Of a stretch of DNA of 64,000 bases, positions 1 to 64,000 are shown piece after piece (within the stretch, counting starts at the first letter, position 1; each line of letters begins with the position of its first letter). The notes below the pieces were generated by a model, which saw nothing but the letters and a program-made list of their open reading frames with translations, made no database searches and had not been told where the DNA came from. This stretch comes from a virus. The position numbers were made by a program, and so were the translations under genes. The stretch spans positions 1 through 64,000 of the IMG/VR virus record IMGVR_UViG_3300037324_000043; one strand, given 5' to 3'.

Positions 1-37
1 TTAGTCTTTTTGCTAATTCTATTTCTTGTAATTCCAT
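1..37 (-). CDS. Partial CDS, N-terminus of an unrecognised protein
   Basis: An ATG on the minus strand at position 37 opens a frame reading MELQEIELAKRL that runs off the left edge. It starts about 25 bases after the stop of the preceding leftward gene and would be the next member of that operon. Too little is visible to name a product. Confidence 0.45.
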   Translation of the reverse strand, partial: MELQEIELAKRL

Positions 38-61
38 GGCTTTAAATTCAGTTATTAATTT

Positions 62-367
62 CTAAAAAATAGATAGTTGATCCTTAAGTCTTTGCTCTTC
101 TGGGATTTGATCTTTCGCCAATTCGAAACAAGGCTCTCCATCAGCTCTCTTTAAATTCATATCAACTTTCCCTAAAATAATGACCTTGTAAACTTCTTTA
201 TGAAATGTATCAACTGCTCTGATTAAATAATTAATATTCAAAATTTCATATTCTCTAGAAAAATTACAATAGTAATATTTGCCTTCGGATTCTTTGACGA
301 GTTTAGTTCTAAACATAATACGGTCAATTGTTCTAATTGTATCTACTTCTGGATAAATGGGTGTCAT
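62..367 (-). CDS. Hypothetical protein, 101 aa
   Basis: An unrecognised small soluble protein in the leftward operon that begins near 1375. It has no membrane segment, signal peptide or known motif. The length, the tight spacing to its neighbours and the absence of a better frame on the other strand support it as a real gene. The ATG at 365-367 is preceded by an A/T-rich leader, the usual arrangement here. Confidence 0.7.
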   Translation of the reverse strand: MTPIYPEVDTIRTIDRIMFRTKLVKESEGKYYYCNFSREYEILNINYLIRAVDTFHKEVYKVIILGKVDMNLKRADGEPCFELAKDQIPEEQRLKDQLSIF

Positions 368-412
368 GATTTTTTATTTAAATATTCCTTCCTTATTTCT
401 TCTATCAATACG

Positions 413-808
413 TTATCTACAAGCACTAAGACTTTGCTTAATCTCAAGTTCAGTACCAGCAAGCGCAAAAAACAAATTCTGCAAATCGTGAACATGTTTT
501 TTAATTAAAGACATAGGTTGACTTCCGTATCCAATTGCCACGCTGCAATACCAAGAAGGCTCTTTGGTTAAAGTTCCCGAAAATGAATTACAAGCAACGT
601 AAAGTTCGTATTCACCTAAATTTATTACGTGAGCATCTTTTTTATCAGTCTCTTTAAAACCAAGACTTTCAAGCCATTCCTCGTTTAATGGGATTCCTTT
701 TGTATTCTCATTGGTACAATTTTCGGGTAATGGCAGCTCAACTATTTCTTGTAAACAGTCGTGTATTAATATGAAATTACCTATTCTTAATTCAGTTGGC
801 TTTATCAT
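413..808 (-). CDS. Conserved Bacteroidota phage protein of unknown function, 131 aa
   Basis: The protein opens with the pattern LRIGNFI, has LNEEWLESLGF in the middle and ends with a helix reading HVHDLQNLFFALAGTEL. From memory, this combination (RIGN, EEWL.xFGF, HxLQNLYFALTG) recurs in many proteins from Bacteroidota prophages and phages that have no assigned function. Its start overlaps the stop of the upstream gene by four bases (ATGA type), so the two are translationally coupled. Family recognition comes from motif memory and not from a search. Confidence 0.8.
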   Translation of the reverse strand: MIKPTELRIGNFILIHDCLQEIVELPLPENCTNENTKGIPLNEEWLESLGFKETDKKDAHVINLGEYELYVACNSFSGTLTKEPSWYCSVAIGYGSQPMSLIKKHVHDLQNLFFALAGTELEIKQSLSACR

Positions 809-1056
809 GATTCTATGTCTATTTTAATGTTATCATTTGTCAATCCTTTTTCAAGTTTTAATCCGACCATTTCTGCACGTTCCATAATATCTGCATCATC
901 AAATTTATTCCAAATCTCAGACGCGGAGTTTATCTTAGCGAATCTCTCCTTGTGCAAAAAACATATAGAATTAACTAATTCCTGAGGTTCAATTTCAAGT
1001 AAATCACTCAATGTAAAAATTGCTTTTTTAATTTCAATTGCTTTTAATGCTTCCAT
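805..1056 (-). CDS. Hypothetical protein, 83 aa
   Basis: A small, mostly helical, charged protein with no motif I recognise. It lies between the 101-residue gene at 1070-1375 and the gene at 413-808, overlapping the latter by four bases. The tight packing supports expression as part of one leftward transcript, probably from the promoter near 1452. Confidence 0.7.
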   Translation of the reverse strand: MEALKAIEIKKAIFTLSDLLEIEPQELVNSICFLHKERFAKINSASEIWNKFDDADIMERAEMVGLKLEKGLTNDNIKIDIES

Positions 1057-1069
1057 AAAATTTTAGTCT

Positions 1070-1375
1070 TTAAAAAATAGGGTTTTGGTGTGTTGGCTTT
1101 GTGAGATTAACCTTTGCTTTTTTCTTAGGTTTTAAATGATCAGGCAAAAAATCACCAAACTCTCTAACCATATTTGTTTTTCCCAAAATATGATGTTCAA
1201 CTTCTAAGTCAAAGTCCTTGGCGAGAACATTCCAAGCTAAGCCTTTAGTCATTCCTTTATTTACTAAGCTTGTTTTTGTCCAGTCTGTAATTTTAGCCTT
1301 TGCGTTGTCAAACATTTGCTGAATTTGCTCATTGCTGATAGTTTCTGCAATTTCTCTTGCTGCTTTTCTGTTCAT
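1070..1375 (-). CDS. Hypothetical protein, 101 aa, first gene of the leftward operon
   Basis: The helical N-terminus (MNRKAAREIAETIS) is followed by a basic C-terminal stretch KPKKKAKVN, which would suit a nucleic-acid-associated protein, but there is no recognisable fold. It is the first gene downstream of a leftward TANNTTTG-type box at 1452-1459. No function is assigned. Confidence 0.7.
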   Translation of the reverse strand: MNRKAAREIAETISNEQIQQMFDNAKAKITDWTKTSLVNKGMTKGLAWNVLAKDFDLEVEHHILGKTNMVREFGDFLPDHLKPKKKAKVNLTKPTHQNPIF

Positions 1376-1404
1376 TTTTTTTGGTCTTTAGTTGTTTATT
1401 GTTT

Positions 1405-1426
1405 CCCTACATCTTCCCTACATCTT
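1405..1426. repeat. Tandem 11-bp repeat, two copies, with a third diverged copy at 1600-1610
   Basis: CCCTACATCTT occurs twice back to back at 1405-1415 and 1416-1426. A diverged copy, CCCGACATCTT, lies at 1600-1610 and is followed by CCC. All are in the 244-bp space between the leftward operon and the repressor gene. A role as protein-binding or attachment-site arm repeats is only a guess. Confidence 0.6.
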
Positions 1427-1451
1427 CACCGTGTATTTATATGTAATAGAA

Positions 1452-1459
1452 CAAAAGTA
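1452..1459 (-). promoter_or_regulatory. Predicted -7 box (TACTTTTG) for the 1375-1 leftward operon
   Basis: The plus strand reads CAAAAGTA, that is TACTTTTG leftward, matching the Bacteroidota -7 consensus TANNTTTG. It lies about 77 bases upstream of the first gene of the leftward operon. No clear TTG -33 element is visible at the usual distance. Confidence 0.45.
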
Positions 1460-1556
1460 GCGATAATAATTATATAAATATCTATTTGGTGTAAAAATAA
1501 ATATAAGTAAGGTATAAATGCTAACTCCTGTCGCGATCACTTATTGACTGCTAAAG

Positions 1557-1580
1557 CCCCTGATAACACAGGGGTTTTTT
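1557..1580 (+). terminator. Rho-independent terminator, rightward
   Basis: CCCCTG at 1557-1562 pairs with CAGGGG at 1569-1574 around a six-base loop, followed by six T. The T-run follows the hairpin only on the plus strand, yet both flanking genes are leftward, so it would terminate an unannotated rightward transcript. On the minus strand it could at best act weakly after the repressor gene. Confidence 0.65.
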
Positions 1581-1619
1581 GATTTTTATATCTAAAATTC
1601 CCGACATCTTCCCAACAAA

Positions 1620-2273
1620 TTATCTTCTCCTGGATCTCTTCATTCCGATCACGTTAAACAAGGCAACCACATCATCAAGATTCACAGTGTAGTCTTCATA
1701 TAAATTATTTAGACTTTGAAGAGTTACTTCTCCACTCTCTATGTTATGATCCGTAATTCTTTTAACAACTATTCCAAGCTCTTTATGGGCGATCACAAAA
1801 TCCCAAGCGTTTATATGTAGTTTGTTCTGCCAATGGTGATTCTGTATTTCTCTGCATAATAGGATATCCTTATCCAAAATAGCCTCTGAAGGATTTGAAT
1901 TATTCATACTATCTCCTTCAACTTCAAAACAAAAATAATTCCCCTTATATTCTTTATCCACTTCCCACGGTATTTTTGGCAATTCATCTATGTATTCGGC
2001 ATCTCCCCATCCATTAATAAAACCTGCTTGAACTCTGCTACCAATTAAAGGAACCATTTTTACTAATTCATAGTCCTTTAAACTTGCCCTTGAATTTTTA
2101 TTTTCAAAAGCCTCCTTATACATATTGTCAAGTATTTTACTTTTTGTTTTAGGAATTACACCTCCTTTTTCATAACTGATTACAGTGATTTTTGACACTC
2201 CAAGATTTTGAGCAAACTCAGTCTGAGTTTGTTTTAACGCTTTTCTGATTTCTTTTACTTGTTTATTGTCCAT
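1620..2273 (-). CDS. S24-family phage repressor (HTH plus LexA/CI-like autoprotease), 217 aa
   Basis: Residues about 1-60 form an Xre-type helix-turn-helix with the pattern TQTEFAQNLGVSKITVISYE. Residues about 80-210 look like a LexA/CI S24 peptidase: an Ala-Gly pair at 83-84 fits the self-cleavage site, Ser122 in EGDSM fits the nucleophile and Lys171 in VVKRIT the general base. In this family activated RecA stimulates self-cleavage and relieves repression. The gene is divergent from the rightward early operon, with a dyad-rich operator region at 2302-2357 between them, the standard arrangement for a lysogeny switch. The protein is full length, so a temperate or episomal state is likely. Confidence 0.92.
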   Translation of the reverse strand: MDNKQVKEIRKALKQTQTEFAQNLGVSKITVISYEKGGVIPKTKSKILDNMYKEAFENKNSRASLKDYELVKMVPLIGSRVQAGFINGWGDAEYIDELPKIPWEVDKEYKGNYFCFEVEGDSMNNSNPSEAILDKDILLCREIQNHHWQNKLHINAWDFVIAHKELGIVVKRITDHNIESGEVTLQSLNNLYEDYTVNLDDVVALFNVIGMKRSRRR

Positions 2274-2301
2274 AATTTAGATTCATTTTAAATAGCATGA
2301 A

Positions 2302-2357
2302 AAAAGTATTATATATTACTTTTACATACAAAAAAGGTAAAATAATATACTACTTTT
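2302..2357. promoter_or_regulatory. Operator region of the repressor/early divergent promoters
   Basis: AAAAGTA (2302-2308) and TACTTTT (2317-2323) form a perfect dyad with an 8-base spacer. A second, degenerate dyad begins with AAAGGTA at 2333-2339 and ends in TACTACTTTT (2348-2357); its last half-site overlaps the rightward -7 box. The repeated half-site TACTTTT next to an S24 repressor suggests these are its binding sites. Confidence 0.6.
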
Positions 2358-2358
2358 G
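2351..2358 (+). promoter_or_regulatory. Predicted early promoter -7 box (TACTTTTG)
   Basis: An exact match to TANNTTTG, about 70 bases upstream of the first early gene at 2428 and overlapping an operator half-site, so repressor binding should block it. It is the likely start of the long rightward early transcript. Confidence 0.6.
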
Positions 2359-2427
2359 AACCATTCTTATATGAACTTATATACAATATTATAAATGTAG
2401 TATAAAATTTAATTAATACAAGCAAAT

Positions 2428-2691
2428 ATGAAAACAATATTAATTTTTAAGAATTTGATAAACATAAATATTGATTCTTGTTTTACATCTTTTAACGTAT
2501 TAAATCCTCTTAATAATACAATCAGATTAATCGATTTCATACTTGTGCCAATCTTCCTTATATGCCTTGCATACACGGCTGTATCTATGTTTAAGATTTA
2601 CTGTTTATTACGTAAATCTCCAAAGAAGCAGAGTAAATGGATTCAAGAGAGATTCCCAGAAGAGGAAAAAGAAAAAAATAATAATCAATAA
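2428..2691 (+). CDS. Small membrane protein, 87 aa, first early gene
   Basis: One hydrophobic segment (about residues 38-58, FILVPIFLICLAYTAVSMF) is followed by a highly charged tail, so the protein probably sits in the inner membrane with its C-terminus in the cytoplasm. It is the first gene after the predicted early promoter. Its position resembles superinfection-exclusion or early takeover proteins, but no family is recognised. Confidence 0.7.
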   Translation: MKTILIFKNLININIDSCFTSFNVLNPLNNTIRLIDFILVPIFLICLAYTAVSMFKIYCLLRKSPKKQSKWIQERFPEEEKEKNNNQ

Positions 2692-2702
2692 TTAATAAAC
2701 AA

Positions 2703-4724
2703 ATGGGAAACACGCAAATTCAATTACAATCTTTGCATTTAGTCTATTTTAAGGGCTGCAAGGATTTTAAAATCAATTTTTTAAACGATATCACTACAGT
2801 TCGTGGTGATAATGGAACACGGAAAAGTACAATATTTGATTCCTTCTCATGGTTATTTTTTGGAAAGGACAGTAATGATGCTAGTGATACAAAATTCAGT
2901 GTTAAGACGATCAACTTAGAAACAATGGAAATTATCCAAAGAGTTGACCATAGCGTTGAAGGTGTCTTCCTGATGAATGGTGAAAAAACTACAGTTAAAA
3001 GACAATTACAAGAAAAGTGGACCAAGAAAAAAGGGGCTTTAGAGAAGGTCTATACTGGAAATGTGACTAATTACTATTGGAATGAAGTTCCTCTTTCCCA
3101 AAGAGAATACCAAGACAAAATAAGCCAGTTCATAAGTGAGGACGTTTTTAAGCTTATAACCAACCCTTATTCGTTTAACTCACTACACTGGGAGAGACAA
3201 AGAGAAATACTTACAGAATTAGTTGGTGGTATTTCTGATCAATCTATTGTAAGAGGTAATGTTGGTTTTGCAGATCTACTTTCAAAACTAACCAATAAGA
3301 CTTTTGACGAGTACAAGAAGCAAATGAAATTCACGCTTAAACGTCTTAAGGCTGATAAGGACGGGATTCCTTCTCGTATTGATGAGCAATTAAGAGGTAA
3401 GCCAGATGCTTTAGATTTTAAATCTATTGAATCTGAAATTAAAAAAAATGAAAAAACTCTAGAAACGATTGATGAAAACATTTCTCAAGTCAATAAATCT
3501 GCTGATGCTCTACATAAAAAGTATGATGGCTTTAGACAAGAAAAGTCTGACCTTAATTTGAAGAACAGCGATATCTTTTTTCAAGTTCAAAAGCAAGTAC
3601 AGGATGATTTGTCAAAACAAGTCAATCCTGCTGATGCTACCATTTTAGAAATAGATGAAAATAATCTGAATATTCAAAAATTCCAGAGAGTTATTCTAAA
3701 ATTGGAAAACCAAATTGAATCAGACAAAGCTTCGATTAAAACAGTCATTGCGAAAAGAAAAGTCAAATCAAATGAATGGGATGAAGAAAACGCTTCAGAA
3801 TTAAAGTTTGAAGATGGTGATTTTGCTTGCCCTACCTGTAAAAGACCTTTAGAGGTTGAAGACCAGGAAACCGAGAGAGAGAAAATGCACTTGGATTTCA
3901 TTAAGGACAAGCAGAACGCTATCGCTTCTATCAATAGAGAGGGTTTAGCTCTTAAGAATCATCAGGAAACTCTTCAAATTGACATAGATCAAACTGAAAA
4001 GAGAATTGTAGATGGCAAAAAAGCCTTGAAAAGCCTTAAAAACACTGCAACAAATCTTCAATCTGAATTAGAAAGACTTCAAAGTAACTCAACCCCTGCT
4101 CTAAAGAAAGACGAAGAAATTAAAAAGCTTATTGATGTTCATGCAGAATACAATGAGAATCTAAAACTAATCGCCAAGCTAGATAAGTCACTATCAAATC
4201 AAAAAGGTGTTGACGTCTCATCTCACAAAATAACAAGAAATAATGTGCTAGAAACTATTAGCTACCTTAAAATAAGCCTTAGCCAAAGAGCTAAAATAGC
4301 AGAAATAGATAATCGTGTTGCAGAGCTAGAAAAAGAGGAGAAAGAAAATTCACAACTCATTGCTGCAGCCGAAAAAGAACTTGACACTATTCAACAGTTT
4401 GAGGTTGCTAAAATGACACTTACCGAAGGTATAATAAACGACAAGTTTGAGAAAGTAAAATTTAAAATGTTCACTGAATTGGTGGATGGAACAAAGGTCC
4501 CTTCTTGCTTATGCTTATTTGGAGGTGTTCCTTTTCATTCAGTAAACTCGGCAGGACAAATTGAAGCTGGCCTTGATATCATAAATACATTATGTGATTA
4601 CTACAATACTCAGTCCGTGATCTTCATTGATGGCGCTGAAAGCATTACAGAAATACCAAGTACAAAGAGTCAACAAATTCGCCTTCTCGTAGAGAAAGGC
4701 ACTAAACCCTTAATAGTAGAATAA
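2703..4724 (+). CDS. SbcC/Rad50-like AAA ATPase, 673 aa
   Basis: The N-terminal ATPase half has a Walker A loop reading GDNGTRKST (residues 35-43). Long coiled-coil arms flank a zinc-hook-like CPTC (about residue 376). The C-terminal half has an ABC-like SAGQIEAGLDIIN segment and a Walker B-like VIFIDGAES. This is the SMC-like, SbcC-type layout of phage recombination ATPases, which act with RecT/exonuclease systems on DNA ends. Oddly, the normally invariant Gly before the Walker Lys is Arg40 (codon CGG), which may impair ATP binding or reflect a single-base change. It overlaps the next gene by one base. Confidence 0.85.
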   Translation: MGNTQIQLQSLHLVYFKGCKDFKINFLNDITTVRGDNGTRKSTIFDSFSWLFFGKDSNDASDTKFSVKTINLETMEIIQRVDHSVEGVFLMNGEKTTVKRQLQEKWTKKKGALEKVYTGNVTNYYWNEVPLSQREYQDKISQFISEDVFKLITNPYSFNSLHWERQREILTELVGGISDQSIVRGNVGFADLLSKLTNKTFDEYKKQMKFTLKRLKADKDGIPSRIDEQLRGKPDALDFKSIESEIKKNEKTLETIDENISQVNKSADALHKKYDGFRQEKSDLNLKNSDIFFQVQKQVQDDLSKQVNPADATILEIDENNLNIQKFQRVILKLENQIESDKASIKTVIAKRKVKSNEWDEENASELKFEDGDFACPTCKRPLEVEDQETEREKMHLDFIKDKQNAIASINREGLALKNHQETLQIDIDQTEKRIVDGKKALKSLKNTATNLQSELERLQSNSTPALKKDEEIKKLIDVHAEYNENLKLIAKLDKSLSNQKGVDVSSHKITRNNVLETISYLKISLSQRAKIAEIDNRVAELEKEEKENSQLIAAAEKELDTIQQFEVAKMTLTEGIINDKFEKVKFKMFTELVDGTKVPSCLCLFGGVPFHSVNSAGQIEAGLDIINTLCDYYNTQSVIFIDGAESITEIPSTKSQQIRLLVEKGTKPLIVE

Positions 4725-5089
4725 TGATGAACGAAATAATTAATGAATTGAGAGATTTCTGTTTTAGTGAGTCAAAAAAAGCTGGATGGCACACCAATTT
4801 GGAAACAGGAGAACTGTTAGACAGGAATAAAGGAGAAATGCTTTGCTTGATTCACAGTGAAATTTCAGAAGCAATGGAAGGTGAACGTAAAAACCTAATG
4901 GACGATCATTTGCCATATAGACCAATGGCAGAAGTGGAGCTTGCTGATGCAGTAATTCGCATCATGGATTATGCAGGTCGATTTAATTATGACATAGGAG
5001 GAGCCATAATAGATAAGATTGCTTATAACAGATTAAGACCTGATCACAAAATGGAAAATCGATTAAAAGAAACTGGTAAGAAATTTTAA
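4724..5089 (+). CDS. MazG-like nucleotide pyrophosphohydrolase, 121 aa
   Basis: The protein shows the all-alpha NTP-pyrophosphatase signature: HSEISEAMEGE, with two acidic residues for metal binding, followed about 25 residues later by EVELADAVIRIMDYA. Such phage proteins hydrolyse nucleoside triphosphates, possibly cleaning nucleotide pools or lowering (p)ppGpp-related stress signals; the substrate here is unknown. It is tightly coupled to the SbcC-like gene and has the normal length for a single-domain member. Confidence 0.85.
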   Translation: MMNEIINELRDFCFSESKKAGWHTNLETGELLDRNKGEMLCLIHSEISEAMEGERKNLMDDHLPYRPMAEVELADAVIRIMDYAGRFNYDIGGAIIDKIAYNRLRPDHKMENRLKETGKKF

Positions 5090-5098
5090 TAAAAAGAT

Positions 5099-5410
5099 AT
5101 GATAGCAATTAAATTTAGTCCACAATACGAAGATAGAGTCGGTATCTATCTTAAAAACTCAAACCTTAAATCTTTAGGTGTTAAGTGGAATTTTAAAGAA
5201 ACACCAGGCATAGATGCTGAGCACCAATGTTTTTGGCTCATAGAGTACAAACACTCAAAACTTGTAAATACAGTCTTATCAGAACTTAAGGAAATGAAGC
5301 AAATAATGGGTGTACTAGACCTTCAGTTTCAATACTGTTATTCCGAAAAAGAGTTTTACACTCAATATTCTACGACGGGTAATAGATGCATAAACTGGTT
5401 TGCAATATGA
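5099..5410 (+). CDS. Hypothetical early protein, 103 aa
   Basis: Not recognised. A mixed alpha/beta composition with several aromatic residues and no membrane segment. It lies in the tightly packed early operon, and its stop overlaps the next ATG (ATGA) at 5407, supporting coupled translation. Confidence 0.65.
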   Translation: MIAIKFSPQYEDRVGIYLKNSNLKSLGVKWNFKETPGIDAEHQCFWLIEYKHSKLVNTVLSELKEMKQIMGVLDLQFQYCYSEKEFYTQYSTTGNRCINWFAI

Positions 5411-5592
5411 CTTACGAAGATTTAATCACAGTAGAAGAAGAAACTAAAAGATTTCTCAAAAAACTAGATGCAGCGAAAACTCGTATAAAGGATGATCGCT
5501 TTGCATTGACCTCAGGAAGCAAAGAAACTGGAGCAGTCAAAAGGGCTGCGCTGGACTTAAAAATGGAATTAACAAAAATCACTAAATACTAA
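5407..5592 (+). CDS. Hypothetical early protein, 61 aa
   Basis: A small charged, helical protein directly upstream of recT. The ATG at 5407 overlaps the previous stop by four bases, so it is preferred over an upstream in-frame ATG at 5386, which would overlap the previous gene more deeply. No family is recognised. Confidence 0.65.
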   Translation: MTYEDLITVEEETKRFLKKLDAAKTRIKDDRFALTSGSKETGAVKRAALDLKMELTKITKY

Positions 5593-5598
5593 ATAATT

Positions 5599-6552
5599 AT
5601 GATTACAGCAAATCAAGAGAAAAAAACAAGTACAGAAGTTGTAAAGGCTTCGAAAAAACAGTCTGAAATTACAAATATTGTGCTTAAGAGGGTTGAAGCT
5701 TTTCAAAGATCTGGGGAGTTAAGACTTCCTAAGAATTACAGCCCTGAGAATGCTTTAAAAGCTGCTCAGCTATTATTGGCGGAACAAAAGGATAGAAACG
5801 GTAAATCTGTTCTAGAATCTTGCACTCGAACGAGTATTGCAAGTGCTTTGTTAAAAACGGTAGTATGGGGGTTGGCTCCACACAAAGGGCAAGTTTACTA
5901 CATTCCATACGGACCAAAACTAGAATGTAGTATCTCATATACTGGAAATATTGCGATTGCTAAGCGGTATGGTAATTTAAAGAGCATAAAGGCAAATTGC
6001 ATTATGGAAGGTGACGACTTCGAATTTGAAATTGATAGCAAAACAGGCTTAAGAAAAATAATTAAGCACTCGCAAACTTTGGAAAGTGTTGGATCTGGGT
6101 CTATAAAAGGAGCTTATGCAATTATTGAATTGAACGACGGAACTTTTGATGTTGAGATTATGAGTTTTTCACAGATAGAAAAGTCTTGGCAACAAGGAGC
6201 CACAAAGGGAGATAGCCCAGCTCATAGAAAGTTTCCTGATCAAATGTCAATAAAAACAGTTTTGAATAGGGCTTGTAAACTTCTTATAAGAACAAGTGAT
6301 GATCAAGTCTTATACGAGGATGATGATAATAAAGACTTGGACCGAACCAAAGAGGACGTCAATCAAGAAATTAATGACAATGCTAATCAAGAAATTATTG
6401 ACGTTGATTTTGAAGAAGAGGAAGAGATAGAATCCATACCTGATCCTACTCAAACAAAAACTCCTCCTAAGACTTCTAAAAAACCAGAACCTAAAGAAGA
6501 ACCACAGCCTAAAGAATTTCCAAAAGCAGGAACTCAAGAAAAAGCATTTTAA
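5599..6552 (+). CDS. recT: RecT-family ssDNA-annealing recombinase, 317 aa
   Basis: The core (about residues 30-240) contains typical RecT segments: LPKNYSPENALKAAQLLL, an SIASALLKTVVWGLAP helix, and YIPYGPKLECSISYTGNIAIAKR. The remaining about 70 residues are acidic and then Pro/Lys-rich, a disordered tail probably not needed for annealing. RecT anneals and exchanges strands at single-stranded ends for phage recombination and end repair. A metallo-beta-lactamase-fold gene follows after 3 bases, where an exonuclease often sits, and an SSB-like gene is nearby. Confidence 0.92.
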   Translation: MITANQEKKTSTEVVKASKKQSEITNIVLKRVEAFQRSGELRLPKNYSPENALKAAQLLLAEQKDRNGKSVLESCTRTSIASALLKTVVWGLAPHKGQVYYIPYGPKLECSISYTGNIAIAKRYGNLKSIKANCIMEGDDFEFEIDSKTGLRKIIKHSQTLESVGSGSIKGAYAIIELNDGTFDVEIMSFSQIEKSWQQGATKGDSPAHRKFPDQMSIKTVLNRACKLLIRTSDDQVLYEDDDNKDLDRTKEDVNQEINDNANQEIIDVDFEEEEEIESIPDPTQTKTPPKTSKKPEPKEEPQPKEFPKAGTQEKAF

Positions 6553-6555
6553 TCT

Positions 6556-7290
6556 ATGGAACTAAAAGTTATCGGCTCTGGAAGTCAAGGCAATTCCTAC
6601 ATCTTAACTAATGATACAAATGTATTGTTAATCGAACTTGGAGTGAATTTCAAACGCATCAAAAAAGCATTAGATTTTAATATATCGAATGTAGATGGGG
6701 CCTTAGTGTCTCATATACATTCTGATCACTCTAAAGCTATCAAAGATGCGGTTGAATGTGGAATTGAAGTGTATTCTGGAGCTGAAACTATTGAAGCAAC
6801 AGGCTTAAAAAATCATAGGCTAAAACCCATGAAGGCAAAAAAAGCATACATGATTGGATCTTTCAAAGTGATGCCATTCGAATTGCGTCATGATGTTCCC
6901 TGCCTTGGATTTATAATTAAGCATGAGGACTGCGGTAACGTCGTTTTTATTACAGATACTTATTATTCCCCATTTAGGTTTAAAGACGTGAACCAATGGA
7001 TTATTGAGGCTAATTATAGCCAAAGCATATTAGATGGAAAAGATGGCTATGGTAATCAAAATGATTTTCTTAGAAATCGAGTAATGAGCAGCCATTTATC
7101 CATTGAAAATTGCTCAAGTTTATTAGCTGCAAACGATTTGAGCACCACAAATAATATCGTGCTTACTCACTTATCTGATAGAAATAGTAATGCTGCTGAG
7201 TTTAAGGAATCCATAGAAAATCAAACCGGTAAGACTGTAAATATTGCAGAAACCGGACTAACAATAAATTTTAAAAAACGCCCTTTTTAA
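6556..7290 (+). CDS. Metallo-beta-lactamase-fold hydrolase/nuclease, 244 aa
   Basis: The metal-binding signature SHIHSDH (residues about 52-58, HxHxDH) is followed by RHDVP, FITDTYY, SSHLS and LTHLSDRN, placed as expected for the remaining His/Asp ligands of a two-metal MBL site. The overall pattern resembles YycJ/WalJ-like phosphodiesterases. Its position directly after recT suggests DNA processing in recombination, perhaps supplying nuclease activity in place of a RecE/YqaJ exonuclease; that role is inferred. Confidence 0.85.
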   Translation: MELKVIGSGSQGNSYILTNDTNVLLIELGVNFKRIKKALDFNISNVDGALVSHIHSDHSKAIKDAVECGIEVYSGAETIEATGLKNHRLKPMKAKKAYMIGSFKVMPFELRHDVPCLGFIIKHEDCGNVVFITDTYYSPFRFKDVNQWIIEANYSQSILDGKDGYGNQNDFLRNRVMSSHLSIENCSSLLAANDLSTTNNIVLTHLSDRNSNAAEFKESIENQTGKTVNIAETGLTINFKKRPF

Positions 7291-7608
7291 ATGTTACAAA
7301 TAAAAGCAAGCGATTTAGTCGAAATCGATGAAGAGTTTATAAATCGAGTTTCCAACCGACTTAAGGAAATTCAAGATAAAAAAGAGTTAGAAAATCCTTA
7401 CTACTCAACAAATGAAGTAGCCGAGCTTTTAAAAATCACAAGGCTTACAGTAGTTAGATACATAAATTCTTATTTATACCCTAACAAATACCCACTTACA
7501 CAAAGATTAAAGGCTGTAAAAGCTGGAAAGTCCTGGTTAATTAGAAAATCAGACTTAGAAATCTACCTTAAAAACCCTAAAAACCCTAATTATGATGAAC
7601 AAAAATAG
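7291..7608 (+). CDS. Excisionase-type HTH (MerR-like HTH_17) protein, 105 aa
   Basis: Residues about 38-100 fit the excisionase/MerR-like winged-helix pattern: STNEVAELLKITRLTVVRYI, then a wing, then GKSWLIRKSDLEIYL. Such proteins bind DNA as regulators or recombination directionality factors. No integrase is in the window, so excisionase function cannot be assumed. It starts directly after the MBL gene stop and overlaps the next gene. Confidence 0.8.
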   Translation: MLQIKASDLVEIDEEFINRVSNRLKEIQDKKELENPYYSTNEVAELLKITRLTVVRYINSYLYPNKYPLTQRLKAVKAGKSWLIRKSDLEIYLKNPKNPNYDEQK

Positions 7609-8359
7609 ATTTCACACAACTGGTGAACTGAGTACTGAAATAATTGATAAGCTAGAATCTTTAGGATTTAGTAAACTTCCAAATTGCATGAGCAAGCCTT
7701 ATGCAGATCTGAAAAAAACTATAATTGACAAAGAGACTAAAACGTTCTGGTGCCTTGACGATGTTTGTTTTGAAAACTCAATAGTTACTATAAGTAATCA
7801 ATTTCAAGAAATTATATTAGAATTTAATATTGATGATTTGGTCTTTAATGAAGCAAAGGAGCTGGATTTATCGAATGAAACTTTAGAATCTATACCTAAT
7901 CTTGTTACAGACTTTTATTCAGACCAGACTTTGTTTACACCTGCTCAAGAGAAAATTACGAGGCTTTTATTGAAAAATTCGTCTTTACCAAAAAAACCTC
8001 ATAAAGCTATAGGGAGTGACTTTAAAGATTACTTAAAAAACGCTAGGATTGATTTTTGTAAAAAAGCTCATAAATATTATGTTGAAGATTATTTAGATTT
8101 AAGAACATCAATTGATAGTTTTCTAATTGCTTACGATCAAGCTTGCCATAAGTTATATGATAGTAAAAAACCTCAAAAAGCTATAGAAACTCAAGAAATC
8201 ACTTTGCTGGATTACTTCGCGGCTAAAGCCATGCAAGGGGAGCTATCTAGTCAAGATGAAAACACTTCGTTTAGAACTTCAGGTGTATCTCAAAGAGCTT
8301 ATCAGATAGCTCGTGAAATGATGGAAATTAGAAAGATCAATACGGATAGTGTTAAATAA
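7592..8359 (+). CDS. Hypothetical early protein, 255 aa
   Basis: Not recognised. A soluble alpha/beta-looking protein between the HTH_17 gene and the DUF3127 gene, overlapping the former by 17 bases; a second ATG lies one codon downstream. Its C-terminal third is helix-rich and charged. The position in the recombination cluster suggests DNA metabolism, but no motif confirms this. Confidence 0.65.
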   Translation: MMNKNRFHTTGELSTEIIDKLESLGFSKLPNCMSKPYADLKKTIIDKETKTFWCLDDVCFENSIVTISNQFQEIILEFNIDDLVFNEAKELDLSNETLESIPNLVTDFYSDQTLFTPAQEKITRLLLKNSSLPKKPHKAIGSDFKDYLKNARIDFCKKAHKYYVEDYLDLRTSIDSFLIAYDQACHKLYDSKKPQKAIETQEITLLDYFAAKAMQGELSSQDENTSFRTSGVSQRAYQIAREMMEIRKINTDSVK

Positions 8360-8365
8360 AAAATC

Positions 8366-8743
8366 ATGGAAATAAAAGGAACATTAAAAGTAGTAGGCGA
8401 TACGAAAACCTACGGAGGAAATGGATTTCAAAAACGTGAAATCGTAGTCACTACTGATGAAAAATTTCCCCAAGACATTTTGGTAGAATTCGTCAAGGAT
8501 AAATGCCAAATCTTAGACAATTATGCTGAAGGTCAAGAAGTTCTTGTTGGCATTAATTTACGTGGGAGAGAGTGGGAAAGTCCTCAGGGAGAGGTTAAGT
8601 ATTTCAACAGCATTGTTGGCTGGAGGATAGGATTACAGGAAGGCGAACAAAAACCTACGCCACAGCCCTATAAAGAGCCAGAGTACCCTAACGAACCTGA
8701 TTTACCAATAGATGATGAAGAGGAAGATGATCTTCCCTTTTAA
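8366..8743 (+). CDS. DUF3127 OB-fold protein with SSB-like acidic tail, 125 aa
   Basis: Residues about 1-95 match the DUF3127 pattern (MEIKGTLKVV, then GGNGFQKREIVVTTDEKFPQ, then NSIVGWRI), a predicted OB fold common in Bacteroidota phages. The C-terminus is a proline-rich linker ending in DDEEEDDLPF, almost exactly the acidic protein-interaction tip of bacterial SSB. It probably binds the single-stranded DNA made during recombination and replication and recruits host SSB partners. The neighbours recT and the MBL gene fit. Confidence 0.85.
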   Translation: MEIKGTLKVVGDTKTYGGNGFQKREIVVTTDEKFPQDILVEFVKDKCQILDNYAEGQEVLVGINLRGREWESPQGEVKYFNSIVGWRIGLQEGEQKPTPQPYKEPEYPNEPDLPIDDEEEDDLPF

Positions 8744-8773
8744 AATGGTGTAACAATAGTATAATTAAACTAA

Positions 8774-8781
8774 TAATTTTG
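8774..8781 (+). promoter_or_regulatory. Possible -7 box (TAATTTTG)
   Basis: An exact TANNTTTG match 13 bases upstream of the ATG at 8795. It would give a very short leader for the 65-residue gene, so it may instead boost downstream transcription. No -33 element stands out. Confidence 0.3.
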
Positions 8782-8794
8782 AAAAGGCAATGAG

Positions 8795-8992
8795 ATGGAT
8801 TATAAATGGAAAGAAGACCCTTTTTTTATGATAGTACCACATCTTTCGATTCCTAATGTGCATTTTGTGTTTAGGAAGCTAAGCCCTACGGCATATTTAG
8901 AGATAGAATTTGAAATTAAAAATCGATTGATATACCCTGATAGCAGGTTAACGGATTCTGAAAATGAATTTATTTCAAAAAATTTGATTTAA
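8795..8992 (+). CDS. Hypothetical protein, 65 aa
   Basis: An unrecognised small protein in the gap after the SSB-like gene. Composition is ordinary for a soluble protein. It is preceded by a possible own promoter and followed by an AT-rich segment leading to the predicted small RNA. Confidence 0.55.
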   Translation: MDYKWKEDPFFMIVPHLSIPNVHFVFRKLSPTAYLEIEFEIKNRLIYPDSRLTDSENEFISKNLI

Positions 8993-9030
8993 TTATTATA
9001 CTAAAGTTATACTATATTATATTTTATTTA

Positions 9031-9038
9031 TATATTTG
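9031..9038 (+). promoter_or_regulatory. Predicted -7 box (TATATTTG) of the small RNA
   Basis: An exact TANNTTTG match. Transcription should begin about 5-8 bases downstream, at or near the G-run at 9043, the first base of the predicted structured RNA. The upstream sequence is very AT-rich but lacks a clear TTG at -33. Confidence 0.55.
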
Positions 9039-9042
9039 ACAC

Positions 9043-9144
9043 GGGAAGAAATTAACATAAAATATTTATCAGGGATAAAACCCGAATAATTGCCCGTACT
9101 CTCCTCTTGATTTCTTCCCAGATTCAAAAAGTACGGGCTTTTTT
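9043..9144 (+). ncRNA. Predicted structured small RNA with terminator, about 100 nt
   Basis: GGGAAGAAAT (9043-9052) pairs perfectly with ATTTCTTCCC (9110-9119). GCCCGTACT (9092-9100) pairs perfectly with AGTACGGGC (9130-9138), followed by six T, which makes a terminator. The two helices interleave, so they form a pseudoknot or two alternative folds. A small GGG/CCC hairpin (9072-9083) lies inside. A -7 box ends five bases before the first helix. Discrete promoter, structure and terminator suggest a stand-alone RNA, or a leader/attenuator for the genes from 9200. Confidence 0.6.
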
Positions 9145-9199
9145 GATTTTGAATATTAACGGAACCTCGCGATACTAGGTTAATCGCTAATATAAAATT

Positions 9200-9634
9200 A
9201 TGGCACAATTCAAAATCGGAGAACTTTACGATGATTCGTTTAGAAAACTCACTCCACAAGAAAGAAAAGATAACCTGCAAGGGGTTATGTACGAGGGAAA
9301 GGAAAAAAGCTACACTAAAAATCTTACAGAAGATGAATTACTTGACCGCAAGGAAGAGTATGCAGAAGTTGGCTTGAAGCTTTCTGAAATTGCTGACGAG
9401 AAAAAGAACTTTCTTGATAATTTAAAGCTACAAACAAAGCCTGTAACAGAGAGATCTTCAATCCTCTTAACTGCTATCAAATTTAGATCAGAGCAGAGAT
9501 ACGGGATTATTTACAGTGTAGACGACCAGGAAGAAGGTATGATGTACTTCTTTGACGAGAACGCTTATTGCGTAGACGCTAGACCTCTAACTAGAGAGGA
9601 AAGACAGATTAAATTAAAAAAACTTAATTCCTAA
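9200..9634 (+). CDS. Hypothetical early protein, 144 aa
   Basis: Not recognised. The N-terminal half is charged and helical, with a probable coiled coil around ELLDRKEEYAEVGLKLSEIADEKKNF. It lies downstream of the predicted small RNA terminator and five bases before the next gene, with which it forms a two-gene unit closed by the terminator at 10366. Confidence 0.7.
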   Translation: MAQFKIGELYDDSFRKLTPQERKDNLQGVMYEGKEKSYTKNLTEDELLDRKEEYAEVGLKLSEIADEKKNFLDNLKLQTKPVTERSSILLTAIKFRSEQRYGIIYSVDDQEEGMMYFFDENAYCVDARPLTREERQIKLKKLNS

Positions 9635-9639
9635 TTATC

Positions 9640-10359
9640 ATGGAAGTAGACAAATTGGCTTTAGAAGCCTTAAAAAAAGACCAAGGAAGTATTGTCGTAT
9701 TAACTGGAAAAGCTCCAGAACAGCATAATCCTCAGCCTGTAAATATATCAGGAAATATAGACGCTCCATCTAGATTTATAGAAGGTAGGAAAATTGATTT
9801 TGAAAGATCTCAACGTCACTGTAAAGTTTCAAAAACCGATGGAACTATCGTATTGATTCTTAATGAACAATCTGTTGTTGATAAATATACGGTTTCAGGA
9901 AAAATTGAAGTTGGTAAAAAGTTCCAAAAGCTTGGGATCAACAAGGATAATGTTAACTACAAGCCTGAAGAATTAGCGAACAAATTGAAGCTCTTACGAG
10001 CGATGTTTACAAGCAATTTAGAACACGCTACAATTTGCAGTACTCTTCGCAATATAAAGGCTACCATCAACAAGCAAATAGACAGCCTTGATGATAGAAA
10101 AGGTAATGTGACCGATAATTTTCAACAAACTGTTGCAAGCAACATGCCAGACGCTATTATTTTAAAGCTTCCTCTACTTGAAGGCGAAGATCCTGTAGAA
10201 ATATCGGTTAACGTAGTTCTGGAAGCTGACTCCTCCAGTCAAATCAAATGCTATTTAGAAAGCGTTGATGCAGCCGAACTAATTGAAGAGCTCTTTGAAA
10301 AAAGAGTCAACGAGGAAATCGAAAAAATAAAAGATTTCGTAACCATTATTGAACATTAA
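9640..10359 (+). CDS. Hypothetical early protein, 239 aa
   Basis: Not confidently recognised. It is a soluble protein with a beta-rich N-terminal half, a helical centre containing NKLKLLRAMFTSNLEHATICSTLRNIKATI, and an acidic helical C-terminus. The organisation resembles large early proteins of other Bacteroidota phages between recombination and replication genes, but I assign no function. It ends seven bases before a strong terminator. Confidence 0.7.
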   Translation: MEVDKLALEALKKDQGSIVVLTGKAPEQHNPQPVNISGNIDAPSRFIEGRKIDFERSQRHCKVSKTDGTIVLILNEQSVVDKYTVSGKIEVGKKFQKLGINKDNVNYKPEELANKLKLLRAMFTSNLEHATICSTLRNIKATINKQIDSLDDRKGNVTDNFQQTVASNMPDAIILKLPLLEGEDPVEISVNVVLEADSSSQIKCYLESVDAAELIEELFEKRVNEEIEKIKDFVTIIEH

Positions 10360-10365
10360 TTTATG

Positions 10366-10405
10366 AAGCCCTATGCAACTCTAAGTTTCGTATAGGGCTT
10401 TTTTT
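10366..10405 (+). terminator. Rho-independent terminator, rightward
   Basis: AAGCCCTAT (10366-10374) pairs perfectly with ATAGGGCTT (10392-10400), followed by a T-run. It closes the 9200-10359 unit and separates it from the replication genes at 10564, which must have another start or rely on read-through. Confidence 0.85.
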
Positions 10406-10563
10406 AAAAAAAAAATAGCGTGAAAACTAACGTAGTAATGAAGAGGGAAAAGTAAAACCAAGTTTCCTTGTTTCTACAATTAAGGCTACATAAAGACCTT
10501 TAATCAACTCCAAGAACAACTTAGAGTTTTATACAGAAATAAGTATAATAAAATATCAGCATA

Positions 10564-11442
10564 ATGAGCAAAGATCCAGCAATATTATTTTACTACAAAG
10601 ATTTCGATAGCGACACGGCAGATTGGGAAGCGGATGCTGTTGGTTGGTATATGAGACTTCTCATTTTTCAATCTGGAAATGGATATGTTCCTTCAGATAT
10701 TGAAAGTTTAGCGCAAGTAGCGCGTGTAAGATTTTCAGATTATCAATTATTCTGTGATCGCTGGGCGAGACGCTTAGCGTGCAAATTTGAAGCGCATAGC
10801 GAAGGCAAACTATATAATAGATTCTTGGCAGAAGTACAACTAAAACGTAAATCAGGAGCCATAAAAAAATCAGTTTTGGCAGTCTTCGGAAACTTTATAA
10901 AGTCAACAGAGTTAAGCCTTAAGGAAGAAAAAGAATTAAAAATTTTATTTCATAAAGATACTTCGTTTTATGATGTTTTAGATGCTGAAAAAAGAAAAGA
11001 AAATATCACTTTATTTCTAAATAACTCACTTATAAAAATCAAACAGCGTATCGCTAAGCGTACGCAACAGGGAAATGAAATTGGAAATGTAAATGAAGAT
11101 GAAGATATAATAGAAAATACAATAATAACTGTATGGCCAGACTTTGAAGATTTTTGGGATGAGTACGATAAGAAAATCGGATCTAAATCTAAAATCGAAC
11201 CCAAGTGGACAGAACTATCTCAAAAAACTAAAGAGGAGATAATGGTCTACATACCCAATTATAAAATTTCACAACCTGAAAAGAAATTCAGAAAGAATCC
11301 AGAAACATTTTTTAACAACGAGTCTTGGAAAGACGAAATAATCAGCAGCAATGGAAACAAGAGTCAGAATAACGGACAGTCAAATGAAACAGATTTCAAC
11401 AAAGTCCTCTCAGGAATTGATGCAATGTATGGCGGCAAATGA
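10564..11442 (+). CDS. Phage replication protein, DUF1376/replisome-organiser-like, 292 aa
   Basis: The N-terminus (KDPAILFYYKDFDSDTADW, then VGWYMRLLIFQ) fits the winged-helix domain of phage replisome organisers (DUF1376-like). The C-terminus (FEDFWDEYDKKIG, then FRKNPETFFNNESWKDEII) is the conserved tail found on many phage initiators and helicase loaders. It probably binds the phage origin and recruits the host helicase, since no helicase or primase is encoded here. The next gene overlaps its end by up to 92 bases in another frame. Confidence 0.8.
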   Translation: MSKDPAILFYYKDFDSDTADWEADAVGWYMRLLIFQSGNGYVPSDIESLAQVARVRFSDYQLFCDRWARRLACKFEAHSEGKLYNRFLAEVQLKRKSGAIKKSVLAVFGNFIKSTELSLKEEKELKILFHKDTSFYDVLDAEKRKENITLFLNNSLIKIKQRIAKRTQQGNEIGNVNEDEDIIENTIITVWPDFEDFWDEYDKKIGSKSKIEPKWTELSQKTKEEIMVYIPNYKISQPEKKFRKNPETFFNNESWKDEIISSNGNKSQNNGQSNETDFNKVLSGIDAMYGGK

Positions 11443-12139
11443 TTACTACTCATTCGTTTCGCTAGAAAGGGAAACAACGGTTGCAATCGCAATGGGAGGT
11501 GTTCAGTTGAGAAAATTAAAGGATCAAGTTACAAAGGTCAACGTAATTAAATCTCTTTCTTTTTTAATTGCAAATTTCAATAACAATTTTAATGCAAGAG
11601 GGAAACTTAACGAACAGCAAATTATCGTTTTGGCAGGAGATCTTTTTGACAGATTTAGTTTTGAATCTCTTGAAGACGTGATGCTGATGTTTAAATACGC
11701 TCGTCAAGGCAAAATTGGAGACGGAAAGGATTTCAAGCTCGATAGCCAGACGATATTTCATAAATGGGTGCCAGAATACCTTGAGCTTAAAGCAAACGAA
11801 AGAGAACTTAAACACAACAAGAAAAAAGGGGAATTATCGGGAATGGCAAACTTCAATTGGGATAAAGAAAACTTAGACAAGTTTGAAGTTTCTGAAAAAG
11901 AACAGTTAGCTGGGAAAAACTTTGGAAGCCGGGTAAAAGAAATATTTACTACTGAGCACCTTGAAAAACCAAAATTGGATCAAGTTCTTAAGCCTGATTT
12001 TTACGAAAGAGCCAAGGCTGATGTTGTAAATCACAGCACCGAAAACTTACAAGTTTATCTAAATGCTGAAAAGAAATCGGTAGTACCGGATGAATCAATG
12101 ATTAAAATTGTTGAAACAGAATTGAAATCTAGAAAATGA
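11351..12139 (+). CDS. Replication-associated protein resembling DUF6633, 262 aa
   Basis: A segment reading STKSSQELMQ and a later LNEQQIIVLAGDLFDRFSFESLEDVMLMFKYARQG resemble, from memory, a Bacteroidota phage family (DUF6633) found beside replication proteins. Because the STKSSQELMQ part looks conserved, I favour the ATG at 11351 or 11384 over internal ATGs at 11420 and 11429. That means at least 59 bases are coded in two frames with the upstream gene. The role may be helicase loading or origin melting, but this is inference. Confidence 0.65.
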   Translation: METRVRITDSQMKQISTKSSQELMQCMAANDYYSFVSLERETTVAIAMGGVQLRKLKDQVTKVNVIKSLSFLIANFNNNFNARGKLNEQQIIVLAGDLFDRFSFESLEDVMLMFKYARQGKIGDGKDFKLDSQTIFHKWVPEYLELKANERELKHNKKKGELSGMANFNWDKENLDKFEVSEKEQLAGKNFGSRVKEIFTTEHLEKPKLDQVLKPDFYERAKADVVNHSTENLQVYLNAEKKSVVPDESMIKIVETELKSRK

Positions 12140-12222
12140 AAAAAATGAAAAAACTATTTAAAATATTGTATAAAGAATTACAAAAATGGGGAGAGGCAGC
12201 TGCCTGGGCTAAAAGAAATTAA
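12136..12222 (+). CDS. Small basic amphipathic peptide, 28 aa
   Basis: The ATG at 12136 overlaps the previous stop (ATGA). The peptide begins MKKMKKLFKILYKELQKWGE and ends AAAWAKRN, a lysine-rich amphipathic helix. Coupled translation supports reality, but the length makes it uncertain. Confidence 0.45.
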   Translation: MKKMKKLFKILYKELQKWGEAAAWAKRN

Positions 12223-12233
12223 AGCAAATAATT

Positions 12234-13421
12234 ATGAATCAAGGTAGTTTATTTTCTGGTATTGGAGGATTTGATTTAGCATCTGAATGGATGGGATGGA
12301 ACAACTCTTTTCATTGCGAATGGAACGAATTTGGACAACGCATATTAAAATATTACTGGCCTAAAGCTATATCTTATGAAGACATCACAAAAACAGATTT
12401 CACTATTTGGCGAGGAAAAATTGACGTCCTCACAGGAGGATTCCCTTGTCAACCATACAGCCATGCAGGGAAAAGACTTGGTAAAGACGATGATAGACAC
12501 CTCTGGCCAGAAATGCTTAGAGCAATTCGGGAGATTGCCCCAGAGTACGTTGTGGCGGAGAACGTTCTTGGAATCGTTAGTTGGAATGACGGACTGGTAT
12601 TCAACGAAGTGCAAGCTGACTTGGAAGCTGAAGGGTACGAAGTACAACCGTGTGTACTTCCAGCTGCAGGTGTCGGCGCTCCCCATAGAAGAGATAGAGT
12701 CTGGTTTATTGCCCACCGTTCAAACTCAGGGATTAAAAGTATGCGAGAATCGAAGAAGCAAGTCAATAAACTTGAAAATGCTACCGACTCCAACAGGAAT
12801 GATGAACGATTGTTATGCAGACAACAGCCCAAACAGCCATTTAAGGCACTCCCCTTCATTAGCAACACTAGCCGACAGATCACTCCTACCAACCCCAAAA
12901 ACTTTCGATGCCAAAAAACAAAGAACTCTAAACGAGAATGGAGAAAATATGAGTCATACAACAGGCGTGAAATACGGGGTTCATTTAACACAATTAGCAA
13001 GCGCAGGACTAATTCCAACACCAAGAGCCAATCAGGTAAACGGATGCAATCTGAACAGCGAAAAATTAGCCAACAGGAACAGGGGGAATTTAGAGGAAAC
13101 AATAGCAAATTGGAATCAAAAGGGAATGATACCAACACCCAATGCAAGCGACAACAGGAACAGGGGAAACCCACAAGATCCATGCGTAATGAAGAGAAAA
13201 GAGAATGGAAAGCAAGTTGGGCTTACCATGATGGTAGATGGCCAACTCAATCCCCGATTTGTAGCGGAAATGATGAGCTTTCCAGTAGACTGGACGGAAT
13301 TACCTTTCCTAAATGGAGAAACGAAAGCATAAAAGGATTTGGAAATGCAATAGTTCCTGAGGTTGCTTTGCAGATTTTTAAAGCAATCATGGAAACTAAA
13401 AATTCACTTAAAACTGAATAA
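12234..13421 (+). CDS. dcm: DNA (cytosine-5) methyltransferase, 395 aa
   Basis: Motif I is FSGIGGF (7-13), motif IV with the catalytic Cys is GGFPCQPYS (about 68-76), motif VI is AEN (108-110) and motif VIII is GAPHRRDRVWF (148-158). Motif X, GFGNAIVPEVALQIF, lies near the C-terminus. The enzyme should methylate cytosine C5 and may protect phage DNA from host restriction. No nuclease partner is adjacent. The region between motifs VIII and X, where target recognition normally lies, is unusually polar, low in hydrophobics and rich in Asn, Lys, Arg and Gln, and is covered by a second ORF in the +1 frame. Confidence 0.9.
   Translation: MNQGSLFSGIGGFDLASEWMGWNNSFHCEWNEFGQRILKYYWPKAISYEDITKTDFTIWRGKIDVLTGGFPCQPYSHAGKRLGKDDDRHLWPEMLRAIREIAPEYVVAENVLGIVSWNDGLVFNEVQADLEAEGYEVQPCVLPAAGVGAPHRRDRVWFIAHRSNSGIKSMRESKKQVNKLENATDSNRNDERLLCRQQPKQPFKALPFISNTSRQITPTNPKNFRCQKTKNSKREWRKYESYNRREIRGSFNTISKRRTNSNTKSQSGKRMQSEQRKISQQEQGEFRGNNSKLESKGNDTNTQCKRQQEQGKPTRSMRNEEKREWKASWAYHDGRWPTQSPICSGNDELSSRLDGITFPKWRNESIKGFGNAIVPEVALQIFKAIMETKNSLKTE
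12376..13332 (+). CDS. Overprinted ORF within the methyltransferase, +1 frame, 318 aa
   Basis: This frame stays open for 957 bases inside dcm and reads like a real protein. Near the N-terminus are LEQFGRLPQSTLWRRTFLES and GTKYNRVYFQLQVSALP. Then an [LM][LI]PTP motif recurs (MLPTPTG, LLPTPKT, LIPTPRA, MIPTPNA). The end reads LNPRFVAEMMSFPVDWTELP. PTP-type repeats and an LNPxFVExxMGFPxxWT segment are familiar from proteins associated with phage C5 methylases. It may be an accessory or specificity protein, or be joined to the methylase by frameshifting. The ATG at 12376 is one possible start. Confidence 0.6.
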   Translation: MKTSQKQISLFGEEKLTSSQEDSLVNHTAMQGKDLVKTMIDTSGQKCLEQFGRLPQSTLWRRTFLESLVGMTDWYSTKCKLTWKLKGTKYNRVYFQLQVSALPIEEIESGLLPTVQTQGLKVCENRRSKSINLKMLPTPTGMMNDCYADNSPNSHLRHSPSLATLADRSLLPTPKTFDAKKQRTLNENGENMSHTTGVKYGVHLTQLASAGLIPTPRANQVNGCNLNSEKLANRNRGNLEETIANWNQKGMIPTPNASDNRNRGNPQDPCVMKRKENGKQVGLTMMVDGQLNPRFVAEMMSFPVDWTELPFLNGETKA

Positions 13422-13479
13422 ACCAAAAAAGGGAAGGGGAAAACTTTATAGAGTACTCAAAAATATTAAAATTACAATT

Positions 13480-13770
13480 ATGAACAAGCAAGAGTTTTTT
13501 GAAATAAACGATAAAGTCTTTTTACCATTAGGATTCACAAAAGACGAAGAAGATCCGCTTTTTTATTACAGTATAAATTTAGCTTCTGAAGAAGCAATTG
13601 AAGAGAATGAATTAGAAGATCAAGATATTCCTAAGCTACTCTACGGCTCTACTGGAATCAATAGCGGGTTTTGCATTTACACAGGAATGCATTTCGTGTG
13701 GCTGAATATTGGTGAAGCTAGTGAAGCCTTGGAATTTTCTAAAAAGATATCAGCCTTTGAAGCTGTTTAA
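13480..13770 (+). CDS. Hypothetical protein, 96 aa
   Basis: Not recognised; acidic, with a probable beta-rich core. The ATG at 13480, preceded by an A-rich leader, is preferred over an upstream in-frame ATG at 13363 that lies inside the methyltransferase gene. Reading from 13480 removes a basic low-complexity N-terminus that looks like out-of-frame dcm sequence. Confidence 0.65.
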   Translation: MNKQEFFEINDKVFLPLGFTKDEEDPLFYYSINLASEEAIEENELEDQDIPKLLYGSTGINSGFCIYTGMHFVWLNIGEASEALEFSKKISAFEAV

Positions 13771-13795
13771 ATTATAAATCAACTTAAACCAGAAA

Positions 13796-13939
13796 ATGAC
13801 CAAGCAACAGATTATAAATTATATCGATAAAAACTTTAAGCCATTAGCAATAGGCTTTATAGTGGCGATGATTTTAAATGTTCTATTTGATTTAATAGAA
13901 AACATTGTACTAAAAATAGCATTGATAATTGCAGGCTAA
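13796..13939 (+). CDS. Small membrane protein, 47 aa
   Basis: The frame from ATG 13796 to TAA 13939 encodes a peptide with two hydrophobic stretches, LAIGFIVAMILNVLF and ENIVLKIALIIAG, so it probably lies in the inner membrane. It fits between the 96-residue gene and the hairpin at 13958. The function is unknown. Confidence 0.5.
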   Translation: MTKQQIINYIDKNFKPLAIGFIVAMILNVLFDLIENIVLKIALIIAG

Positions 13940-13957
13940 AATATAGAAACTAAACCC

Positions 13958-13983
13958 ACAGAGGGACATTGATGCCCCTCTGT
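13958..13983 (+). repeat. Stem-loop upstream of the 13997 gene
   Basis: ACAGAGGG (13958-13965) pairs perfectly with CCCTCTGT (13976-13983) around a ten-base loop. No T-run follows; the sequence TAGAACTAAAATC leads to the ATG at 13997. The position and the ACTAA-containing tail recall the stem-loop family of the right module, but the loop differs. Confidence 0.6.
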
Positions 13984-13996
13984 TAGAACTAAAATC

Positions 13997-14365
13997 ATGA
14001 CAGAAAAACTACAACTTATCAAAACTCTTCTATTGCAAGGAGAGATGCTTGATGATATAAGAATAAAAGCCAAAACCTCTTGGAGAATGATTTACAGAGT
14101 TATAGAGGAACACGGAATGCAAGAATTCCGACAAGAGGTAACAAGAAGGCATAAAAGCAAAAGTTCAAAGAAATTTAAAACTCCTAGCATTGCTAAAAAA
14201 ACAAATACAAGTATAAATAGACTAAACCGACAATTGCTGGGCAACCAAGTAAAAAAACAATCTATACTTGATGAGAAAGTACAGGCGCTTAATTATAAAA
14301 ATTGTAGCGATTATATCTCACAGCATGGAGCCGCAAGTTTTAAGGCTAATATTTTAAAGAATTAA
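13997..14365 (+). CDS. HTH-like small protein, 122 aa
   Basis: The N-terminal 45 residues (LLLQGEMLDDIRIKAKTSWRMIYRVIEEHG) look like a resolvase/transposase-type helix-turn-helix, followed by a basic Lys/Arg/Ser-rich linker and a helical C-terminus. This suits a DNA-binding regulator or small-terminase-like protein. It lies at the end of the early operon, so late-gene activation is possible, but this is a guess. Confidence 0.6.
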   Translation: MTEKLQLIKTLLLQGEMLDDIRIKAKTSWRMIYRVIEEHGMQEFRQEVTRRHKSKSSKKFKTPSIAKKTNTSINRLNRQLLGNQVKKQSILDEKVQALNYKNCSDYISQHGAASFKANILKN

Positions 14366-14377
14366 TAACTGCAAACT

Positions 14378-14746
14378 ATGAGCTACGAAGACGAAACATT
14401 AATAAGACTTAGACGACAATATTCAAAAGATGAAACAGTCGCAGCGCTAAGCAAAAAGCTATCAGAAGCAGGCGTAAAAAATGGAATGTTACAAAGCGAG
14501 ATAGACGAACTTAAGTATTTACTGCAAGAGTCCGACAACTTACTTAAGCTAAGCAATAAAGAAAATAAGAAGCTTAAAAACAAGATAGATGAGGCAGGCG
14601 AAAGCTTTGAAGAGACTTTGTTATGTAAATTACAAAAAGGTAAGATTAAAAATTATGAAGAAAATTTTGAACGTAAAAAGATTGAAAACAAAAAGCTACG
14701 TAGAAAAATAACTGACTTAAATTCAGAAATACTAACTTTAAAATAG
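14378..14746 (+). CDS. Coiled-coil protein, 122 aa
   Basis: Almost the entire chain is heptad-like (LSKKLSEAGVKNG, then LQESDNLLKLSNKENKKLKN) and Lys/Glu-rich, predicting a long coiled coil. It is the last rightward gene, ending 15 bases before the convergent end of the giant virion gene. It may be a scaffold, adaptor or structural regulator; no family is recognised. Confidence 0.65.
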   Translation: MSYEDETLIRLRRQYSKDETVAALSKKLSEAGVKNGMLQSEIDELKYLLQESDNLLKLSNKENKKLKNKIDEAGESFEETLLCKLQKGKIKNYEENFERKKIENKKLRRKITDLNSEILTLK

Positions 14747-14761
14747 AAGCTATTGAATGGT

Positions 14762-17700
14762 TTATTTATCTTTCTTCATCTTATCCATAAGCTCAGTATA
14801 TTCCTCAATAGTTTCATCGTCAAAAATATTCATTTTTAGCATTTGATCGAACACCTTATCATTTTTAGCTGATCCGTCAAAAACATTACCGTAATATTGA
14901 ACAATTTTTAAAGCACGGGCCTCACGATCATTCTCAAAGGCAAGTCCAATAACGTAGCGGTCAATATCTTTGTATTTAGCAATATTTTTTATTTTGCTCT
15001 CAACCCTCTCAAGCTCTTTTGGAGCATATCCTTTTAAAGCTTCTATAAATGCAGGAACAGAAATTTCGTCATTATAGAAGCTACTTGCTAACGCCTCTAC
15101 GTCAATTTCTCGATAGGCGTTTTTTATTTTTATATTTTTAAGATCACCTTGTATTGGTCTTAATCTATTTACTTGTCTGTTAAATCCACTTGTATGGCTT
15201 ATGAGTCGTTTATTAAAAGATTTTAGTAAATCGTTTCCTAAGTCAGATCCAATTTTACTAATGTCTTTATCATCAGTTGCAACGGCATCTGCTCCAGCAT
15301 ATAATACCCCAATAAAAGGATTTGTGCTTGGCGTAGTAATTAAGCTTTCAATAGATCCTTTTAACCTGGAAGGAGATAAATGAGTACTACGCCCTATCTG
15401 TTTGTAAAAACCATCTATGTTTTTATCTTTCGCACCTTCCATTTCTGGTATGTCTTGGTTTTGATCGAAAGTTAAAGGTTGATTTCTATAAAAATCATAT
15501 CCAGTAGTATAAGTCAATGCGGCTTTTGCGGTAGGTATTTTAGCAAGGTTAGCAGTTAAAGAAGTTATATCAATTGGTATAATATTGTTTTGAATTGCGG
15601 TCCATGCTTCAGCATAATTTACTTTAGAATCCTTACGTTCTTTACCAACAATTTGATTTATTAATTGCGTGTAAACATTATCAGCAATATTAAGAATAGG
15701 AGCTAATTGCTGATTTTTTGCAATTTTCCAGATACGGTATTCGCCATCTTCATTTTTTGTACCATCTACAATATTAAAATACTGAATACGTTGATACCTA
15801 CTTACCCCTTCCATAGCCTCAAGCCATATCTCAATAGGAGATTTATCTTTATCTTCTTCGTCTTTATTTTTAGCAATTAAAGCTAGAGATCCAACTACGG
15901 CTGATCCACTTAAAATAACTCCAGCTTGTAGAATTTTTGAAGTAATTTTTTGAGGATTTTTCTTAAAAGCATCAACAGCTACACGGCTACCTTGTGTAGC
16001 TGTATTTATATAAGGAACGAAAGCTTCTAAGTCTTTTGTTACAGCACCGCCCTGATTAAAGTCTAATAAACTACGGGCTTCTGCTACTGCTCGCATATAA
16101 ATTGCATCTTTTTCTTCTTGGCTTTTAACTTCTGAAATAGACTTTAATCCTTTTAAGTCTAACTGGTTTTTTATAGTTCTTTTGAATAATGCCATTCTAA
16201 ACATTATTTCACTGTAATTCGAAAGCTTCCTTAAAGTCACAGCTTTGAAAAGAGAGCCACCAATAGCCTTAACTCTTGGAGTGATAAGTCTATCTAAGGT
16301 CTTAGCAAGCACGGTATCTTTTTTTAATCGACCTTGAGTACTTAAAAAAGCCATATCTCCACCATAATAAATATAGTTATCAAGCATATTAGAACTGTCC
16401 ATATTATAATTTCCCTTAGACTTTCTGATTTCATTTATGGCTATGAAAGTATCTTTAGAAACTTGAAACATTGCTTTAAAAACATTTGAAGAGTATTGAT
16501 CACTAAATACAACATTAAAGATAAAGTCACGAGGTATGTTTACTAATGCAAACGCTGGGTTGTTTCCAGTTGCAATGCCCTTTAATAAAGCTGAACCACT
16601 TACATAACTAAAACCTTCTTTTGATCTTGAATTTAAAAAGCCAGATAAATTATCAAACCAACTATTATGTAATTCTTCTTCAATAAAAAACTCATTACGA
16701 ATACCATCTACATAGTAATATGCTTTTTTAAAATTAGAAGGTGTTTTTTTAAATTTTCGCTCGTAAATAAATTCAGGAACCATTCCATCAATTACAGTTT
16801 GCTCTGTGTTTTCCTTCTTCTTAATTATAGGATTGTCTTTAATTTTTCTATTAAGCTCTATAAAATACTCATAAAAACGCTCATCTTCTACAGTCCATTC
16901 TTTGCGGTTAGAAAGATTTTTCTTAAGAGCATCAAAACGTTTTTTAGCAGCAGGAAATTCTTTAGTCATAAATACCTTATTAACAGTATTCATAGCCATA
17001 GCTCTTTGTCTTGATACAATTGAAGTAGACAATAACCATTCTGAATTACGAACTAAGTTACCGGAACTCCCTTCATTTAGATTCTTAATTTGATTTTGAG
17101 ACAAACCACCAGTATCACTTTTTTCAGTTTGCGCGGCACCTAATGAAACATTGCCTTCAAAGTCTGTAATGTGCTGAAGAAATAAACGAGGTTGATAATC
17201 TAATCCACTTAAATCATCATATACTTTTTGGCTTATTAATCCATTATTACGCATTTCATCAAGCAAACTTTTATACGTATCAAAATAAATTTTAGCACGG
17301 TTTTCTAAATCCTTATATTTTTTAGTACCTATCTTCTGTTCTGCTGAATTAAGATATTTTTGAGCTATTATTCCATTCACAAATCCAGGATGCTTAACGG
17401 TAGGAAGTCCTTTAGCTGATCTATTTTTATCAATAGCAATAAATCGCTTAAGTTGTATAATTTTATCAAGCAATACGCGATCTGCATTACTCATGGGTCT
17501 AAATTCAACTTCAAAACCTCCTTTTACTTTGATTTTAATTCTGTCTGTGTAAATATCAGAATAAGCTTTATCAAAAATACGCCTAGCCTTCCCTGAAGCA
17601 CCATGGCTATTTACCATAGCGTCTTTGGTTTGCTGAGCGCCAGCCTCGTCAACTAATTTTTTTGAAAGAAACTGACGATCAGTTATTTTTTCTATGAGCT

Positions 17701-20700
17701 TTCTGACTATCTTTCTCCTTACTGCTTTACGAGGTTGTTTGTTTTCAAAAGCTGCATCAGCTTCGTCAAAGTTATTTTCCACAAAATCAAAAGCCTCTTC
17801 ATCTGTCATTGAAGCTTCTGCGACTGCTTTTTTAATAGTGTCCGTAGTGATTTCTCTCTGCTCTTTTTTAGTTAGAGATTTATACCAATCTGTAGATTTA
17901 ATGTAATTAAGACCTTCCTCTAGGGCTAAAGCTGCTTTTTTCCCTGCCTTATATGCTGCTTTGACTGCTTTTATAGCTCCAAGAGCCACTACGACGGGTA
18001 AATTAATACCAATTGTTCCGTCTCCAAAATCTTTTAATTGCTTTTCGGCATCTTCTAATCCTTTAAGGAAAGCGTCATCGCTATTACCTTCTTGAATAGT
18101 ATCATCTACGTCTTGGTCTTGCGCTCCTTCACGTTCTTGAATGCTTGTATTGCTGCTTTCTGATTCTCCGTCAATTGATCTTTGCCTATCGATTTCAAAT
18201 TGGGCTTTTTCTTCTGTGGTTCCGAATTGTTCTTCATAATATTGTACTTTTTGGGCATATGTAAGCTCTTCTAAGTAAGAGTCTTCTGCCATTTGTGATT
18301 CAACTAAAGATAAATCTTGTTCTGATAGAGAACTTAAAAAACTAGACAATTCCTCCTCGTCTTGGTTTGCATCAATTTGCTCTTGTAAAGATACAATTTG
18401 GCTTTGTATGTCAGAAATGCTTTGATTTTCAAGCAATATTTGAATAATAGCGTCACGAACTACTGTTTGATCAAGACCTAAATTTGAATTTTCTGTAATT
18501 CCTTCTGAAGCTTTTTCAACACTAGGAAGTTTAGATTTATTTTTAAACCCAGAAGCCCATCTTAATTCTTTTTTAGATGCTCCTGTTTCTTTAGAAGCGG
18601 AATCCAAATCAATATTACCTCCATTGGCAAAATATTCTAAAGCTGCTTCGTATTCATTTGTTGGCGTGTAACTGTCAAGAGCCTCAAATAACCTTTTCTT
18701 GTCAGCTTCTCTTATTTGATTCTCAGTCTTTTTTCCTAAAGCTTCGTTTTCAATTCTAGAATAGTTGGCATTTTTGGCTAATGTTTTTTCACCCGTTTTC
18801 TTACCAGTCTTTTCATAGAATTTAGAAATCAATCTTCCGTCTTTTGCACTCTTGATGCTTACAACATTATTATCTGAGTCAATTTCCACATCAAACTCAC
18901 CTTTTACGCCTTTAGGTGAAACTCTTTTCGTGGTTGTTGGCTTAGAATCTAAAACATTTACTTTTTTTACTTTAGCTTTTCCTTCACTTGGCTTAGGCTT
19001 AGCGGAGGGCTGTACTGAAGTATCTTTCTCTTTTGCTGCATCTTTACCATCTGTAGGTCGAACGTCTGCATCAGTAGCAGTATCTCCTTCCGTTTGTGCT
19101 TCATCCTTAAGTTTCTTAATTAACTTATCTCTTGAAATTACTTTTTTATTGGACACGGCAGCATCATCTAGTACAATTATTTGAGCATCGTCTAGGTTTT
19201 TGTTTGCTACAATTACATTATAACCAGCATCCCTTATTTTTTGTATAGCTTCAGATGGAAGATAACCTTGTGTTTGAATTTCCTCTCCTATTATTTTCTT
19301 TGCCTTTTCAGATTCTAACCAAATTGCATTTTCTAAACTTAAATTACCCTCAATATAGGTATCAAAGTCAGGCATTCTAGCTCCCATACCCCCATCCCAA
19401 GTAGCATGTAGTATATCCGCTCTTGATACAAAAACCCCTTCATCTGAGATATTATCCGAAGTACTAAAGAATGCATCCTTCCTATTTTTGTCTGTTATAA
19501 AACCATCTTTAATTATTAAGTCTGCCCTATTTTTAGTAGTACCGTGTTTTATCTTTATAGATTTCTCACTTTCTTTTACTTTGCTTAATTCATTAGCCTT
19601 TCTTTTAGCTAGTGAAATATCCTTATCTTCGAGGTCAACCTGTTCAAAATCCTTTTCAAGTAAATCTATCTCCCGACTGGTCTGACCTGTCTTAAGTGCC
19701 TCTTTAAATTCCTCAGGTGAAAAAAGTGGTTTAATATACCCTATAGAAGCATTATCTCGACTGGCTTCTACTTTTTTTGTACCTTCCTCTAATACATCTT
19801 CTTGGTTGGCATCTTCTTCTTCTTCGGCGTTGATTTCTTCATCATTGGCTTCTTGGCTACTTTCTTCATTTGATTCTTCATTGTTTTGTGGGTTTTGATT
19901 TGATTTATTATTTAAAGCTGTTATTTTATCTCTAGCATCTTGACTTATTTTATTTCTAGCCTCTCTATTTATAACTTTTAAACCTCTTTTTTTAACATCG
20001 TCTTTTACTTCTTTATTTATTCTTTTTTCTATTACTTCTATTTTATTAAGTATATCATCTCTTTCTATTCCACTCGCTGTTTCATTAAATTTTTCTGTTA
20101 ACCTTATAACTTCTTTATCTTTATCTAATTTATTTATTTGTTCTGTTTTTATACCATCTAAAGAAATAGTACTGTCTAATTCTTCTTGTTTTTCTTTATT
20201 AATTTTTTCAATCTCAGATTGAGTATTAGATAATTGAGCTTTGACTGGTTTTTTAGGGTCTGGATTATCCCCTTCTTGTCTTTCAAAAATAGATATAGCA
20301 CGTTCAGTAATCTCTTGATTGGTTATTTGGAAGTCCTTAACCCCGTCAGCTTCGTACTCAGCAATTATCTCGTTTTGAGCTTCATCTTTTAGCTTTAATG
20401 ATTCTTCCTCTGTTAGAAGGTCTAAAAAGCTCTCCTTTTTTTCATCGACAACTATTTGCTTGCCTTCTAATATTTCATTTCTGTCTTTTTCCAAAACATT
20501 AAATTCATCCAAAAGGTCTTTTAGTATTTCAGTTCTTTGTTCCTGAGATAAAGATTTGTCTTCATTAATTAATTTTGCCTGCACCTGAAGGAAAGCTTGA
20601 TTTTTTGTAATGCCATTAACTTTATTGTAGACTGCTTCGCTTAAATTTGAAGTGGAGCTTTGAGCTTTCTGAATTAATTTATCATTACTGGCATTGGCTT

Positions 20701-22657
20701 CTTTTATCTTACCTTCTAAAATGTTTCTTGTGGATTGATTTCCTGCGTTATTAAATGCCTTCTGAAGCTTAATGACTTTTAAATAGCCGTTCTTTATTTC
20801 TTCAATTTGACTCTTAGGCATAAAAGGCTTAATCAATTCTCCTGTTATTTTGCCACCACCAATAATCAAAGGACTGCTTGCAAGAGTGGAGAATGTAGTT
20901 TTATCCAGGTTGTCTGTCAGCAAAACATCTTTTTTATCTAAAGCAAATCTATCTAATAAGTTTTGAGAAAAAGTTGTGGCGTTTTCGGTAAGAACTTCTA
21001 CACCGTTGTCTTTAAAAAATTGCTTAGTAAATCCTAAAGCTCCTTTGTTCATTAATGCTCTATTTGCACTAGAACTAACGGATCGTCTTAGTATTCGAGA
21101 AGTAGGTAGTGCGCCCAAAACACTCTCAGCAGCACCGTAACCAAAGGGTATTGATATCTCCTGTAATAAAGAATAATTTGCAGGATTAATACCTGATTCT
21201 TCAGACTTCATTTCTGAAAACTTACTACCTCCTGTTGATATTCCAAGAGCTGTTATACCTGCGGTAGCTGAAAAGGGATTCATTATAGCTGCTAATATTG
21301 GAGCTTGTGTGACTGTCTCCTGAGCTATAAAATAACCAACGTCTTGAAGTCCTGTTATGTTATCGTATTCCATTCTAGGACGAAAGTTTTGTGCAACTTC
21401 CTGAGTCATTTTTTTAGTCTCCTCAGCAGACATAGCCATTTCATCAGACGCTATTTGATCGGATTCGTTACCTGTAATAGCTGCCTTTATGTTTAAGGCG
21501 TAAGCAAATGCTCCTTGAGATCCAGCAACTACCAAATCTCCTGTTGACATAGCTATCTGAGCTTTCATGTTGTCTACAAAGCCGTAATTACGTTTTATTA
21601 AATCTATAGCCTCGGTAGTTTCTATTTTTTTATCTTGGTTTTGTTCCAACTTTTCTTCAAACTTTTTATACTTATCATCAAGAGTAGTGACAATCTGATT
21701 TCTTAATTGAAAGTTTTGTGCATACGTTTCTTTAAAACCTTCAGGCAATTCCTTGCCCTCTTTATTCATTTGCCTAATAAAATCTTCATTGGAATTTACT
21801 CTACTAGCCACTCTTGTTAATTTCTCAAAATCAATTTCAAGATCAATAACAGCAGCTTTTTCTTCCATTTCAACTGTTTTATAGTTGAATACCTGGTTGA
21901 CATTTAGCTCTTCCCTGTCTTGTTCAGGAAGAGCTCCAATATAATCTATAGTTCTTCTCTCCCTAAGAGCATCTGTTTCATCTTTGATGGTGATTTGCTT
22001 TATTGCTGAACTTATATTTTCGGGAGTTTGCTCCTTGTTTTCTTTCTCTAAAAACTTAATAGCCTTCTCTTGCTTTCTTTCCTTGTAAGATGGGAATTTA
22101 ATATCCGGACCTAATCCAAGCGTGGCTACTGCTCCAATTTTACTTAAAACATTTACAGCTCCTTGTGTGAATTTTTCGAAAGTAGAACCGTCTAGTTTTT
22201 CTTGAGCATCCCTTTCAATTTGTTGTGCATCTTCAGGCCTTACAGACGTAGCTCTTTCATAGTTGTCTATGTTAGCAAAGATTGTATCTCTATCAGCTAA
22301 ATTATCTTGTAACTGACTTAATTCAGCCTCTTTAAAATCAAGGTTTGATACTCTTTCATCTTGTGTAGGTTTTGGATTTTGTGCGTTAGGTGCGGAAGTA
22401 GCCAATGAACCATCCTGAGTCGGAGGTATTGGGGTTTCTTGTTCCAAATCCGAAGCAGTTTGTGAAGAAATAGAATCGCCTTTTTTTTTTAATGATTTGA
22501 AAAATGAAGAGTACTCATTTTTATCAGTAAACGAGCCTTTAGGAATTATATCATAAAGTTCGTCAATTCCATTTTCATCTACATAAGATTTTAATTGGTC
22601 TTTGTCTTTAAATGAGCCTTGTGGTAAAACGCCTAATAAATCATCTAATTCGTCCAT
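14762..22657 (-). CDS. Giant polyvalent internal virion protein, 2631 aa, with ART-like and LPD38-like regions
   Basis: Residues 1-75 hold two diverged copies of a short motif (LPQGSFKDKDQL and IPKGSFTDKNEY). About residues 1030-1165 read HGTTKNRADLIIKDG and end near AQIIVLDDAAV, resembling the ADP-ribosyltransferase domains of phage polyvalent proteins. A long Gln/Glu/Lys-rich coiled-coil stretch surrounds it. About residues 1950-2350 contain NPAFALVNIPRDFIFNV and a hydrophobic segment (AGVILSGSAVVGSLALIA), resembling the LPD38 C-terminal domain. Such proteins are packed in podoviral capsids and ejected with the DNA to counter host defences. It is three bases from the 523-residue gene. The domain names are inferred from motifs. 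Confidence 0.8.
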   Translation of the reverse strand: MDELDDLLGVLPQGSFKDKDQLKSYVDENGIDELYDIIPKGSFTDKNEYSSFFKSLKKKGDSISSQTASDLEQETPIPPTQDGSLATSAPNAQNPKPTQDERVSNLDFKEAELSQLQDNLADRDTIFANIDNYERATSVRPEDAQQIERDAQEKLDGSTFEKFTQGAVNVLSKIGAVATLGLGPDIKFPSYKERKQEKAIKFLEKENKEQTPENISSAIKQITIKDETDALRERRTIDYIGALPEQDREELNVNQVFNYKTVEMEEKAAVIDLEIDFEKLTRVASRVNSNEDFIRQMNKEGKELPEGFKETYAQNFQLRNQIVTTLDDKYKKFEEKLEQNQDKKIETTEAIDLIKRNYGFVDNMKAQIAMSTGDLVVAGSQGAFAYALNIKAAITGNESDQIASDEMAMSAEETKKMTQEVAQNFRPRMEYDNITGLQDVGYFIAQETVTQAPILAAIMNPFSATAGITALGISTGGSKFSEMKSEESGINPANYSLLQEISIPFGYGAAESVLGALPTSRILRRSVSSSANRALMNKGALGFTKQFFKDNGVEVLTENATTFSQNLLDRFALDKKDVLLTDNLDKTTFSTLASSPLIIGGGKITGELIKPFMPKSQIEEIKNGYLKVIKLQKAFNNAGNQSTRNILEGKIKEANASNDKLIQKAQSSTSNLSEAVYNKVNGITKNQAFLQVQAKLINEDKSLSQEQRTEILKDLLDEFNVLEKDRNEILEGKQIVVDEKKESFLDLLTEEESLKLKDEAQNEIIAEYEADGVKDFQITNQEITERAISIFERQEGDNPDPKKPVKAQLSNTQSEIEKINKEKQEELDSTISLDGIKTEQINKLDKDKEVIRLTEKFNETASGIERDDILNKIEVIEKRINKEVKDDVKKRGLKVINREARNKISQDARDKITALNNKSNQNPQNNEESNEESSQEANDEEINAEEEEDANQEDVLEEGTKKVEASRDNASIGYIKPLFSPEEFKEALKTGQTSREIDLLEKDFEQVDLEDKDISLAKRKANELSKVKESEKSIKIKHGTTKNRADLIIKDGFITDKNRKDAFFSTSDNISDEGVFVSRADILHATWDGGMGARMPDFDTYIEGNLSLENAIWLESEKAKKIIGEEIQTQGYLPSEAIQKIRDAGYNVIVANKNLDDAQIIVLDDAAVSNKKVISRDKLIKKLKDEAQTEGDTATDADVRPTDGKDAAKEKDTSVQPSAKPKPSEGKAKVKKVNVLDSKPTTTKRVSPKGVKGEFDVEIDSDNNVVSIKSAKDGRLISKFYEKTGKKTGEKTLAKNANYSRIENEALGKKTENQIREADKKRLFEALDSYTPTNEYEAALEYFANGGNIDLDSASKETGASKKELRWASGFKNKSKLPSVEKASEGITENSNLGLDQTVVRDAIIQILLENQSISDIQSQIVSLQEQIDANQDEEELSSFLSSLSEQDLSLVESQMAEDSYLEELTYAQKVQYYEEQFGTTEEKAQFEIDRQRSIDGESESSNTSIQEREGAQDQDVDDTIQEGNSDDAFLKGLEDAEKQLKDFGDGTIGINLPVVVALGAIKAVKAAYKAGKKAALALEEGLNYIKSTDWYKSLTKKEQREITTDTIKKAVAEASMTDEEAFDFVENNFDEADAAFENKQPRKAVRRKIVRKLIEKITDRQFLSKKLVDEAGAQQTKDAMVNSHGASGKARRIFDKAYSDIYTDRIKIKVKGGFEVEFRPMSNADRVLLDKIIQLKRFIAIDKNRSAKGLPTVKHPGFVNGIIAQKYLNSAEQKIGTKKYKDLENRAKIYFDTYKSLLDEMRNNGLISQKVYDDLSGLDYQPRLFLQHITDFEGNVSLGAAQTEKSDTGGLSQNQIKNLNEGSSGNLVRNSEWLLSTSIVSRQRAMAMNTVNKVFMTKEFPAAKKRFDALKKNLSNRKEWTVEDERFYEYFIELNRKIKDNPIIKKKENTEQTVIDGMVPEFIYERKFKKTPSNFKKAYYYVDGIRNEFFIEEELHNSWFDNLSGFLNSRSKEGFSYVSGSALLKGIATGNNPAFALVNIPRDFIFNVVFSDQYSSNVFKAMFQVSKDTFIAINEIRKSKGNYNMDSSNMLDNYIYYGGDMAFLSTQGRLKKDTVLAKTLDRLITPRVKAIGGSLFKAVTLRKLSNYSEIMFRMALFKRTIKNQLDLKGLKSISEVKSQEEKDAIYMRAVAEARSLLDFNQGGAVTKDLEAFVPYINTATQGSRVAVDAFKKNPQKITSKILQAGVILSGSAVVGSLALIAKNKDEEDKDKSPIEIWLEAMEGVSRYQRIQYFNIVDGTKNEDGEYRIWKIAKNQQLAPILNIADNVYTQLINQIVGKERKDSKVNYAEAWTAIQNNIIPIDITSLTANLAKIPTAKAALTYTTGYDFYRNQPLTFDQNQDIPEMEGAKDKNIDGFYKQIGRSTHLSPSRLKGSIESLITTPSTNPFIGVLYAGADAVATDDKDISKIGSDLGNDLLKSFNKRLISHTSGFNRQVNRLRPIQGDLKNIKIKNAYREIDVEALASSFYNDEISVPAFIEALKGYAPKELERVESKIKNIAKYKDIDRYVIGLAFENDREARALKIVQYYGNVFDGSAKNDKVFDQMLKMNIFDDETIEEYTELMDKMKKDK

Positions 22658-22659
22658 TG

Positions 22660-24231
22660 TTATCTAGGGTATTGTGAAATTGGTGTGTTTGGATTTGCTT
22701 TTCTCCATTCTGGCAAAGTTAATTTTACTTCGGGTTCGATTTCTTCTTTCTCTGGTCTTCCGTCTGGGAATATTCTCTTCTCTAATTCTTCTATACCGCC
22801 AAAATAACTACCAACCTCAGATTGATCTTCTATCGGTATTGTAAGTACTTTTCTCTTATTTTGAGCACCAGTAGAAAGTCTGTCAAGTTGTAGGTTAAAC
22901 TTTTTAATATCAGCATCCATCTTGTTGTTGATAGTTTTATCAGTAGTAGCTTCTTTAATTTCTCTAGATTTTATTATCTTCTCCAACAAGCTTTCTTCTT
23001 CAGCTTTAAATGTTGAGCTCTTCACATCTTGATAAGAAATATCAATTATCAAATTATCATCGCTATCGTAAGTGGCATTTTTTACCGTAGCATTTGTGAT
23101 AACTTCATCCCCATCACGAACTGCATCAAGGACAACTCCTGACCCTTGGAAACCAACACTCTTAGCTCCTAGAGCAATATTTTCAAAAAGGCTTCCATAA
23201 ACTTGTTTAGAAGGTTTTACCGCCTCAGTGAATTTTACAGTGCTTCCACCTTCTCCTGAAAGTCTTGCTTCTTTATTTCTAGAGTTTATACCAGAATTGT
23301 CTATTGTATTTTTCTCAGTAGAGTCGCTTCTTAAATTTACATCTTGAATAAAGGCGTTTTTTACTTTTAGCAAATCATCTTCGGTTGCTCTCTGTACAGA
23401 TATTCCTGATTCCACAAAAGCACTTATAGCGTAGGGGCTAAACTTTCCTTCGCCATCAACTGTAAACATTCTATCCGCTGCCGATGTTACAAATTCCTTT
23501 TTTATACCTATGGTTTCTTGTGTACCAAAACCAAATTGAGTAATTTTTTCCTGTTCTATTGTGCCTGCGTCTGCCGCTACAGTTTTGGCGATAGTTTCAA
23601 AATTGTATCTTTTAACGGGAGTAAAACTTGCTTGGCCACTTTGGTATTGATCATAAGAAACAACGTCTAAAAAACTATCATCATCTATATCAGTAAAAGC
23701 ACCAACTGGATTAAATTGATCATCTAGCCCAAGCTTAATACCTTTCCAACCATCTTTATAACGCTTTTCATATTCTACGTCTCTCCAAACATCTTCTTTT
23801 TTTGAAGCAGCTAAGTAAGCATTGTATTCTTGGGTTCCTCGCTGTGTAAAAGCTAACAATTTCTCAGGAAGTTGTTGCAAGTTGTCTAGTCCTAGTTTAG
23901 CTTTAATGTAAGCTTCGCTAGAAGGATCTGAACTTTCAAGAGTTTGTAATAAAGGTAAGTATTGATCTGTTGCTTTTGCAAGCAACCTTGCGTTCGCTTC
24001 GTTCAAAGATGAAGAACCGGTATCGTAATTATTTAAAGGCTTAATGTTTTTGTCGTAGAAATCTCGCTTAGCTTTTTTGGCAGTTTGATCACGCTCAAAT
24101 TGCATCTGATCATTAATACGATCTTCCTGTCTTCGATTAGCCGCGTCATTGTTCCAGAATTGTATATCACGAGAAAGCCTTTGAGTTGGCTGTAAGTTCT
24201 GGAATGCTGCGTAATTACCTTTCTTTGCCAT
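22660..24231 (-). CDS. Probable internal virion protein, 523 aa
   Basis: It lies directly upstream of the giant gene and downstream of a leftward TANNTTTG box. The N-terminal 60 residues are very charged and Gln/Arg-rich (QREDR-like helices), the centre mixes alpha and beta and the C-terminus is acidic and Pro-rich. No enzyme motif was found. Gene order and size suit the second ejected cargo protein of crAss-like and related podoviruses; I infer this role from position. Confidence 0.65.
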   Translation of the reverse strand: MAKKGNYAAFQNLQPTQRLSRDIQFWNNDAANRRQEDRINDQMQFERDQTAKKAKRDFYDKNIKPLNNYDTGSSSLNEANARLLAKATDQYLPLLQTLESSDPSSEAYIKAKLGLDNLQQLPEKLLAFTQRGTQEYNAYLAASKKEDVWRDVEYEKRYKDGWKGIKLGLDDQFNPVGAFTDIDDDSFLDVVSYDQYQSGQASFTPVKRYNFETIAKTVAADAGTIEQEKITQFGFGTQETIGIKKEFVTSAADRMFTVDGEGKFSPYAISAFVESGISVQRATEDDLLKVKNAFIQDVNLRSDSTEKNTIDNSGINSRNKEARLSGEGGSTVKFTEAVKPSKQVYGSLFENIALGAKSVGFQGSGVVLDAVRDGDEVITNATVKNATYDSDDNLIIDISYQDVKSSTFKAEEESLLEKIIKSREIKEATTDKTINNKMDADIKKFNLQLDRLSTGAQNKRKVLTIPIEDQSEVGSYFGGIEELEKRIFPDGRPEKEEIEPEVKLTLPEWRKANPNTPISQYPR

Positions 24232-24259
24232 TTTCTATAATAAAAATCTATAATAAATA

Positions 24260-24267
24260 CAAATTTA
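24260..24267 (-). promoter_or_regulatory. Predicted -7 box (TAAATTTG) for the internal virion genes
   Basis: The plus strand reads CAAATTTA, giving TAAATTTG leftward, about 29 bases upstream of the ATG at 24231. It would drive the 523- and 2631-residue genes as a late transcript. Confidence 0.5.
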
Positions 24268-24342
24268 ATAGAAAAATAGTATCATAATAATTATATCTAG
24301 TATAATTTAAAGAAAATAATTTATTATATGGGTATTGTATGT

Positions 24343-24630
24343 TTAATTCACTCTAACTCGCACGTCAACATCTCTTTGACCTCGATTCATTTTAACAAGC
24401 TTATTGTCATAAAAGTAGTAGAACATGACGTTTTGAGCGCTGGCTCCGTAAAAAACTCTGTAGATAGTCCATCCACTATCCATACTGACAAGCTCTTGAT
24501 ACTTAGCCTCATTAATAAATTCATTTACAGTCATGCCAGTCCATATCTGTGGAGCTTTTATAGCAACGCATGAGCTAAAAAGCATTAAAGTTAAAGATAA
24601 CACAACCAATTTTTGTAGTAAATTTTTCAT
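24343..24630 (-). CDS. Small lipoprotein, 95 aa
   Basis: MKNLLQKLVVLSLTLMLFSSC is a typical lipoprotein signal peptide with a lipobox ending LFSSC, so the mature protein would start at Cys21 and be membrane-anchored. The rest contains IWTGMTVNEFINEAKYQELV, faintly like BamE/SmpA-type small lipoproteins. Encoded inside the virion operon, it could be a superinfection-exclusion or envelope-modifying factor; that role is inferred. Confidence 0.7.
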   Translation of the reverse strand: MKNLLQKLVVLSLTLMLFSSCVAIKAPQIWTGMTVNEFINEAKYQELVSMDSGWTIYRVFYGASAQNVMFYYFYDNKLVKMNRGQRDVDVRVRVN

Positions 24631-24677
24631 AGTTCCCGACGTTTTTAGTTTTTACGCTAAGTTAAGTTAAAAATAAA

Positions 24678-25403
24678 TTACACTCCAAATTGTTTAGGAG
24701 CAGCATCATCGTATAGTCTTCGTTCCTCTTGTTGTCTAAAAAAGTCAGCTAAAGAATTGCTTCCTACCGTACCCATGCCAGGCATCATTGATCCCATTGG
24801 AGCCATCATAGGATTCATCATTGCTCTAGGCTGTTGATTTAACGTACCAACACCAACGCTTTGAGTCTGCGGAGTTTCACCACCTCCAGTCATTCCAGTA
24901 AAACCAGAACCTATTAATCCAGCACTATTAAAAGCACCGCTTATACCAGATTGTTGGTTCTGCTGACCTACCGACATGAGTTGTCCTATTCCTGCTAAGT
25001 CCTGATTATCCCTATTTTCTTGAATTCCTTGAATTCTTCCCTCATCTCCTGCGATTGCAAAATTACGTCTCATGATTTGGTCGTCTACGTCCAATTGATT
25101 TACTCTTGCAGCTTGGTTACTTGAAGCTTGTATTCTTGGCAACGCTCCAAAAACACCTCTTATCCCAGATCCTCTTGCTGCCTCTGTTAAATTTGCAGTA
25201 GCTTGACTTGCGTCTTCTCTCCTTAGATTAGAACCCAATAAAGAAATTGGCATATCGCTGTAAACATTTTCAAGGTCTTGTCTTTCAAAATCGTTTAAGG
25301 CAGAATTAGCTTCCCTTTCTTGTCTCATTCCTTGGGCTATCTGTAAACCTGATCCTGCTAAGGCAACCCCACCCATTATTGCAGCCGTCGTTCCTATTGC
25401 CAT
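24678..25403 (-). CDS. Probable virion-internal/DNA-ejection protein, 241 aa
   Basis: The N-terminus has a Gly/Ala-rich hydrophobic stretch (IGTTAAIMGGVALAGSGLQIA), a charged coiled-coil middle and a Gly/Met/Gln-rich low-complexity C-terminus. That pattern is common in small ejected proteins of short-tailed phages that form part of a trans-envelope channel. It is preceded by a leftward -7 box at 25432. No sequence family is named with confidence. Confidence 0.6.
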   Translation of the reverse strand: MAIGTTAAIMGGVALAGSGLQIAQGMRQEREANSALNDFERQDLENVYSDMPISLLGSNLRREDASQATANLTEAARGSGIRGVFGALPRIQASSNQAARVNQLDVDDQIMRRNFAIAGDEGRIQGIQENRDNQDLAGIGQLMSVGQQNQQSGISGAFNSAGLIGSGFTGMTGGGETPQTQSVGVGTLNQQPRAMMNPMMAPMGSMMPGMGTVGSNSLADFFRQQEERRLYDDAAPKQFGV

Positions 25404-25431
25404 TTTTATTAGTTTAAAATTATACTTAATG

Positions 25432-25439
25432 CAAATTTA
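25432..25439 (-). promoter_or_regulatory. Predicted -7 box (TAAATTTG), leftward
   Basis: CAAATTTA on the plus strand, 28 bases upstream of the ATG at 25403. It is the same 8-mer as the box at 24260, suggesting co-regulated late promoters. Confidence 0.5.
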
Positions 25440-25486
25440 GTATAATAAAAACAGAATGAAACACTGGTTTATATATAAAAAAGATA

Positions 25487-25494
25487 TATTTTTG
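25487..25494 (+). promoter_or_regulatory. Predicted -7 box (TATTTTTG), rightward
   Basis: An exact TANNTTTG match 32 bases upstream of the secreted-protein ATG at 25527, giving this single reversed gene its own promoter independent of the late operon. Confidence 0.5.
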
Positions 25495-25526
25495 AGTGAA
25501 ATAGTATTAATCTAAATTTTTATTTA

Positions 25527-25913
25527 ATGAAAAAAGTAATGGTTCTCTTTATGTTGCTGTTCAGTATGAACATCTTCGCAAGCGGTTTTTACCCCGACTT
25601 GGAGAAAAAAGAAAAGGTAGAAGTCAGTCAAGATGTGGATTTTGACATTGTAGATGTTGTAAATATTCTAGAGGTAGTAGATGTTGGCAAAAATCAACTA
25701 TGTGATATCTCTGATTTTGATTTGAAAGAAAATTTTAGTGATGAAATCCTGTTATCTCCTGAAGGAGTTTCTGAAAATCGAAGTAAACAATTTAAGGAAA
25801 CAATAAATAAACGACTTCAAGAAAATAGAGAGCTATTCACTAAACAATATAAAGCTAAAATAAATAGTTTTCACTTGCAGGCCTATCGAATTGATGGCTA
25901 TGTTGGTTGGTAA
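25527..25913 (+). CDS. Secreted protein of unknown function, moron-like, 128 aa
   Basis: MKKVMVLFMLLFSMNIFASG is a clear Sec signal peptide, probably cut after Ala18. The mature part is acidic, then basic and helical. It is the only rightward gene inside the internal-virion block and has its own promoter and a strong terminator, the classical layout of a moron expressed independently of the lytic programme. It may alter the surface of a lysogen, but no family is recognised. Confidence 0.7.
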   Translation: MKKVMVLFMLLFSMNIFASGFYPDLEKKEKVEVSQDVDFDIVDVVNILEVVDVGKNQLCDISDFDLKENFSDEILLSPEGVSENRSKQFKETINKRLQENRELFTKQYKAKINSFHLQAYRIDGYVGW

Positions 25914-25933
25914 AGAAATCATATTGATACATT

Positions 25934-25966
25934 AAAAAGCCTCAAGTTAATCCTTGAGGCTTTTTT
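25934..25966. terminator. Bidirectional Rho-independent terminator
   Basis: AAAAAGCCTCAAG (25934-25946) and CTTGAGGCTTTTTT (25953-25966) form a near-perfect hairpin with T-runs on both strands. It ends the rightward secreted-protein gene and the convergent leftward GNAT gene. Confidence 0.88.
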
Positions 25967-25990
25967 CATTTAAACAAACAACAAACAAAC

Positions 25991-26404
25991 TTAAAGCGTT
26001 TTTACCATTTCGCAGGTACCTGTACTTCCTGTAATAAAACCGCAATCTTCAAAGCGATTCTTTAATGAAGGATTTTTAAGGCTTGTAAATAAAAAGGTTT
26101 TACCCATGCCTTTACAAACTTCCGAAATTGTATTTATTAAAAGATTTAAAGATTCCTTTCTTAATTCTCTATCTTTAATATCAAAATTAGCTACAATATA
26201 TTCGACCATGGCCCCTTTGGGAACAGTCGTGTTTATAATAAATCCAGCACATATTTCTTTATCACCATCTTGTATCATTACACCTTGAAGCTCACCGTTA
26301 ACCTGTGGCAAGTAGTCAAGCCCTGGAGGGGGAAATCTGCTATCCTTCCACCACTTTACAAGAGTAGGATAATTGTCATTTTTTAATAGTCTAGCTTGTA
26401 TCAT
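25991..26404 (-). CDS. GNAT-like acetyltransferase, 137 aa
   Basis: The pattern LLKNDNYPTLVKWWKDSRFPPPGLDYLP followed later by EICAGFIINTT and KDRELRKESLNLLINTISEVCKGMG is typical of small GNAT-fold proteins common among virion genes of Bacteroidota podoviruses. The canonical acetyl-CoA loop is not obvious, so the activity is uncertain. It overlaps the upstream gene by four bases, so it is co-translated with tail genes. Confidence 0.65.
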   Translation of the reverse strand: MIQARLLKNDNYPTLVKWWKDSRFPPPGLDYLPQVNGELQGVMIQDGDKEICAGFIINTTVPKGAMVEYIVANFDIKDRELRKESLNLLINTISEVCKGMGKTFLFTSLKNPSLKNRFEDCGFITGSTGTCEMVKTL

Positions 26405-27132
26405 ACGCCTGTTTTTATTGCATTAGTACTGATTGCAAAAAGCTCAGCCTGACCAGTAGATTCCAATTCAAGAGTTACCTCCATGTAGTAACCGTTTATT
26501 TCGGCTCCTTCAATTCTTGAAACCTTTTTTATAAAGCAAAAAGATCCTTGTTGTAGAGTTAAATCTTCTGCAATAGAATTTAAGGTTATGGTAGTTTTTG
26601 TGTGACTATTAATAATTCCTATAAATTCAGATTGATTATTAACTACTTGAAATAAAGCATCACCATTGTTTGTGTTATCTGGTACCTTACCTACTGTTAT
26701 AATCAAATTATTTACAGTATTAATATTCCCTACACCTTGCGTATCACCTCCTTGGGTAATTTCGGTAGACTCTTCTTGTCTTAGAAAAGCAAACTCCTTA
26801 CTTCCTTGAGTCACAAATTCTGAGGTTCTAACTGTGGTTTTGACAAAGTTAGTTTCTACTGTAGATTTCCACTTCCCATCACCTTCTAAAATTAAGTTCT
26901 TAAAAATCTTATCGCTATCAGGAACATCATTAAATACCGTCTTTATTCTTGCGGTAAATTGCTCCCCATAGAAATTACATTTAACATCATTATCCTTGTC
27001 ATTATGTAAATAAAGCTGACCATTTTTCAAGGTGAAAAACCTATTATTTAAGCTTGTAATTCCCCCAGGAGTAAACGGAGATTCCCCCGTCCATCCTTTG
27101 TTTTTTTCAGAAAAATTTAATGTCTGTGCCAT
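26401..27132 (-). CDS. Tail nozzle-associated protein, 243 aa
   Basis: The start (NFSEKNKGWTGESPFTPGG, then SLNNRFFTLKNGQLYLHN) resembles a segment that, from memory, lies inside the large muzzle/nozzle proteins of crAss-like phages. Here it is a separate polypeptide encoded five bases downstream of the 1544-residue nozzle gene. The remainder is beta-rich. It probably assembles with the nozzle; the relationship is inferred from sequence pattern and position. Confidence 0.65.
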   Translation of the reverse strand: MAQTLNFSEKNKGWTGESPFTPGGITSLNNRFFTLKNGQLYLHNDKDNDVKCNFYGEQFTARIKTVFNDVPDSDKIFKNLILEGDGKWKSTVETNFVKTTVRTSEFVTQGSKEFAFLRQEESTEITQGGDTQGVGNINTVNNLIITVGKVPDNTNNGDALFQVVNNQSEFIGIINSHTKTTITLNSIAEDLTLQQGSFCFIKKVSRIEGAEINGYYMEVTLELESTGQAELFAISTNAIKTGV

Positions 27133-27137
27133 TTTAG

Positions 27138-30100
27138 TTATTGTGCTTGTGTTCCTTGATTTATACTGTATTGTCGTGTTACATCTCCTGTTGAGAATGT
27201 AAGTGTGGTGTTTCTACGAAGTCCACTATTGTTTTGTGAAACTAAAACTGTTACTGTTCCGTTACCAGACCCAGAAAGAGGAGTAGGAGTTACCCATGTG
27301 ACTTGCTTATCTACAATCCAATTAGTATTAGAGTTTACAGTAATTGTGAAGGATTGTTGATCTCTGCTTAATACACTGCTGTCTGGAGTTATTGTTAGTC
27401 TTTCCTCAATTTCTTCACCCTCTTCCGTAATGTTTATTGTAACCCTAGCGTTTTCGCTTTGAACTACACCATTAGATAGTCTGTAGAAAAAAGAATCAGA
27501 ATCCAAGCTTTTCAAAGTGTGTGTATATTTTATTGTATTATCATCATTTACTTCTATATGACCAAGTTGAGGCTGAGACATAATTAAAACCTCAATAGTT
27601 TGAGGGTCAACACCTATATCATTTGCAAGAACGTTTAGATTTCTTACTGCTTTAGAAGTAACATCGAAAATATCATTATTAGCAATTAGTGGTGGGTTTT
27701 TGTCTTGATAATCCCATATAAGATATAGGTCCTGAGTTCTATTTACACGGGTAAAATCAAAACTTATTTGATCTATAAAACTATTGATAGAAACTTGGGT
27801 TCGTGTTGTTTCGGGAAATGTTGCATCAGTTAAAATATTATCTATATTAGCTTCATTATACGCTTGGGAGCTTACTAAATAGCCTAGCCTGTTTAGTTTG
27901 TTAGCGCTAAAAATTCCCGTAGTACTGGAATCTTTAAAAGCCTGTATGTTTACAGACCTTCCTCTTTCTGGAAATCTTGAATTCCCCTCTAATCCTTCTT
28001 GAACTTCAAATTTGCTAACAAGAAATTCTTCAAACAAGTGATCTTCACTAAAGAAAGATCCAGCTCCCCATTTATATCTATTTATTATTGTCGTGCCTAT
28101 ATCGCTTTGATCGGCTAAAACTATACTTATTACTTTCATTGGAATACCAAGAGGACAAACATTAGTAACTTGAATTGTTGCCGTATCGCTTACTGGTGTA
28201 ATTGTAACCTGAATTGTATTTTTAGTTAAATCGGTTCTGGGAATTTCTAAACTAGAGGACTCTGTTACGCCATTATCGCTGTAAATAACTCCGTCGTAAA
28301 CAGCAGAAATATTAACTTCTCCATTAGTTACCTCAGTATTTAGAACTGTTTCTCCCAAAAGAAAATTTATGTTTAGTACAAATGTGAATGCTTCGGTGAT
28401 TGTTTTCTGAATAACATTTCCACAAAAAGCATTAAGATTTTCAGATATTTCATCTTCTATACTAATCACGTACTTTTTAAAATAAGCATCATACCCCCCT
28501 ATCTTTCTGGAAGTAGGATTTTCTATAAAAAGATTTCTAAAATGAGAAGACATTCCGTAATTAATTTCAGTAACCCCATCTGCGGATAGCCTCATTGGAA
28601 CTCCCCTTCTAGCATTTATCCAGTTTACTCTATTTCCGTCCACCGCTAAGCTTTCTGGATTTTTACCTATTCCGTTATTTCCTGCGTATGGAATATATTT
28701 TCCAAGTATTTCAGGTATTGTTGCTAATACGCCTTGACCATTAGCCATTGATAATAAATCCTTTCCAAAGAGGACGTAGCCAGTCTTTTCTTCTTGAAGC
28801 ACTAAAAGATTGCCTTCTCTAGATAAAGTCCTCTGTATGCTTCCGTGCTGCTTATCTATCTCTTTAAAATTAGCATTACTTAGGTTAAATTCATTTAATC
28901 CGTTTATGTTGGTGCTTTCTATGTAAGGTTTTCCGTAAGTGTGATCCGCAAATCTTCTTATCTCTCGATACTCTTCTACACTAGTTGATGAAGGCCTTGT
29001 ATCAATGCTTAAATAATTCGTGTTGAATTCATCTCTTATTCTAAAGCTTTCAATACCGTTTCCTTGCGTGTAACAATTAAAAAAGTCCATCTCAACTATT
29101 GCATCATCAACACCTTCAGAAAAATCTTGATTTTGAACGTTACCTTTATGCTGACCATCTACCACATCAAAGCACTGTTCTGTTTCAAAAAATATATCTG
29201 AATCAGCTTGTTTTGGAAGTGTTTCAAAAACATAAACACCACTACCTATACGTACAATAATTTTAGCTTGTATTCGTCCTTTTCTTACCCTATTTGAAAC
29301 AATTCTATCTTCTGTGCTTCCAGAAAGTAGACCTATGACCCTTAAGTATAACTTTTGGTTAGAAGAATCTCCAAAAGGGCCAGTGCCTCTTACAAGTTCA
29401 ATATTAGGTAAGTAGTCAAAGTTAAACTCTTCTGAGCCGTCGTCAGCTAAGAGCGTTGTTCTGCTTAATATGACCTCTCTAAACCATTCCTCAATACTAT
29501 CGTATTGTCTTTGTGCAAAAAATTGAGTATCATAAGTGACGTTTTTAAATCCATCATCATAGTTTCTTGAACTGTTTAAAAATAAAGTTATTGAGGTTCC
29601 TGAAGGTATTTCAAGTTCTGAATCTTCAAGCTCTGAATCTTCAGGTTCAATTTTGGTAAACAAATCAAGGTAAGTTACTGGAAAAGTAAATGGACTATAA
29701 CCCTCTGGAGCTTCACTTGCTTTTACATCAAAATCGCCTCTATTCATAGAGAATCCTTTCGGCATTATTTTCATGTACACCCCTCTTCTTTCTATTATGT
29801 CATTTTCGTCTTCATCTTGATTATTTAAGATAAAATCCTCTTCCTTAACTTCAATTTCCAGAACCTTAATTTTAATAGGATTGGTCATTACTATTTGTCC
29901 AGCCTTTTTAATAATTAAAAAATCACCTACTGAAATCTTGTCTTTATTGTTGCCTTCAAGTTTACAAAATGTATAAAAATCTTCTGAATAAAATTCAGTA
30001 ACATAAAGTGTTTGGTAGGCAAGTGGATTCGATTTTACTACAAGCTTATATCGATCAGCCCAATATGGAGCAGGACCAGTAATTGTTGCGACTAATTTGT

Positions 30101-31772
30101 TCTGAAAAGAAGAGAAAGCTTGAGGAATAAATATAGTATTGCTCTTGGAAGTTAGGACACTACTTCTTCTTCCGTATTTATCCATATAAACTTTTCCAAC
30201 TTCATAATTTCTATTCGTCTTAGTTGTACCAGAGTTAATATCATTGGTAATCGAAAAACTAGTTCCTGCGGTAAATGTTATTGGAACTGTTACTGTAGAA
30301 TTATCACTAACGTTTTTAAAAACTAGAGAATCGATAGCTAATGCAGAATCACCCCCAGAGGTGCTTTTAAATATTCTTGGAGGATCTTGAAGCACTAGGT
30401 TAGAAGGTGGACTGTAGCTATTTTGTTGATTATAGTTTTGTTGAAAATCTGAATTTATAATATCTATAAATACCCCAAAAGATGAGCTTCCAAATAAGCT
30501 AGTTAAGTTTGCATAATCAGAATCAAGAGTATGGAAAAAAGTATTGCCATAACCAGGAGCACCATTAATATCAGTCTCTATACTTATAACCATGATTAAA
30601 CCCTCTTGCAATGGATATGCGTTAGGATTTGTTATTAAAATTCTTTGTGGATCTGCAAAAGAAATATCCAATATATTACCACTTTCTAAGGCTTGTGTTT
30701 TTACAGAAATAGTATAATCAATATTGATTGGAACACCTTCGCTATCCTCTATATTATAACCTTCAACATAATTACTAAAAACTGGAATGTTTTCTAATAA
30801 GGATAAAGCCTTAGCAAGTCTGGGAACATTATCAAAAGACCTAAATAGCTGATCACTAGGTAAAGGAGTGATAGTTTTGTTGTTGGAAAACAAAAAGCTC
30901 TTTGTTTGATTGTCTCCCCATCCGCTTTTACTTTTACTAAAAGTTTCAATGATCATCAAAGAATTACTCAAAGTTTCTTTTACTAAGAGTTGGATTTCTG
31001 TGACTTGTTTTTCTCCAGTATTAAATTCAATTTTGGCAGCATTAAAAGAATTGATCATTCCTAAATTATCTAAAGTAAAATAATCTAAGTCAAAGGGTTG
31101 TGGAGTAAAGTTGTAATTACTAAAATCGGAAGGTGCGCTATATTCGCCATCAAGATATCTAAATCTAGAGGCAAATAGAAAAAATCTTTCTTCATTATTA
31201 TTGCCTCCGTCCAAGGTGTAGGTCGGTGTTATTTTTGGAGCTTTTCTTGGCGGTTTTTTTATAAGCAAGATATCCTCTTCTACAAACCCATTTACCCCAT
31301 AGGTTTTAGCTCTCTCGATGTTTATGCATATTGGTTGCATATTATCATCAGTAAACAAAAGGAGGTCGCTCTTGACCTGTTGAGTGTTGACTTTAACAAT
31401 TCCTGTAATAAGATGATCTTTGTGAAGAGAAAAAACACGGGAGCCTTCTTCTCTAGTATCTCCTAAAACCAATGATTGTACTTTATTGAGATCATCCCAT
31501 TCGAATAAAAAACTTCCTAAATCAGAAAGAACCAACCAGTATATTTTTTTTCGAAATTCATCTGAAAAATTACCCATGTCTAGAGGATTTTCTCCCACGT
31601 CATAGCTAGTCAACTTTTTATTGGAAAGCATGACTTCTATGGCCCCCATATCATCCCCTTCGCTATTGATAACTTCAACCCCAAAAGCATCTCTATACTC
31701 TCCTTTTGGCATCAATCTTATGTCTGCATCTTTATTAAGACGGCCTTTTACAAAGTTTTGCTTAAATATCAT
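27138..31772 (-). CDS. Tail nozzle (muzzle-like) protein with Ig-like and BACON domains, 1544 aa
   Basis: The N-terminus GRLNKDADIRLMPKGEYRDA followed by a segment ending GAIEVMLSN is characteristic of the distal tail nozzle of crAss-like podoviruses. Residues about 1360-1450 form an Ig-like repeat (NVLANDIGVDPQTIEVL, then TIKYTH, then DSFFYRLSNG). The last 90 residues match a BACON domain (LTITPDSSVLSRD, then NTNWIVD, then STGDVTRQYSINQG). BACON domains are thought to bind glycans or mucin-like surfaces, so the tip may aid host adsorption. It overlaps the ring gene by four bases. Confidence 0.85.
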   Translation of the reverse strand: MIFKQNFVKGRLNKDADIRLMPKGEYRDAFGVEVINSEGDDMGAIEVMLSNKKLTSYDVGENPLDMGNFSDEFRKKIYWLVLSDLGSFLFEWDDLNKVQSLVLGDTREEGSRVFSLHKDHLITGIVKVNTQQVKSDLLLFTDDNMQPICINIERAKTYGVNGFVEEDILLIKKPPRKAPKITPTYTLDGGNNNEERFFLFASRFRYLDGEYSAPSDFSNYNFTPQPFDLDYFTLDNLGMINSFNAAKIEFNTGEKQVTEIQLLVKETLSNSLMIIETFSKSKSGWGDNQTKSFLFSNNKTITPLPSDQLFRSFDNVPRLAKALSLLENIPVFSNYVEGYNIEDSEGVPINIDYTISVKTQALESGNILDISFADPQRILITNPNAYPLQEGLIMVISIETDINGAPGYGNTFFHTLDSDYANLTSLFGSSSFGVFIDIINSDFQQNYNQQNSYSPPSNLVLQDPPRIFKSTSGGDSALAIDSLVFKNVSDNSTVTVPITFTAGTSFSITNDINSGTTKTNRNYEVGKVYMDKYGRRSSVLTSKSNTIFIPQAFSSFQNKLVATITGPAPYWADRYKLVVKSNPLAYQTLYVTEFYSEDFYTFCKLEGNNKDKISVGDFLIIKKAGQIVMTNPIKIKVLEIEVKEEDFILNNQDEDENDIIERRGVYMKIMPKGFSMNRGDFDVKASEAPEGYSPFTFPVTYLDLFTKIEPEDSELEDSELEIPSGTSITLFLNSSRNYDDGFKNVTYDTQFFAQRQYDSIEEWFREVILSRTTLLADDGSEEFNFDYLPNIELVRGTGPFGDSSNQKLYLRVIGLLSGSTEDRIVSNRVRKGRIQAKIIVRIGSGVYVFETLPKQADSDIFFETEQCFDVVDGQHKGNVQNQDFSEGVDDAIVEMDFFNCYTQGNGIESFRIRDEFNTNYLSIDTRPSSTSVEEYREIRRFADHTYGKPYIESTNINGLNEFNLSNANFKEIDKQHGSIQRTLSREGNLLVLQEEKTGYVLFGKDLLSMANGQGVLATIPEILGKYIPYAGNNGIGKNPESLAVDGNRVNWINARRGVPMRLSADGVTEINYGMSSHFRNLFIENPTSRKIGGYDAYFKKYVISIEDEISENLNAFCGNVIQKTITEAFTFVLNINFLLGETVLNTEVTNGEVNISAVYDGVIYSDNGVTESSSLEIPRTDLTKNTIQVTITPVSDTATIQVTNVCPLGIPMKVISIVLADQSDIGTTIINRYKWGAGSFFSEDHLFEEFLVSKFEVQEGLEGNSRFPERGRSVNIQAFKDSSTTGIFSANKLNRLGYLVSSQAYNEANIDNILTDATFPETTRTQVSINSFIDQISFDFTRVNRTQDLYLIWDYQDKNPPLIANNDIFDVTSKAVRNLNVLANDIGVDPQTIEVLIMSQPQLGHIEVNDDNTIKYTHTLKSLDSDSFFYRLSNGVVQSENARVTINITEEGEEIEERLTITPDSSVLSRDQQSFTITVNSNTNWIVDKQVTWVTPTPLSGSGNGTVTVLVSQNNSGLRRNTTLTFSTGDVTRQYSINQGTQAQ

Positions 31773-32584
31773 TTTGGCATAGAATTAATTTCACGACCTA
31801 TTGTTAAAAAATCGAAATTTAGAGAAGCAATTAAGGCTTTGTGTCTTTCGGTGTTGTACCTATTTCTAGCTGAGGACTTATCGTACTGATTTGCATTCCT
31901 TCTTGTTGATATAATTTCAGAAATCGCAAACCACCTTACAGCGTCTTGCAGGTCTTTGTGAACTTTTATTTCCTCTTCTCTTATATTTTCAAGATCCAAC
32001 CCGTCTGATAAATATTCAATAACAACATCTTGATCTTCAAGGTTACTGCTAAAATGAATAGTACCTCTTTCCTCGTTTACTTTAAACTCTCCATGTTTAG
32101 ACAAAAGAGAAGTGTCTTGTGTAGACTCAAAAGTGTGTCTAATATGTGGTGTTTGGTAAGCATTAGCCATATCTGTTGTTAGCAGCTCTCCTTCGTGATT
32201 AAAAAGGATTTCATGCTTATAATTTTGAAGATATCCGGATGCTGTATTTATTTTGTTGTTGATATTCAAAGGTTGTAAACGTCCTTCTTCATTTATCACA
32301 GAAACCCTAATCCAATTAACATAGTTCTGGGGCAGGGCAAAATACAAGTTAGGACCCACCGTTAATTGAGCCACATTAAACATTTTTTGAGTAGCATTAT
32401 TTACTACTCGAATACCTTTTTTTAATTTTCTTACAATTTGGCTTCTTTTTGTATTAGCCAAAAAACTATCTGTATCGGTTGTGTCGGCAAGCATATCATC
32501 TACTAAATCCTTAAGAGTGATATATTGGTATTTGCCCCAATTTTTCTTATCAGCATAGTAGTCTGAAGGTTTTTGTATAGCCAT
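31769..32584 (-). CDS. Probable tail ring/connector protein, 271 aa
   Basis: Immediately upstream of the nozzle gene and two bases from the 229-residue gene. The pattern DYYADKKNWGKYQYITLKDL and LYFALPQNYVNWIRVSVI, with a C-terminal HKDLQDAVRWFAISEIISTRR, resembles adaptor/ring proteins between portal and nozzle in crAss-like phages (tail tubular A analogue). The assignment rests on gene order, size and pattern. Confidence 0.7.
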   Translation of the reverse strand: MAIQKPSDYYADKKNWGKYQYITLKDLVDDMLADTTDTDSFLANTKRSQIVRKLKKGIRVVNNATQKMFNVAQLTVGPNLYFALPQNYVNWIRVSVINEEGRLQPLNINNKINTASGYLQNYKHEILFNHEGELLTTDMANAYQTPHIRHTFESTQDTSLLSKHGEFKVNEERGTIHFSSNLEDQDVVIEYLSDGLDLENIREEEIKVHKDLQDAVRWFAISEIISTRRNANQYDKSSARNRYNTERHKALIASLNFDFLTIGREINSMPK

Positions 32585-32586
32585 AA

Positions 32587-33276
32587 TTAAGAAGCGTTAT
32601 CTTGGTTAAAATCTATACTCTCTTGCTGCATAGTGTATGATAATAAATCAGTCTCTTTAAGATTTACACCAAACGCCATAAGAACCCTTCTTACCATTTC
32701 ATTTTCTTCGCTAGAGTGGATATCCGCATCTTGGAAGTTAGCATCATCAGGGTTAAATAACTCTACATCATTTACACTTGTATAAGTCCATTTTGGATAT
32801 TTTATGTTTCTCAAATACGATATCCTTACTTTGCTACCGTCTTGAATTGGAGCAATCAATATATTTTTTCCAATAATTGTATAGACTGGATATTGAGTAG
32901 TGGCTAAGCTTTTTTGAATATTAAATTCCCTTCTGTTTCTGCAAAACTCTAGAGTTCCACCTTCTACTATTTCAGACTCATCTAGATATCTCCAATCGGA
33001 AGGAAGTTCTATGCGACTGCCTTCTACAGTAATTGGCTCGGATTCTTCAAGGTAGTGTAATATCTTTTCGCTGTAAGTATCTGGTATGTTAGCAATTCCT
33101 CCGCTAATTACACCTCTATTTTCTCTTACAATTAATCGATTTAAGTCATAAAAGTATTCTTCATTACGAGACTGTATGGAATCATGAAGAGCAAGCTCAA
33201 ATTTTCCTGGGGTAAAGTTCCCTCTCATCTGAGTGTTTATAAAGAATTCTACCTTCTTTTTAATTTGATCTATCAT
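32587..33276 (-). CDS. Probable tail ring/connector protein, 229 aa
   Basis: First gene of the leftward tail operon, downstream of a -7 box at 33306. The helical N-terminus (QIKKKVEFFINTQMRGNFTPG) and the beta-rich middle (IELPSDWRYLDES, then NILIAPIQDGSKVRISYLR) fit a connector/ring subunit of short-tailed phages. No catalytic motif. It sits next to a second ring-like gene and the nozzle. Confidence 0.7.
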   Translation of the reverse strand: MIDQIKKKVEFFINTQMRGNFTPGKFELALHDSIQSRNEEYFYDLNRLIVRENRGVISGGIANIPDTYSEKILHYLEESEPITVEGSRIELPSDWRYLDESEIVEGGTLEFCRNRREFNIQKSLATTQYPVYTIIGKNILIAPIQDGSKVRISYLRNIKYPKWTYTSVNDVELFNPDDANFQDADIHSSEENEMVRRVLMAFGVNLKETDLLSYTMQQESIDFNQDNAS

Positions 33277-33305
33277 TTTGCTATAAGTAAAATTTATATC
33301 TAATA

Positions 33306-33313
33306 CAAAAATA
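33306..33313 (-). promoter_or_regulatory. Predicted -7 box (TATTTTTG), leftward
   Basis: CAAAAATA on the plus strand, 29 bases upstream of the ATG at 33276, giving the ring/nozzle genes a promoter of their own. A second match (CAAATATA, 33355-33362) lies farther upstream. Confidence 0.5.
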
Positions 33314-33374
33314 ATAGATTTAAAGTGTTATTTTAGTATAAATATTATATAAATCAAATATATATTTACAGCCA

Positions 33375-33581
33375 TTGGATGATCTAGAAAAAAAAGTACT
33401 CAAAGAGGTTTCGGACTACCACGATAAAACAAACGGGAAGTGTGGTATAAGCGCTATGCTAATTGCAGAAAAACTCAACATAAGCTTTTCAGAATTAAGG
33501 GAAACACTAAACAATCTCAATGACAAAAAAGCCTTCACCATTAAAAAAGGAATTAACAGCATACTAATATTTAAAAAATGA
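33375..33581 (+). CDS. Small winged-helix-like protein, 68 aa, TTG start
   Basis: The pattern CGISAMLIAEKLNISFSELRETLNNLNDKKAFTIKKG followed by SILIFKK fits a compact winged helix with a beta wing, so it is probably a DNA-binding regulator. No ATG gives a full domain; the TTG at 33375 does. It is the first gene of the rightward cargo island and overlaps the next gene by four bases. Confidence 0.6.
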   Translation: MDDLEKKVLKEVSDYHDKTNGKCGISAMLIAEKLNISFSELRETLNNLNDKKAFTIKKGINSILIFKK

Positions 33582-33790
33582 TATCACAAGAAAAATTACA
33601 AGAAAGCATACATTTTAATTCTCTGGATCATATCCAAAAACAAATGATATTGAAAAAGGACAATAGAGAAAAGATTTCTCTAGGATTAATAATGAGTGAA
33701 CTAAGGGGCTTTGATTTTTGGCTTGAAAAATGCCAACCCTCGGATCGCCTTAAAACAATAGTACAAGAATTAATTGATAACAAATTATGA
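33578..33790 (+). CDS. Hypothetical protein, 70 aa
   Basis: An unrecognised helical protein overlapping both neighbours by four bases (ATGA junctions), so it is translationally coupled with them. Probably soluble. Confidence 0.6.
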   Translation: MISQEKLQESIHFNSLDHIQKQMILKKDNREKISLGLIMSELRGFDFWLEKCQPSDRLKTIVQELIDNKL

Positions 33791-34110
33791 GTAAAGAAAA
33801 AAACAACCAAAAAGTAACTGACAATGATTGTTATACATTGTTAAGTGCTGGCGAAAAAGAGAGACTACTTAAAAACTTCTTACTAGACCAATTTGATTTC
33901 AAGGAGTTAAAAAAGGTTGGTTTTTATAATAAGGATATAAAAAATAATGACTACCAAAAACAAGCAGAAAGGATTTGTAAATATTTTGGATATGAAACAG
34001 TCTACGAATATAACTTTAAAACTACTTACGCACATATAAGTTACGTTAAAGGACACGAACCCCAAAACCAGACTTTTTTAACGGAGTTTAAGGCTTGGCA
34101 CGAAAGTTAG
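33787..34110 (+). CDS. Hypothetical protein, 107 aa
   Basis: Not recognised. A charged N-terminal half with probable helices and a C-terminal part rich in aromatic residues (YFGYETVYEYNFKTTYAHISY). It is the last of three genes joined by ATGA overlaps, followed by the first of two copies of a short intergenic repeat. Confidence 0.6.
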   Translation: MSKEKNNQKVTDNDCYTLLSAGEKERLLKNFLLDQFDFKELKKVGFYNKDIKNNDYQKQAERICKYFGYETVYEYNFKTTYAHISYVKGHEPQNQTFLTEFKAWHES

Positions 34111-34127
34111 CTTGCACTTAACACATG

Positions 34128-34141
34128 AATAACACAACTTA
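34128..34141 (+). repeat. Intergenic leader repeat, copy 1
   Basis: AATAACACAACTTA, exact 14-base match to 34434-34447. Both copies follow a TAGCTTG element about 10-20 bases upstream and precede an A-rich leader and an ATG. This suggests duplicated gene-plus-leader units or a shared expression signal. Confidence 0.7.
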
Positions 34142-34155
34142 ATAAATATAAAATT

Positions 34156-34416
34156 ATGAATATAAATATAGTAATAGCAATTTTAGGAACATTAATAGCA
34201 GATTGGTTATTTGCATTTTTATTTAATTTCAACAAAAAGAAACAACTAAAGCGTGATGAAGATTTATTTATATTTAAGTTGGAACAGATACTTAAAGATA
34301 AAAATACAACGGGTAAAGATAGAAAAGCTAACGCATTAGAACTATGTCGAATGACAGAGGGTAAAATTTCAGCTGGTGCTTATTTTGCATTGTGTGATGT
34401 AGAACTAAAAGACTAA
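34156..34416 (+). CDS. Small membrane protein, 86 aa
   Basis: An N-terminal membrane segment (VIAILGTLIADWLFAFLF) is followed by a charged cytoplasmic helical domain. No known motif. Copies of the intergenic leader repeat flank it on both sides. Confidence 0.65.
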   Translation: MNINIVIAILGTLIADWLFAFLFNFNKKKQLKRDEDLFIFKLEQILKDKNTTGKDRKANALELCRMTEGKISAGAYFALCDVELKD

Positions 34417-34433
34417 ATAGCTTGTAACAAACT

Positions 34434-34447
34434 AATAACACAACTTA
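34434..34447 (+). repeat. Intergenic leader repeat, copy 2
   Basis: Second exact copy of AATAACACAACTTA, located 16 bases before the ATG at 34463. Confidence 0.7.
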
Positions 34448-34462
34448 TTTAAAAACTAAAAA

Positions 34463-34636
34463 ATGGGAGGATTAGCGAGAATTTGTAAGATGTACGGCTC
34501 CATGGAAGTGACTGACGCAAATGGAAAAAAGGTAACTTGGGTTTGGGATTATGTGAATGATAAAGCAAGGGTGAAAACTGAAATGACTTTAAGTGAGCGA
34601 ACGGCAAGCGAGAAAGCGAAATGGTTAGGGAAATAA
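34463..34636 (+). CDS. Conserved small phage protein, 57 aa
   Basis: MGGLARICKMYGSM, then WVWDYVNDKARVKTEMT and SEKAKWLGK: this compact pattern (LARxCKxYGSM, VWDYxxDK, SEKAKW) is familiar from Bacteroidota phage genomes, where it has no known function. Its stop overlaps the next ATG (TAATG), so translation is coupled. Confidence 0.65.
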   Translation: MGGLARICKMYGSMEVTDANGKKVTWVWDYVNDKARVKTEMTLSERTASEKAKWLGK

Positions 34637-34878
34637 TGGAAAAAATAGAAAATAAGATTGATTGGAGTAAGATTAATTTCAAATCTTGGAAACCAAATTT
34701 GATACAAAGACTTCTTATAAAGCTAGGAATTATTAAAGATAAGAGATTTAATGCTTCACAACTTGACTGGCAATTACTAGATGAAGCAGCTCATTTTGAC
34801 TTTGGTATTATGAATAAAAATAAATCTTTGAACTTATGTACGTACCTGATAAAGAAAACCCATCAAGCAAAAGAGTAG
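34636..34878 (+). CDS. Hypothetical protein, 80 aa
   Basis: The ATG at 34636 overlaps the preceding stop and is preferred over an in-frame ATG at 34621 inside the previous gene. The pattern IDWSKINFKSWKPNLIQRLLIKLGI suggests an amphipathic helical protein. Function unknown; its last 43 bases overlap the next gene. Confidence 0.6.
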   Translation: MEKIENKIDWSKINFKSWKPNLIQRLLIKLGIIKDKRFNASQLDWQLLDEAAHFDFGIMNKNKSLNLCTYLIKKTHQAKE

Positions 34879-35141
34879 TGGTTATTGGTGGTCGTAGTAG
34901 CTGTAAAGAATTTTTAAGATCACTTGCTATAAAAGCTAGTTATGTAACTCCAACATGCGCTTCAGTTGACAGAGGAATTTTAATTAATAATACAGATGAT
35001 TATTCTTATAAAATAAAAGCAAGACCTTATTTTGAAGAACCTTGGGTTGATCCAAACGAGCCTGTAATTAACTACAGAAAGCAAGAAGAAAGTTTTGCCA
35101 AAAATAGAAGAGCTAGAAAAAAAAGGAATCGTAAAAAGTAA
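34836..35141 (+). CDS. Hypothetical basic protein, 101 aa
   Basis: The N-terminal half (VVVIGGRSSCKEFLRSLAIKASYVTP) has a glycine turn but no clear nucleotide-binding motif. The C-terminus (KNRRARKKRNRKK) is strongly basic and may bind nucleic acid. It is immediately upstream of the PP-loop gene, possibly functionally linked. Not recognised. Confidence 0.6.
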   Translation: MYVPDKENPSSKRVVVIGGRSSCKEFLRSLAIKASYVTPTCASVDRGILINNTDDYSYKIKARPYFEEPWVDPNEPVINYRKQEESFAKNRRARKKRNRKK

Positions 35142-35152
35142 GTAGATGAAAA
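35132..35152 (+). repeat. Start-site leader repeat, copy 1
   Basis: A 21-base sequence, TA4 followed by AGTAAGTAGATGAAAA, is identical to 35985-36005 and includes the ATG of the PP-loop gene. In this copy it also contains the stop codon of the upstream gene. Two genes therefore share the same translation-start cassette. Confidence 0.7.
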
Positions 35153-35982
35153 CAGTAAATAGTTTGAGTGGTGGTAAAACAAGTAGTTATTTAGCTATGC
35201 ACTATCCAGCGGATTATAATTTGTATGCCTTAGTGTGTAATGACGATAAAGAATGTGCGCACCCGGATAAAAAAGTAATGCAATTAGTGAATGATAAACT
35301 TCAAAAATACAGCTCAAGATTTGGAGAATGTATTGGAACTCCTGAAAATTATTTAAACCTAAATGTTATTTTAGATTTAGAACAAAAATTAGGTAAAGAA
35401 ATAATTTGGTTGCGTGATGAAAGTTTTGATTGGTGGATTAATTACAAAAAAGGATTACCAAAACACGACCAGAGATGGTGTACTGAATTAATGAAGTTAA
35501 AGCCAATATTTGAATGGTGCTATTTATATACCGATTTGCCTGTAAAAATGAGAATTGGATATAGACTTGATGAAGCAGAACGAAAAGATAGATTAACAAC
35601 TAAATACGAACTTCCAATAAGTTGCAATATTTATGGGCAAAAAAGACAAAATTGGCATAGAGATGTTGAGTGGCGTGTTGGTGATTTTCCTCTTATTGAT
35701 GATAAAATATTGCACTATCACATATATTTATGGGCATTAAAGAGTGGATTAGTATTTCCTAAAGATAGCAATTGCCAGATGTGCTTTAATAAACAACCAC
35801 AGCAATTGAGAAAAAACTTTGAAGATGCACCAAAAGTTATGAATTGGGCTAAGATCAAAGAAAAAGAAACCAATAAGAGATTTAAGACAAATTTAAAAAT
35901 GGAAAAAATAGAAAAAATAGGATTACAAAAAGACTTTGTTTTTGGTACTGGTAGTGGTTGTAGTTCTGAATGTAGCGATTAA
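35146..35982 (+). CDS. PP-loop ATPase, PAPS-reductase-like, 278 aa
   Basis: SLSGGKTSSYLA (residues 5-16) is the SGGxxS PP-loop that adenylates substrates in the PAPS reductase/ATP pyrophosphatase superfamily. Cysteine motifs follow: RWCTELMKLKP in the middle, CQMC near residue 210 and GCSSEC at the extreme C-terminus, which may bind a metal or Fe-S cluster or carry sulfur. Relatives modify DNA or tRNA (for example DndC-type sulfur insertion) or reduce PAPS. In a phage cargo island, DNA or tRNA thio-modification is a plausible but unproven role. Confidence 0.8.
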   Translation: MKTVNSLSGGKTSSYLAMHYPADYNLYALVCNDDKECAHPDKKVMQLVNDKLQKYSSRFGECIGTPENYLNLNVILDLEQKLGKEIIWLRDESFDWWINYKKGLPKHDQRWCTELMKLKPIFEWCYLYTDLPVKMRIGYRLDEAERKDRLTTKYELPISCNIYGQKRQNWHRDVEWRVGDFPLIDDKILHYHIYLWALKSGLVFPKDSNCQMCFNKQPQQLRKNFEDAPKVMNWAKIKEKETNKRFKTNLKMEKIEKIGLQKDFVFGTGSGCSSECSD

Positions 35983-35984
35983 TA

Positions 35985-36005
35985 TAAAAAGTAAGTAGAT
36001 GAAAA
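35985..36005 (+). repeat. Start-site leader repeat, copy 2
   Basis: Exact second copy of the 21-base leader that spans the start of the PP-loop gene, here covering the ATG at 36001. Confidence 0.7.
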
Positions 36006-36193
36006 GAAATTTCACAACAAAATACGAAGGATTATCATTAATCAATCGGTGGAAACAAAAGAAATACTCTAGGAATTGTGATTGGGTAATATTCGGAATA
36101 CAAGAATGGTATTCAAGCCCTCATAGTTATTGTATTAAACTATGCTTTTTTGGAATAGACTTGCATATTTGGTTTGAGAAGAGTTTTAAATAG
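36001..36193 (+). CDS. Hypothetical small protein, 64 aa
   Basis: A short aromatic- and basic-rich protein (MKRNFTTKYEGLSLINRWKQ, then DWVIFGIQEWYSSPHSY). The start has the same leader as the PP-loop gene, which supports it as real. Last gene of the cargo island, followed by a hairpin. No family is recognised. The ATG spans positions 35999-36001 or thereabouts in the repeat; the frame ends at 36193. Confidence 0.55.
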
Positions 36194-36203
36194 AACCTAT
36201 ACC

Positions 36204-36236
36204 AAAAAAGAGGACCCTTTATTGCTAAAGGGTCCT
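36204..36236 (-). terminator. Rho-independent terminator, leftward (also closes the cargo island)
   Basis: AGGACCCTTT (36211-36220) pairs perfectly with AAAGGGTCCT (36227-36236) around a 6-base loop. The T-run follows on the minus strand, so it ends the 319-residue capsid-cluster gene. The rightward cargo genes converge on it as well. Confidence 0.8.
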
Positions 36237-36281
36237 AGCGTCGGGAAACGCACAACCAGCAGAACTGGAAAGTATTGTTAG

Positions 36282-37241
36282 TTAGTCAGCTTTAGGGCCT
36301 TCTGCTATTTTTTCTTTTATCCATTCCAAATCGTTTTTCTTGTTGATTGGAACTGGCTTATTAAAATCATCTTCGTACTCTTCACGAGCTTCTTTTAAGT
36401 CAAGATCATCGCCTTCTTTAGACTTGTGCGAATCTACACTATCCTCGTCTTTATTTGCAAGTATGCTTTGGATTTCTTCACTAGCTGTGTAGTCTTTTTT
36501 GAACTCGTAACTTCTAGTTATTTTCTCTCCAATTTCTTGAAGAGTAAGCTTTGCACTTTCATCCTTACCAGATAAGAATTGACCTAATTTGCTGATAGGA
36601 TCTTGGCCTGCAGCAATGCTTATCAAGGATCTACCTGTATCGGCCCAACTAATTTGAGTATTGGTAGGGTTTATTAATAGAACGCCTCTTAGAACAGCTA
36701 AAGCAGCTACAGTCTTTGGTGCGTAATCTGGTTGCTTCATTTCTTCCAATACCTTCTCAGGATCGTCCATAGCGAATTGCTTGAGTTGACTTTCAATAAG
36801 CTTGTCACTTTGAGAAATCACATAAGCTCCTAATAATACAAAAGCACGAGCTTTCATTTCCTCAGAATCCTTGCTACTTACAGCCTCATAAGCTTTAAAT
36901 CTTAGCTCCATCAAATCAATATTCTTACTAGCAGTTACGTCATGATCAACCTTATTAAAATGAATTCTATTCCATGGGTGCTTTGTTAGGATTTCGACTA
37001 AAACTTTGTTAGCGCTATCAACTTGTAAAGCTCCGTCTTCAAACCAAACCCCTGGGGGTTCTTGATCGCCTTGATGATCTTCTTTAAAAATACTTACTTC
37101 ACCGGGTATGTATTCTATATTCCTTAATCCAAGTGATTTTTTACCATCAAACTTTTCAAGCATGATGTTTTTAATAGGAAGCTGCCATGATGCAGGCCTT
37201 CTATTTTTTGTTAATTCATAATTTAATTTTGTTTTTGCCAT
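36282..37241 (-). CDS. Structural-cluster protein, 319 aa, role unknown
   Basis: It lies between the major capsid gene and the ring genes, where crAss-like phages encode head-completion or auxiliary capsid proteins. The N-terminal part is mixed (RRPASWQLPIKNIMLEKFDG, then KHPWNRIHF). The C-terminal third is acidic, coiled and probably disordered. It is separated from the capsid gene by a terminator, so it may be expressed at a different level. No family is named. Confidence 0.65.
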   Translation of the reverse strand: MAKTKLNYELTKNRRPASWQLPIKNIMLEKFDGKKSLGLRNIEYIPGEVSIFKEDHQGDQEPPGVWFEDGALQVDSANKVLVEILTKHPWNRIHFNKVDHDVTASKNIDLMELRFKAYEAVSSKDSEEMKARAFVLLGAYVISQSDKLIESQLKQFAMDDPEKVLEEMKQPDYAPKTVAALAVLRGVLLINPTNTQISWADTGRSLISIAAGQDPISKLGQFLSGKDESAKLTLQEIGEKITRSYEFKKDYTASEEIQSILANKDEDSVDSHKSKEGDDLDLKEAREEYEDDFNKPVPINKKNDLEWIKEKIAEGPKAD

Positions 37242-37266
37242 TTCCGCTTGCTTTTTTATTGTTATT

Positions 37267-37300
37267 AAAAAAAAAGGGGCTGATATTTCAACCCCCTTTT
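37267..37300 (-). terminator. Rho-independent terminator after the capsid gene, leftward
   Basis: Leftward the sequence forms AAAAGGGG paired with CCCCTTTT around a roughly 12-base loop, followed by a long T-run. It sits 13 bases after the major capsid stop. Confidence 0.8.
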
Positions 37301-37312
37301 AGTTTATTATAC

Positions 37313-38644
37313 TTAATATACAGCAGACCCCCTTCCTACTAAGAAGTTGTTAGCTCCTGCTACTTGATTCAAACACTCACTTGTGTAGTGAGCACTTTGA
37401 GCATCCTTTACTTGTGGAGTACCATTTGGGCCAAACAATTTAAGCTCACGCTTTCTATTGTAAGACTCGTCTCCTCTGTATCGTACACTTAAAAATGGTG
37501 TAGACACTGTGTTTCCATTGTCGTAAATACTTGTATTACCGTTAGGTATCATCAAGTAAGCAAGACCAGTTGCACGGAATTTTGTACTACCCATCAATGA
37601 AGGGTTATCTAAAATTTCCAAAGGCTGGAAAAAGAAAGTAACACCATCAATAGACACATCATTAAAGCCAAGCGCCATAGACATATCACGGCTATTATTA
37701 AATGCTCCATAATTTCCACCACCTACATAATGAGAGTTAACACCTGAAAGCATTCTTCGGAAAAAAGCTCCTTGTTTGTGATCATGCCACACGTTGTAAG
37801 AGTTACAACCACCACCTTGCTGCTTAAGTCTTCTCACTATATCAGAAAGCTCCTCAATAGTTTCGATATACTCGTTAGCAATGTTTCCTCTTTCTTCAAT
37901 TTGAGGAATAACACCTTTCATTCCTCTATTCTCGCCACTAGCTTTACGCTCATGAAAAAGATGGGTAAACTCTACCTTGTTATCAAATAACGTAGAAGTC
38001 CTCATCATCTCATAGTTGTGCCACTTAGGGCCTTCGGGAGTTTGAATCCATGTCTTATGAATCATATCCGAAGCATTGATTTCGTAATACTCTTTTACAA
38101 TGTGGGTAAAGTTGTCATAAATGGTTGGGTCCCATCTACGAGATGTTGTAAAGTTTACATCTCCTTTAGCCCAAGAGTTAGTAAAATCGATAAGAATATC
38201 AACACTAGCTGCAAAGTCAAACGCTTCACCTCTTGTTACTGCTGTAAAAACTTTAGTAGAAGTAATTGCTGTAACTTCTGCTTGCCATTCAGCAACACCA
38301 TCGGTAATTAGTATAATATCTTTAATACGCGCATTGTGCGGAGTTGGAGACGTAAATACATTTCCTGAAGTGGTTACATTTTTTACTGCATTATGCAGTC
38401 TTCCTTCTTCTGAGTGTGATATCTTATCGGCAGCATAAGTGCTTTCGTTTCCAACAAGCTCAGTTAACTTAAGGATTTTTCCTTTTCCGTACGCGCTGTG
38501 AAGCTGTGGAATAAGCTCAGGGGCAAATTTCTGAGCATAGGTGTAGTCGTCTATGAAGTTTTCAGCGGTGGCATTTACACCTCCTGGAGCTGCAATTACC
38601 GCTGGGCCTCCTGACAAGTTAGCGTCTAATAAATCAAAAGCCAT
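37313..38644 (-). CDS. Major capsid protein, 443 aa
   Basis: Position, length and composition fit an HK97-fold major capsid protein of crAss-like type: it follows the scaffold-like gene, is of normal size and has no low complexity. The N-terminal helix TAENFIDDYTYAQKFAPELIPQLH is followed by a beta-hairpin-rich centre, then a long segment with LFHERKASGENRGMKGVIPQIEE (arm-like) and FRATGLAYLMIPNGNTS. A terminator directly after it and a strong promoter upstream of the scaffold suggest high expression. Confidence 0.8.
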   Translation of the reverse strand: MAFDLLDANLSGGPAVIAAPGGVNATAENFIDDYTYAQKFAPELIPQLHSAYGKGKILKLTELVGNESTYAADKISHSEEGRLHNAVKNVTTSGNVFTSPTPHNARIKDIILITDGVAEWQAEVTAITSTKVFTAVTRGEAFDFAASVDILIDFTNSWAKGDVNFTTSRRWDPTIYDNFTHIVKEYYEINASDMIHKTWIQTPEGPKWHNYEMMRTSTLFDNKVEFTHLFHERKASGENRGMKGVIPQIEERGNIANEYIETIEELSDIVRRLKQQGGGCNSYNVWHDHKQGAFFRRMLSGVNSHYVGGGNYGAFNNSRDMSMALGFNDVSIDGVTFFFQPLEILDNPSLMGSTKFRATGLAYLMIPNGNTSIYDNGNTVSTPFLSVRYRGDESYNRKRELKLFGPNGTPQVKDAQSAHYTSECLNQVAGANNFLVGRGSAVY

Positions 38645-38662
38645 TTTTTTATGTTTTAAAAG

Positions 38663-39841
38663 TTAAAATTGTTCTGGAGTAAGTCCTCCCAATCCCTTTC
38701 CTTTTTTCTGTCCTGTTGCAGCTCTCCAATTCATAATTGAGTCTTTAGATCCTGAGTTTCCACTTCCAGGTATAGACTTAACTTTTGGAGCTGCGTTATG
38801 CTCAATAGCTGAAAAATCTTCCGCTTGTTGAGCTAACGCCTTGTGTACAATTGCGGTTATAGCTTTTTCCCTTTTTGCTGGATTAGCCCAATGGAGGCCT
38901 TCTTGAAGTTTACCATAGTCTAATCCCTTATCGCCACCAAAAGCTTTTTGATAAAAACCGTCTATATCGAGTGCAGAGGAAGCCATATCACGCACTTCTT
39001 CTTTTGTGTACTCATAGCCGACGTTCATCACTTTTTCGGTACCGTTATCATCAATTTTGATATCATAAGCAGAAACCTTGATTTTATCCGAGGAGTCTTG
39101 AATGCTTTGTTGATACACTTTTTGTTGATCATATAATTTGTCATATTTTACTTTGGACATTTGCTCTCCATTTTCGAGAGTGACCATTTCAACATCGCCT
39201 TTTCTTTCGGCAGGTTTTTTGTATTTCTCTTGAAGTTCTTTTTGAGACTTTAAATAATCAGCTCCATAGTTTTTCAACTTCATTTTTTCGATTGGAGACA
39301 ATCTTTCAAAATCAGAAACATCTAATTTTAATTCGTCTTCTAAATAATCATCTACGTTAGAGCTGTCTAAATAACCATCGCTCATTGCGATAGCTTTTTC
39401 TCTTGCTAGTTCGGCAGGGTTTGTCTTACTATAATCTCTATTGAGTTCTTTAAATTGATCATACTCTCGATTAGTTTCCTTATTGTACTTTAAAAATTGT
39501 AAGGCCTCTTCAGATAAACCCTCAAAAGGATCTGTTGCAGGCTCAGGATCTTTAAAGAAATCATCAAGGCTTGCAAACTCTTTACCTCTTTTTTCTTTAA
39601 AGTATTTTAAAACAGCTTCATCGTTAATTTCGTTTACCGCTGGCTCCGGGTCAACTGGCTTTGGATCGACTGGATCTACTGGGTCAATTGGTTTAGGTTC
39701 TGGGTCTACTGGTTCAATAACTGGATCAATGGGTTCTATCGGTTTAGCATTTGGATCAACTGGATCAACAACTGTAGCAGCTGGCTTTGGAGCAGCTGGT
39801 TTCTCACTAAATGCATTTAAAAAACTTTTCCCGATAGCCAT
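38663..39841 (-). CDS. Scaffold-like protein with PVDP-repeat N-terminus, 392 aa
   Basis: Residues about 15-70 are a proline/acidic repeat (units such as DPVDPKPVDPEP), followed by long charged helices (LKYFKEKRGKEFASLDDFFK and onward). This low-aromatic, coiled-coil, acidic character directly upstream of the capsid gene fits a scaffolding or head-assembly protein. I start at ATG 39841 (MAIGKSFLNAF): an upstream alternative start would fall between this ATG and the -7 box at 39869, leaving no leader. The assignment is by position and composition. Confidence 0.7.
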   Translation of the reverse strand: MAIGKSFLNAFSEKPAAPKPAATVVDPVDPNAKPIEPIDPVIEPVDPEPKPIDPVDPVDPKPVDPEPAVNEINDEAVLKYFKEKRGKEFASLDDFFKDPEPATDPFEGLSEEALQFLKYNKETNREYDQFKELNRDYSKTNPAELAREKAIAMSDGYLDSSNVDDYLEDELKLDVSDFERLSPIEKMKLKNYGADYLKSQKELQEKYKKPAERKGDVEMVTLENGEQMSKVKYDKLYDQQKVYQQSIQDSSDKIKVSAYDIKIDDNGTEKVMNVGYEYTKEEVRDMASSALDIDGFYQKAFGGDKGLDYGKLQEGLHWANPAKREKAITAIVHKALAQQAEDFSAIEHNAAPKVKSIPGSGNSGSKDSIMNWRAATGQKKGKGLGGLTPEQF

Positions 39842-39868
39842 AGTATTTGTTTTATCTATTATATAATA

Positions 39869-39900
39869 CAAAAGTATAAAATATAATGATACAAATACAA
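39869..39900 (-). promoter_or_regulatory. Predicted late promoter (TACTTTTG with TTG at -33)
   Basis: Leftward, TACTTTTG (plus-strand CAAAAGTA, 39869-39876) lies 21 bases downstream of TTG (plus-strand CAA, 39898-39900), a good Bacteroidota promoter. It is 28 bases upstream of the scaffold-like ATG and would drive scaffold and capsid. Confidence 0.6.
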
Positions 39901-39971
39901 ATATGTTTATACTAAATCTATACTTTACTTATACTAAATTTTAATGAATACACTTAAAACAGTGGTAAAAC

Positions 39972-40006
39972 AAAAATCCCACTCACAATAATTTGCGAAT
40001 GGGATT
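39972..40006 (-). terminator. Rho-independent terminator after the portal gene, leftward
   Basis: A 13-bp stem (including G-U pairs) between 39975-39987 and 39994-40006, followed leftward by TTTTTG. It lies 26 bases after the portal stop and separates the portal operon from the capsid promoter. Confidence 0.75.
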
Positions 40007-40031
40007 TTGAATTTAAAAATAGAATCAGATA

Positions 40032-42449
40032 CTATCCAACTCCTAAAAGCTCATTTAAATTAAAATCTGGTTTAGTGAAGTCGAAAGATCCTGTGTCTTT
40101 TAATCTTTGATCGATTAATACACTTTGCTGACTACTCTTAACGTCCTGTCTATCGTCTTTAGCCTTCTCTTTCATTTCATCACGCTTCAAGATTGTCAAC
40201 CCTTTGGTTTGTTCCAAATAAACATCTTGTTCGAATTTTGACTGTCTTAATGGTTCTTCAATTTGCATCTTAGCTTGTAATTCCTTCAAAACTAATGTGC
40301 TTTTTTGAGCTTCATATTTAAGGTCAATCATCTTCTTTTGTTCGTACAATGAAACTTCTTCTTCTTGTTTTGCTCTTGCTGAATCCATGTTATTTTTAGC
40401 TTGAGTTTTATTATTAAATTCAGTCTCCTTCATTCTTTGCTTAATATTTTTACCCCTAACAAAGTGCATGTACTGTCTAGCTTGCTTCATGTTATTTCTA
40501 GCAATAGCCAATATCTCAGATTTATCAGAAACATCTATATTTCCTTCTTTTAAGGATATACCTAAGTCCTCTCTAAGTTCGTCCAATTCTTCTTTAGCCG
40601 GTACCATTTCGAGTGTAAAACCAAACTCATGAAGGCTTCTATTTTCTAAGCCTTTAATTGCTTCAATGTTTTCACGTCCAACCGCATCCGAAAGTGTTTT
40701 TCTTAAATGCTTAAGTCTTTCGAATTTAAAAATCCCTTTGGTTCTTGCGCTTATGGTTTCGCATACACGCTTATCAAACATTACCGAAGCATCGACAATA
40801 TGTTTAGTGGCCGTGTTGTTGGATAATTGAATCATTTGATTTGTGCCAACAAGAGATTGTGCTCCAACTGGATCTAATCCTGTAATGTCTTCAATCTGCT
40901 TGTAGTAGAAACTCCAAGAATTTAATAGAGCACCCAAAGCACTACCTTGTTGATTTGGCATTGGTCTGGCGGCATTTCCATCCTTCATGCCATCTTCGCC
41001 CATGTTCACCCTTTTTTTAAGAACAATACCTTTTACGTTTAGATAAGAAAGAGCTTTTTTAATATTTTCTTCTGGGTTTCCTTTAGCGTCACTTATAAGC
41101 TCGGCCACTTGGTCCATGTCAATTTCAATGAGATCTGGTTTTAGCTCAGCCACTAAATGCTGTATCTTTAAGTGAATCCTTTGAAGCTGTTTACATAACG
41201 GAATTATGTTTTTAAGAAAACTCCTAAGTCTGTTTCTGTAAATGCTAGTAGCTTGTACTACAAAGGGAGGAAAAACCTTGTTCATCTCGTCCTTTGCTAA
41301 AATTTCACTTTCTTGATAATTATAAACAAATTCATCGCTACCAATTATATAGCTTCCCTCATACCAAGTGTCAAAACTTTTGGATAAACGGCTACTTTCG
41401 GAACCTTCAGGAACAACATAATTGTTATCTCTTAATGATACTTTTTTAGTTTTATTGTTTTTATCAAAATATCTTTTGAACACAATTTTTTTATCGCTTT
41501 GGAATGTAAACCTTAATATCTGAATTTTAATATCTAAAATGGTTTGCATAGGCGCATGAGAAAAGTCAAAAGTTGTCTCATTAAATTTGTTTTGGCCAGC
41601 GTAAAGTTTTGCTATTTTACGGCACTTAACATCATTATATCCGCTTTCTCTTCTTAACTCATTTATGGTTATAGTATCAACATAGCCAAAATAGAAAGCA
41701 TCACTAAAATCTTCCATTTCAGAAAAACTGTGAATGAATGTTCCTGGATCAACGTACTCAGGAACAACTCCATTGTTTTCATCTGTATAGATTCTAGAAA
41801 CTTGAAGGCCAGTAATAACCGAATCTTTATCAGTTTTCTTTTTAGTTTGCTCCCACCTGTTTGTTTTTTTCGCAAAATTAATAAGTATCTCTTCTGAGAT
41901 TTCCTGCAATGGTCTTTCTTTAATTTGACTGTAAAGATCAAGCTCTGCAACGTCTTGAGGAACAAATCCTTTTTCTGATAAATCTGGAAGGCCAAGAGCT
42001 GCTGCCTTTTTAAGCATTGGGTTGGCGGCCATGTTAGTTTTATGCCTATCGTATTTTTTCTTTTTTTCAAGAGAAGAGAATCGATCTATTGACCTAACAT
42101 CTACTCTATAAAACTCACTACCCATGCCGTTAGCAACCTTATTTACAAATTTTTCAGCATAGTTTATAGGTGTAAAGTCTAGGTTGTGCAAAGTTAAATC
42201 GTCAGGCTGTCTTGCTGTGTGGTTTTTATCTTCTTCTAAATCTTGCTCACCACGAACATAGAGTCTTAGTTCATCAATCTCTATGTGTCTTTGGGTAAAT
42301 AAGCATTGATTATTAATCATGCCACCACCAAACCATTCGGCTTGCATAGCAATAGCCCACTTTAAACCATAAGCAGGATCTTTCTTTTCTCCTTCTGAAG
42401 CTAATGGATCTGGTATTCCTATTACTTTTTTAGATTTTAAATCACTCAT
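40032..42449 (-). CDS. Portal protein, crAss-like, 805 aa
   Basis: Directly downstream of the large terminase with a one-base TAATG overlap, the expected place for the portal. Its length (about 800 residues) suits crAss-like portals. The N-terminus reads DPAYGLKWAIAMQAEWFGG, and the C-terminal 150 residues form a long charged coiled coil (barrel-like). The dodecameric portal is the DNA channel and motor docking site. Assigned by gene order, size and pattern. Confidence 0.82.
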   Translation of the reverse strand: MSDLKSKKVIGIPDPLASEGEKKDPAYGLKWAIAMQAEWFGGGMINNQCLFTQRHIEIDELRLYVRGEQDLEEDKNHTARQPDDLTLHNLDFTPINYAEKFVNKVANGMGSEFYRVDVRSIDRFSSLEKKKKYDRHKTNMAANPMLKKAAALGLPDLSEKGFVPQDVAELDLYSQIKERPLQEISEEILINFAKKTNRWEQTKKKTDKDSVITGLQVSRIYTDENNGVVPEYVDPGTFIHSFSEMEDFSDAFYFGYVDTITINELRRESGYNDVKCRKIAKLYAGQNKFNETTFDFSHAPMQTILDIKIQILRFTFQSDKKIVFKRYFDKNNKTKKVSLRDNNYVVPEGSESSRLSKSFDTWYEGSYIIGSDEFVYNYQESEILAKDEMNKVFPPFVVQATSIYRNRLRSFLKNIIPLCKQLQRIHLKIQHLVAELKPDLIEIDMDQVAELISDAKGNPEENIKKALSYLNVKGIVLKKRVNMGEDGMKDGNAARPMPNQQGSALGALLNSWSFYYKQIEDITGLDPVGAQSLVGTNQMIQLSNNTATKHIVDASVMFDKRVCETISARTKGIFKFERLKHLRKTLSDAVGRENIEAIKGLENRSLHEFGFTLEMVPAKEELDELREDLGISLKEGNIDVSDKSEILAIARNNMKQARQYMHFVRGKNIKQRMKETEFNNKTQAKNNMDSARAKQEEEVSLYEQKKMIDLKYEAQKSTLVLKELQAKMQIEEPLRQSKFEQDVYLEQTKGLTILKRDEMKEKAKDDRQDVKSSQQSVLIDQRLKDTGSFDFTKPDFNLNELLGVG

Positions 42450-44782
42450 TACATGGCTATTTTAGAAACGGAACCGCTATTGTTATACACAGTAAAAGGA
42501 ACGGTCATTCGTTTTTGTTCAACATATTTTTTTATTGTCCGTCTTTGGTTCCCGACGTCAGCTAAACTAGCTCCAATATATGCATCAAATTTAGTTCTAT
42601 TACTCGTATCAACTTCTTTATACTGATATAAAGTTCGTGTAAATGGCATATCTCCCATTTCACCCATTAATCGATAAGAATTATCTCTAGCAACACCCAC
42701 ATGATCTTCTATGTAAGCTTCTGTAGCGTAAAACTGCGCTTCTCCAATTTTGGTATCTTGTTGTGGTGCTCCACCAAACTCCTGCTCAGTAGGGGATAAA
42801 TTAATCCATCCTTTTTTAAACGGATTATTCATACTAAAATGACGAAAGCCCCATTCTTTTATATTAGCTAAAAATCTTTCGTTTGATAGTTCTGATAAAA
42901 AAGGCATGCTGTAATAAATAGAAGCCATAATTACATCTTCAAAAAACTGTTCAACTTTTTTAGGTCTGTCTATGTATTCTAAAATTTGAGTATTATTTGG
43001 TAAACTCTCGCACGTATGGGTTTTAGTTTTTAAAATGATAGCTCCATTTGAGCCTCTTCCGTCTGCATTTTTACTCCTGTTATAAGGGTCAACTCCAAGT
43101 GTTCCAATGTGTCCTGCCAGTGGTGAATTAGCTAGTATTCCTCCATTTTTACGAACCATCTCATATTTATTCCTAAACTCTTTTGGAGGATGGCAACCTA
43201 GCTTGATAAAGAAACGCCCTTTTTCTGGGTCTGGATTCCATCTAACTGTTCCAAACCGAATACCGTCCACCCAAGAAAGATTACCCCTCTCTACGCCTGC
43301 ATTACCTTTCCAAGTTCCGCTTTCGCTGTTATAAGTATCTTCAAGCTCCCATTTGTTATGCTCAATCTGTTCATCTATTTTAATCTCATTAAACTCGCAA
43401 TCACCACTTTCATTTCTAAATGCATCCTGTACAGTATCAGGATTTTGACGCATAAATTCGTTTAAATCTTCTGGGTCGTTTTTAAGCGCTTCAATTGAGT
43501 TTGCTAAAAAGCTTATGGCGCCAGTTTCTACATAAACGCCTTCATCTGTTTTTATGGGTTTTTTAGGGTCTTCTAGTATTGAAAATCCATACTCATCAAA
43601 CATACCCTCAAGGCAATATTTTGAAGGAACAAATATTCGATAAAGTCCTGATTTTGTTTGTCCGTTAAGATCGCGCTCCCTGCAATCGCTTTGATCCCAT
43701 ATTTTTTTATACTCAGAACCTCCTTTTTTAAGTGAGTTTACAGTAGAGACAACCATAGATTTACCAGTGATTATAACTCCTTTTCTGTGTGAAGTTTTTA
43801 CAATAGGCCAATATTTAGAAAAAGGAACATCTTTTGGATATTTTCCAGATTCATCAAGAAGTGATCTAAAAATAGCATCACCGTCCATTGCATTAATATC
43901 GGTGTTGTGCCATTCAACCATTGTTCCAAGTCCGTTACCCATTGAGACTGAAGCTCCAACAGATTTACGTTTTGTAGTCTCTTCAAGGTTTAGTTTTTTC
44001 TTAGGCGTATTAGTTCCATCCCATACAGGCCTAAAGAAAGAAGGAAGTCTTTTAAAAGCTGTAATGTAACGTCTAAATATTTTACTAGCATCATCTCCTT
44101 TTTTAGAGATCATTCCAAGCAATTTATCTTCATGCAAAGTAGCTGCTTCTAGCATTTCAAATATCGCTAAAAGGGAAGCTCCCATACGTCTATTTTTCAC
44201 ATACTGCATTCCAAAACATCTACGGTCAGCCTTGCAAGCTTCCCAGAATATCATAAGCTCACTTTGGATAACTCTAAAATTAGGGTGCTCAGCTATCTCC
44301 CTTACCCATTGAATACCAAACCAATAAGTACCGGTCATATAAATAGGCAATCCTTTGAGGTATATCCAAACGCCTTGCTCTCTATTTTTGTATTGCTCAT
44401 CAATATAAGATTGATGCTTTTTAAATAACTTCTCTAAATAGGAGTCAATTTGATCTTGTTTTTTTTGAGCTGTTCCCGTAAATTTTGAGGTTATAGCATC
44501 TATGCTATTGTACTCTAATTCAGCAGGTTTTTTTTCACGATAAAACTTTTGCTGAGAATCAATTTTTTCATGATTAACTATATACTTTTTATTAGGCATT
44601 TCAGGAAGTCCAATCTTTAAGCCTTCGATTTCATAGACTTCGCCAAGCGTACCATCTTTGGAAATAATTACAACATCGTGTTCTTTGTTGTAACCATAAC
44701 TCCAAGACTTAAGCTTATTTAAAATCTTTTTATCTTTGGCTGTGATCTTTAGCTCTACCTTATGTCCTAAGTAATGTATCAT
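42449..44782 (-). CDS. terL: Terminase large subunit, 777 aa
   Basis: An adapted Walker A-like VKNRRMGAS (residues 195-203) and Walker B FRSLLDESG (about 305-313) mark the ATPase. A nuclease Asp lies in LGVDPYNRS (about residue 580), and a C-terminal Asp in FDAYIGASLAD fits the RNase H-like nuclease site. The protein packages DNA into the prohead and cuts concatemers. The long N-terminal region and total size match crAss-like terminases. It is followed by the portal, while a small coiled-coil protein upstream may be the small subunit. Confidence 0.9.
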   Translation of the reverse strand: MIHYLGHKVELKITAKDKKILNKLKSWSYGYNKEHDVVIISKDGTLGEVYEIEGLKIGLPEMPNKKYIVNHEKIDSQQKFYREKKPAELEYNSIDAITSKFTGTAQKKQDQIDSYLEKLFKKHQSYIDEQYKNREQGVWIYLKGLPIYMTGTYWFGIQWVREIAEHPNFRVIQSELMIFWEACKADRRCFGMQYVKNRRMGASLLAIFEMLEAATLHEDKLLGMISKKGDDASKIFRRYITAFKRLPSFFRPVWDGTNTPKKKLNLEETTKRKSVGASVSMGNGLGTMVEWHNTDINAMDGDAIFRSLLDESGKYPKDVPFSKYWPIVKTSHRKGVIITGKSMVVSTVNSLKKGGSEYKKIWDQSDCRERDLNGQTKSGLYRIFVPSKYCLEGMFDEYGFSILEDPKKPIKTDEGVYVETGAISFLANSIEALKNDPEDLNEFMRQNPDTVQDAFRNESGDCEFNEIKIDEQIEHNKWELEDTYNSESGTWKGNAGVERGNLSWVDGIRFGTVRWNPDPEKGRFFIKLGCHPPKEFRNKYEMVRKNGGILANSPLAGHIGTLGVDPYNRSKNADGRGSNGAIILKTKTHTCESLPNNTQILEYIDRPKKVEQFFEDVIMASIYYSMPFLSELSNERFLANIKEWGFRHFSMNNPFKKGWINLSPTEQEFGGAPQQDTKIGEAQFYATEAYIEDHVGVARDNSYRLMGEMGDMPFTRTLYQYKEVDTSNRTKFDAYIGASLADVGNQRRTIKKYVEQKRMTVPFTVYNNSGSVSKIAM

Positions 44783-45124
44783 TTAGTTTCTGGCTCTTTT
44801 TTTAGTTGGGTGTAGATATCCTTCTTTTTCTTCTTTTTTTTCTTCAGTAGTATTGTCTTTTTGAGATTCCTGAGATTCCTTTACATGGTGCTCAAGGCTT
44901 TCTATTTTGGTTAGAAAAAGATCAACTTGATCCAAGGCAACACTTCTCTTTTTTATTTTCTCAAGCTTCTTTTGTTCAGTTTCTTCTTTATCATCTTCGC
45001 TAATATATTCCTGCTTGTTTTCATCAAAGATTTTAAACACATCGTCAATTAATGATTTGTATTTTTCAATCAAATTCAATGTTTTTTCCTTTCGATATTC
45101 TTTTACGTCAGCATCGTTTTTCAT
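44783..45124 (-). CDS. Coiled-coil protein, possible small terminase subunit, 113 aa
   Basis: A highly charged, helical protein (EKYKSLIDDVFKIFDENKQEY, then EETEQKKLEKIKK) with a basic C-terminus (PTKKRARN). It lies directly upstream of the large terminase, with one base between them, and overlaps the preceding GroES-like gene by four. The position suits a small terminase subunit, but no HTH is visible, so this is a guess. Confidence 0.55.
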   Translation of the reverse strand: MKNDADVKEYRKEKTLNLIEKYKSLIDDVFKIFDENKQEYISEDDKEETEQKKLEKIKKRSVALDQVDLFLTKIESLEHHVKESQESQKDNTTEEKKEEKEGYLHPTKKRARN

Positions 45125-45747
45125 ACGGCTTCTTTTAAAGGCTTACCTAAAGCATGATGATTCTTAATCCACATAAATTTCTGATCACGAATTGTAATAT
45201 CAATAGCGGTAAATTCTTGATTATAAATTAAATCACCTTCATTAATTCCTTGACTTCTTGACTCTTTATTCGATATCATCACTCTAAGAAGAGGAGTTTG
45301 ATCGGTATTTTTTCTACTCATATCTGGAATAAATATGGAGCCTATCTTTTCTATTTTCTCCTCTTTCTCTTTTGGCTCATATTTTTCGCAAATAAGATTA
45401 TCTCCAAACGCTTTAAATTCAGTTCCTTCTTCCATAGAGTAGCAAATAATTAATCGAGGATCAACTTTGTAGTGTTTTTTTTCTCGATTAACAAGGTTTT
45501 GATTTTGCTCTTCGCCATGTTTCTGGAAGGTTTGGTTATGCACAACAATAGGATCTACCAAAACTCTAAAGCCTGGCTTTATATTTCCTTTATAATCCAT
45601 AGGAACATTAATAACTTCAAAAACATTATTAGCAAGATCCTTGCCCGAAAAGTTTTTGTCAAGTTTTATTTCGACACCACTTTTAGTTTTAACACCTCCC
45701 TTGTAACGCTCTGGTATATGTACTATGAAATCTTTGTGTGCTTGCAT
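45121..45747 (-). CDS. Tandem GroES-like (Cpn10-fold) protein, 208 aa
   Basis: Two GroES-like halves seem present. Residues about 5-70 read DFIVHIPERYKGGVKTKSG, then NIKPGFRVLVDPIVVH. Residues about 110-200 read FGDNLICEKYE, then IGSIFIPDMSRKN, then INEGDLIYNQEF and KFMWIKNHHALG. This matches the beta-barrel layout of co-chaperonins, duplicated in one chain. Phage co-chaperonins replace host GroES for capsid folding. The distinctive mobile-loop hydrophobic triad is not obvious, so GroEL interaction is unproven. Confidence 0.65.
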   Translation of the reverse strand: MQAHKDFIVHIPERYKGGVKTKSGVEIKLDKNFSGKDLANNVFEVINVPMDYKGNIKPGFRVLVDPIVVHNQTFQKHGEEQNQNLVNREKKHYKVDPRLIICYSMEEGTEFKAFGDNLICEKYEPKEKEEKIEKIGSIFIPDMSRKNTDQTPLLRVMISNKESRSQGINEGDLIYNQEFTAIDITIRDQKFMWIKNHHALGKPLKEAV

Positions 45748-45784
45748 TGCTTTATGATTAGTTTGTAGTAGTTATTATTTTATA

Positions 45785-46288
45785 TTAACGTTTTTTCTCA
45801 TTGTCAGAACTTCCAAAAAAGAAACCAAATATTGATAAAGCTACACCTTCAACTATTCCAATAAGATGTATGAATATTTCCTTGTTTGATGAAGGAATGT
45901 CTAAAAAGACGATTGAATACACAACAAAGGCAAAAACACCTAAGCCAATAAATCCAGATACGTTGTACAATATGTCTGGATTTCCAGATTTAGAAATTTC
46001 AATTTGTCTTTTTCTTGCTGAATCTCTATCAGCAGCTTCGGCTTCGTATTGTTGAATGTCTAATTTTGCTTGAAAATTAAGCATCTTTTTATCTTCTTCA
46101 GATATGTCTGGCGAATCATTTATTTGATTTACCAAATCGCCTAAACCCTTGATACCTGTAAAGCTTCCAGCAAGCTGCAAAAGCTCTGGAGCAACTTTAG
46201 TTCCCTTTTCAACTAACCAACGAATGCTATCACCAACTCTTGAAGTGCCGTTTTTATCTTTGTAAGATTGTTTTTTTGGATCTACCAT
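45785..46288 (-). CDS. Holin-like membrane protein, 167 aa
   Basis: A charged N-terminal half (ELLQLAGSFTGIKGLGDLVNQ, then an acidic segment and EAEAADRDSARKRQIEISKSG) is followed by two hydrophobic helices near the C-terminus (SGFIGLGVFAFVVYSIVFL and IFIHLIGIVEGVALSIFGFFFG). The layout resembles the 3-TM holin family of phages. It is adjacent to the M15 endolysin, overlapping it by seven bases, so a lysis role is likely. Confidence 0.65.
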   Translation of the reverse strand: MVDPKKQSYKDKNGTSRVGDSIRWLVEKGTKVAPELLQLAGSFTGIKGLGDLVNQINDSPDISEEDKKMLNFQAKLDIQQYEAEAADRDSARKRQIEISKSGNPDILYNVSGFIGLGVFAFVVYSIVFLDIPSSNKEIFIHLIGIVEGVALSIFGFFFGSSDNEKKR

Positions 46289-46728
46289 GTTCTGTTTCTG
46301 GATATATCGATGTGAATAAAATTTTTGGACAAGTAATGCTTATATCCACCAATCCAAGTGTTTTTCAATAAATTGGATAAGTAGGTCATTTTGCCTTCAT
46401 CCTCAGTGGTTATATCATTACCCTCAGACAAATGAGTACTGTCACCGCTTCGCCCTTTGCTTAACTCATGTCTTAGCGTACGTTTACCGCAGGTAATAAA
46501 GAAAGGGAAACCACACTCAGTTCTGTAAGGCTGCATAGCCCAAAGAATAGATAAGTTTTGTTGTTGCTCCGCTGTGCTTTGCTCTTCGAACTCAGCTAAA
46601 ATTAGTTCCCTATCTGAATTAGTAACTACTGAGTAATCTCCGTAATTAAGATATTCGCGTACCGTAAAATTCTCAGGAGTTAATAGCTTATCTTCTAATG
46701 CTTGTAATCTTTCATCAATGGATTTCAT
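46282..46728 (-). CDS. Endolysin, peptidase M15-like (L,D/D,D-carboxypeptidase fold), 148 aa
   Basis: The chain starts with the small helical segment FTVREYLNYGDYSVVTNSDRE found in Bacteroidota phage M15 proteins, followed by FFITCGKRTLRHELSKGRSGDSTHLSEGNDIT, with a His-x5-Asp pair, and ends KNFIHIDI, an HxD. These are the zinc ligands of M15A peptidases, which cut peptide cross-links in peptidoglycan. No signal peptide is present, so it needs a holin. It sits between two membrane proteins. Confidence 0.85.
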   Translation of the reverse strand: MKSIDERLQALEDKLLTPENFTVREYLNYGDYSVVTNSDRELILAEFEEQSTAEQQQNLSILWAMQPYRTECGFPFFITCGKRTLRHELSKGRSGDSTHLSEGNDITTEDEGKMTYLSNLLKNTWIGGYKHYLSKNFIHIDISRNRTW

Positions 46729-47270
46729 AATTTAAATAATTTTTGAAGCTTGTTTGTTATTCCCTTTTCGATTGTTTTTGAAATATTATCGAATAAAGTA
46801 AAGTACTTAGGTTTTTCTTTATAGATAGTCTCTAAATTCCTTCCTATGCTTCCAAACTCATATAAGCAAATCATTATATTAATGGCAACCGTGAGGTATA
46901 AAAAAAGTTTATATAAATCGTTTAGGTTTAGAGCAATAAATAAAAAGCAGAATATTGTTAAACAAAGCATTAAGATAATTACACAAAAAAACTTCCAAAA
47001 ACTCTTGCAAAGTTTATCTCCTGTAATGGGTATATTGTTTTTTCTTGAAGCTGATATTCCGAGTATAAAATCAACAGCGTATAAAATAAAGAAGGCGAAG
47101 ATTCCAAAAGCGACTACCACTAATGGCATGATAAGCTCTTTATTTTCTACACCTTTAAAAATAATGTTGAACAGCTTGGTTATTCCCCAGCTTGGAGCTA
47201 AAGCCATTACCAACAACGCTCCATTATGAAAATCTAAGATTTTTTCTAAGTAATTATTGGAGCTGTTCAT
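46725..47270 (-). CDS. Probable holin, phage_holin_4-like, 181 aa
   Basis: Four hydrophobic segments are visible (about residues 15-35, 45-65, 90-115, 120-140), with DFILGISASRKNNIPITGD between the second and third. That loop resembles the conserved DxxxG segment of the Phage_holin_4 (TcdE-type) family. It overlaps the endolysin start by four bases. With the other membrane protein it forms a holin-endolysin-holin cassette. Confidence 0.7.
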   Translation of the reverse strand: MNSSNNYLEKILDFHNGALLVMALAPSWGITKLFNIIFKGVENKELIMPLVVVAFGIFAFFILYAVDFILGISASRKNNIPITGDKLCKSFWKFFCVIILMLCLTIFCFLFIALNLNDLYKLFLYLTVAINIMICLYEFGSIGRNLETIYKEKPKYFTLFDNISKTIEKGITNKLQKLFKL

Positions 47271-47273
47271 TCT

Positions 47274-47411
47274 TTATTTTTTTAACATTTTTTTAATCTT
47301 GTTGTTCTCTGTTCTGGCAAATGTTGCCTTAGAAGTTTCCATTGAAGGAATTGATGTACCGTAATACTTTTTTCCTCCATAAGTCCAGCTTACTCTTGTA
47401 CCTTTTTTCAT
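47274..47411 (-). CDS. Small conserved phage protein, 45 aa
   Basis: A leftward frame from ATG 47411 to TAA 47274 encodes MKKGTRVSWTYGGKKYYGTS and ends KMLKK. Similar short proteins beginning KVSWTYGGKKYYG recur in Bacteroidota phages, from memory. It overlaps the previous stop in an ATGA junction, which supports coupled translation. Confidence 0.6.
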   Translation of the reverse strand: MKKGTRVSWTYGGKKYYGTSIPSMETSKATFARTENNKIKKMLKK

Positions 47412-47620
47412 ATTTCATTATCATTATTCCAATTATTTGGTAGACTCTCTACCAAGATCATGTTACTCTCGTAACTATCATGCTTCAAAATTGCAAAGCC
47501 TTGACCATTTTTATTTCTTATAACGTTCTCCCATCTAACAGTATAAGATTTGTATTTTTCTCCAAGTGTTACTTGGTAGTTATAGGCTAGACAAGCCGTT
47601 TTAGTTCCTATGTAGTACAT
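47408..47620 (-). CDS. Hypothetical protein, 70 aa
   Basis: An unrecognised small soluble protein (MYYIGTKTACLAYNYQVTLG) lying between the LamG-like fibre protein and the 45-residue gene, with which it overlaps. Confidence 0.6.
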   Translation of the reverse strand: MYYIGTKTACLAYNYQVTLGEKYKSYTVRWENVIRNKNGQGFAILKHDSYESNMILVESLPNNWNNDNEI

Positions 47621-47621
47621 A

Positions 47622-48506
47622 TTAAGTTATTTGATTTTGTTGTATTTCAACAATATCATCGTCTAAATTATCAGCCACATAAATTTCTGAGATTTGACCG
47701 TGCCATAGTGCAGCAGCCACATTATTACTCAAAACACATCCGATTGTTACATCTGCGCTTGAATCAAATAGCGAATTTGGAGGCCCTGCACCTATATTAC
47801 TTCCTTGCATAACAGAACCGTTAACATATATAACTACAGTTCCCGCATCAAAAGTAAATCCTATACTTTGTAAATTTTCTGGATCTATTGAATTATCAGA
47901 AATCCAAGCACCTCCAAACCTTCCATTTTCAGGATTTCCAAAATTAATTTGTAATTTTTTGTCATTTCCTATTAAAATAGCCCAAGACCTTTCGTCTTGT
48001 CCTGAGCCGTATTGGCCCATGATATACTGATTACTTCCAATATTAGATTCAGAATTTTGAGCTACTACAGAAACCTGTAATTTATTCGTTGGCGTACAAA
48101 AATCAACAGCAGCTCGGCGTAAATGGTTATTTGTTCCGTTATAGGAAAATGTCGGCTTTCCATTGGCAAGTATAACAGAACCATTAGTAACTATTTTTGG
48201 CTGTGAAGCTGCTGAACTTTGTGAAAAGTCTCTACCGTTTCCTGTTTGATCCTTAAAATCTACACTGAACCCGTCACCACTACCCGTAAAGCTTAATAAT
48301 GAAGTTTGGTCAAGTTCGTTATCTGCAAAGCCTATTCCTAACTGGTCTGAATTATCATTCCTGACTACTGTAGAATCATCTGCATAATTTGCCTTAAGCT
48401 TTCTATGCGATGCAGCAAATGAGCCGTTAGGAAATAAATCTAACATTCCTTGAAAGCCAGATCCTAAAAATCTATTCTTATTCAAACCCATTCCTATTCC
48501 TAGCAT
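47622..48506 (-). CDS. LamG/concanavalin-like tail fibre protein, 294 aa
   Basis: The N-terminal AASHRKLKANYADDSTVVRND, then GFSVDFKDQTGNGRDFSQS, is the domain that precedes laminin-G-like folds in many phage receptor-binding proteins. The C-terminal 160 residues (IMGQYGSGQDERSWAILIG, then INFGNPENGRFGGAWISDN, then VVIYVNGSVMQGSNI) match a LamG jelly roll, which often binds glycans. Probable distal fibre or receptor-binding protein located among adhesin genes. Confidence 0.8.
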   Translation of the reverse strand: MLGIGMGLNKNRFLGSGFQGMLDLFPNGSFAASHRKLKANYADDSTVVRNDNSDQLGIGFADNELDQTSLLSFTGSGDGFSVDFKDQTGNGRDFSQSSAASQPKIVTNGSVILANGKPTFSYNGTNNHLRRAAVDFCTPTNKLQVSVVAQNSESNIGSNQYIMGQYGSGQDERSWAILIGNDKKLQINFGNPENGRFGGAWISDNSIDPENLQSIGFTFDAGTVVIYVNGSVMQGSNIGAGPPNSLFDSSADVTIGCVLSNNVAAALWHGQISEIYVADNLDDDIVEIQQNQIT

Positions 48507-48512
48507 AGCAAT

Positions 48513-48800
48513 TTATTTTGTAGGGTAACAAGCCAAGATGCCGACTACCTGTGTGATTTTATAAAAAGGACCAGATATAACATCGCCTTTGTCTAAATTC
48601 CAAGTAAACTCTTCGTCATACTTTCCCCTTAGCTTACAAGCAAAAGAGCTATTGTTTTTTCCAGATTTAATAAAGGCAAAATCAACTTTATCTCCAGGTA
48701 CTTTGTCGGCACTTTTTTCTCCTGTTAAAAGCTTAACAATTCCGTATTGGCCTGTTGTCGCTTGATGAAATACGTCTGGACTTGCTATAGCATTTGACAT
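48513..48800 (-). CDS. Fibre-associated domain protein, 95 aa, paralogue of the BspA-like protein N-terminus
   Basis: Begins MSNAIASPDVFHQATTGQYG and continues with ATCKLRGKYDEEF-like and TWNLDKGDVISGPFYKIT segments. It is clearly homologous over its full length to residues 1-95 of the 375-residue protein at 49085-50212, so it is a duplicated domain standing alone. Probably a base or docking domain for fibres. The adjacent DNA is also duplicated. Confidence 0.75.
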   Translation of the reverse strand: MSNAIASPDVFHQATTGQYGIVKLLTGEKSADKVPGDKVDFAFIKSGKNNSSFACKLRGKYDEEFTWNLDKGDVISGPFYKITQVVGILACYPTK

Positions 48801-48820
48801 GGTGTTTTTATTTAATTGTT
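48749..48820. repeat. Duplicated 72-bp segment, copy 1
   Basis: Nearly identical to 50161-50232 (four differences by eye). It covers the start codons and about 50 coding bases of two homologous genes plus about 20 bases upstream. It marks a recent gene duplication. Confidence 0.75.
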
Positions 48821-48870
48821 GTTTATAATTCTAAATCTTTGAACCAATCTTTTGGAATTTTATTCCATTT

Positions 48871-49074
48871 CTATTCTGTTAATTCTTGTTCAACATATTC
48901 GCCCCCGTTTTCTTCAATAAAAGCTATCCAATCTTCTTTTTCAGAAAAGGTATGTATTGTCATTTTTGAACTTACACCGGAATTTTCTGTTATCTCGCTA
49001 TAAATTAATACAGAATTATTTTCTTTTTTTGCTACCCAAAAAGGTTTGGTAAAATCATTATGTGTATTTATCAT
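48871..49074 (-). CDS. Hypothetical protein, 67 aa
   Basis: An unrecognised acidic small protein (NDFTKPFWVAKKENNSVLIYS, then WIAFIEENGGEYVEQ). It lies between the two paralogous fibre genes, as though inserted between the duplicates. It may be a fibre chaperone, but nothing supports that directly. Confidence 0.55.
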   Translation of the reverse strand: MINTHNDFTKPFWVAKKENNSVLIYSEITENSGVSSKMTIHTFSEKEDWIAFIEENGGEYVEQELTE

Positions 49075-49084
49075 ATCCTAAATA

Positions 49085-50212
49085 TTATACTAATCCACCA
49101 TCCGTTAAAACGCCGTTGTATGTATTAATCCATATATCTCTTCCTTCTGTTGCACTACTATTATATTTAATAGTTCCTGCTGAAAATGTTACGTTTTGTT
49201 GTAATGTTAATTGTGGCCAATTTTCGTAAATAGCTGTTAGATTTTCTGTTGATAGGTTAGAATCTCTAAACATATCATTCATATTTGTTGCATTAGCAAC
49301 ATTCCAAGTGTTTAAAGGCTGATTAAATAGATTTGCACCTCTAAACATTTCTGACATATCAATGACATTACTAACATTCCAAGTGTTAATCGCTTGGTTA
49401 AATGAAGTAGCAACATAAAACATTCTATTCATATCAGTAACTTGACTAACATCCCAATTTGAGACATTTGGGTTTGCTAAATCTGTATCGAAAAACAAAA
49501 GTACCATAGATGTAACACTACCAACATTCCAGTAATAAACATCTGGATTTGCTACTTTTGCACTACGAAACATTTGATTCATATCAGTAACATTGCCAAC
49601 ATTCCAATTAGATAGTGGTTGGTCAAAAGATCTTGCCTCTCTAAACATACTTCTCATATTAGTAACATTACTTACATCCCAAGTGTTAATTGCTTGATTA
49701 AAAGTATTAGCATCACGAAATAAACTGCTCATGTCAGTAACTAATGTAGTGCATACGCTAGTATAATCAAAAGTGTTAACATTCAACGCTCTTAGTTGTG
49801 CTTCGTCTACAGCCGTATAAATTTTACCACTATTATCACCATCTACCTTACCGCTTGAACCTGCTGGAAAATTATCTTTCAAAATTACAGTCACCCCATT
49901 TTCAGCTAGGTAAAATGGGTTTTTTTTGATACTGCTTTTAGATTTTAAAGGGTAACAGTCAAGTACGCCAACTACGTCTCTAATATTATAAAAAGGACCT
50001 AAAATAGAATCACCTTTATCTAAATTCCAAGTAAATGTTTGATCGTATTTACCTCCAAGATCAGCCTTAAAAGAGCTGTTTTTTTCACCAGATTTGATAG
50101 AAAAGAAATTAACTCCTAAATCACTTAGCTGTCCAGTTAAAAGCTTAACAATCCCATACTGGCCTGTTGTTGCTTGATGATATACGTCTGGACTTGCTAT
50201 GGCATTTGACAT
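49085..50212 (-). CDS. BspA-like repeat adhesin (DUF285-type), 375 aa
   Basis: Residues 1-95 match the neighbouring 95-residue protein. Residues about 105-340 contain repeats of about 25-45 residues with the core SNVTNMxxMFxxAxxFNQxxNxWxV, clearly the DUF285/BspA-like surface protein repeat. Such repeats form a curved solenoid for protein binding. It probably is a host-recognition fibre. Its repeat array with near-copies makes it prone to recombination and possible tropism switching. Confidence 0.85.
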   Translation of the reverse strand: MSNAIASPDVYHQATTGQYGIVKLLTGQLSDLGVNFFSIKSGEKNSSFKADLGGKYDQTFTWNLDKGDSILGPFYNIRDVVGVLDCYPLKSKSSIKKNPFYLAENGVTVILKDNFPAGSSGKVDGDNSGKIYTAVDEAQLRALNVNTFDYTSVCTTLVTDMSSLFRDANTFNQAINTWDVSNVTNMRSMFREARSFDQPLSNWNVGNVTDMNQMFRSAKVANPDVYYWNVGSVTSMVLLFFDTDLANPNVSNWDVSQVTDMNRMFYVATSFNQAINTWNVSNVIDMSEMFRGANLFNQPLNTWNVANATNMNDMFRDSNLSTENLTAIYENWPQLTLQQNVTFSAGTIKYNSSATEGRDIWINTYNGVLTDGGLV

Positions 50213-50232
50213 GGTGTTTTTATTTAATTGTT
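50161..50232. repeat. Duplicated 72-bp segment, copy 2
   Basis: The other copy of the segment at 48749-48820, at the start of the BspA-like adhesin gene. Confidence 0.75.
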
Positions 50233-50236
50233 ATTG

Positions 50237-51214
50237 TTAAGCTGATTTTAAATCACCTCTTACTGCTACTTCATTAACGCCTATAACTTCCAGTTCAACC
50301 CAACTGTATCGACTAGCTATTGATAATAACTTGCCTTCTGGAAATCTTAAAATAACTGGATTTTCTACGTTATCATTATCTTCATCTTGCCCTCTAAAAG
50401 AAACTTCTCCCGTACCCCATCGAGCAAATAAAAACTTTGTACCTATTGGAGTATTGGATTTTACAACACAAGATATTGCTGAGTTTGAAGTAAAAAGTGG
50501 TGCTATATTTTTATTGCTTTCTTCAAATAAATAAGTGGTTACTGTTGTTTTTTGCTTAGCAACAAAGCCTGAATCATCGTATTCATTTGGTAATAATTCT
50601 AGATTATCTTCTGTTATGTTTGTACCGTTTAATGAATAATCTCCCTCTGATCCTTTGTATAAAAAATGAACAACTTCCCCTCTTATTAAAACCTGAAATA
50701 CTGTAGAAATTACACCTGAATCATCAATAATAATACTTTCAGATAAAGAGTTTATATGATCAATTAAAGATGTACTACCTATATCTTGAAAATTATAGAT
50801 CACTGTGTTTTCGTCTTGTAAAACACTGTTCACACTTACTCCACTCATGTAGATTAGAAGTAAATTTTCTTTTTTTATTTCTAGCCCTCCATTACCGTAA
50901 ATTCCTATTGTTAGTTGACTTCTATTGGTTTTAGTTATTAGCTTGTATATTTTTGTTCTTTGGGGAACCCCTCTTTCGATTATTCTGAAAAGAGAGTTTG
51001 AAGGATTTAGTATTTCAAAGGGATTCTGCGTGTTAATTGCCTGCGTTACATCATTATTTTCACGTTGAATAAAAGTAAATATCTCAGAATTTGAAGATAA
51101 TATTTCAAATATTTTACTGGCGCTAAATAGTGCGTCTTCTTTATCTTTATCAAATCCATAAAAATAAGATTCTGATTTTAATTCTTTTATTGGAGCTTCA
51201 TTAGATAAAGGCAT
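50237..51214 (-). CDS. Probable tail fibre/baseplate-like protein, 325 aa
   Basis: A beta-rich protein with no coiled coil, first gene of the leftward adhesin block and downstream of a -7 box at 51252. The N-terminus (LSNEAPIKELKSESYFYGFD) and the many repeats of short strands suggest a virion surface protein. No domain is recognised; the assignment is by position. Confidence 0.55.
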   Translation of the reverse strand: MPLSNEAPIKELKSESYFYGFDKDKEDALFSASKIFEILSSNSEIFTFIQRENNDVTQAINTQNPFEILNPSNSLFRIIERGVPQRTKIYKLITKTNRSQLTIGIYGNGGLEIKKENLLLIYMSGVSVNSVLQDENTVIYNFQDIGSTSLIDHINSLSESIIIDDSGVISTVFQVLIRGEVVHFLYKGSEGDYSLNGTNITEDNLELLPNEYDDSGFVAKQKTTVTTYLFEESNKNIAPLFTSNSAISCVVKSNTPIGTKFLFARWGTGEVSFRGQDEDNDNVENPVILRFPEGKLLSIASRYSWVELEVIGVNEVAVRGDLKSA

Positions 51215-51251
51215 AACTATATTTTTAATAGTTTAAAACTATATTATACTA

Positions 51252-51259
51252 CAAAAATA
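51252..51259 (-). promoter_or_regulatory. Predicted -7 box (TATTTTTG), leftward
   Basis: CAAAAATA on the plus strand, 38 bases upstream of the fibre ATG at 51214. It sits back to back with the rightward box at 51293, a divergent promoter pair. Confidence 0.5.
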
Positions 51260-51292
51260 TAAATTAAATCTATACTAAATGAACATTAAACT

Positions 51293-51300
51293 TATATTTG
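51293..51300 (+). promoter_or_regulatory. Predicted -7 box (TATATTTG), rightward
   Basis: An exact TANNTTTG match. An ATG at 51279 would lie upstream of this promoter; the ATG at 51318, 17 bases downstream, is therefore the likely start. No TTG -33 is obvious. Confidence 0.55.
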
Positions 51301-51317
51301 GTATAAATTTTTACTTT

Positions 51318-51938
51318 ATGAAGAAGACAAAATCAAAAATAGTTGGTGTAGCCAAACAAGTTTTAAGCGAGAAAACAATTTCCGTAGTAAAAGAGCATAA
51401 AGCTGATATAAAACTTTCAGGCACAAACGAATACGCTAAGGCTAAATACTCTAGTAAAAACGAAAAACAAAAATTAATCTTTACTTCTGGAAAAGATCTT
51501 CTTCAGTACAGCATTGTAGTTCGGCCATACATACTCCGAAAGCACAGAATAAAAAATAATTTTGAGCTTGATATTTTGCTCTATCTTTTTCCAATACAGT
51601 ATTTTTCAAGACGTGATTTTAAAGTTTTACCTACGATAAATGAAGGCTATCACTTGACTACTTTAATTGATTTAAATTATATTGAAGTAGTGGTACATCA
51701 CCATAAGGGAGCAAATAGTAACCTTTATGGATTAACTGAACGTGCTAAAAAGATAGTAAAAGACTATTATGAATATTTATCTGGAGAAAAAACAGTAAAT
51801 CCCTCAAGTTACACAAACCCCTTTGCAGATAGTGACGCTAGTAAAGTTGATGGTCTTCGCCAAAAATTACTAAACAAACTTACCAGGCAAACTAAAACAC
51901 AACCTAGCTTATTCAGAAAAAGCCTTTACGATTTCTAA
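51318..51938 (+). CDS. Winged-helix DNA-binding protein, possible late regulator, 206 aa
   Basis: Residues about 60-140 (SIVVRPYILRKHRIKN, then LELDILLYLFPIQYFSRRDF, then TTLIDLNYIEVVVHHHKGAN, then LYGLTERAKKIVKDYYEYLSG) resemble a MarR-like winged helix that is common, from memory, in Bacteroidota podoviruses. It is the only rightward gene among the late structural genes and has its own promoter, so it could control the late switch. The basic N-terminus may be a DNA-binding extension. Confidence 0.65.
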   Translation: MKKTKSKIVGVAKQVLSEKTISVVKEHKADIKLSGTNEYAKAKYSSKNEKQKLIFTSGKDLLQYSIVVRPYILRKHRIKNNFELDILLYLFPIQYFSRRDFKVLPTINEGYHLTTLIDLNYIEVVVHHHKGANSNLYGLTERAKKIVKDYYEYLSGEKTVNPSSYTNPFADSDASKVDGLRQKLLNKLTRQTKTQPSLFRKSLYDF

Positions 51939-51940
51939 AT

Positions 51941-51973
51941 AAAAAAGCCCTTTACATTTCTGCAAAGGGCTTT
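51941..51973. terminator. Bidirectional terminator between convergent genes
   Basis: AAGCCCTTT (51945-51953) pairs with AAAGGGCTT (51964-51972). Both convergent genes end next to it, and leftward a six-T run follows. Confidence 0.8.
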
Positions 51974-51993
51974 ACCTGTCGGGTAATTAAACT

Positions 51994-52506
51994 TTAAATA
52001 GAGACTAATCTACGAGCAATAACTTTATTGTTTTCTTTAGTTTCTTGTATTTTAACAAGAGGTACAAATGTAACAGCTTCCGCTACTTGGTCATGTTGTT
52101 GTGTCGTAATTTGAACAACACACCCAACGCCTTCTATTTCCATTGCTTTTGTACTCTTCATCCATCCTTCATCTTTAGATGATGCTTTTCCAATTAATTT
52201 AAAATTGTCACCGTTACCCCAAAAAACTATGTCTCTAACGTTTTTTTTTGCTCCGTTACTGTCTGTGTTTCCTAATGATTTGCCCGTTTTTATTATTTCT
52301 TCTAAGTTATCCTCAAAATAAGCCTTCGCAACAAGCCATTGGTCTTCATGATTTTTTGGATTTCTAGCAATCATATCGCCAAGCTTAGGAGATCCTGCTT
52401 TTAGGTCTGCATCGCTAATCGATACTTTGCTGTTTAGCATTTCGCCTTCTTCGTAATCCCTCATTTCACTTACACTTTTTCTTCTGTACTGTTTAAATTC
52501 ACTCAT
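51994..52506 (-). CDS. Conserved Bacteroidota phage protein, 170 aa
   Basis: MSEFKQYRRKSVSEMRDYEEGE followed by KAGSPKLGDMIARNPKNHEDQWLVA is a pattern I remember from many Bacteroidota phages. No function is known. The C-terminal half is beta-rich. It precedes the terminator and ends the leftward GroES-RusA-exonuclease operon. Confidence 0.75.
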   Translation of the reverse strand: MSEFKQYRRKSVSEMRDYEEGEMLNSKVSISDADLKAGSPKLGDMIARNPKNHEDQWLVAKAYFEDNLEEIIKTGKSLGNTDSNGAKKNVRDIVFWGNGDNFKLIGKASSKDEGWMKSTKAMEIEGVGCVVQITTQQHDQVAEAVTFVPLVKIQETKENNKVIARRLVSI

Positions 52507-52519
52507 TTTAATTATGGTT

Positions 52520-52801
52520 TTAGATTTTCTGATACTCTCTTCTTTCTGAGATAAGCATTATAATATCTTGATCTTCTCTTAGAAATACACACTCGCTTCC
52601 GCGAACAGTATCGTATTGAGCCGTATTGGAATTGTATTCAATAACTTGACCTATTTGATAGTATTTTACTTTTGGGCCAACCAATACAATTTCTGCCCTA
52701 TTTTTTTTCAAGTCAATTTTTTCTGACACTATTATTCCTGACTCAGTTTTTCTATCTGAAGGAATTATCTCAGCTAGTATTCGGTTTCCAATTAGTCTCA
52801 T
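52520..52801 (-). CDS. Phage GroES-like co-chaperonin, 93 aa
   Basis: IGNRILAEIIPSDRKTESGIIVSE, then KAEIVLVGPKVK-like spacing, then IGQVIEYNSNTAQYDT and ECVFLREDQDIIMLI follow the compact Cpn10 barrel pattern, including a loop after the first strand. Normal length for a GroES (about 95 residues). Phage gp31-type co-chaperonins adapt GroEL for capsid protein folding. It is distinct from the tandem protein near the terminase. Confidence 0.75.
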   Translation of the reverse strand: MRLIGNRILAEIIPSDRKTESGIIVSEKIDLKKNRAEIVLVGPKVKYYQIGQVIEYNSNTAQYDTVRGSECVFLREDQDIIMLISERREYQKI

Positions 52802-52803
52802 GG

Positions 52804-53001
52804 TTAGTTTGTATGAATGATATTTACAAGCTCTACGCTTGTTTGTTCGTTTGAGTCTTTTAGAATAATCCCTTGCTTATTAATTAATTCTAAGCACTCT
52901 TTTAAAGTTGTAGTTGTTTTTGGAAGAACAGATATATCAATACGAAAAAACTGCATGGTTGAATATTGAAGTCCAAGAATGGGGTCGTAATAAAATATCA
53001 T
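52804..53001 (-). CDS. Hypothetical protein, 65 aa
   Basis: Unrecognised, 2 bases upstream of the GroES-like gene in the same operon; mixed composition, no motif. Confidence 0.6.
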   Translation of the reverse strand: MIFYYDPILGLQYSTMQFFRIDISVLPKTTTTLKECLELINKQGIILKDSNEQTSVELVNIIHTN

Positions 53002-53007
53002 AAATAT

Positions 53008-53448
53008 CTACTTTGTTAGTTCTACTAAAGTAAGTTCTGTTCTAGGAACAAACCCGTATATCTTTTTACTTTTAACTTCGCATACTCTGGCATCGTCTGT
53101 AAAAACAATTCCATTCATAGCATCAAACAAACCTTTCATTAAATTATCCGTAAGGTCTGGCTTAGTTTCTTTATAAATTTGTTCTCCTGATTCCAAAAGA
53201 GCTATCTTTTTTTTACTCCATCTTTTTAAAGGGGCAAATACAAATAGGACTTCTACTCCAACAGCATTGTTGTAAGGAACGAATCCTAATGGTATTTGTG
53301 ATTTAACATCAAACGCTATATTTCTTTCGTTATCTTTTACTGATTTTTTCTGATAAGATTGAACAAATTGACTTGGACCTTTGCCAGCAATACGAAATCT
53401 AGCTGACTGTTTTGATTGTGGTGTTCCCAAAATTTTAAGCTTTATCAT
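53008..53448 (-). CDS. rusA: RusA-family Holliday-junction resolvase, 146 aa
   Basis: The N-terminus LKILGTPQSKQSARFR and the active-site segment KPDLTDNLMKGLFDAMNGIV followed by FTDDARV match the RusA nuclease: Asp residues at the D-x2-DN and DD positions bind magnesium. It cuts branched DNA before or during packaging. Normal length. It overlaps the upstream gene by four bases. Confidence 0.9.
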   Translation of the reverse strand: MIKLKILGTPQSKQSARFRIAGKGPSQFVQSYQKKSVKDNERNIAFDVKSQIPLGFVPYNNAVGVEVLFVFAPLKRWSKKKIALLESGEQIYKETKPDLTDNLMKGLFDAMNGIVFTDDARVCEVKSKKIYGFVPRTELTLVELTK

Positions 53449-54053
53449 TTCTCTGGCTTTATAAATTGAACTTCTTGGCTTCTAAATGATTTAGGATCTT
53501 CGAAATACTTTTCAGTAAACTTGGCAAAAAATGGATAGTCTTCTAAAGGTAACTTTGCGACATTGCTAACCAGCTCCTCCATGACTCTCATCATGTTTTG
53601 AAGCATTACTGGGTCTACTTTGTAAAGATTATTAAAATGCCTCTCAGCGATTCTCATAGCTTGCTTGTTAGATTTGGCTAATAGGTTTCTAAAGTAACTA
53701 TCTCCAATTTCTTCCGTATCTAAATCTTCATCTACCTCAATCAATAGCTCAGCTATCATGACGTGCTTCAAAACTTTCTGGGTAACATTTAGTATGTGAT
53801 CTGAATAAACGCTGTCCCACTTAGCTACCTCGTGCTCGTTTACCTGAAGCCACTCTCCGTCAACTAAACCTTGGCGAATGTTTTTTAAAGAAAAGCTATT
53901 CATCTTGTTCTTTTTGCTGACTAAAAAAACAAGGTCTTTACTTCTAGTGTTTTCTGTAAGTAAAAATATAGCACCGTTTTTATGCTTGATGTAATTGTCT
54001 ACTCTGTCTCTTGCTGATTTTTCTTCAGTTATATTTTCCTTAGCTTTTTTCAT
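53445..54053 (-). CDS. Hypothetical protein, 202 aa
   Basis: Not recognised. A helical, charged protein with DRVDNYIKHKNGAIFLLTENT early and LEDYPFFAKFTEKYFEDPK late. It lies between the exonuclease and the resolvase with close spacing and a 4-base overlap with the resolvase, so a DNA-metabolism role is plausible. Confidence 0.65.
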   Translation of the reverse strand: MKKAKENITEEKSARDRVDNYIKHKNGAIFLLTENTRSKDLVFLVSKKNKMNSFSLKNIRQGLVDGEWLQVNEHEVAKWDSVYSDHILNVTQKVLKHVMIAELLIEVDEDLDTEEIGDSYFRNLLAKSNKQAMRIAERHFNNLYKVDPVMLQNMMRVMEELVSNVAKLPLEDYPFFAKFTEKYFEDPKSFRSQEVQFIKPEK

Positions 54054-54056
54054 TAA

Positions 54057-54992
54057 TTAAATGTTATTTAAAAAGTTATGTAATGCTTTGTTCCATTTGG
54101 CATCATCCAAAGCATTGTGTTCGTTGGTTTTTTTTGGGTAATCGGGATGAACTTCTTTTACCATTTTAACCCATTGTTTAGGCGTAAAGAAACTGCGTTC
54201 AGTATTTAAATATTCTGCTAATACGTCAAAATTTTGCTTTAAATCCCGACAATACCTTGGAAAACCATCTGGTAAATCATTCATCTTTCCGAAAAGCCAA
54301 CAGAAGACAACCCAATCGTAATCCGCGTAGTAAGCGTAGAATTGTATATTAGGGTCGGTTATTTTTAAATTTGCTTGAGGATTTTTTGCATTTGTGTTTT
54401 CTATTTTGCAAAAGTTTTTTATGTCCTCAGCTATTTCTTTATTGGTTTTGCCGTATTTGTTAATGAGTGCTTTAAGGTTTTTGTAGGTAAAATCATTTCC
54501 GCAAACAGGAATACAATCTTTAGATACATTAAACAAAAATTGTCTTTCATAAGAGTCAAAAACTTCATTAGATTCTTTTAAAATAAGTTCCTCAAAAATT
54601 GGCTTCAAGACATTTTCCCGAATCCAGTAGACTTTCTTTTGATTTGGAAGGCAACCTATTCTTGCGCCAACTTTATTATCAGGTTCTAGTTGATACCTAT
54701 TCCAAGCTTCTTTAAGATTAAAGTCTTTGGATATTTCGTAGTATTCTCGTCCGTCTTCCGCAACAATTCCAATAGAAATTAAATCAATTGTGGGTTTGGT
54801 GTTTGCGTAATGAATCCCAAAAAATCTTCTTCGTTGTGAGCCTTCAATAAATTCGGTATCTAAGTAGTACTTCATCTTAGTTTCTTTTATTTGATATGTT
54901 ATGTAACAGGAATGACAAAAAAATAAATCACTCTCACCTAATCGAATGCCACCCTCTGAGTCAATAGTATTTTCGCAGTAGTGGCATTGCAT
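54057..54992 (-). CDS. DEDDh exonuclease with N-terminal zinc-ribbon, 311 aa
   Basis: Residues about 40-310 show the DEDDh fold: YYLDTEFIEG supplies D and E, FYAYYADYDWVVFCWLFG a second D, and HNALDDAKWN the final H and D. The best match from memory is the Rv2179c-like 3'-5' exoribonuclease family. Residues 1-39 contain CHYCENT and FFCHSCY (two CxxC pairs) and form a zinc ribbon that could guide nucleic-acid binding. An internal ATG at 54875 would yield the exonuclease alone. Confidence 0.8.
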   Translation of the reverse strand: MQCHYCENTIDSEGGIRLGESDLFFCHSCYITYQIKETKMKYYLDTEFIEGSQRRRFFGIHYANTKPTIDLISIGIVAEDGREYYEISKDFNLKEAWNRYQLEPDNKVGARIGCLPNQKKVYWIRENVLKPIFEELILKESNEVFDSYERQFLFNVSKDCIPVCGNDFTYKNLKALINKYGKTNKEIAEDIKNFCKIENTNAKNPQANLKITDPNIQFYAYYADYDWVVFCWLFGKMNDLPDGFPRYCRDLKQNFDVLAEYLNTERSFFTPKQWVKMVKEVHPDYPKKTNEHNALDDAKWNKALHNFLNNI

Positions 54993-55000
54993 TAATTTAT

Positions 55001-55240
55001 CTATTTAGTATTTACCGCCTTGCCTTCAACCGCTTTTCGAACATTGGCGTGGTAATATTTACCAACGCTTTCTGACGCCATCAATTCAGCATGAGTTTCT
55101 TTCTTTACCGGGTTGTAAGAATATACCTTCTCTCCATTTTTGAATTTGACATACAAAGTTTCTGAAGGACCGTCATAAGCAATCTCCTTTATCTGGGAAC
55201 TCTTTACTGACTTGAATATTAGTTTAGGTGTTGTCTCCAT
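55001..55240 (-). CDS. KTSC domain protein, 79 aa
   Basis: The pattern KSSQIKEIAYDGPSETLYVKF, then YSYNPVKKETHAELM and ESVGKYYHANVR, matches the small KTSC domain, found as stand-alone proteins in phages and in lysine-tRNA-synthetase-linked proteins; its exact role is unknown. The gene overlaps its upstream neighbour by 17 bases. Confidence 0.75.
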   Translation of the reverse strand: METTPKLIFKSVKSSQIKEIAYDGPSETLYVKFKNGEKVYSYNPVKKETHAELMASESVGKYYHANVRKAVEGKAVNTK

Positions 55241-55820
55241 GGTCCAATTGATTTATTTGGCTTGAATTAGATTCGTAATGAAAATTAGGAATGTGTTTTT
55301 CGAATTCTATCTTGTGATCTGTGTCAACTAAAAAAAACTCCTTCTCAGAGTTGGAAGAAAAATTCCTTAGCACGTCAATGTTTATTTTCAATGCAAGAAC
55401 AATATTGGATAGCTCATTATAGCTAGAGTTGTCTTGATGCATTTTAATAAGCTTATCGATGTTTAGAAATATAGCCTGAGTAGTATTGATTTTGTTTCTA
55501 CTCGGCTCAATCACTGACTTTATATAAACAAAGCTAGAGCAAAGATTCTCCCATAAGTCCTCTACTGTAATACTCCTAGAGCTGTTTTCTTTTCCAAAGC
55601 CATCATCATACATAAAATGCCTAATAGACTCCTCAGCTTTCTTAATCTCTACAAATGTAGAAGCCATAACGCTTATCATGCAATCCACTAAACTTCCGTT
55701 GTTGTACATTGAATTCTCTTCTAATCCCAATACCTTAGCTAGTGATTTTGAATGAAGCTCATCATACTTGTATTGAGCTTCCAAAGCATTCATAATCTTA
55801 ATAAAATTTTGTTTAGTCAT
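55224..55820 (-). CDS. Hypothetical protein, 198 aa
   Basis: Not recognised. A helix-rich, acidic protein with an early KYDELHSKSLAKVLGLEENSM segment. It is the first gene after a leftward -7 box at 55873. Confidence 0.65.
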   Translation of the reverse strand: MTKQNFIKIMNALEAQYKYDELHSKSLAKVLGLEENSMYNNGSLVDCMISVMASTFVEIKKAEESIRHFMYDDGFGKENSSRSITVEDLWENLCSSFVYIKSVIEPSRNKINTTQAIFLNIDKLIKMHQDNSSYNELSNIVLALKINIDVLRNFSSNSEKEFFLVDTDHKIEFEKHIPNFHYESNSSQINQLDHGDNT

Positions 55821-55872
55821 GCGTATTTAAATTAAGTTATGTGTTCCCGTTTGATTAAGTATAAATCCAATA

Positions 55873-55880
55873 CAAATCTA
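55873..55880 (-). promoter_or_regulatory. Predicted -7 box (TAGATTTG), leftward
   Basis: CAAATCTA on the plus strand, about 53 bases upstream of ATG 55820, matching TANNTTTG. It probably starts the operon from 55820 to 51994. Confidence 0.5.
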
Positions 55881-55911
55881 GTGTAAGTTTTTAAAAATAC
55901 AGTATCAAAAC

Positions 55912-56334
55912 CTACTTTTTATTATCCGTCACATACTTAGGAGCTTTTAAACTGTAAAATTTATTGACATACCTGGGATTTAAAATAAACCACCTAGAGT
56001 CTAAAGTAGCTACCAAATATCCCAATTCCACAAATTTTCTAATAGCCTCACAAAATACTGGCCTACTACATATCTCACCATACTCATTAGAAACTAAATG
56101 AACACACCCACTATTAAATACATTGTCACTTCGCTTTACCCTAGAAATAATTGCCACCATCAACTTAACCTCACTACCACTGCACTCTAATACCAATCCC
56201 TCCATCAAAAGATTGCTCATCCCAAACTTACCAGCATTGCTACTATACTTGTAACGCCACTTAATACCATCATACACCCTATGCCTTTTATCCAGAAAAT
56301 AATTCTCTATCATATCCATGCATTTTTTTTTCAT
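55912..56334 (-). CDS. RepL-like winged-helix replication protein, 140 aa
   Basis: The C-terminal half (SRPVFCEAIRKFVELGYLVATLDSRWFILNPRYVNKFYSL) is the classic wHTH ending in a WFxxNPxxxNK stretch of the RepL/Firmicute plasmid replication family, which has Bacteroidota members. The centre (LLMEGLVLECSGSEVKLMVAII) fits its hydrophobic core helix. I choose ATG 56334; an upstream TTG at 56358 lacks support. The upstream 100 bases contain iteron-like repeats, so it may initiate plasmid-like replication and control its own expression. Family recognition is by memory of pattern. Confidence 0.65.
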   Translation of the reverse strand: MKKKCMDMIENYFLDKRHRVYDGIKWRYKYSSNAGKFGMSNLLMEGLVLECSGSEVKLMVAIISRVKRSDNVFNSGCVHLVSNEYGEICSRPVFCEAIRKFVELGYLVATLDSRWFILNPRYVNKFYSLKAPKYVTDNKK

Positions 56335-56380
56335 AATCCAAATATTATACGTAAGCAAAATCAGTTCCTAGATGTAAATT

Positions 56381-56435
56381 AAATTGACAGTTAGTGCATT
56401 TCAATATTCATAAGTGTAAAATAAATTGACAGTTA
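56381..56435. repeat. Iteron-like direct repeats upstream of repL-like gene
   Basis: AAATTGACAGTTA occurs at 56381-56393 and 56423-56435, 42 bases apart, about four helical turns, each preceded by a TGTAAA element. A related TGTAAATCAATTAATC follows near 56454. They are 45-100 bases upstream of the RepL-like start. A role as initiator-binding sites or operators is inferred. Confidence 0.65.
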
Positions 56436-57174
56436 TGACTTTGGTTAACTGACTGTAAATCAATTAATCACAATCTTTTTACTGGGCTGAGAAGCATTTC
56501 AATATATATTGTTACTATGAAGAGCTTGGTTTTATGCGTTTCTTATCCCCGTACAAAGAAAATATAAATATGTTACACTACCAAAATTTGTATATAAAGT
56601 GATTATACGGTAAAGTTGTGGGGATGGAATACTATATATGGCGAGTCGGGCGCGTGAAGGAAAACGGATATATTGGACCCACGGGGGTTGATCCTAGTAT
56701 TGAAATTGTGAGATTTTCAGCTTTTTTATCCTAAACTATTTTTGAAATCGTGGCCCTAACTACTGCCTAATCTCATAAGGGTAACAGATCAAACCTTGTG
56801 AACCCTTGCTAGTGCTATGAAAACATAAACTTTCAACCTAATTTTCCCGACATGCTCCCTGCATTATGTAAACCCCTGGTTAACGGTCGAGATCTCGCCA
56901 ACATATAAAGAAGGAACTAAACTAATTTGAAAACCTTCTCCAGCTTAGAATTTTGAACTCCTTCACGAGGTCGCGCCCTTGGTTCAAACCCTATCCCTTT
57001 CCCCTCCTTCATCATAAAATTATTTAACCCCTTATATCTTAATATTTATATAATTATTATATTTTCATTTAATTTTATAAAAATAACCCCTTGTAAACCC
57101 CTATAAACAGTACGTTATAAGAAAAACTTATAATTTAACTCTAAAAAGGTGCAAAATTCCAATGGATTATATTA

Positions 57175-57204
57175 TTGTTATACCTTTTATTATGTGTACA
57201 TTTG
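57175..57204 (+). promoter_or_regulatory. Predicted promoter of the right module (TTG-19-TACATTTG)
   Basis: TTG at 57175-57177 and TACATTTG at 57197-57204 with a 19-base spacer, the best full Bacteroidota promoter match in the window. Transcription would start near 57211, giving a leader of about 215 bases that contains the first stem-loop before ATG 57426. Confidence 0.65.
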
Positions 57205-57370
57205 TCCACATGATAGAAAGAACCCTTTATATATAGGGTATGAGGTTAAAAGTTCATTGACATATTTATCAATTCTGAGTTAGGGCGGTCTTAAACTGTG
57301 ATGTACTACGATACATTAATAAAACGGTTATAGGCTTAGACTTATAAAGAATTAGATAAGACTTAATAAA

Positions 57371-57402
57371 GCTTATAGAGCGTAGCGAATAACTCTATAA
57401 GC
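57371..57402 (+). repeat. Stem-loop family A, copy 1 (loop CGTAGCGAATAA)
   Basis: GCTTATAGAG pairs perfectly with CTCTATAAGC (10 bp). Same loop core as copy 60532-60563 but different stem bases. Followed by ATCTAACTAAA and ATG 57426. Confidence 0.85.
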
Positions 57403-57425
57403 ATCTAACTAAATAAATTATCATT

Positions 57426-57566
57426 ATGAATGAATTAGCTAAAAAGATTTGCGAGTACAACGGTCAAAAAGGAACACCCAAGCAAGTAGAAAAATGTATT
57501 AAAACATTTTCGGGAAGTCTTGAAATTATGCAACAATTCGCAAAAGGTAGAATTAAAAACGCCTAA
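57426..57566 (+). CDS. Small protein, 46 aa
   Basis: ATG 57426 to TAA 57566 encodes a basic, helical peptide MNELAKKICEYNGQKG, then VEKCIKTFSGSLEIMQQF. Two cysteines. It is the first gene of the right module, 24 bases after a stem-loop. No family is recognised. Confidence 0.55.
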   Translation: MNELAKKICEYNGQKGTPKQVEKCIKTFSGSLEIMQQFAKGRIKNA

Positions 57567-57578
57567 ACAATTAAAACC

Positions 57579-57606
57579 GCTTTCTTTCATTGGCTTGAGG
57601 GAAAGC
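57579..57606 (+). repeat. Stem-loop family B, copy 1 (loop ATTGGCTT)
   Basis: GCTTTCTTTC pairs with GAGGGAAAGC (10 bp including two G-U). The loop is a one-base variant of ATTGGTTT. Followed by ACCTAACTTAAAAACCC and ATG 57631. Confidence 0.85.
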
Positions 57607-57630
57607 ACCTAACTTAAAAACCCTTGAATA

Positions 57631-57795
57631 ATGTTTATAGTAAAAGACAAAAACATCTACAGCACCAAAACAAAAAAAGTACGGTTTTTTATTGGTAAGA
57701 ATAGGTTGAAACCTAATAACACCTTTAATAAAACTAAGGATATTATTTATGTTGAATTTTTAACGTTGTTTCTACTCCTAAGCTTAAAAAAGTAA
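57631..57795 (+). CDS. Small protein, 54 aa
   Basis: ATG 57631 to TAA 57795. The peptide is basic, with a hydrophobic C-terminal end (VEFLTLFLLLSLKK) that could be membrane-embedded. No family. Lies between two stem-loops. Confidence 0.45.
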   Translation: MFIVKDKNIYSTKTKKVRFFIGKNRLKPNNTFNKTKDIIYVEFLTLFLLLSLKK

Positions 57796-57807
57796 ACACC
57801 CTCAAAC

Positions 57808-57835
57808 GCTGTAAAGTATTGGTTTACTCTACAGT
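57808..57835 (+). repeat. Stem-loop family B, copy 2 (loop ATTGGTTT)
   Basis: GCTGTAAAGT pairs with ACTCTACAGT, 9 of 10 positions with one A-C mismatch. It precedes ATG 57870 by 34 bases. The longer reading frame that starts inside this loop is therefore not used. Confidence 0.8.
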
Positions 57836-57869
57836 ATCAAAAATTATAAACCCAAATACATCAAAAACT

Positions 57870-58127
57870 ATGGATAATTTAACAACGCCTTTAATAAATC
57901 TAAACGGTAACAGCAAAGAGCAAATAAATGAACAGAATTTAAATGTTTATAGGAGTTTGAGCGCTACAATTCAAGCAATGAGTAAAACCGAGTATGACAA
58001 CGGGAGAAACTCAATAGACAAAAGCCATCATTTAAAAATGAGAGAAGAGAAGGCCGAAATTATACAAGGCTTAAAAAAATATCAAAACTTATTTATGAAG
58101 CTTCAAGTAGAAATAAATAAAAAGTAA
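57870..58127 (+). CDS. Hypothetical protein, 85 aa
   Basis: Helical, charged, with MDNLTTPLINLNGNSKEQIN at the start and REEKAEIIQGLKKYQNLFMKL near the end. The start after the stem-loop is used. Followed by the first copy of a 20-base leader repeat. Not recognised. Confidence 0.6.
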   Translation: MDNLTTPLINLNGNSKEQINEQNLNVYRSLSATIQAMSKTEYDNGRNSIDKSHHLKMREEKAEIIQGLKKYQNLFMKLQVEINKK

Positions 58128-58136
58128 GACCAACCA

Positions 58137-58156
58137 ACGGGAAACAATACCAACCA
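58137..58156 (+). repeat. 20-bp leader repeat, copy 1
   Basis: ACGGGAAACAATACCAACCA, exact copy of 58466-58485, each before an A/T-rich leader and an ATG. A shortened variant (CACGGGAA) precedes ATG 62180. Confidence 0.8.
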
Positions 58157-58171
58157 AATAAATTAAACACT

Positions 58172-58456
58172 ATGAAAACAGGACCCAACGCGCCATATGA
58201 CCCTAAAATAATCATAACAGGCCCAAACGCATCAAATAAGAATTTCGTTAAAACTCCTTCAGGATATACCCACACGCCAACGGGCGCAACTCTTGAAATA
58301 TACCTAAGCAAAGGAGAAGAGGACGACCAAGGAGAGATATTACAACATAATTTATACTATGTTTTAGATTTTGACGGTGAGCAAATCTCATGCGATTATG
58401 ACGACTATGAGCAAGGCAAACACGCAATTTTGGACCATTACGAAATTGAGGAGTAA
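58172..58456 (+). CDS. Hypothetical protein, 94 aa
   Basis: A Pro/Asn-rich start (MKTGPNAPYDPKIIITGPNA) leads to an acidic domain (GEEDDQGEILQHNLYYVLDFDG). No known family. It lies between the two copies of the leader repeat. Confidence 0.6.
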   Translation: MKTGPNAPYDPKIIITGPNASNKNFVKTPSGYTHTPTGATLEIYLSKGEEDDQGEILQHNLYYVLDFDGEQISCDYDDYEQGKHAILDHYEIEE

Positions 58457-58465
58457 AAGAGCAAC

Positions 58466-58485
58466 ACGGGAAACAATACCAACCA
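58466..58485 (+). repeat. 20-bp leader repeat, copy 2
   Basis: Second exact copy of ACGGGAAACAATACCAACCA, 18 bases before ATG 58504. Confidence 0.8.
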
Positions 58486-58503
58486 TTTTAAAATTCAAAA
58501 ATT

Positions 58504-58980
58504 ATGAATTATTTCAAGGACTGTAAAAAATTAGACGAAGCGAAGACACTATTTAGAAAATTATGCCTGAAGCTTCACCCGGACACGGGAGGAACAAACG
58601 AAGACTTTATTTTCATGTTCAACCAATTCAAGAGCTTCAGACCCTTAGAAGGATTTGAAGAACCTTTCAACGCTGAAAAATTCTATAATAACGAAGTAAA
58701 GGCATTTGATATTTTGGACGACGTGAAGGTAAGCTTTGTTGGTTCTTTCATATGGTTAGAAGACAATGAAAAAGGAGCCACATACAGACAGAAAGACATA
58801 ATTAATTCAATGGTTATCCAAGGCAAAAATAAGGCCCGCTTTGCCAAATTAAAGAAGGTTTGGTTTTTCTCCCCCGAAGGCTACAAACAGAAGGCAAAAA
58901 GTGGAAAGAGTTTGGCCCAAATTAAAAGCAAGTACGGAAGCAAGGAATACGCGACCAAAGGCAAACAGTTAGTATCCTAA
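58504..58980 (+). CDS. DnaJ-like (J-domain) protein, 158 aa
   Basis: Residues about 10-45 hold LFRKLCLKLHPDTGGTNEDF, a J-domain with the HPD tripeptide and a GG turn. The C-terminal 60 residues (VWFFSPEGYKQKAKSGKS, then IKSKYGSKEY) match the trailing region of small plasmid and phage J-proteins. Such proteins may recruit host Hsp70 (DnaK) for plasmid or phage processes. Context: right module with DUF3560 and RadC. Confidence 0.8.
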   Translation: MNYFKDCKKLDEAKTLFRKLCLKLHPDTGGTNEDFIFMFNQFKSFRPLEGFEEPFNAEKFYNNEVKAFDILDDVKVSFVGSFIWLEDNEKGATYRQKDIINSMVIQGKNKARFAKLKKVWFFSPEGYKQKAKSGKSLAQIKSKYGSKEYATKGKQLVS

Positions 58981-59005
58981 GTACATTTTTTATCTATTAA
59001 AAAAA

Positions 59006-59033
59006 GCTCGGTTCTATTGGTTTAGAACCGAGC
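59006..59033 (+). repeat. Stem-loop family B, copy 3 (loop ATTGGTTT)
   Basis: GCTCGGTTCT pairs perfectly with AGAACCGAGC (10 bp). Followed by AACTAATTTTAAAACCC and ATG 59059. Not a terminator: no T-run follows. Confidence 0.9.
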
Positions 59034-59058
59034 AACTAATTTTAAAACCCTTTTCACA

Positions 59059-59316
59059 ATGTCAGATTTAATGAGCACTAAGCGTAATGTTTACACTTTG
59101 AAATTTAGAAGTAGCCACGAACTTTATTTTTTTTCAACTGATGAACAGTTAAACGAAATTTTAAGGCTCCCGAACACTAAGCACGGAATCGAAAAAATTA
59201 AAGTTTACAACAATAAGGACCGATTTATAAGGGTATCAAAAACCGACTTTCAAAACTGGTTTAGTTTCAACACGGAAGCAATGGAGATACTAAGAAACAT
59301 TAATTTTTTAAAATAA
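59059..59316 (+). CDS. Hypothetical protein, 85 aa
   Basis: Unrecognised, with a beta-rich core (NVYTLKFRSSHELYFFS, then IEKIKVYNNKDRFIRVSK). Seven bases from the next gene. Confidence 0.6.
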   Translation: MSDLMSTKRNVYTLKFRSSHELYFFSTDEQLNEILRLPNTKHGIEKIKVYNNKDRFIRVSKTDFQNWFSFNTEAMEILRNINFLK

Positions 59317-59323
59317 AGTAATT

Positions 59324-59587
59324 ATGATTTATCTAAAAAAGTCAAACGTTCAAGAGATTGACAAACACATCAAAGACGCTTTTAAATCCAAGATAATTGA
59401 GGGCAAATTATTTGCCCTTTTAAAATTAGTTGAGACAAAAGGCGAGCCAATGCAGGCAGAGGACAACGAATATTTAAACGGCCTTAAAGTACTGGAATAT
59501 AAAAAAGGCTTTTATATAGGATTTAAAAAGCAGGAATTTTTAAATGGATCCTTCAAGCTTAACACAGTAGCACTAAAAACCACTTAA
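59324..59587 (+). CDS. Hypothetical protein, 87 aa
   Basis: Not recognised. Contains ALLKLVETKGEPMQAEDNEY and ends with short strands. Co-transcribed with its neighbours. Confidence 0.6.
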   Translation: MIYLKKSNVQEIDKHIKDAFKSKIIEGKLFALLKLVETKGEPMQAEDNEYLNGLKVLEYKKGFYIGFKKQEFLNGSFKLNTVALKTT

Positions 59588-59609
59588 CAACAATTCAAAA
59601 TTTAACACG

Positions 59610-60521
59610 ATGGAAAATTTAAACAGTTACAAAAAATTTGCGCCTAATGTATTTGTCGCAAAATGCCACGAACAAAACGAGAAAGGCGAAACGGTAATTA
59701 TTACAACCAAATACGGGCAGGAGCACGAAAACGAAATACACAATTATTTAGGCAAAACGGCAGATGATTTTTACTTGTATTCAATTACTAGGTGCGACGG
59801 GTTCAACAGTCAAGAGAGAGCCAAAAAGAAAGCGGAGAAATTAAGCGGTTACGCTTCGAACGCTGAGAAGCGAAGCAATGAAGCATATAAAAAATCTGAT
59901 ATGAGCGAGAGCGCAACGGGTATTCCGTTTGGACAGCCCATTCTAGTAGGACACCACAGCGAGCGAAGACACCGCAAAACTTTAGAGAGAGCATCACGAG
60001 CAATGGACAAGACCGTTGAAGAGAGCAACAAGGCAGAAGATTATAAAAGCCGCGCGGAATACTGGATAAATAAAGCTAGTAAAATCAATTTGTCAATGCC
60101 TGAAAGCTTGGAGTTTTACGAGTTCAAACTAGAGGAGGCAATCAAGAACCACAAATTTTTAAAGGACAACCCAAGCGAGAGGCGCCACGGTTATAGCCTG
60201 ACATATGCAAATAAGACAGTAAAGGAGACTCGTAATAATTTAAATCTAGCGGTTAGGCTCTGGGGTTCTGATGAAGTTATAAAACAAATCGCAGACGAGA
60301 AAAAAGAGAAGGCAGAAGCCGAAGCAGGGAAAAGCAAGAAAAAAACGGATATAGTTTTAAAATACGGTGGGTTTTTCGCCTTCAATAACGATCAATTAAA
60401 AAGTGGTCACGCTAAAATTTTGGAAGCTGGACACATTGAAAAAGGGGAAAAAGTAAGCCATTTAAAACATGGCTTATATATTCCATCTAAAAATGTAGAT
60501 GCTTTTTTAAAGGAGCTATAA
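59610..60521 (+). CDS. DUF3560-domain protein, 303 aa
   Basis: Residues about 60-210 carry the DUF3560 signature: ERAKKKAEKLSGYASNAEKR, then GIPFGQPILVGHHSERRHRK, then a helical segment. The family is common on plasmids and ICEs with unknown function, often alongside antirestriction proteins. The N-terminal and C-terminal flanks look separate. Placed in the accessory module with RadC and a J-protein. Confidence 0.8.
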   Translation: MENLNSYKKFAPNVFVAKCHEQNEKGETVIITTKYGQEHENEIHNYLGKTADDFYLYSITRCDGFNSQERAKKKAEKLSGYASNAEKRSNEAYKKSDMSESATGIPFGQPILVGHHSERRHRKTLERASRAMDKTVEESNKAEDYKSRAEYWINKASKINLSMPESLEFYEFKLEEAIKNHKFLKDNPSERRHGYSLTYANKTVKETRNNLNLAVRLWGSDEVIKQIADEKKEKAEAEAGKSKKKTDIVLKYGGFFAFNNDQLKSGHAKILEAGHIEKGEKVSHLKHGLYIPSKNVDAFLKEL

Positions 60522-60531
60522 ACTAACAACA

Positions 60532-60563
60532 GCCTGCAAGACGTAGCGAATATTCTTGCAGGT
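60532..60563 (+). repeat. Stem-loop family A, copy 2 (loop CGTAGCGAATAT)
   Basis: GCCTGCAAGA pairs with TCTTGCAGGT (10 bp, one G-U). Loop core CGTAGCGAATA is identical to copy 57371-57402. Followed by ATCTAACAACAATTC. Confidence 0.85.
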
Positions 60564-60613
60564 ATCTAACAACAATTCAAACCAGATCCACGGATCACAA
60601 ACCCCCAAAAATT

Positions 60614-60811
60614 ATGATTGAATACAGAGTTATCAACATAGATTATGATACTAATGATATAAAAGGTTTACCCGTATCATTAGATATTAAAATACCTTTT
60701 GAAATAATGGAGGAGGGCGAAGAGTCTATTGACTATTTTATAAGTGACGAAATATCTAATTTAACTGGATTTTGTCATTTTGGTTATAATAGATTAATTA
60801 TAAATAATTAA
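60614..60811 (+). CDS. Hypothetical protein, 65 aa
   Basis: Unrecognised acidic protein (MIEYRVINIDYDTNDIKGLP, then SDEISNLTGFCHFGYN). The next gene is preceded by the AACCCCCAAGACATGA leader. Confidence 0.6.
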   Translation: MIEYRVINIDYDTNDIKGLPVSLDIKIPFEIMEEGEESIDYFISDEISNLTGFCHFGYNRLIINN

Positions 60812-60825
60812 CCCCCAAGACATGA
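60810..60825 (+). repeat. C-rich start leader repeat, copy 1
   Basis: AACCCCCAAGACATGA, identical to 61111-61126 and including the start codon. Similar C-runs before the ATG occur at 60590-60613 and 61419-61431. Confidence 0.75.
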
Positions 60826-61058
60826 CACCAAAAACCAAAACTTACACTTACTCAATCAGGAACAACAAAGTTGAGATTAAAAAGGTCCAAAGAACTAAAA
60901 CACAATACGAGTATTTTTTAAAAATATTCATAGGCCAAAGTGACTATGAGTCTATTTTAATTTATCAACGAATGTGGTTAACAAAGAAAAACGCACTAGC
61001 ACACGCCAAAGACGCTATAATAGACGCCAAAAAGCCAAGACTAGAAAGAGTAATATAA
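60822..61058 (+). CDS. Hypothetical protein, 78 aa
   Basis: Basic, with TYSIRNNKVEIKKVQRTKTQYE and a helical C-terminus AKDAIIDAKKPRLERVI. Not recognised. Confidence 0.6.
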   Translation: MTPKTKTYTYSIRNNKVEIKKVQRTKTQYEYFLKIFIGQSDYESILIYQRMWLTKKNALAHAKDAIIDAKKPRLERVI

Positions 61059-61067
61059 CCCCTAACC

Positions 61068-61095
61068 GCTTCAGGCCATTGGTTTGGCTTGGAGC
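61068..61095 (+). repeat. Stem-loop family B, copy 4 (loop ATTGGTTT)
   Basis: GCTTCAGGCC pairs with GGCTTGGAGC at all 10 positions, two as G-U. Followed by ACCTAACTAATTTAAAACCC and ATG 61123. Confidence 0.9.
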
Positions 61096-61110
61096 ACCTA
61101 ACTAATTTAA

Positions 61111-61126
61111 AACCCCCAAGACATGA
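61111..61126 (+). repeat. C-rich start leader repeat, copy 2
   Basis: AACCCCCAAGACATGA, including ATG 61123. Confidence 0.75.
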
Positions 61127-61311
61127 AAAAACGACTATTAAATGGTGAAATGATTGACTTAACAAATGAAATTGATTCAGTTACAATTTGGTTTCAATCA
61201 AAAACAAATAATTTTTGTTTAATGTTAAATGCAAAAGTTGTAAAGGCAACTAAAACATGGAATCCTATTCAAGAAAAACTAGAAAATATTGGGAATCTAA
61301 AAGAAATGTAA
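61123..61311 (+). CDS. Hypothetical protein, 62 aa
   Basis: Unrecognised; N-terminal MKKRLLNGEMIDLTNEID and a later TWNPIQEKLENIG. It overlaps the following small membrane peptide by one base. Confidence 0.55.
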   Translation: MKKRLLNGEMIDLTNEIDSVTIWFQSKTNNFCLMLNAKVVKATKTWNPIQEKLENIGNLKEM

Positions 61312-61418
61312 TGAATGAATTGACAAGTCAAATTATATTTCACGTTGCAATAGTTATGAAGACATTCTTTGTAATAGACATTATTATCTTTTTAATCAAC
61401 AAGAGTAAAAATATTTAA
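61311..61418 (+). CDS. Small membrane peptide, 35 aa
   Basis: ATG overlaps the previous stop by one base. Hydrophobic centre IIFHVAIVMKTFFVIDIIIF indicates a single membrane helix. Its length makes certainty low. Confidence 0.45.
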   Translation: MNELTSQIIFHVAIVMKTFFVIDIIIFLINKSKNI

Positions 61419-61430
61419 AACCCCCCAAAC

Positions 61431-61886
61431 ATGGAAGCACACGAATACGACGCATTGCCAGAGGAAGTAAAAACCATTTTAAGTGCCTTTGATGATAACA
61501 AGGATTTATACAAAGAATGTGTAAAGATCGAAACCAAGTTAGCCGGCATAAATTATCAATGTAACTACGGTTTAGCCGGTGTAATTTACGACGTTAAGCC
61601 CCTCATCAAATTTGCTAAATTCTTCGAGGTTAACGGATATTGGAAGGACGACAAAACAAGCTTCAGAAACGCTTTATTTTCTGTAGATGTTCCAGATATC
61701 GACGCTGAAAAAATCAGCGATACGACCCAAATAAATGGGGTAAATGACGAGGATATATCTTTTTATGGCCTTGACGAATCCGAAATTAAAAGACTAATAG
61801 AAGAGGGAGCCAAGAACGATCAACTGGATTTTGTGATCACTGCTTACAAGCCTTTTTTCCCTCAACTAAAAACCCAGAAATTATGA
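61431..61886 (+). CDS. Hypothetical acidic protein, 151 aa
   Basis: Acidic and mixed alpha/beta (MEAHEYDALPEEVKTILSAF, then INYQCNYGLAGVIYDVKPLI). Overlaps the next gene by four bases. Acidity and neighbours might hint at antirestriction mimicry, but there is no specific family. Confidence 0.6.
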   Translation: MEAHEYDALPEEVKTILSAFDDNKDLYKECVKIETKLAGINYQCNYGLAGVIYDVKPLIKFAKFFEVNGYWKDDKTSFRNALFSVDVPDIDAEKISDTTQINGVNDEDISFYGLDESEIKRLIEEGAKNDQLDFVITAYKPFFPQLKTQKL

Positions 61887-62092
61887 GTTTACAAACTTAC
61901 AGCGACGAGACGCTTATGCGAAGGTTACAAAATTACGATGAAAAATACTTTTTAAACCATTCAAAATCAGTAGACAAATTCTCTGATGTATTGGACCTTA
62001 AAATGAGAGACAAAGCGAAGGAGATAGCCCAAGAGCTAACAAATAGAGGTGTATTTTTTTCAGCAGTACACCTGAAAATTAATAATTACTAG
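61883..62092 (+). CDS. Hypothetical protein, 69 aa
   Basis: Helical (MSLQTYSDETLMRRLQNYDE, then LKMRDKAKEIAQELTNRG). ATGA overlap with the gene upstream. Not recognised. Confidence 0.6.
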   Translation: MSLQTYSDETLMRRLQNYDEKYFLNHSKSVDKFSDVLDLKMRDKAKEIAQELTNRGVFFSAVHLKINNY

Positions 62093-62134
62093 AAACCGTT
62101 AGAGCGGTTAAAAATAGGTGTTAAGCTCTAAGCG

Positions 62135-62152
62135 TGGAGGGTTCGCCCTCCA
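62135..62152 (+). repeat. UUCG-tetraloop hairpin
   Basis: TGGAGGG and CCCTCCA flank TTCG, a very stable tetraloop hairpin. A short AACCG/CGGTT hairpin lies at 62095-62110. No T-run follows, so it is not a standard terminator. Confidence 0.75.
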
Positions 62153-62179
62153 GTCACATTAATTTTAAAAGCACGGGAA

Positions 62180-62434
62180 ATGCACACAAATTTAGGCGCA
62201 GACGCGTTAAACACAATGGAAGGGTACAAGGAGCTATGTACCGATGGAGAGTTTGAAACCTTCGAAAACGGGATAATAGGTTTTGATATCGCACTTACTG
62301 GTTTTGGTTATCCAGCAATAGAAGCAAAACATAAGCTCATAAACATTAGGGATTTAGATTTCGATGGTTTTACAGCCGTTATGTATGTTTATTTTGGAAA
62401 ATTGCCAAGCGAATATTTAGACAAAGCACTATGA
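62180..62434 (+). CDS. Hypothetical protein, 84 aa
   Basis: Unrecognised acidic protein (MHTNLGADALNTMEGYKELC, then YPAIEAKHKLINIRDLDFDG). A shortened CACGGGAA leader precedes the ATG. Its stop overlaps the next ATG. Confidence 0.6.
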   Translation: MHTNLGADALNTMEGYKELCTDGEFETFENGIIGFDIALTGFGYPAIEAKHKLINIRDLDFDGFTAVMYVYFGKLPSEYLDKAL

Positions 62435-62589
62435 AAAACTTCTTTCATAAACCAAGACGTTACATGGGTAAAAAAAGCCCAGAGAACGACAATTTAGGGA
62501 ACCTGATGCATAACTATAATTTCAGTATTGCAATACAGGAGAATAGTTCACAGGTCAAGATTCAAGGCTTTATTTTATGGATCAACTAA
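62431..62589 (+). CDS. Small protein, 52 aa
   Basis: ATG overlaps the preceding stop (ATGA). Basic start MKNFFHKPRRYMGKKS, hydrophobic end. Not recognised. Confidence 0.5.
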   Translation: MKNFFHKPRRYMGKKSPENDNLGNLMHNYNFSIAIQENSSQVKIQGFILWIN

Positions 62590-62606
62590 TTTTAAAAAGT
62601 AAACCA

Positions 62607-63059
62607 ATGAAAACTTACAAAAAACAAATCAGCCAATATTCACTGAAGAAAAACAAAACCGATATTAATTCTATCAAAATAACGTGCAGCAGAGACGCTC
62701 AGAAATACGCAAGGCAATTTTATTTTGATGATATAGATATTTTTGAGAGCTTTTTTGTAATTATGCTCAATAATGCCAATAATACTATCGGTTATGTGAA
62801 AATAAGTCAAGGAGGTATCACGGGAACCATGGTTGATGTAAGAATAGTGGCGAAATATTGCGTTGATTCATTGGCTGTATCTTGTATTTTGGTCCATAAT
62901 CACCCCAGCGGTATAATGAAGCCGAGTCAATCAGATAAGGATATGACCAATAAGCTAAAAAAAGGACTGGATTTATTAGATGTGAAAATCCTTGATCACA
63001 TAATTTTGTCACCAGAAGAAAACGAATATTTCAGCTTCGGTGATGAAAATTTAATGTAA
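62607..63059 (+). CDS. radC: RadC-like JAB-domain protein, 150 aa
   Basis: The JAB/MPN metal site is clear: VHNHPSGIMKPSQSDKD gives HxH and a downstream S-x2-D. Preceding residues (FFVIMLNNANNTIGYVKIS) and following ones (LLDVKILDHIILSPEENEYFSFG) fit RadC. On plasmids and ICEs, RadC-like proteins are often grouped with antirestriction genes; its biochemical role is not settled. The ATG at 62607 has an A-rich leader; an alternative in-frame ATG lies at 62577 inside the previous gene. Confidence 0.85.
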   Translation: MKTYKKQISQYSLKKNKTDINSIKITCSRDAQKYARQFYFDDIDIFESFFVIMLNNANNTIGYVKISQGGITGTMVDVRIVAKYCVDSLAVSCILVHNHPSGIMKPSQSDKDMTNKLKKGLDLLDVKILDHIILSPEENEYFSFGDENLM

Positions 63060-63099
63060 AACTATATATTTAATAATCAAAAATCAAAACTTAGAAAAC

Positions 63100-63384
63100 A
63101 TGAAAAAAGTTGAGACTACAAAAACTGAATTTATAAAGGGCGCTGCTTATACTGCTCAAAATCAACATCAATCAGTATTAAATGGAGATACTGATTATGA
63201 TTCAGCAAGAAAAACAGTTCTTAAATTTATGAATTTTGGATTAAAAGAAGGGCAGTATTATAATATGATGGAGTATTTTGACAGTAAAATATCTGGATCA
63301 GGTGATGTAATGAAAAACAAAGTATTGCTTGAGAGTAGCAAAAAAGAAGCTTGGGAAGCCTTAGAATATTTTGATTTAATCTAA
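63100..63384 (+). CDS. Hypothetical protein, 94 aa
   Basis: Not recognised; helical, with MKKVETTKTEFIKGAAYTAQ and VLLESSKKEAWEALEYF. Followed by a hairpin region. Confidence 0.6.
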   Translation: MKKVETTKTEFIKGAAYTAQNQHQSVLNGDTDYDSARKTVLKFMNFGLKEGQYYNMMEYFDSKISGSGDVMKNKVLLESSKKEAWEALEYFDLI

Positions 63385-63398
63385 TATTATTAACAACC

Positions 63399-63442
63399 AG
63401 CGGAAGCCTAAGAAGCCATGCGAGATCACGACTCGTTCCGCT
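63399..63442 (+). repeat. Bipartite stem-loop before ATG 63464
   Basis: AGCGGAA (63399-63405) pairs with TTCCGCT (63436-63442). CGAG and CTCG form an inner helix directly next to the second arm. The tail ACTAACTTTAAATTCAAAACC resembles those after families A and B. Confidence 0.7.
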
Positions 63443-63463
63443 ACTAACTTTAAATTCAAAACC

Positions 63464-63544
63464 ATGAAACCAGAAACTAAAAAAGATGCACTATATTGGA
63501 GCATTATTATAATGCTAGGAGCCGCAGTAATAATTTTACTATAA
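63464..63544 (+). CDS. Small membrane peptide, 26 aa
   Basis: ATG 63464 to TAA 63544. One membrane helix (ALYWSIIIMLGAAVIILL). Placed just before the Xre gene. Length limits certainty. Confidence 0.4.
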   Translation: MKPETKKDALYWSIIIMLGAAVIILL

Positions 63545-63554
63545 AAAAAGGGAA

Positions 63555-63803
63555 ATGTCAGAAACAGAATATTCGGAAATAGAAAAAAATGATACGGATC
63601 TCGTTCAAAAAGTAGCTGCTCTAATAAGAACAAGGCGCGAAGAACTAGGAATGGGTCAAGTCCTTCTCTCACAATTAAGTGGAGTAGAAAGAGCTAATAT
63701 AAGCAGGCTAGAGAGAGGTAAGCGCCCAGGGCTTACATTTTTAATCGTAGTAAAATTATTCACTGCTTTGAAAATTGACTTTGCTGAGATTGACAATTTG
63801 TAA
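63555..63803 (+). CDS. Xre/HTH_3 regulator, 82 aa
   Basis: An HTH_3 fold from about residue 17: VAALIRTRREELGMGQVLLS, then QLSGVERANISRLERGKRPG. It should bind DNA and control the right module, perhaps its own promoter region. Single-domain length. It ends 17 bases before a bidirectional terminator. Confidence 0.85.
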   Translation: MSETEYSEIEKNDTDLVQKVAALIRTRREELGMGQVLLSQLSGVERANISRLERGKRPGLTFLIVVKLFTALKIDFAEIDNL

Positions 63804-63819
63804 AGTAAAAAATCTATTA

Positions 63820-63856
63820 AAAAAGGTCCTCCGATTATTCGGCAGGACCTTTTTTT
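63820..63856. terminator. Bidirectional terminator at the right edge of the module
   Basis: AGGTCCT pairs with AGGACCT, with CCG/CGG stacked inside, flanked by A- and T-runs on both sides. It closes the Xre gene and the convergent leftward gene, whose stop codon lies within it. Confidence 0.85.
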
Positions 63857-64000
63857 ATGTCTAATAATTTCTTGATCATGCCTTCAATTCGATTTAGCTG
63901 TTCAGGAATAACAGATATTTTATTGAAATCGATCAATGCAGGAGGAATTTCGGTTTTCGGCAAGGCAATATTCAATAAATTTGCTTGAGATTGAAGATCT
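63835..64000 (-). CDS. Partial CDS, C-terminal 54 residues of an unrecognised protein
   Basis: A leftward frame enters from the right edge and stops at TAA (63837-63835). The visible end reads PPALIDFNKISVIPEQLNRI followed by EGMIKKLLDIKKGPAE, helical and basic. The stop lies inside the terminator hairpin. The product is unknown. Confidence 0.6.
   Translation of the reverse strand, partial: DLQSQANLLNIALPKTEIPPALIDFNKISVIPEQLNRIEGMIKKLLDIKKGPAE

Follow-up and report, generated by a model that had tools for sequence, protein, structure and literature searches.

Does the cytosine methyltransferase gene of this phage carry a second protein gene in its +1 frame and, if so, what does that protein do? 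The window, meaning the whole stretch analyzed here, comprises 64,000 nucleotides of the 66,659-base virus record IMGVR_UViG_3300037324_000043. On its plus strand, a C5 cytosine methyltransferase frame of 395 amino acids, hereafter alpha, occupies positions 12234..13421 (Pfam PF00145, E 4.5e-49; phrog_363, E 3.7e-71). The initial annotation had described a 957-base +1 open reading frame inside this methylase, and the description is exact: an ATG at 12376..12378, 68 nt 5′ of the PCQ codons, and a stop ending at 13332 delimit a plus-strand product of 318 amino acids, hereafter beta (12376..13332). Window beta matches phrog_1008 (E = 2.6e-28), as do 142 of 142 aligned beta sequences. A Pfam match of beta to Se_S_carrier (E 0.0078, under the curated cut-off) was disregarded, and an Rfam search of the methylase locus gave no match. 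The genes neighboring the window methylase resemble phage replication genes, and Bacteroides phages BS-TP4 and BKO1-TP3 also have a replication-initiation/DUF4373 gene close 5′ of their methylase. No restriction endonuclease gene was evident by eye among the ORFs flanking the methylase. Farther along, the minus strand of the window at 14762-22657 holds a 2631-aa ORF whose middle is acidic and of low complexity; it may encode a multi-domain “large polyvalent” phage protein.

The answer proposed here is that a single stretch of DNA very probably codes for the two subunits of a bipartite C5 cytosine methyltransferase, with alpha carrying out catalysis and beta contributing target recognition and motif IX. 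Alpha has the hallmarks of a C5 cytosine DNA methyltransferase, namely motif I (SLFSGIGGFDLA, 12246..12281, with invariant or near-invariant columns in A1/A6), motif IV with the catalytic cysteine (PCQ, 12444..12452, invariant in 125 sequences), motif VI (ENV, 12558..12566), motif VIII (HRRDR, 12684..12698, with R153 and R155 invariant), and motif X (FGNAIVPE, 13338..13361, with G370, N371 and P375 invariant and pLDDT >86), and its predicted fold is like that of M.HhaI. Motifs IV, VI and VIII lie within the overlap, and both frames are open across the codons of motif IV, as had been claimed; motif X lies directly 3′ of the beta stop. An AlphaFold model of alpha, built on the 125-sequence alignment, is confident for a catalytic domain (residues 1-190) and for the motif X helices (residues 360-395), and Foldseek with this model returned the M.HhaI and M.HaeIII fold. 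Residues 192-344 (12807..13265) are low-complexity and predicted to be disordered (pLDDT <50), so that between motifs VIII and X the alpha frame lacks a target-recognition domain (TRD) and motif IX. Thus, the would-be recognition domain of alpha is predicted to be unstructured where coding passes to beta, and this segment evolves in the beta frame. Both its disorder and its substitution pattern, described below, agree with the earlier view of the methylase frame downstream of motif VIII as a low-complexity by-product, here largely one of coding for beta.

Beta holds what alpha lacks. Its C-terminal end, LNPRFVAEMMSFPVDW, aligns with motif IX of single-chain methyltransferases (hhalign 93.5%), and the motif itself, LNPRFVAEMMSFPVDWTE, spans 13246..13299; the C-terminal LNPRFVAEMMSFPVDWTELP noted initially is present. 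In two of the same genomes, the ordinary Dcm genes, which are unrelated to the overlap family, encode motif IX within the methylase frame and lack beta, as expected. Upstream of motif IX, beta proteins mostly contain one to six PTP-like repeats, the PTPs lying a median of 39 residues apart. Longer beta proteins have more repeats (r 0.60), and there are 2.3 PTP per beta protein vs 0.08 in shuffled sequence. In the window, the repeats reported at the outset are found at beta residues 111 (LLPTV), 135, 170, 212 and 251 (PTP), and the five LPTV/LPTP/IPTP units, proposed as target-recognition modules, extend over 12706..13140. Such an array would fit candidate recognition modules of the size seen in multispecific phage methyltransferases. 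Nearer the N-terminus, residues 80-100 (LTWK...YNRVYFQL, 12613..12675, 5′ of and adjoining the alpha motif VIII codons) form a conserved, predicted hairpin in which W83 is invariant. This is the best-predicted stretch of the beta model, with a pLDDT of ~85. When modeled alone, beta as a whole reaches a pLDDT of only 59 and a pTM of 0.28, with the hairpin at ~80-100 and some short helices faring better; so poor a model would not be surprising for a chain whose folding takes place on its partner. A structure search of the PDB with the beta model found nothing, which is meaningless given the model’s low confidence, and a profile search of the PDB with beta returned chance matches only.

Together, these features suggest the following division of labor. 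Frame 0 would supply motifs I-VIII, which make up the SAM-binding and catalytic domain, together with motif X; between them, an unstructured linker takes the usual place of the recognition domain. Beta, translated from its own ATG inside alpha, would consist of an N-terminal helix-hairpin part, PTP modules of ~39 residues and motif IX, and would provide in trans the TRD and motif IX missing from alpha. Since beta would provide alpha’s missing parts in trans, the active enzyme is proposed to be an alpha-beta heterodimer, and we infer that recognition would lie in the PTP modules and that the dependence would be obligate. The target is most likely the phage’s own DNA, which the methylation would protect against host restriction.

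The alternative that survives best, albeit as an unlikely one, is that beta is a real protein with some other job, such as a regulator, an anti-restriction protein or another accessory factor, and not a methyltransferase subunit. It is favored by the lack of a confidently predicted fold or a solved homolog for beta alone, but it would leave unexplained why beta carries the motif IX absent from alpha, why the frame carrying each segment complements alpha’s missing parts, and why beta was never found apart from alpha in the loci examined. Moreover, the parts move between frames. In gp66 of Mycobacterium phage DillTech15 (L010), the PTP repeats and motif IX share a single frame with alpha, so that the beta segment is fused to the methyltransferase, and in L065, L086 and L222 it is the beta frame that carries motif X; these are the rearrangements expected of parts of one enzyme. 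DillTech15 also retains a short remnant +1 ORF over the N-terminal region of beta. Against the two-subunit reading stand the poor model of beta, the prediction that places the TRD of M.EcoHK31I in its large subunit, the only moderate constraint by beta over motifs IV-VIII, and loci L015-L018, whose alpha linker contains a stop and whose motif X may be separate or absent. These loci represent a close relative of the window, with 81% identity in the best segment of beta, and the stop is a TAG in the disordered alpha linker that parts motifs I-VIII from motif X; beta stays open. One further locus, L076, encodes the N-terminus of alpha in the beta frame but everything after it in frame 0, through either a frameshift in alpha or an assembly error.

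How beta is reached bears on a second alternative, less probable again, in which programmed +1 frameshifting from alpha generates a fusion of motifs I-VIII with the TRD and motif IX. The motif order of such a product would be continuous, and in L065 alpha ends right after motif VIII and the beta frame continues through motif X, so that one shift would yield a full enzyme. In most loci, however, the fusion would be without motif X, because motif X is back in frame 0. In addition, the first ATG of beta falls at a few recurrent positions relative to PCQ, of which the window position, within the Tyr-Glu codons of alpha “YEDIT”, is the commonest (51 of 223 loci). In 27 loci, mainly from taxa that use Shine-Dalgarno (SD) sites, the SD free energy at the beta ATG equals that at alpha starts (median -8.0 kcal/mol), and SD pairing at the beta start lies at the 6th background percentile of its gene in the median (KS p 1e-7). 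Bacteroidota loci, including the window, have SD sites at neither the alpha nor the beta start, as expected for Bacteroidota. Both the recurrent ATG positions and the SD sites at beta starts favor independent internal initiation over a shift, and beta also constrains the overlap over motifs IV-VIII. The initial annotation had left open whether the +1 frame encodes an accessory protein or a frameshift product; its conserved start, SD sites and motif IX speak for the former, and the motif X missing from a fusion in most loci speaks against the latter.

That the +1 frame is itself coding follows from comparisons with synonymous shuffles. In the window, it is open for 327 codons, whereas 300 synonymous-codon shuffles of alpha left it open for 127 on average and never for more than 276. 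Alpha and beta profiles, built from annotated phages only, were then used to score the window and 70 other loci; the beta profile that scored the window was built only from other phages. Window beta scores 190 bits vs 51 after alpha-synonymous shuffling (z = 11.6), and window alpha scores 193 bits vs 32 after beta-synonymous shuffling. Across the 71 loci, the median for beta falls from 169 to 55 bits under alpha-synonymous shuffling, and that for alpha from 202 to 48 bits under beta-synonymous shuffling, with the real sequence above all shuffles in both directions in 71 of 71 loci. These two-way losses mean that neither frame as a whole is a by-product of the other.

Substitution patterns reveal which frame is constrained where. 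The analysis used 16 independent close pairs, each locus being used once; these replaced a pooled count of 828 pairs, because distant pairs misalign in the variable region. Upstream of the overlap, substitution fractions at alpha codon positions 1/2/3 are.094/.048/.219, a normal alpha-frame pattern. Over motifs IV-VIII they are.068/.028/.142, and the drop at position 3 is significant (Fisher p = 1.6e-5): alpha is still constrained here, its third position is slowed by beta, and the constraint imposed by beta is moderate only. Downstream of motif VIII the pattern becomes that of the beta frame (.251/.138/.109), with alpha position 1, which is beta position 3, the fastest (position 1 vs 3, Fisher p = 2.7e-16). 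The last 30 beta codons show a mixed pattern, and past the beta stop the normal alpha-frame pattern returns (.074/.038/.222). Comparisons of the window with L183, L184 and L103 gave the same frame-by-region pattern; those with L019 and L015 are uninformative in the variable region, where gaps misalign. Thus, the frame-by-frame check suggested initially finds alpha codons constrained over motifs IV-VIII and beta codons in the variable region, and the earlier impression that both frames matter holds in the sense that selection acts on each. The amino acids and codons that a conserved methylase uses could by themselves account for the ~55 bits of beta score that survive alpha-synonymous shuffling, but most of the score and the open frame are lost on shuffling and substitutions downstream of motif VIII track beta codons, not alpha codons, so the view of the open +1 frame as a by-product, the most improbable of the alternatives, is ruled out.

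The overlap extends well beyond the window. Searches by tblastn with beta found matches in annotated phages of Bacteroides, Lactobacillus, Paenibacillus, Rhodococcus, Mycobacterium, Synechococcus and Sulfitobacter, and in the annotated phages read the match lay at +1 of the methylase, except in Mycobacterium phage DillTech15. When 80 loci from viral contigs were fetched with the methylase frame, beta was at +1 in 79, and the remaining locus was a fragment cut by the contig end with beta visible at +1 too. Fetching with the +1 frame recovered an overlapping methylase in 80 of 80 loci from bacterial genomes, and viral contigs fetched with beta agree in having it at +1 of alpha; these beta-fetched sets were selected for having beta, whereas the alpha-fetched set and the window were not. 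Homologs with an interrupted or unconserved +1 frame, which would have argued against a second gene, were not encountered among the overlapping family. The overlap also occurs in E. coli phage K1G, Xanthomonas phage PhiXhv-18, Pseudomonas phage PMG1, Mycobacterium phage Spikelee and a deep-sea phage. Annotators recorded both ORFs in K1G, PhiXhv-18 and Paenibacillus phage Lily, where beta is entered as “g62 internal gene”; PMG1 has beta alone, and other records mostly have only alpha. The two-in-one gene is common to phages and prophages of many bacterial phyla, usually with one half annotated. None of the papers searched described this overlap in phages. When seven shorter beta sequences were aligned, conservation was nowhere strong enough to support a scan of genomes.

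It is conceivable, at odds slightly short of even, that dual coding is the standing architecture of an entire phage C5-methyltransferase family (PHROGs 363 and 1008), with both frames under selection in phages and prophages of at least Bacteroidota, Bacillota, Pseudomonadota, Actinomycetota, Cyanobacteriota and Nitrospirota, and with beta serving as an array of recognition modules that are interchangeable, for one to six targets per gene pair. If so, few overprinted gene pairs known from prokaryotes and their viruses would be more widespread. Gene callers routinely discard long same-strand overlaps in prokaryotes, and in the records read here the single annotated product is sometimes beta rather than alpha. 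If the two-subunit reading is right, many “orphan” phage methyltransferases would prove inactive or unspecific when the annotated ORF is cloned alone, and their recognition sequences would have to be read from the +1 frame. In the overlap family, hundreds of natural replicates of such a fully overlapping pair are also available for studying the evolution of two proteins from one sequence, and the hand-over of constraint between frames is visible along it.

A separate peculiarity, absent from the window, concerns alpha motif IV in relatives, where it is interrupted as GGFP-stop-(L/P/S)-CQP by the codons CCN-(TAA/TAG/TGA)-(CTN/CCN/TCN)-TGY-CAR (L021/L297, L026/L279, L078/L280, L085/L281, L282-L284, L286-L302, L304-L319, and also L325, L336, L339, L343-L345, L368, L378, L387, L397, L408 and L411). 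An unbiased scan, which left six free bases between GGNTTCCCN and TGCCARCC, gave 45 matches in a methylase context. The first codon was a stop in all 45 (TAA 31, TAG 7, TGA 7), and the second was CTN, CCN or TCN in 45 of 45, codons with which a Pro-tRNA leaving CCN could re-pair by Watson-Crick or G-U pairing. The take-off codon was CCG, CCT or CCA in the 42 distinct cases, and L408 and L411 carry a double stop (CCG TAA TGA CCT). The halves of alpha around the stop are otherwise intact in most cases and under purifying selection; the stop also occurs where the +1 frame is not open (L299 and L345), and its distribution on a tree of the catalytic region requires at least seven changes of state. 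As judged from the codons, the pattern suggests natural ribosomal stop-hopping, in which nine bases would yield one amino acid; the main rival is readthrough adding two extra residues.

An HNH-like domain lies in frame just 5′ of motif IV in L295, L302, L345, L368, L378 and L397 (and L305), that is, in ~6 of 42 alphas with the stop vs 0 of 209 without it (p 1.6e-5). An intein-like insertion in L006, itself interrupted by stops, lies between the proline and the catalytic cysteine (GGFP/CFDGDT...VVHN/CQPFS), at the same point as the stops. The insert bypassed in T4 gene 60 is believed to guard it against a homing nuclease. That gene is the closest analog of the motif IV stops, its neighboring homing endonuclease recalling the HNH-like insert. 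The stop hop is known from synthetic constructs, with no natural in-frame occurrences known according to a review (PMC5009743).

Several known systems resemble parts of the arrangement proposed for the window pair. Multispecific C5 methyltransferases of phages such as SPR and phi3T bear several TRDs in single chains; beta similarly has several recognition-sized modules of ~40 aa ahead of motif IX, but these candidate modules lie in a separate, overlapping frame. The PHROGs database labels both phrog_363 (alpha) and phrog_1008 (beta) “DNA methyltransferase”, the label making no mention of the shared DNA. The ShiLan insertion in a phage methylase hides an HNH endonuclease (PMC11855218), so that there, too, another frame of the methylase encodes a second protein; that insertion is mobile, whereas beta spans core catalytic motifs and is present throughout its family. 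A closer parallel is M.AquI, in which part of the recognition region and motif IX reside on a second polypeptide (PMC3404938), as proposed for the window pair. The small subunit of M.AquI differs in having motif X as well, a layout approached by L065, L086 and L222, where motif X is in the beta frame but the genes overlap.

The closest parallel is M.EcoHK31I (target YGGCCR), together with M.EaeI, in the likeness of motif distribution: the window pair has motif IX only in the small subunit, and motifs I-VIII and X in the large one. Lee, Kam and Shaw are said to have found in 1995 that the small subunit gene of M.EcoHK31I sits inside the large one in another frame, as beta sits inside alpha. The beta subunit of EcoHK31I measures ~176 aa, whereas window beta has 318 aa and repeat modules. 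The window pair also differs in belonging to a phage, with no restriction gene noted alongside; neither M.EcoHK31I nor M.EaeI was recognizable when sought in a plasmid collection. Of the two polypeptides that form M.EcoHK31I, the large one carries motifs I-VIII and X and the small one motif IX, and the predicted TRD has been placed in the large subunit (PMC3404938). That placement, a literature prediction and not a defining feature, is not borne out in the window family, where selection and disorder point to the small subunit. The window pair most likely works like M.EcoHK31I, as an enzyme of the same kind, the likeness being one of motif layout.

Follow-up and report, generated by a model that had tools for sequence, protein, structure and literature searches.

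We identified a family of short hairpins in gene leaders of phages infecting Bacteroidota, and infer from sequence alone that they are very probably cis-acting RNA elements of some kind. Two types of loop are carried on one shared chassis of ten base pairs, two nucleotides and the motif CUAA. We suggest, at a probability of roughly 0.45 and without transcript, cleavage or binding data, that the host reads the loop together with CUAA, and that the hairpins mark the 5' side of gene units and cause it to be cut or protected.

Six hairpins in one phage operon

The window analyzed covers 64,000 bases of an IMG/VR virus record 66,659 bases long (a 66.7-kb phage). Because its terminase shares 62% identity with those of the Cellulophaga phages phi18:3, phi46:3, phi19:3 and phi13:2, the first of which is classified in the Pachyviridae, genus Baltivirus, the predicted host is almost certainly a member of the Bacteroidota, of marine type.

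One operon carries six hairpins, all on the + strand. The first leader contains a class 2 hairpin of 10 bp (57371..57402, loop CGTAGCGAATAA), followed by AT-CTAAC (57403..57409) and lying 23 nt before the ATG at 57426. Three class 1 hairpins come next: at 57579..57606 (loop ATTGGCTT, 3' flank AC-CTAAC at 57607..57613, next ATG 24 nt downstream), at 57808..57835 (34 nt to the ATG at 57870) and at 59006..59033 (3' flank AA-CTAAT at 59034..59040, 25 nt to the ATG at 59059), the last with an orthologue in the sister phage L093. A second class 2 hairpin (60532..60563, loop CGTAGCGAATAT, 3' flank AT-CTAAC at 60564..60570) starts 10 nt past the stop of the DUF3560 gene and is separated by 50 nt from the ATG at 60614. 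A class 1 copy at 61068..61095 (loop ATTGGTTT, 3' flank AC-CTAAC at 61096..61102) completes the set, 27 nt before the ATG at 61123. The same operon also has a Pistol self-cleaving ribozyme in the same leader slot (62094..62158, + strand, match to Rfam RF02679 with E 2.8e-8), whose 3' end is 21 nt from the ATG at 62180; Pistol occurs in L093 as well.

The sequence-only reading had placed six hairpins at these positions, four of class 1 and two of class 2, with 10-bp stems and constant 3' tails. We recovered all six. Ten of ten positions pair in five of them and nine of ten in the weakest, 57808 (one A-C), but the class 1 stem is better described as 11 bp, including an invariant inner A-U pair. 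What is constant in the tail is two nucleotides after the tenth pair and then CUAA, to which 57808, with CAAA, is the sole exception. The A-rich/AAAACCC part of the tail is not specific to the hairpins; it is simply this phage's ordinary leader, found before genes without a hairpin as well.

A search blind to the loop (ten pairs, two nucleotides, CTAA) found five instances in the 3.85-kb module, whereas 300 dinucleotide shuffles averaged 0.007 and never gave more than 1. The loop-blind scan of the + strand of the window returned only these two loop types. Patterns of loop plus tail gave three matches for class 1 and two for class 2, against 0.04 and 0.00 expected.

Distribution and covariation of the hairpin family

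Database scans yielded 27 distinct members in about 16 phages, 13 of class 1 and 14 of class 2, with 27 different stems. The pattern scans set no pairing condition on the variable stem positions. Their matches fell into two well-separated groups: true copies, in which 9-10 of the ten positions pair, and chance hits, in which no more than 7 do. Covariance models of the two classes (R1 and R2, nine sequences each) recovered copies left out of their building, namely L119:6848 (E 6e-6), the L160 copy (E 1e-7) and L190:7214 (E 2.5e-9).

Two sister phages of the window phage, L093/L094 and L120/G009, have the module, the promoter region and the hairpins in common with it, and the DUF3560 protein of L093/L094 is 87% identical to its counterpart. 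Further true copies of class 1 were found in L105, L113/L117, L188, L190 (two) and L175/L197, and of class 2 in L012, L118, L119 (two), L121, L150, L156, L160 and L162. The carriers, several of whose records are fragments, include phages unrelated to the window phage in which the flanks are unrelated too. Cellulophaga phage phi38:1, an isolate that can be grown on its cultured host and in which the hairpin precedes gp056, is also a carrier, as is Calle_1; L121, a near relative of L118, matches Calle_1 at 100% and phi38:1 at 92%.

No true copy was detected in the cellular genomes searched. Among 84,980 prokaryote species genomes the class 1 pattern gave 25 matches, in which at most 7 of the ten positions pair; for the class 2 pattern, 396 Bacteroidota genomes gave 8 matches with at most 5 pairs. 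The latter result is that of a pattern search; the covariance-model search scored only 16 candidates per genome. Because of this absence the predicted element seems, within the sequences searched, to be confined to phages rather than shared with integrative and conjugative elements. There is also no copy in phi18:3, phi17:2 or the first 30 kb of Gundel_1.

The hairpins searched against Rfam 15 (those of the window, L093, L105, L012, L119, L190, L162, L175 and L160) had no match, and those of the module gave nothing above chance even at E values up to 10. No Rfam ribozyme matched at the hairpins, so they have no known catalytic core. A literature search found no paper on the motif, but it did not cover the likeliest relevant papers, and novelty in print is not proven.

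The two loops differ in structure. In class 1, AUUGGYUU comprises the invariant inner A-U pair and a hexaloop, UUGGYU. The class 2 loop is itself structured: ten pairs are followed by a bulged C, then by G-U, U-A and R-Y pairs and a GNGAA pentaloop. The R-Y pair is A-U in twelve copies and G-C in two (L093:4371 and L121), a covariation seen in two phage lineages. The base of the stem is G-C (or G-U), C-G and Y-R in every class 1 copy except that of L188, whose third pair is A-U, and in most class 2 copies.

In the alignments, 97.9% of cells are paired in class 1 (13 distinct sequences) and 97.8% in class 2 (14), with 46 and 64 double-sided compensatory cells, respectively. None of 500 shuffles matched the paired cells, the double-change cells or the covariation score, and shifting the partner by one column lowered pairing to 29-48%. 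Homologous sites in sister phages show the same behavior. Between 59006 and L093:5222, five of ten pairs differ (three by double compensatory change, two to G-U), while the loop and the following bases as far as the start codon are identical; between 60532 and L093:6748, one pair has changed from A-U to G-C. These comparisons demonstrate, at the level of predicted structure, that the stem is selected for pairing and that its sequence is free. The element had been proposed as selected on covariation within a single genome, a proposal that would have failed if relatives lacked copies or carried broken stems. Sister phages instead keep the same loops on different, still paired stems, as do unrelated phages. 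Because the ten outer pairs hold 32 G-U combinations but only one A-C on the sense strand, the functional form is, as far as base pairing can reveal it, an RNA helix on that strand.

Gene placement and exchange of loops

Copies stand at operon heads (57371, L093:4371, L120:129 and L118/L121) or between genes, 6-32 nt past a stop codon, and are always in the sense orientation to the next gene. These positions place the putative element either in the leader that follows a promoter region, ahead of the first gene, or in an intergenic gap. The distance from stem end to start codon is 16-27 nt in 17 of the 27 measured cases, with a mode of 24, and lies between 16 and 34 nt for all 13 class 1 copies; several class 2 copies are 43-105 nt away. 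The usual slot is just outside the region that a starting ribosome would cover.

The genes downstream have no common function and encode small unknown proteins, a J-domain-like protein and products of tail- and capsid-adjacent genes. Some copies lie downstream of what we take, from position and likeness alone, to be a tail tube gene and a major capsid gene. Non-coding RNA follows two of the class 2 copies. A permuted tmRNA in L119 has one class 2 hairpin just before it and another just after it, and the copy in L160 precedes a structured non-coding stretch (z -3.5).

The gene encoding EYDALPEEV has a class 1 hairpin upstream in L093 and a class 2 hairpin in its sister phage L120. Similarly, the gene after the probable tail-tube gene is preceded by class 1 in L113/L117 and by class 2 in L156/L162, at apparently equivalent junctions. 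It is mainly because the classes replace each other in this way that there is reason to think both loops may serve one function.

Several other identities were considered and rejected. Small open reading frames ending at the TAA of CUAA have an open frame in many class 1 copies, but there is an in-frame TGA in L093:5222 and no common start. Loop UUGG and the adjacent CUAA are complementary in class 1, but an H-type pseudoknot between them would have to span the stem, which is sterically impossible, and it has no counterpart in class 2. Most class 1 copies of the window group could pair GGUUU with a downstream AAACC; L113/L117 could not, and leaders without hairpins commonly contain AAACC too. 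An attC-type DNA hairpin (RYYYAAC/GTTRRRY) would need a complementary GTT box, which is not found directly 5' of the copies, and mimicry of CRISPR repeats does not fit stems that vary. The resemblance of GUAGCGAA to 23S H71 covers 8 nt, is at the level of chance and is broken by the R-Y covariation; the same covariation indicates that the class 2 loop pairs with itself rather than acting as an antisense. The DUF805b RNA of Rfam (RF02914) is likewise a short leader RNA, found in the carrier phage L012 with a start codon about 25 nt downstream, but it has a different loop and tail, the hairpins give no match to it, and we consider it a different element.

Possible roles in phage messages

We propose that a single RNA-binding or RNA-processing activity may read the loop and CUAA. 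Separated by about one turn of A-form helix, these two parts would face the same side, within reach of one protein. The stem would then serve as a spacer of fixed length, which would explain a length that is constrained and a sequence that is not. The sequence-only reading had considered a protein encoded by the module as the partner; this is not supported, as the module is missing from most carriers and they have no protein in common. Our search for a shared family found none, with the reservations that several records are fragments, that reading frames under 50 amino acids were left out and that a small shared protein could be missed. With no shared phage protein to fill the role, the simplest candidate is a host factor, and the partner is probably host machinery.

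The hairpin might thus mark, cut or protect the 5' side of each gene unit within a long phage transcript, and each unit would thereby have its own stability and ribosome loading. A role in marking or making RNA 5' ends is favored because a hairpin precedes a tmRNA and because the Pistol ribozyme, whose self-cleaving fold the hairpins lack, takes the same operon slot. Hairpins that stabilize mRNA 5' ends or lie between cistrons (the ompA leader, the processed leaders of T4 and SP82) also stand at the head of mRNAs and gene units, but require no conserved loop or fixed 3' box. Some points count against this interpretation: the start-codon spacing suits translational control equally well, protection from exonucleases alone needs no conserved loops, and some class 2 copies are 43-105 nt from the start codon.

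Alternatively, the hairpin may lie just upstream of the 30S footprint and bind a host protein, either ribosomal or RNA-binding, or a small undetected phage protein, so that initiation at the next gene is enhanced or repressed in hosts where Shine-Dalgarno pairing plays little part. Such control of translation is favored by the 24-nt spacing to start codons and by the narrow stem-to-ATG distance in 13 of 13 class 1 copies, and both the bulge with its GNGAA pentaloop and the fixed hexaloop resemble protein operators. The coat operator hairpins of MS2 and Qbeta are comparable in their bulged stem of free sequence and fixed loop near a start codon; unlike them, our hairpins do not overlap the start codon, come from carriers in which no shared phage protein was detected and also occur before non-coding RNA. 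The two class 2 copies that precede non-coding RNAs instead of start codons, the several that are distant from one and the lack of a detected phage regulator common to carriers speak against this explanation, which we rate as rather unlikely but as the main rival of 5' marking, the reading we prefer.

Modification of RNA polymerase of the nut or put type, in which the nascent hairpin would remain on the polymerase and downstream terminators would be passed, appears improbable. The lambda nut boxB and HK022 put elements are similarly small phage RNA hairpins with a variable stem and a fixed single-stranded box beside it. The GNGAA of class 2, closed by the covarying R-Y pair, fits the GNRNA pentaloop of boxB, which class 1 with its UUGGYU loop does not; the restriction to phages is also compatible, and a put-type element requires no phage protein. 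However, boxA lies 5' of boxB, whereas here the fixed CUAA is 3' and the 5' sequence is not conserved between phages. Up to six copies occur per operon, one per gene unit, no N-like protein was found and the spacing is tied to start codons.

It is less credible still that these are ordinary stability hairpins or terminators, whose loops merely reflect shared ancestry and whose stems recombination has shuffled. The minus strand of 59006 is terminator-like, and a terminator scan listed only this copy, whose sense tail AACTAATTTT passes a loose rule, together with its antisense. The A-run before 59006 is not conserved, no long U-run directly follows the copies, and unrelated phages whose flanks differ altogether keep the same loops and CUAA spacing; the earlier exclusion of terminators agrees with tails that read NNCUAA and have no proper U-run. 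Finally, the palindromes in intergenic gaps could suggest a DNA element (a cruciform, which had been left open beside RNA, or a single-strand hairpin such as a virion RNA polymerase promoter or recombination site), but the G-U excess argues against a double-stranded cruciform or template-strand hairpin, and the constant sense orientation and a CTAAC without conserved 5'-side partner leave this idea hardly tenable.

We also entertain, as a doubtful reading, a phage-only RNA code in which two interchangeable loops on one rigid chassis direct host RNA machinery to cut or license single genes and the phage tmRNA from long transcripts, in a phylum that makes little use of Shine-Dalgarno signals. 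If true, the two loops would be alternative ways of engaging one host target.

Phage leader hairpins as a kind are known; what seems undescribed in Rfam and in searchable papers is this predicted family, the two exchangeable loops on one chassis and the virus-only spread. The hairpins probably control how phage messages are cut, protected or translated, by a mechanism that is inferred and not shown. They constitute an RNA family supported by covariation and absent from Rfam, distributed across unrelated phages of an abundant but experimentally poor phylum. How Bacteroidota phages control single genes in the absence of Shine-Dalgarno signals becomes directly testable through the cultured carriers phi38:1, whose host is in culture too, and Calle_1, and the loops might be used to pull down the unknown partner.

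Leaders of the window operon

We identified a Pistol ribozyme in the window (62094-62158, + strand; E 2.8e-8), and the ATG at 62180 begins 21 nt downstream of it. The ribozyme is kept in the sister phage L093 (8545-8609) and was also seen in a second sister, L120. Two window genes without hairpins are preceded by a repeated leader, ACGGGAAACAATACCAACC (58136-58160 and 58464-58485, + strand), which has no apparent structure at these sites and is present in both sisters too.

Non-coding RNAs of other phages

The next three phages are among those that carry class 2 hairpins (C-bulge and GNGAA pentaloop). L012 encodes a DUF805b RNA (RF02914; 1516-1548, - strand) in a phage leader, with a start codon about 25 nt downstream. 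A structured non-coding stretch of L160 (21-174, - strand; z -3.5), for which no RNA family was found, follows the class 2 hairpin close to the contig end. Class 2 hairpins lie on both sides of the phage-encoded permuted tmRNA gene (RF04321) of L119 (6889-7122, + strand; tag ANIFAINNAPVRLAA).

A second phage permuted tmRNA (RF04321) occurs in L095 (1491-1683, - strand), where we found no copies of class 2 or class 1 (AUUGGYUU loop) despite a DUF3560 homologue. The gaps of this phage contain repeated hairpins of another type (about 5900-5979, 7128-7195 and 8540-8634; GTTGTT...GGGGC...GCCCC...CAACAAC), reminiscent of solitary CRISPR-like repeats.

Large-loop hairpins

A large-loop leader hairpin in the window (63398-63450, + strand) pairs GCGGAA...TTCCGC, followed by TA-CTAAC, and a similar one in L095 (4344-4441) reads CCCTGCAT...ATGCAGGG, then AA-CTAAC. 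These two hairpins, the only examples, possibly represent a third loop class on the chassis common to classes 1 and 2 (variable 10-bp stem, NN, CUAA).
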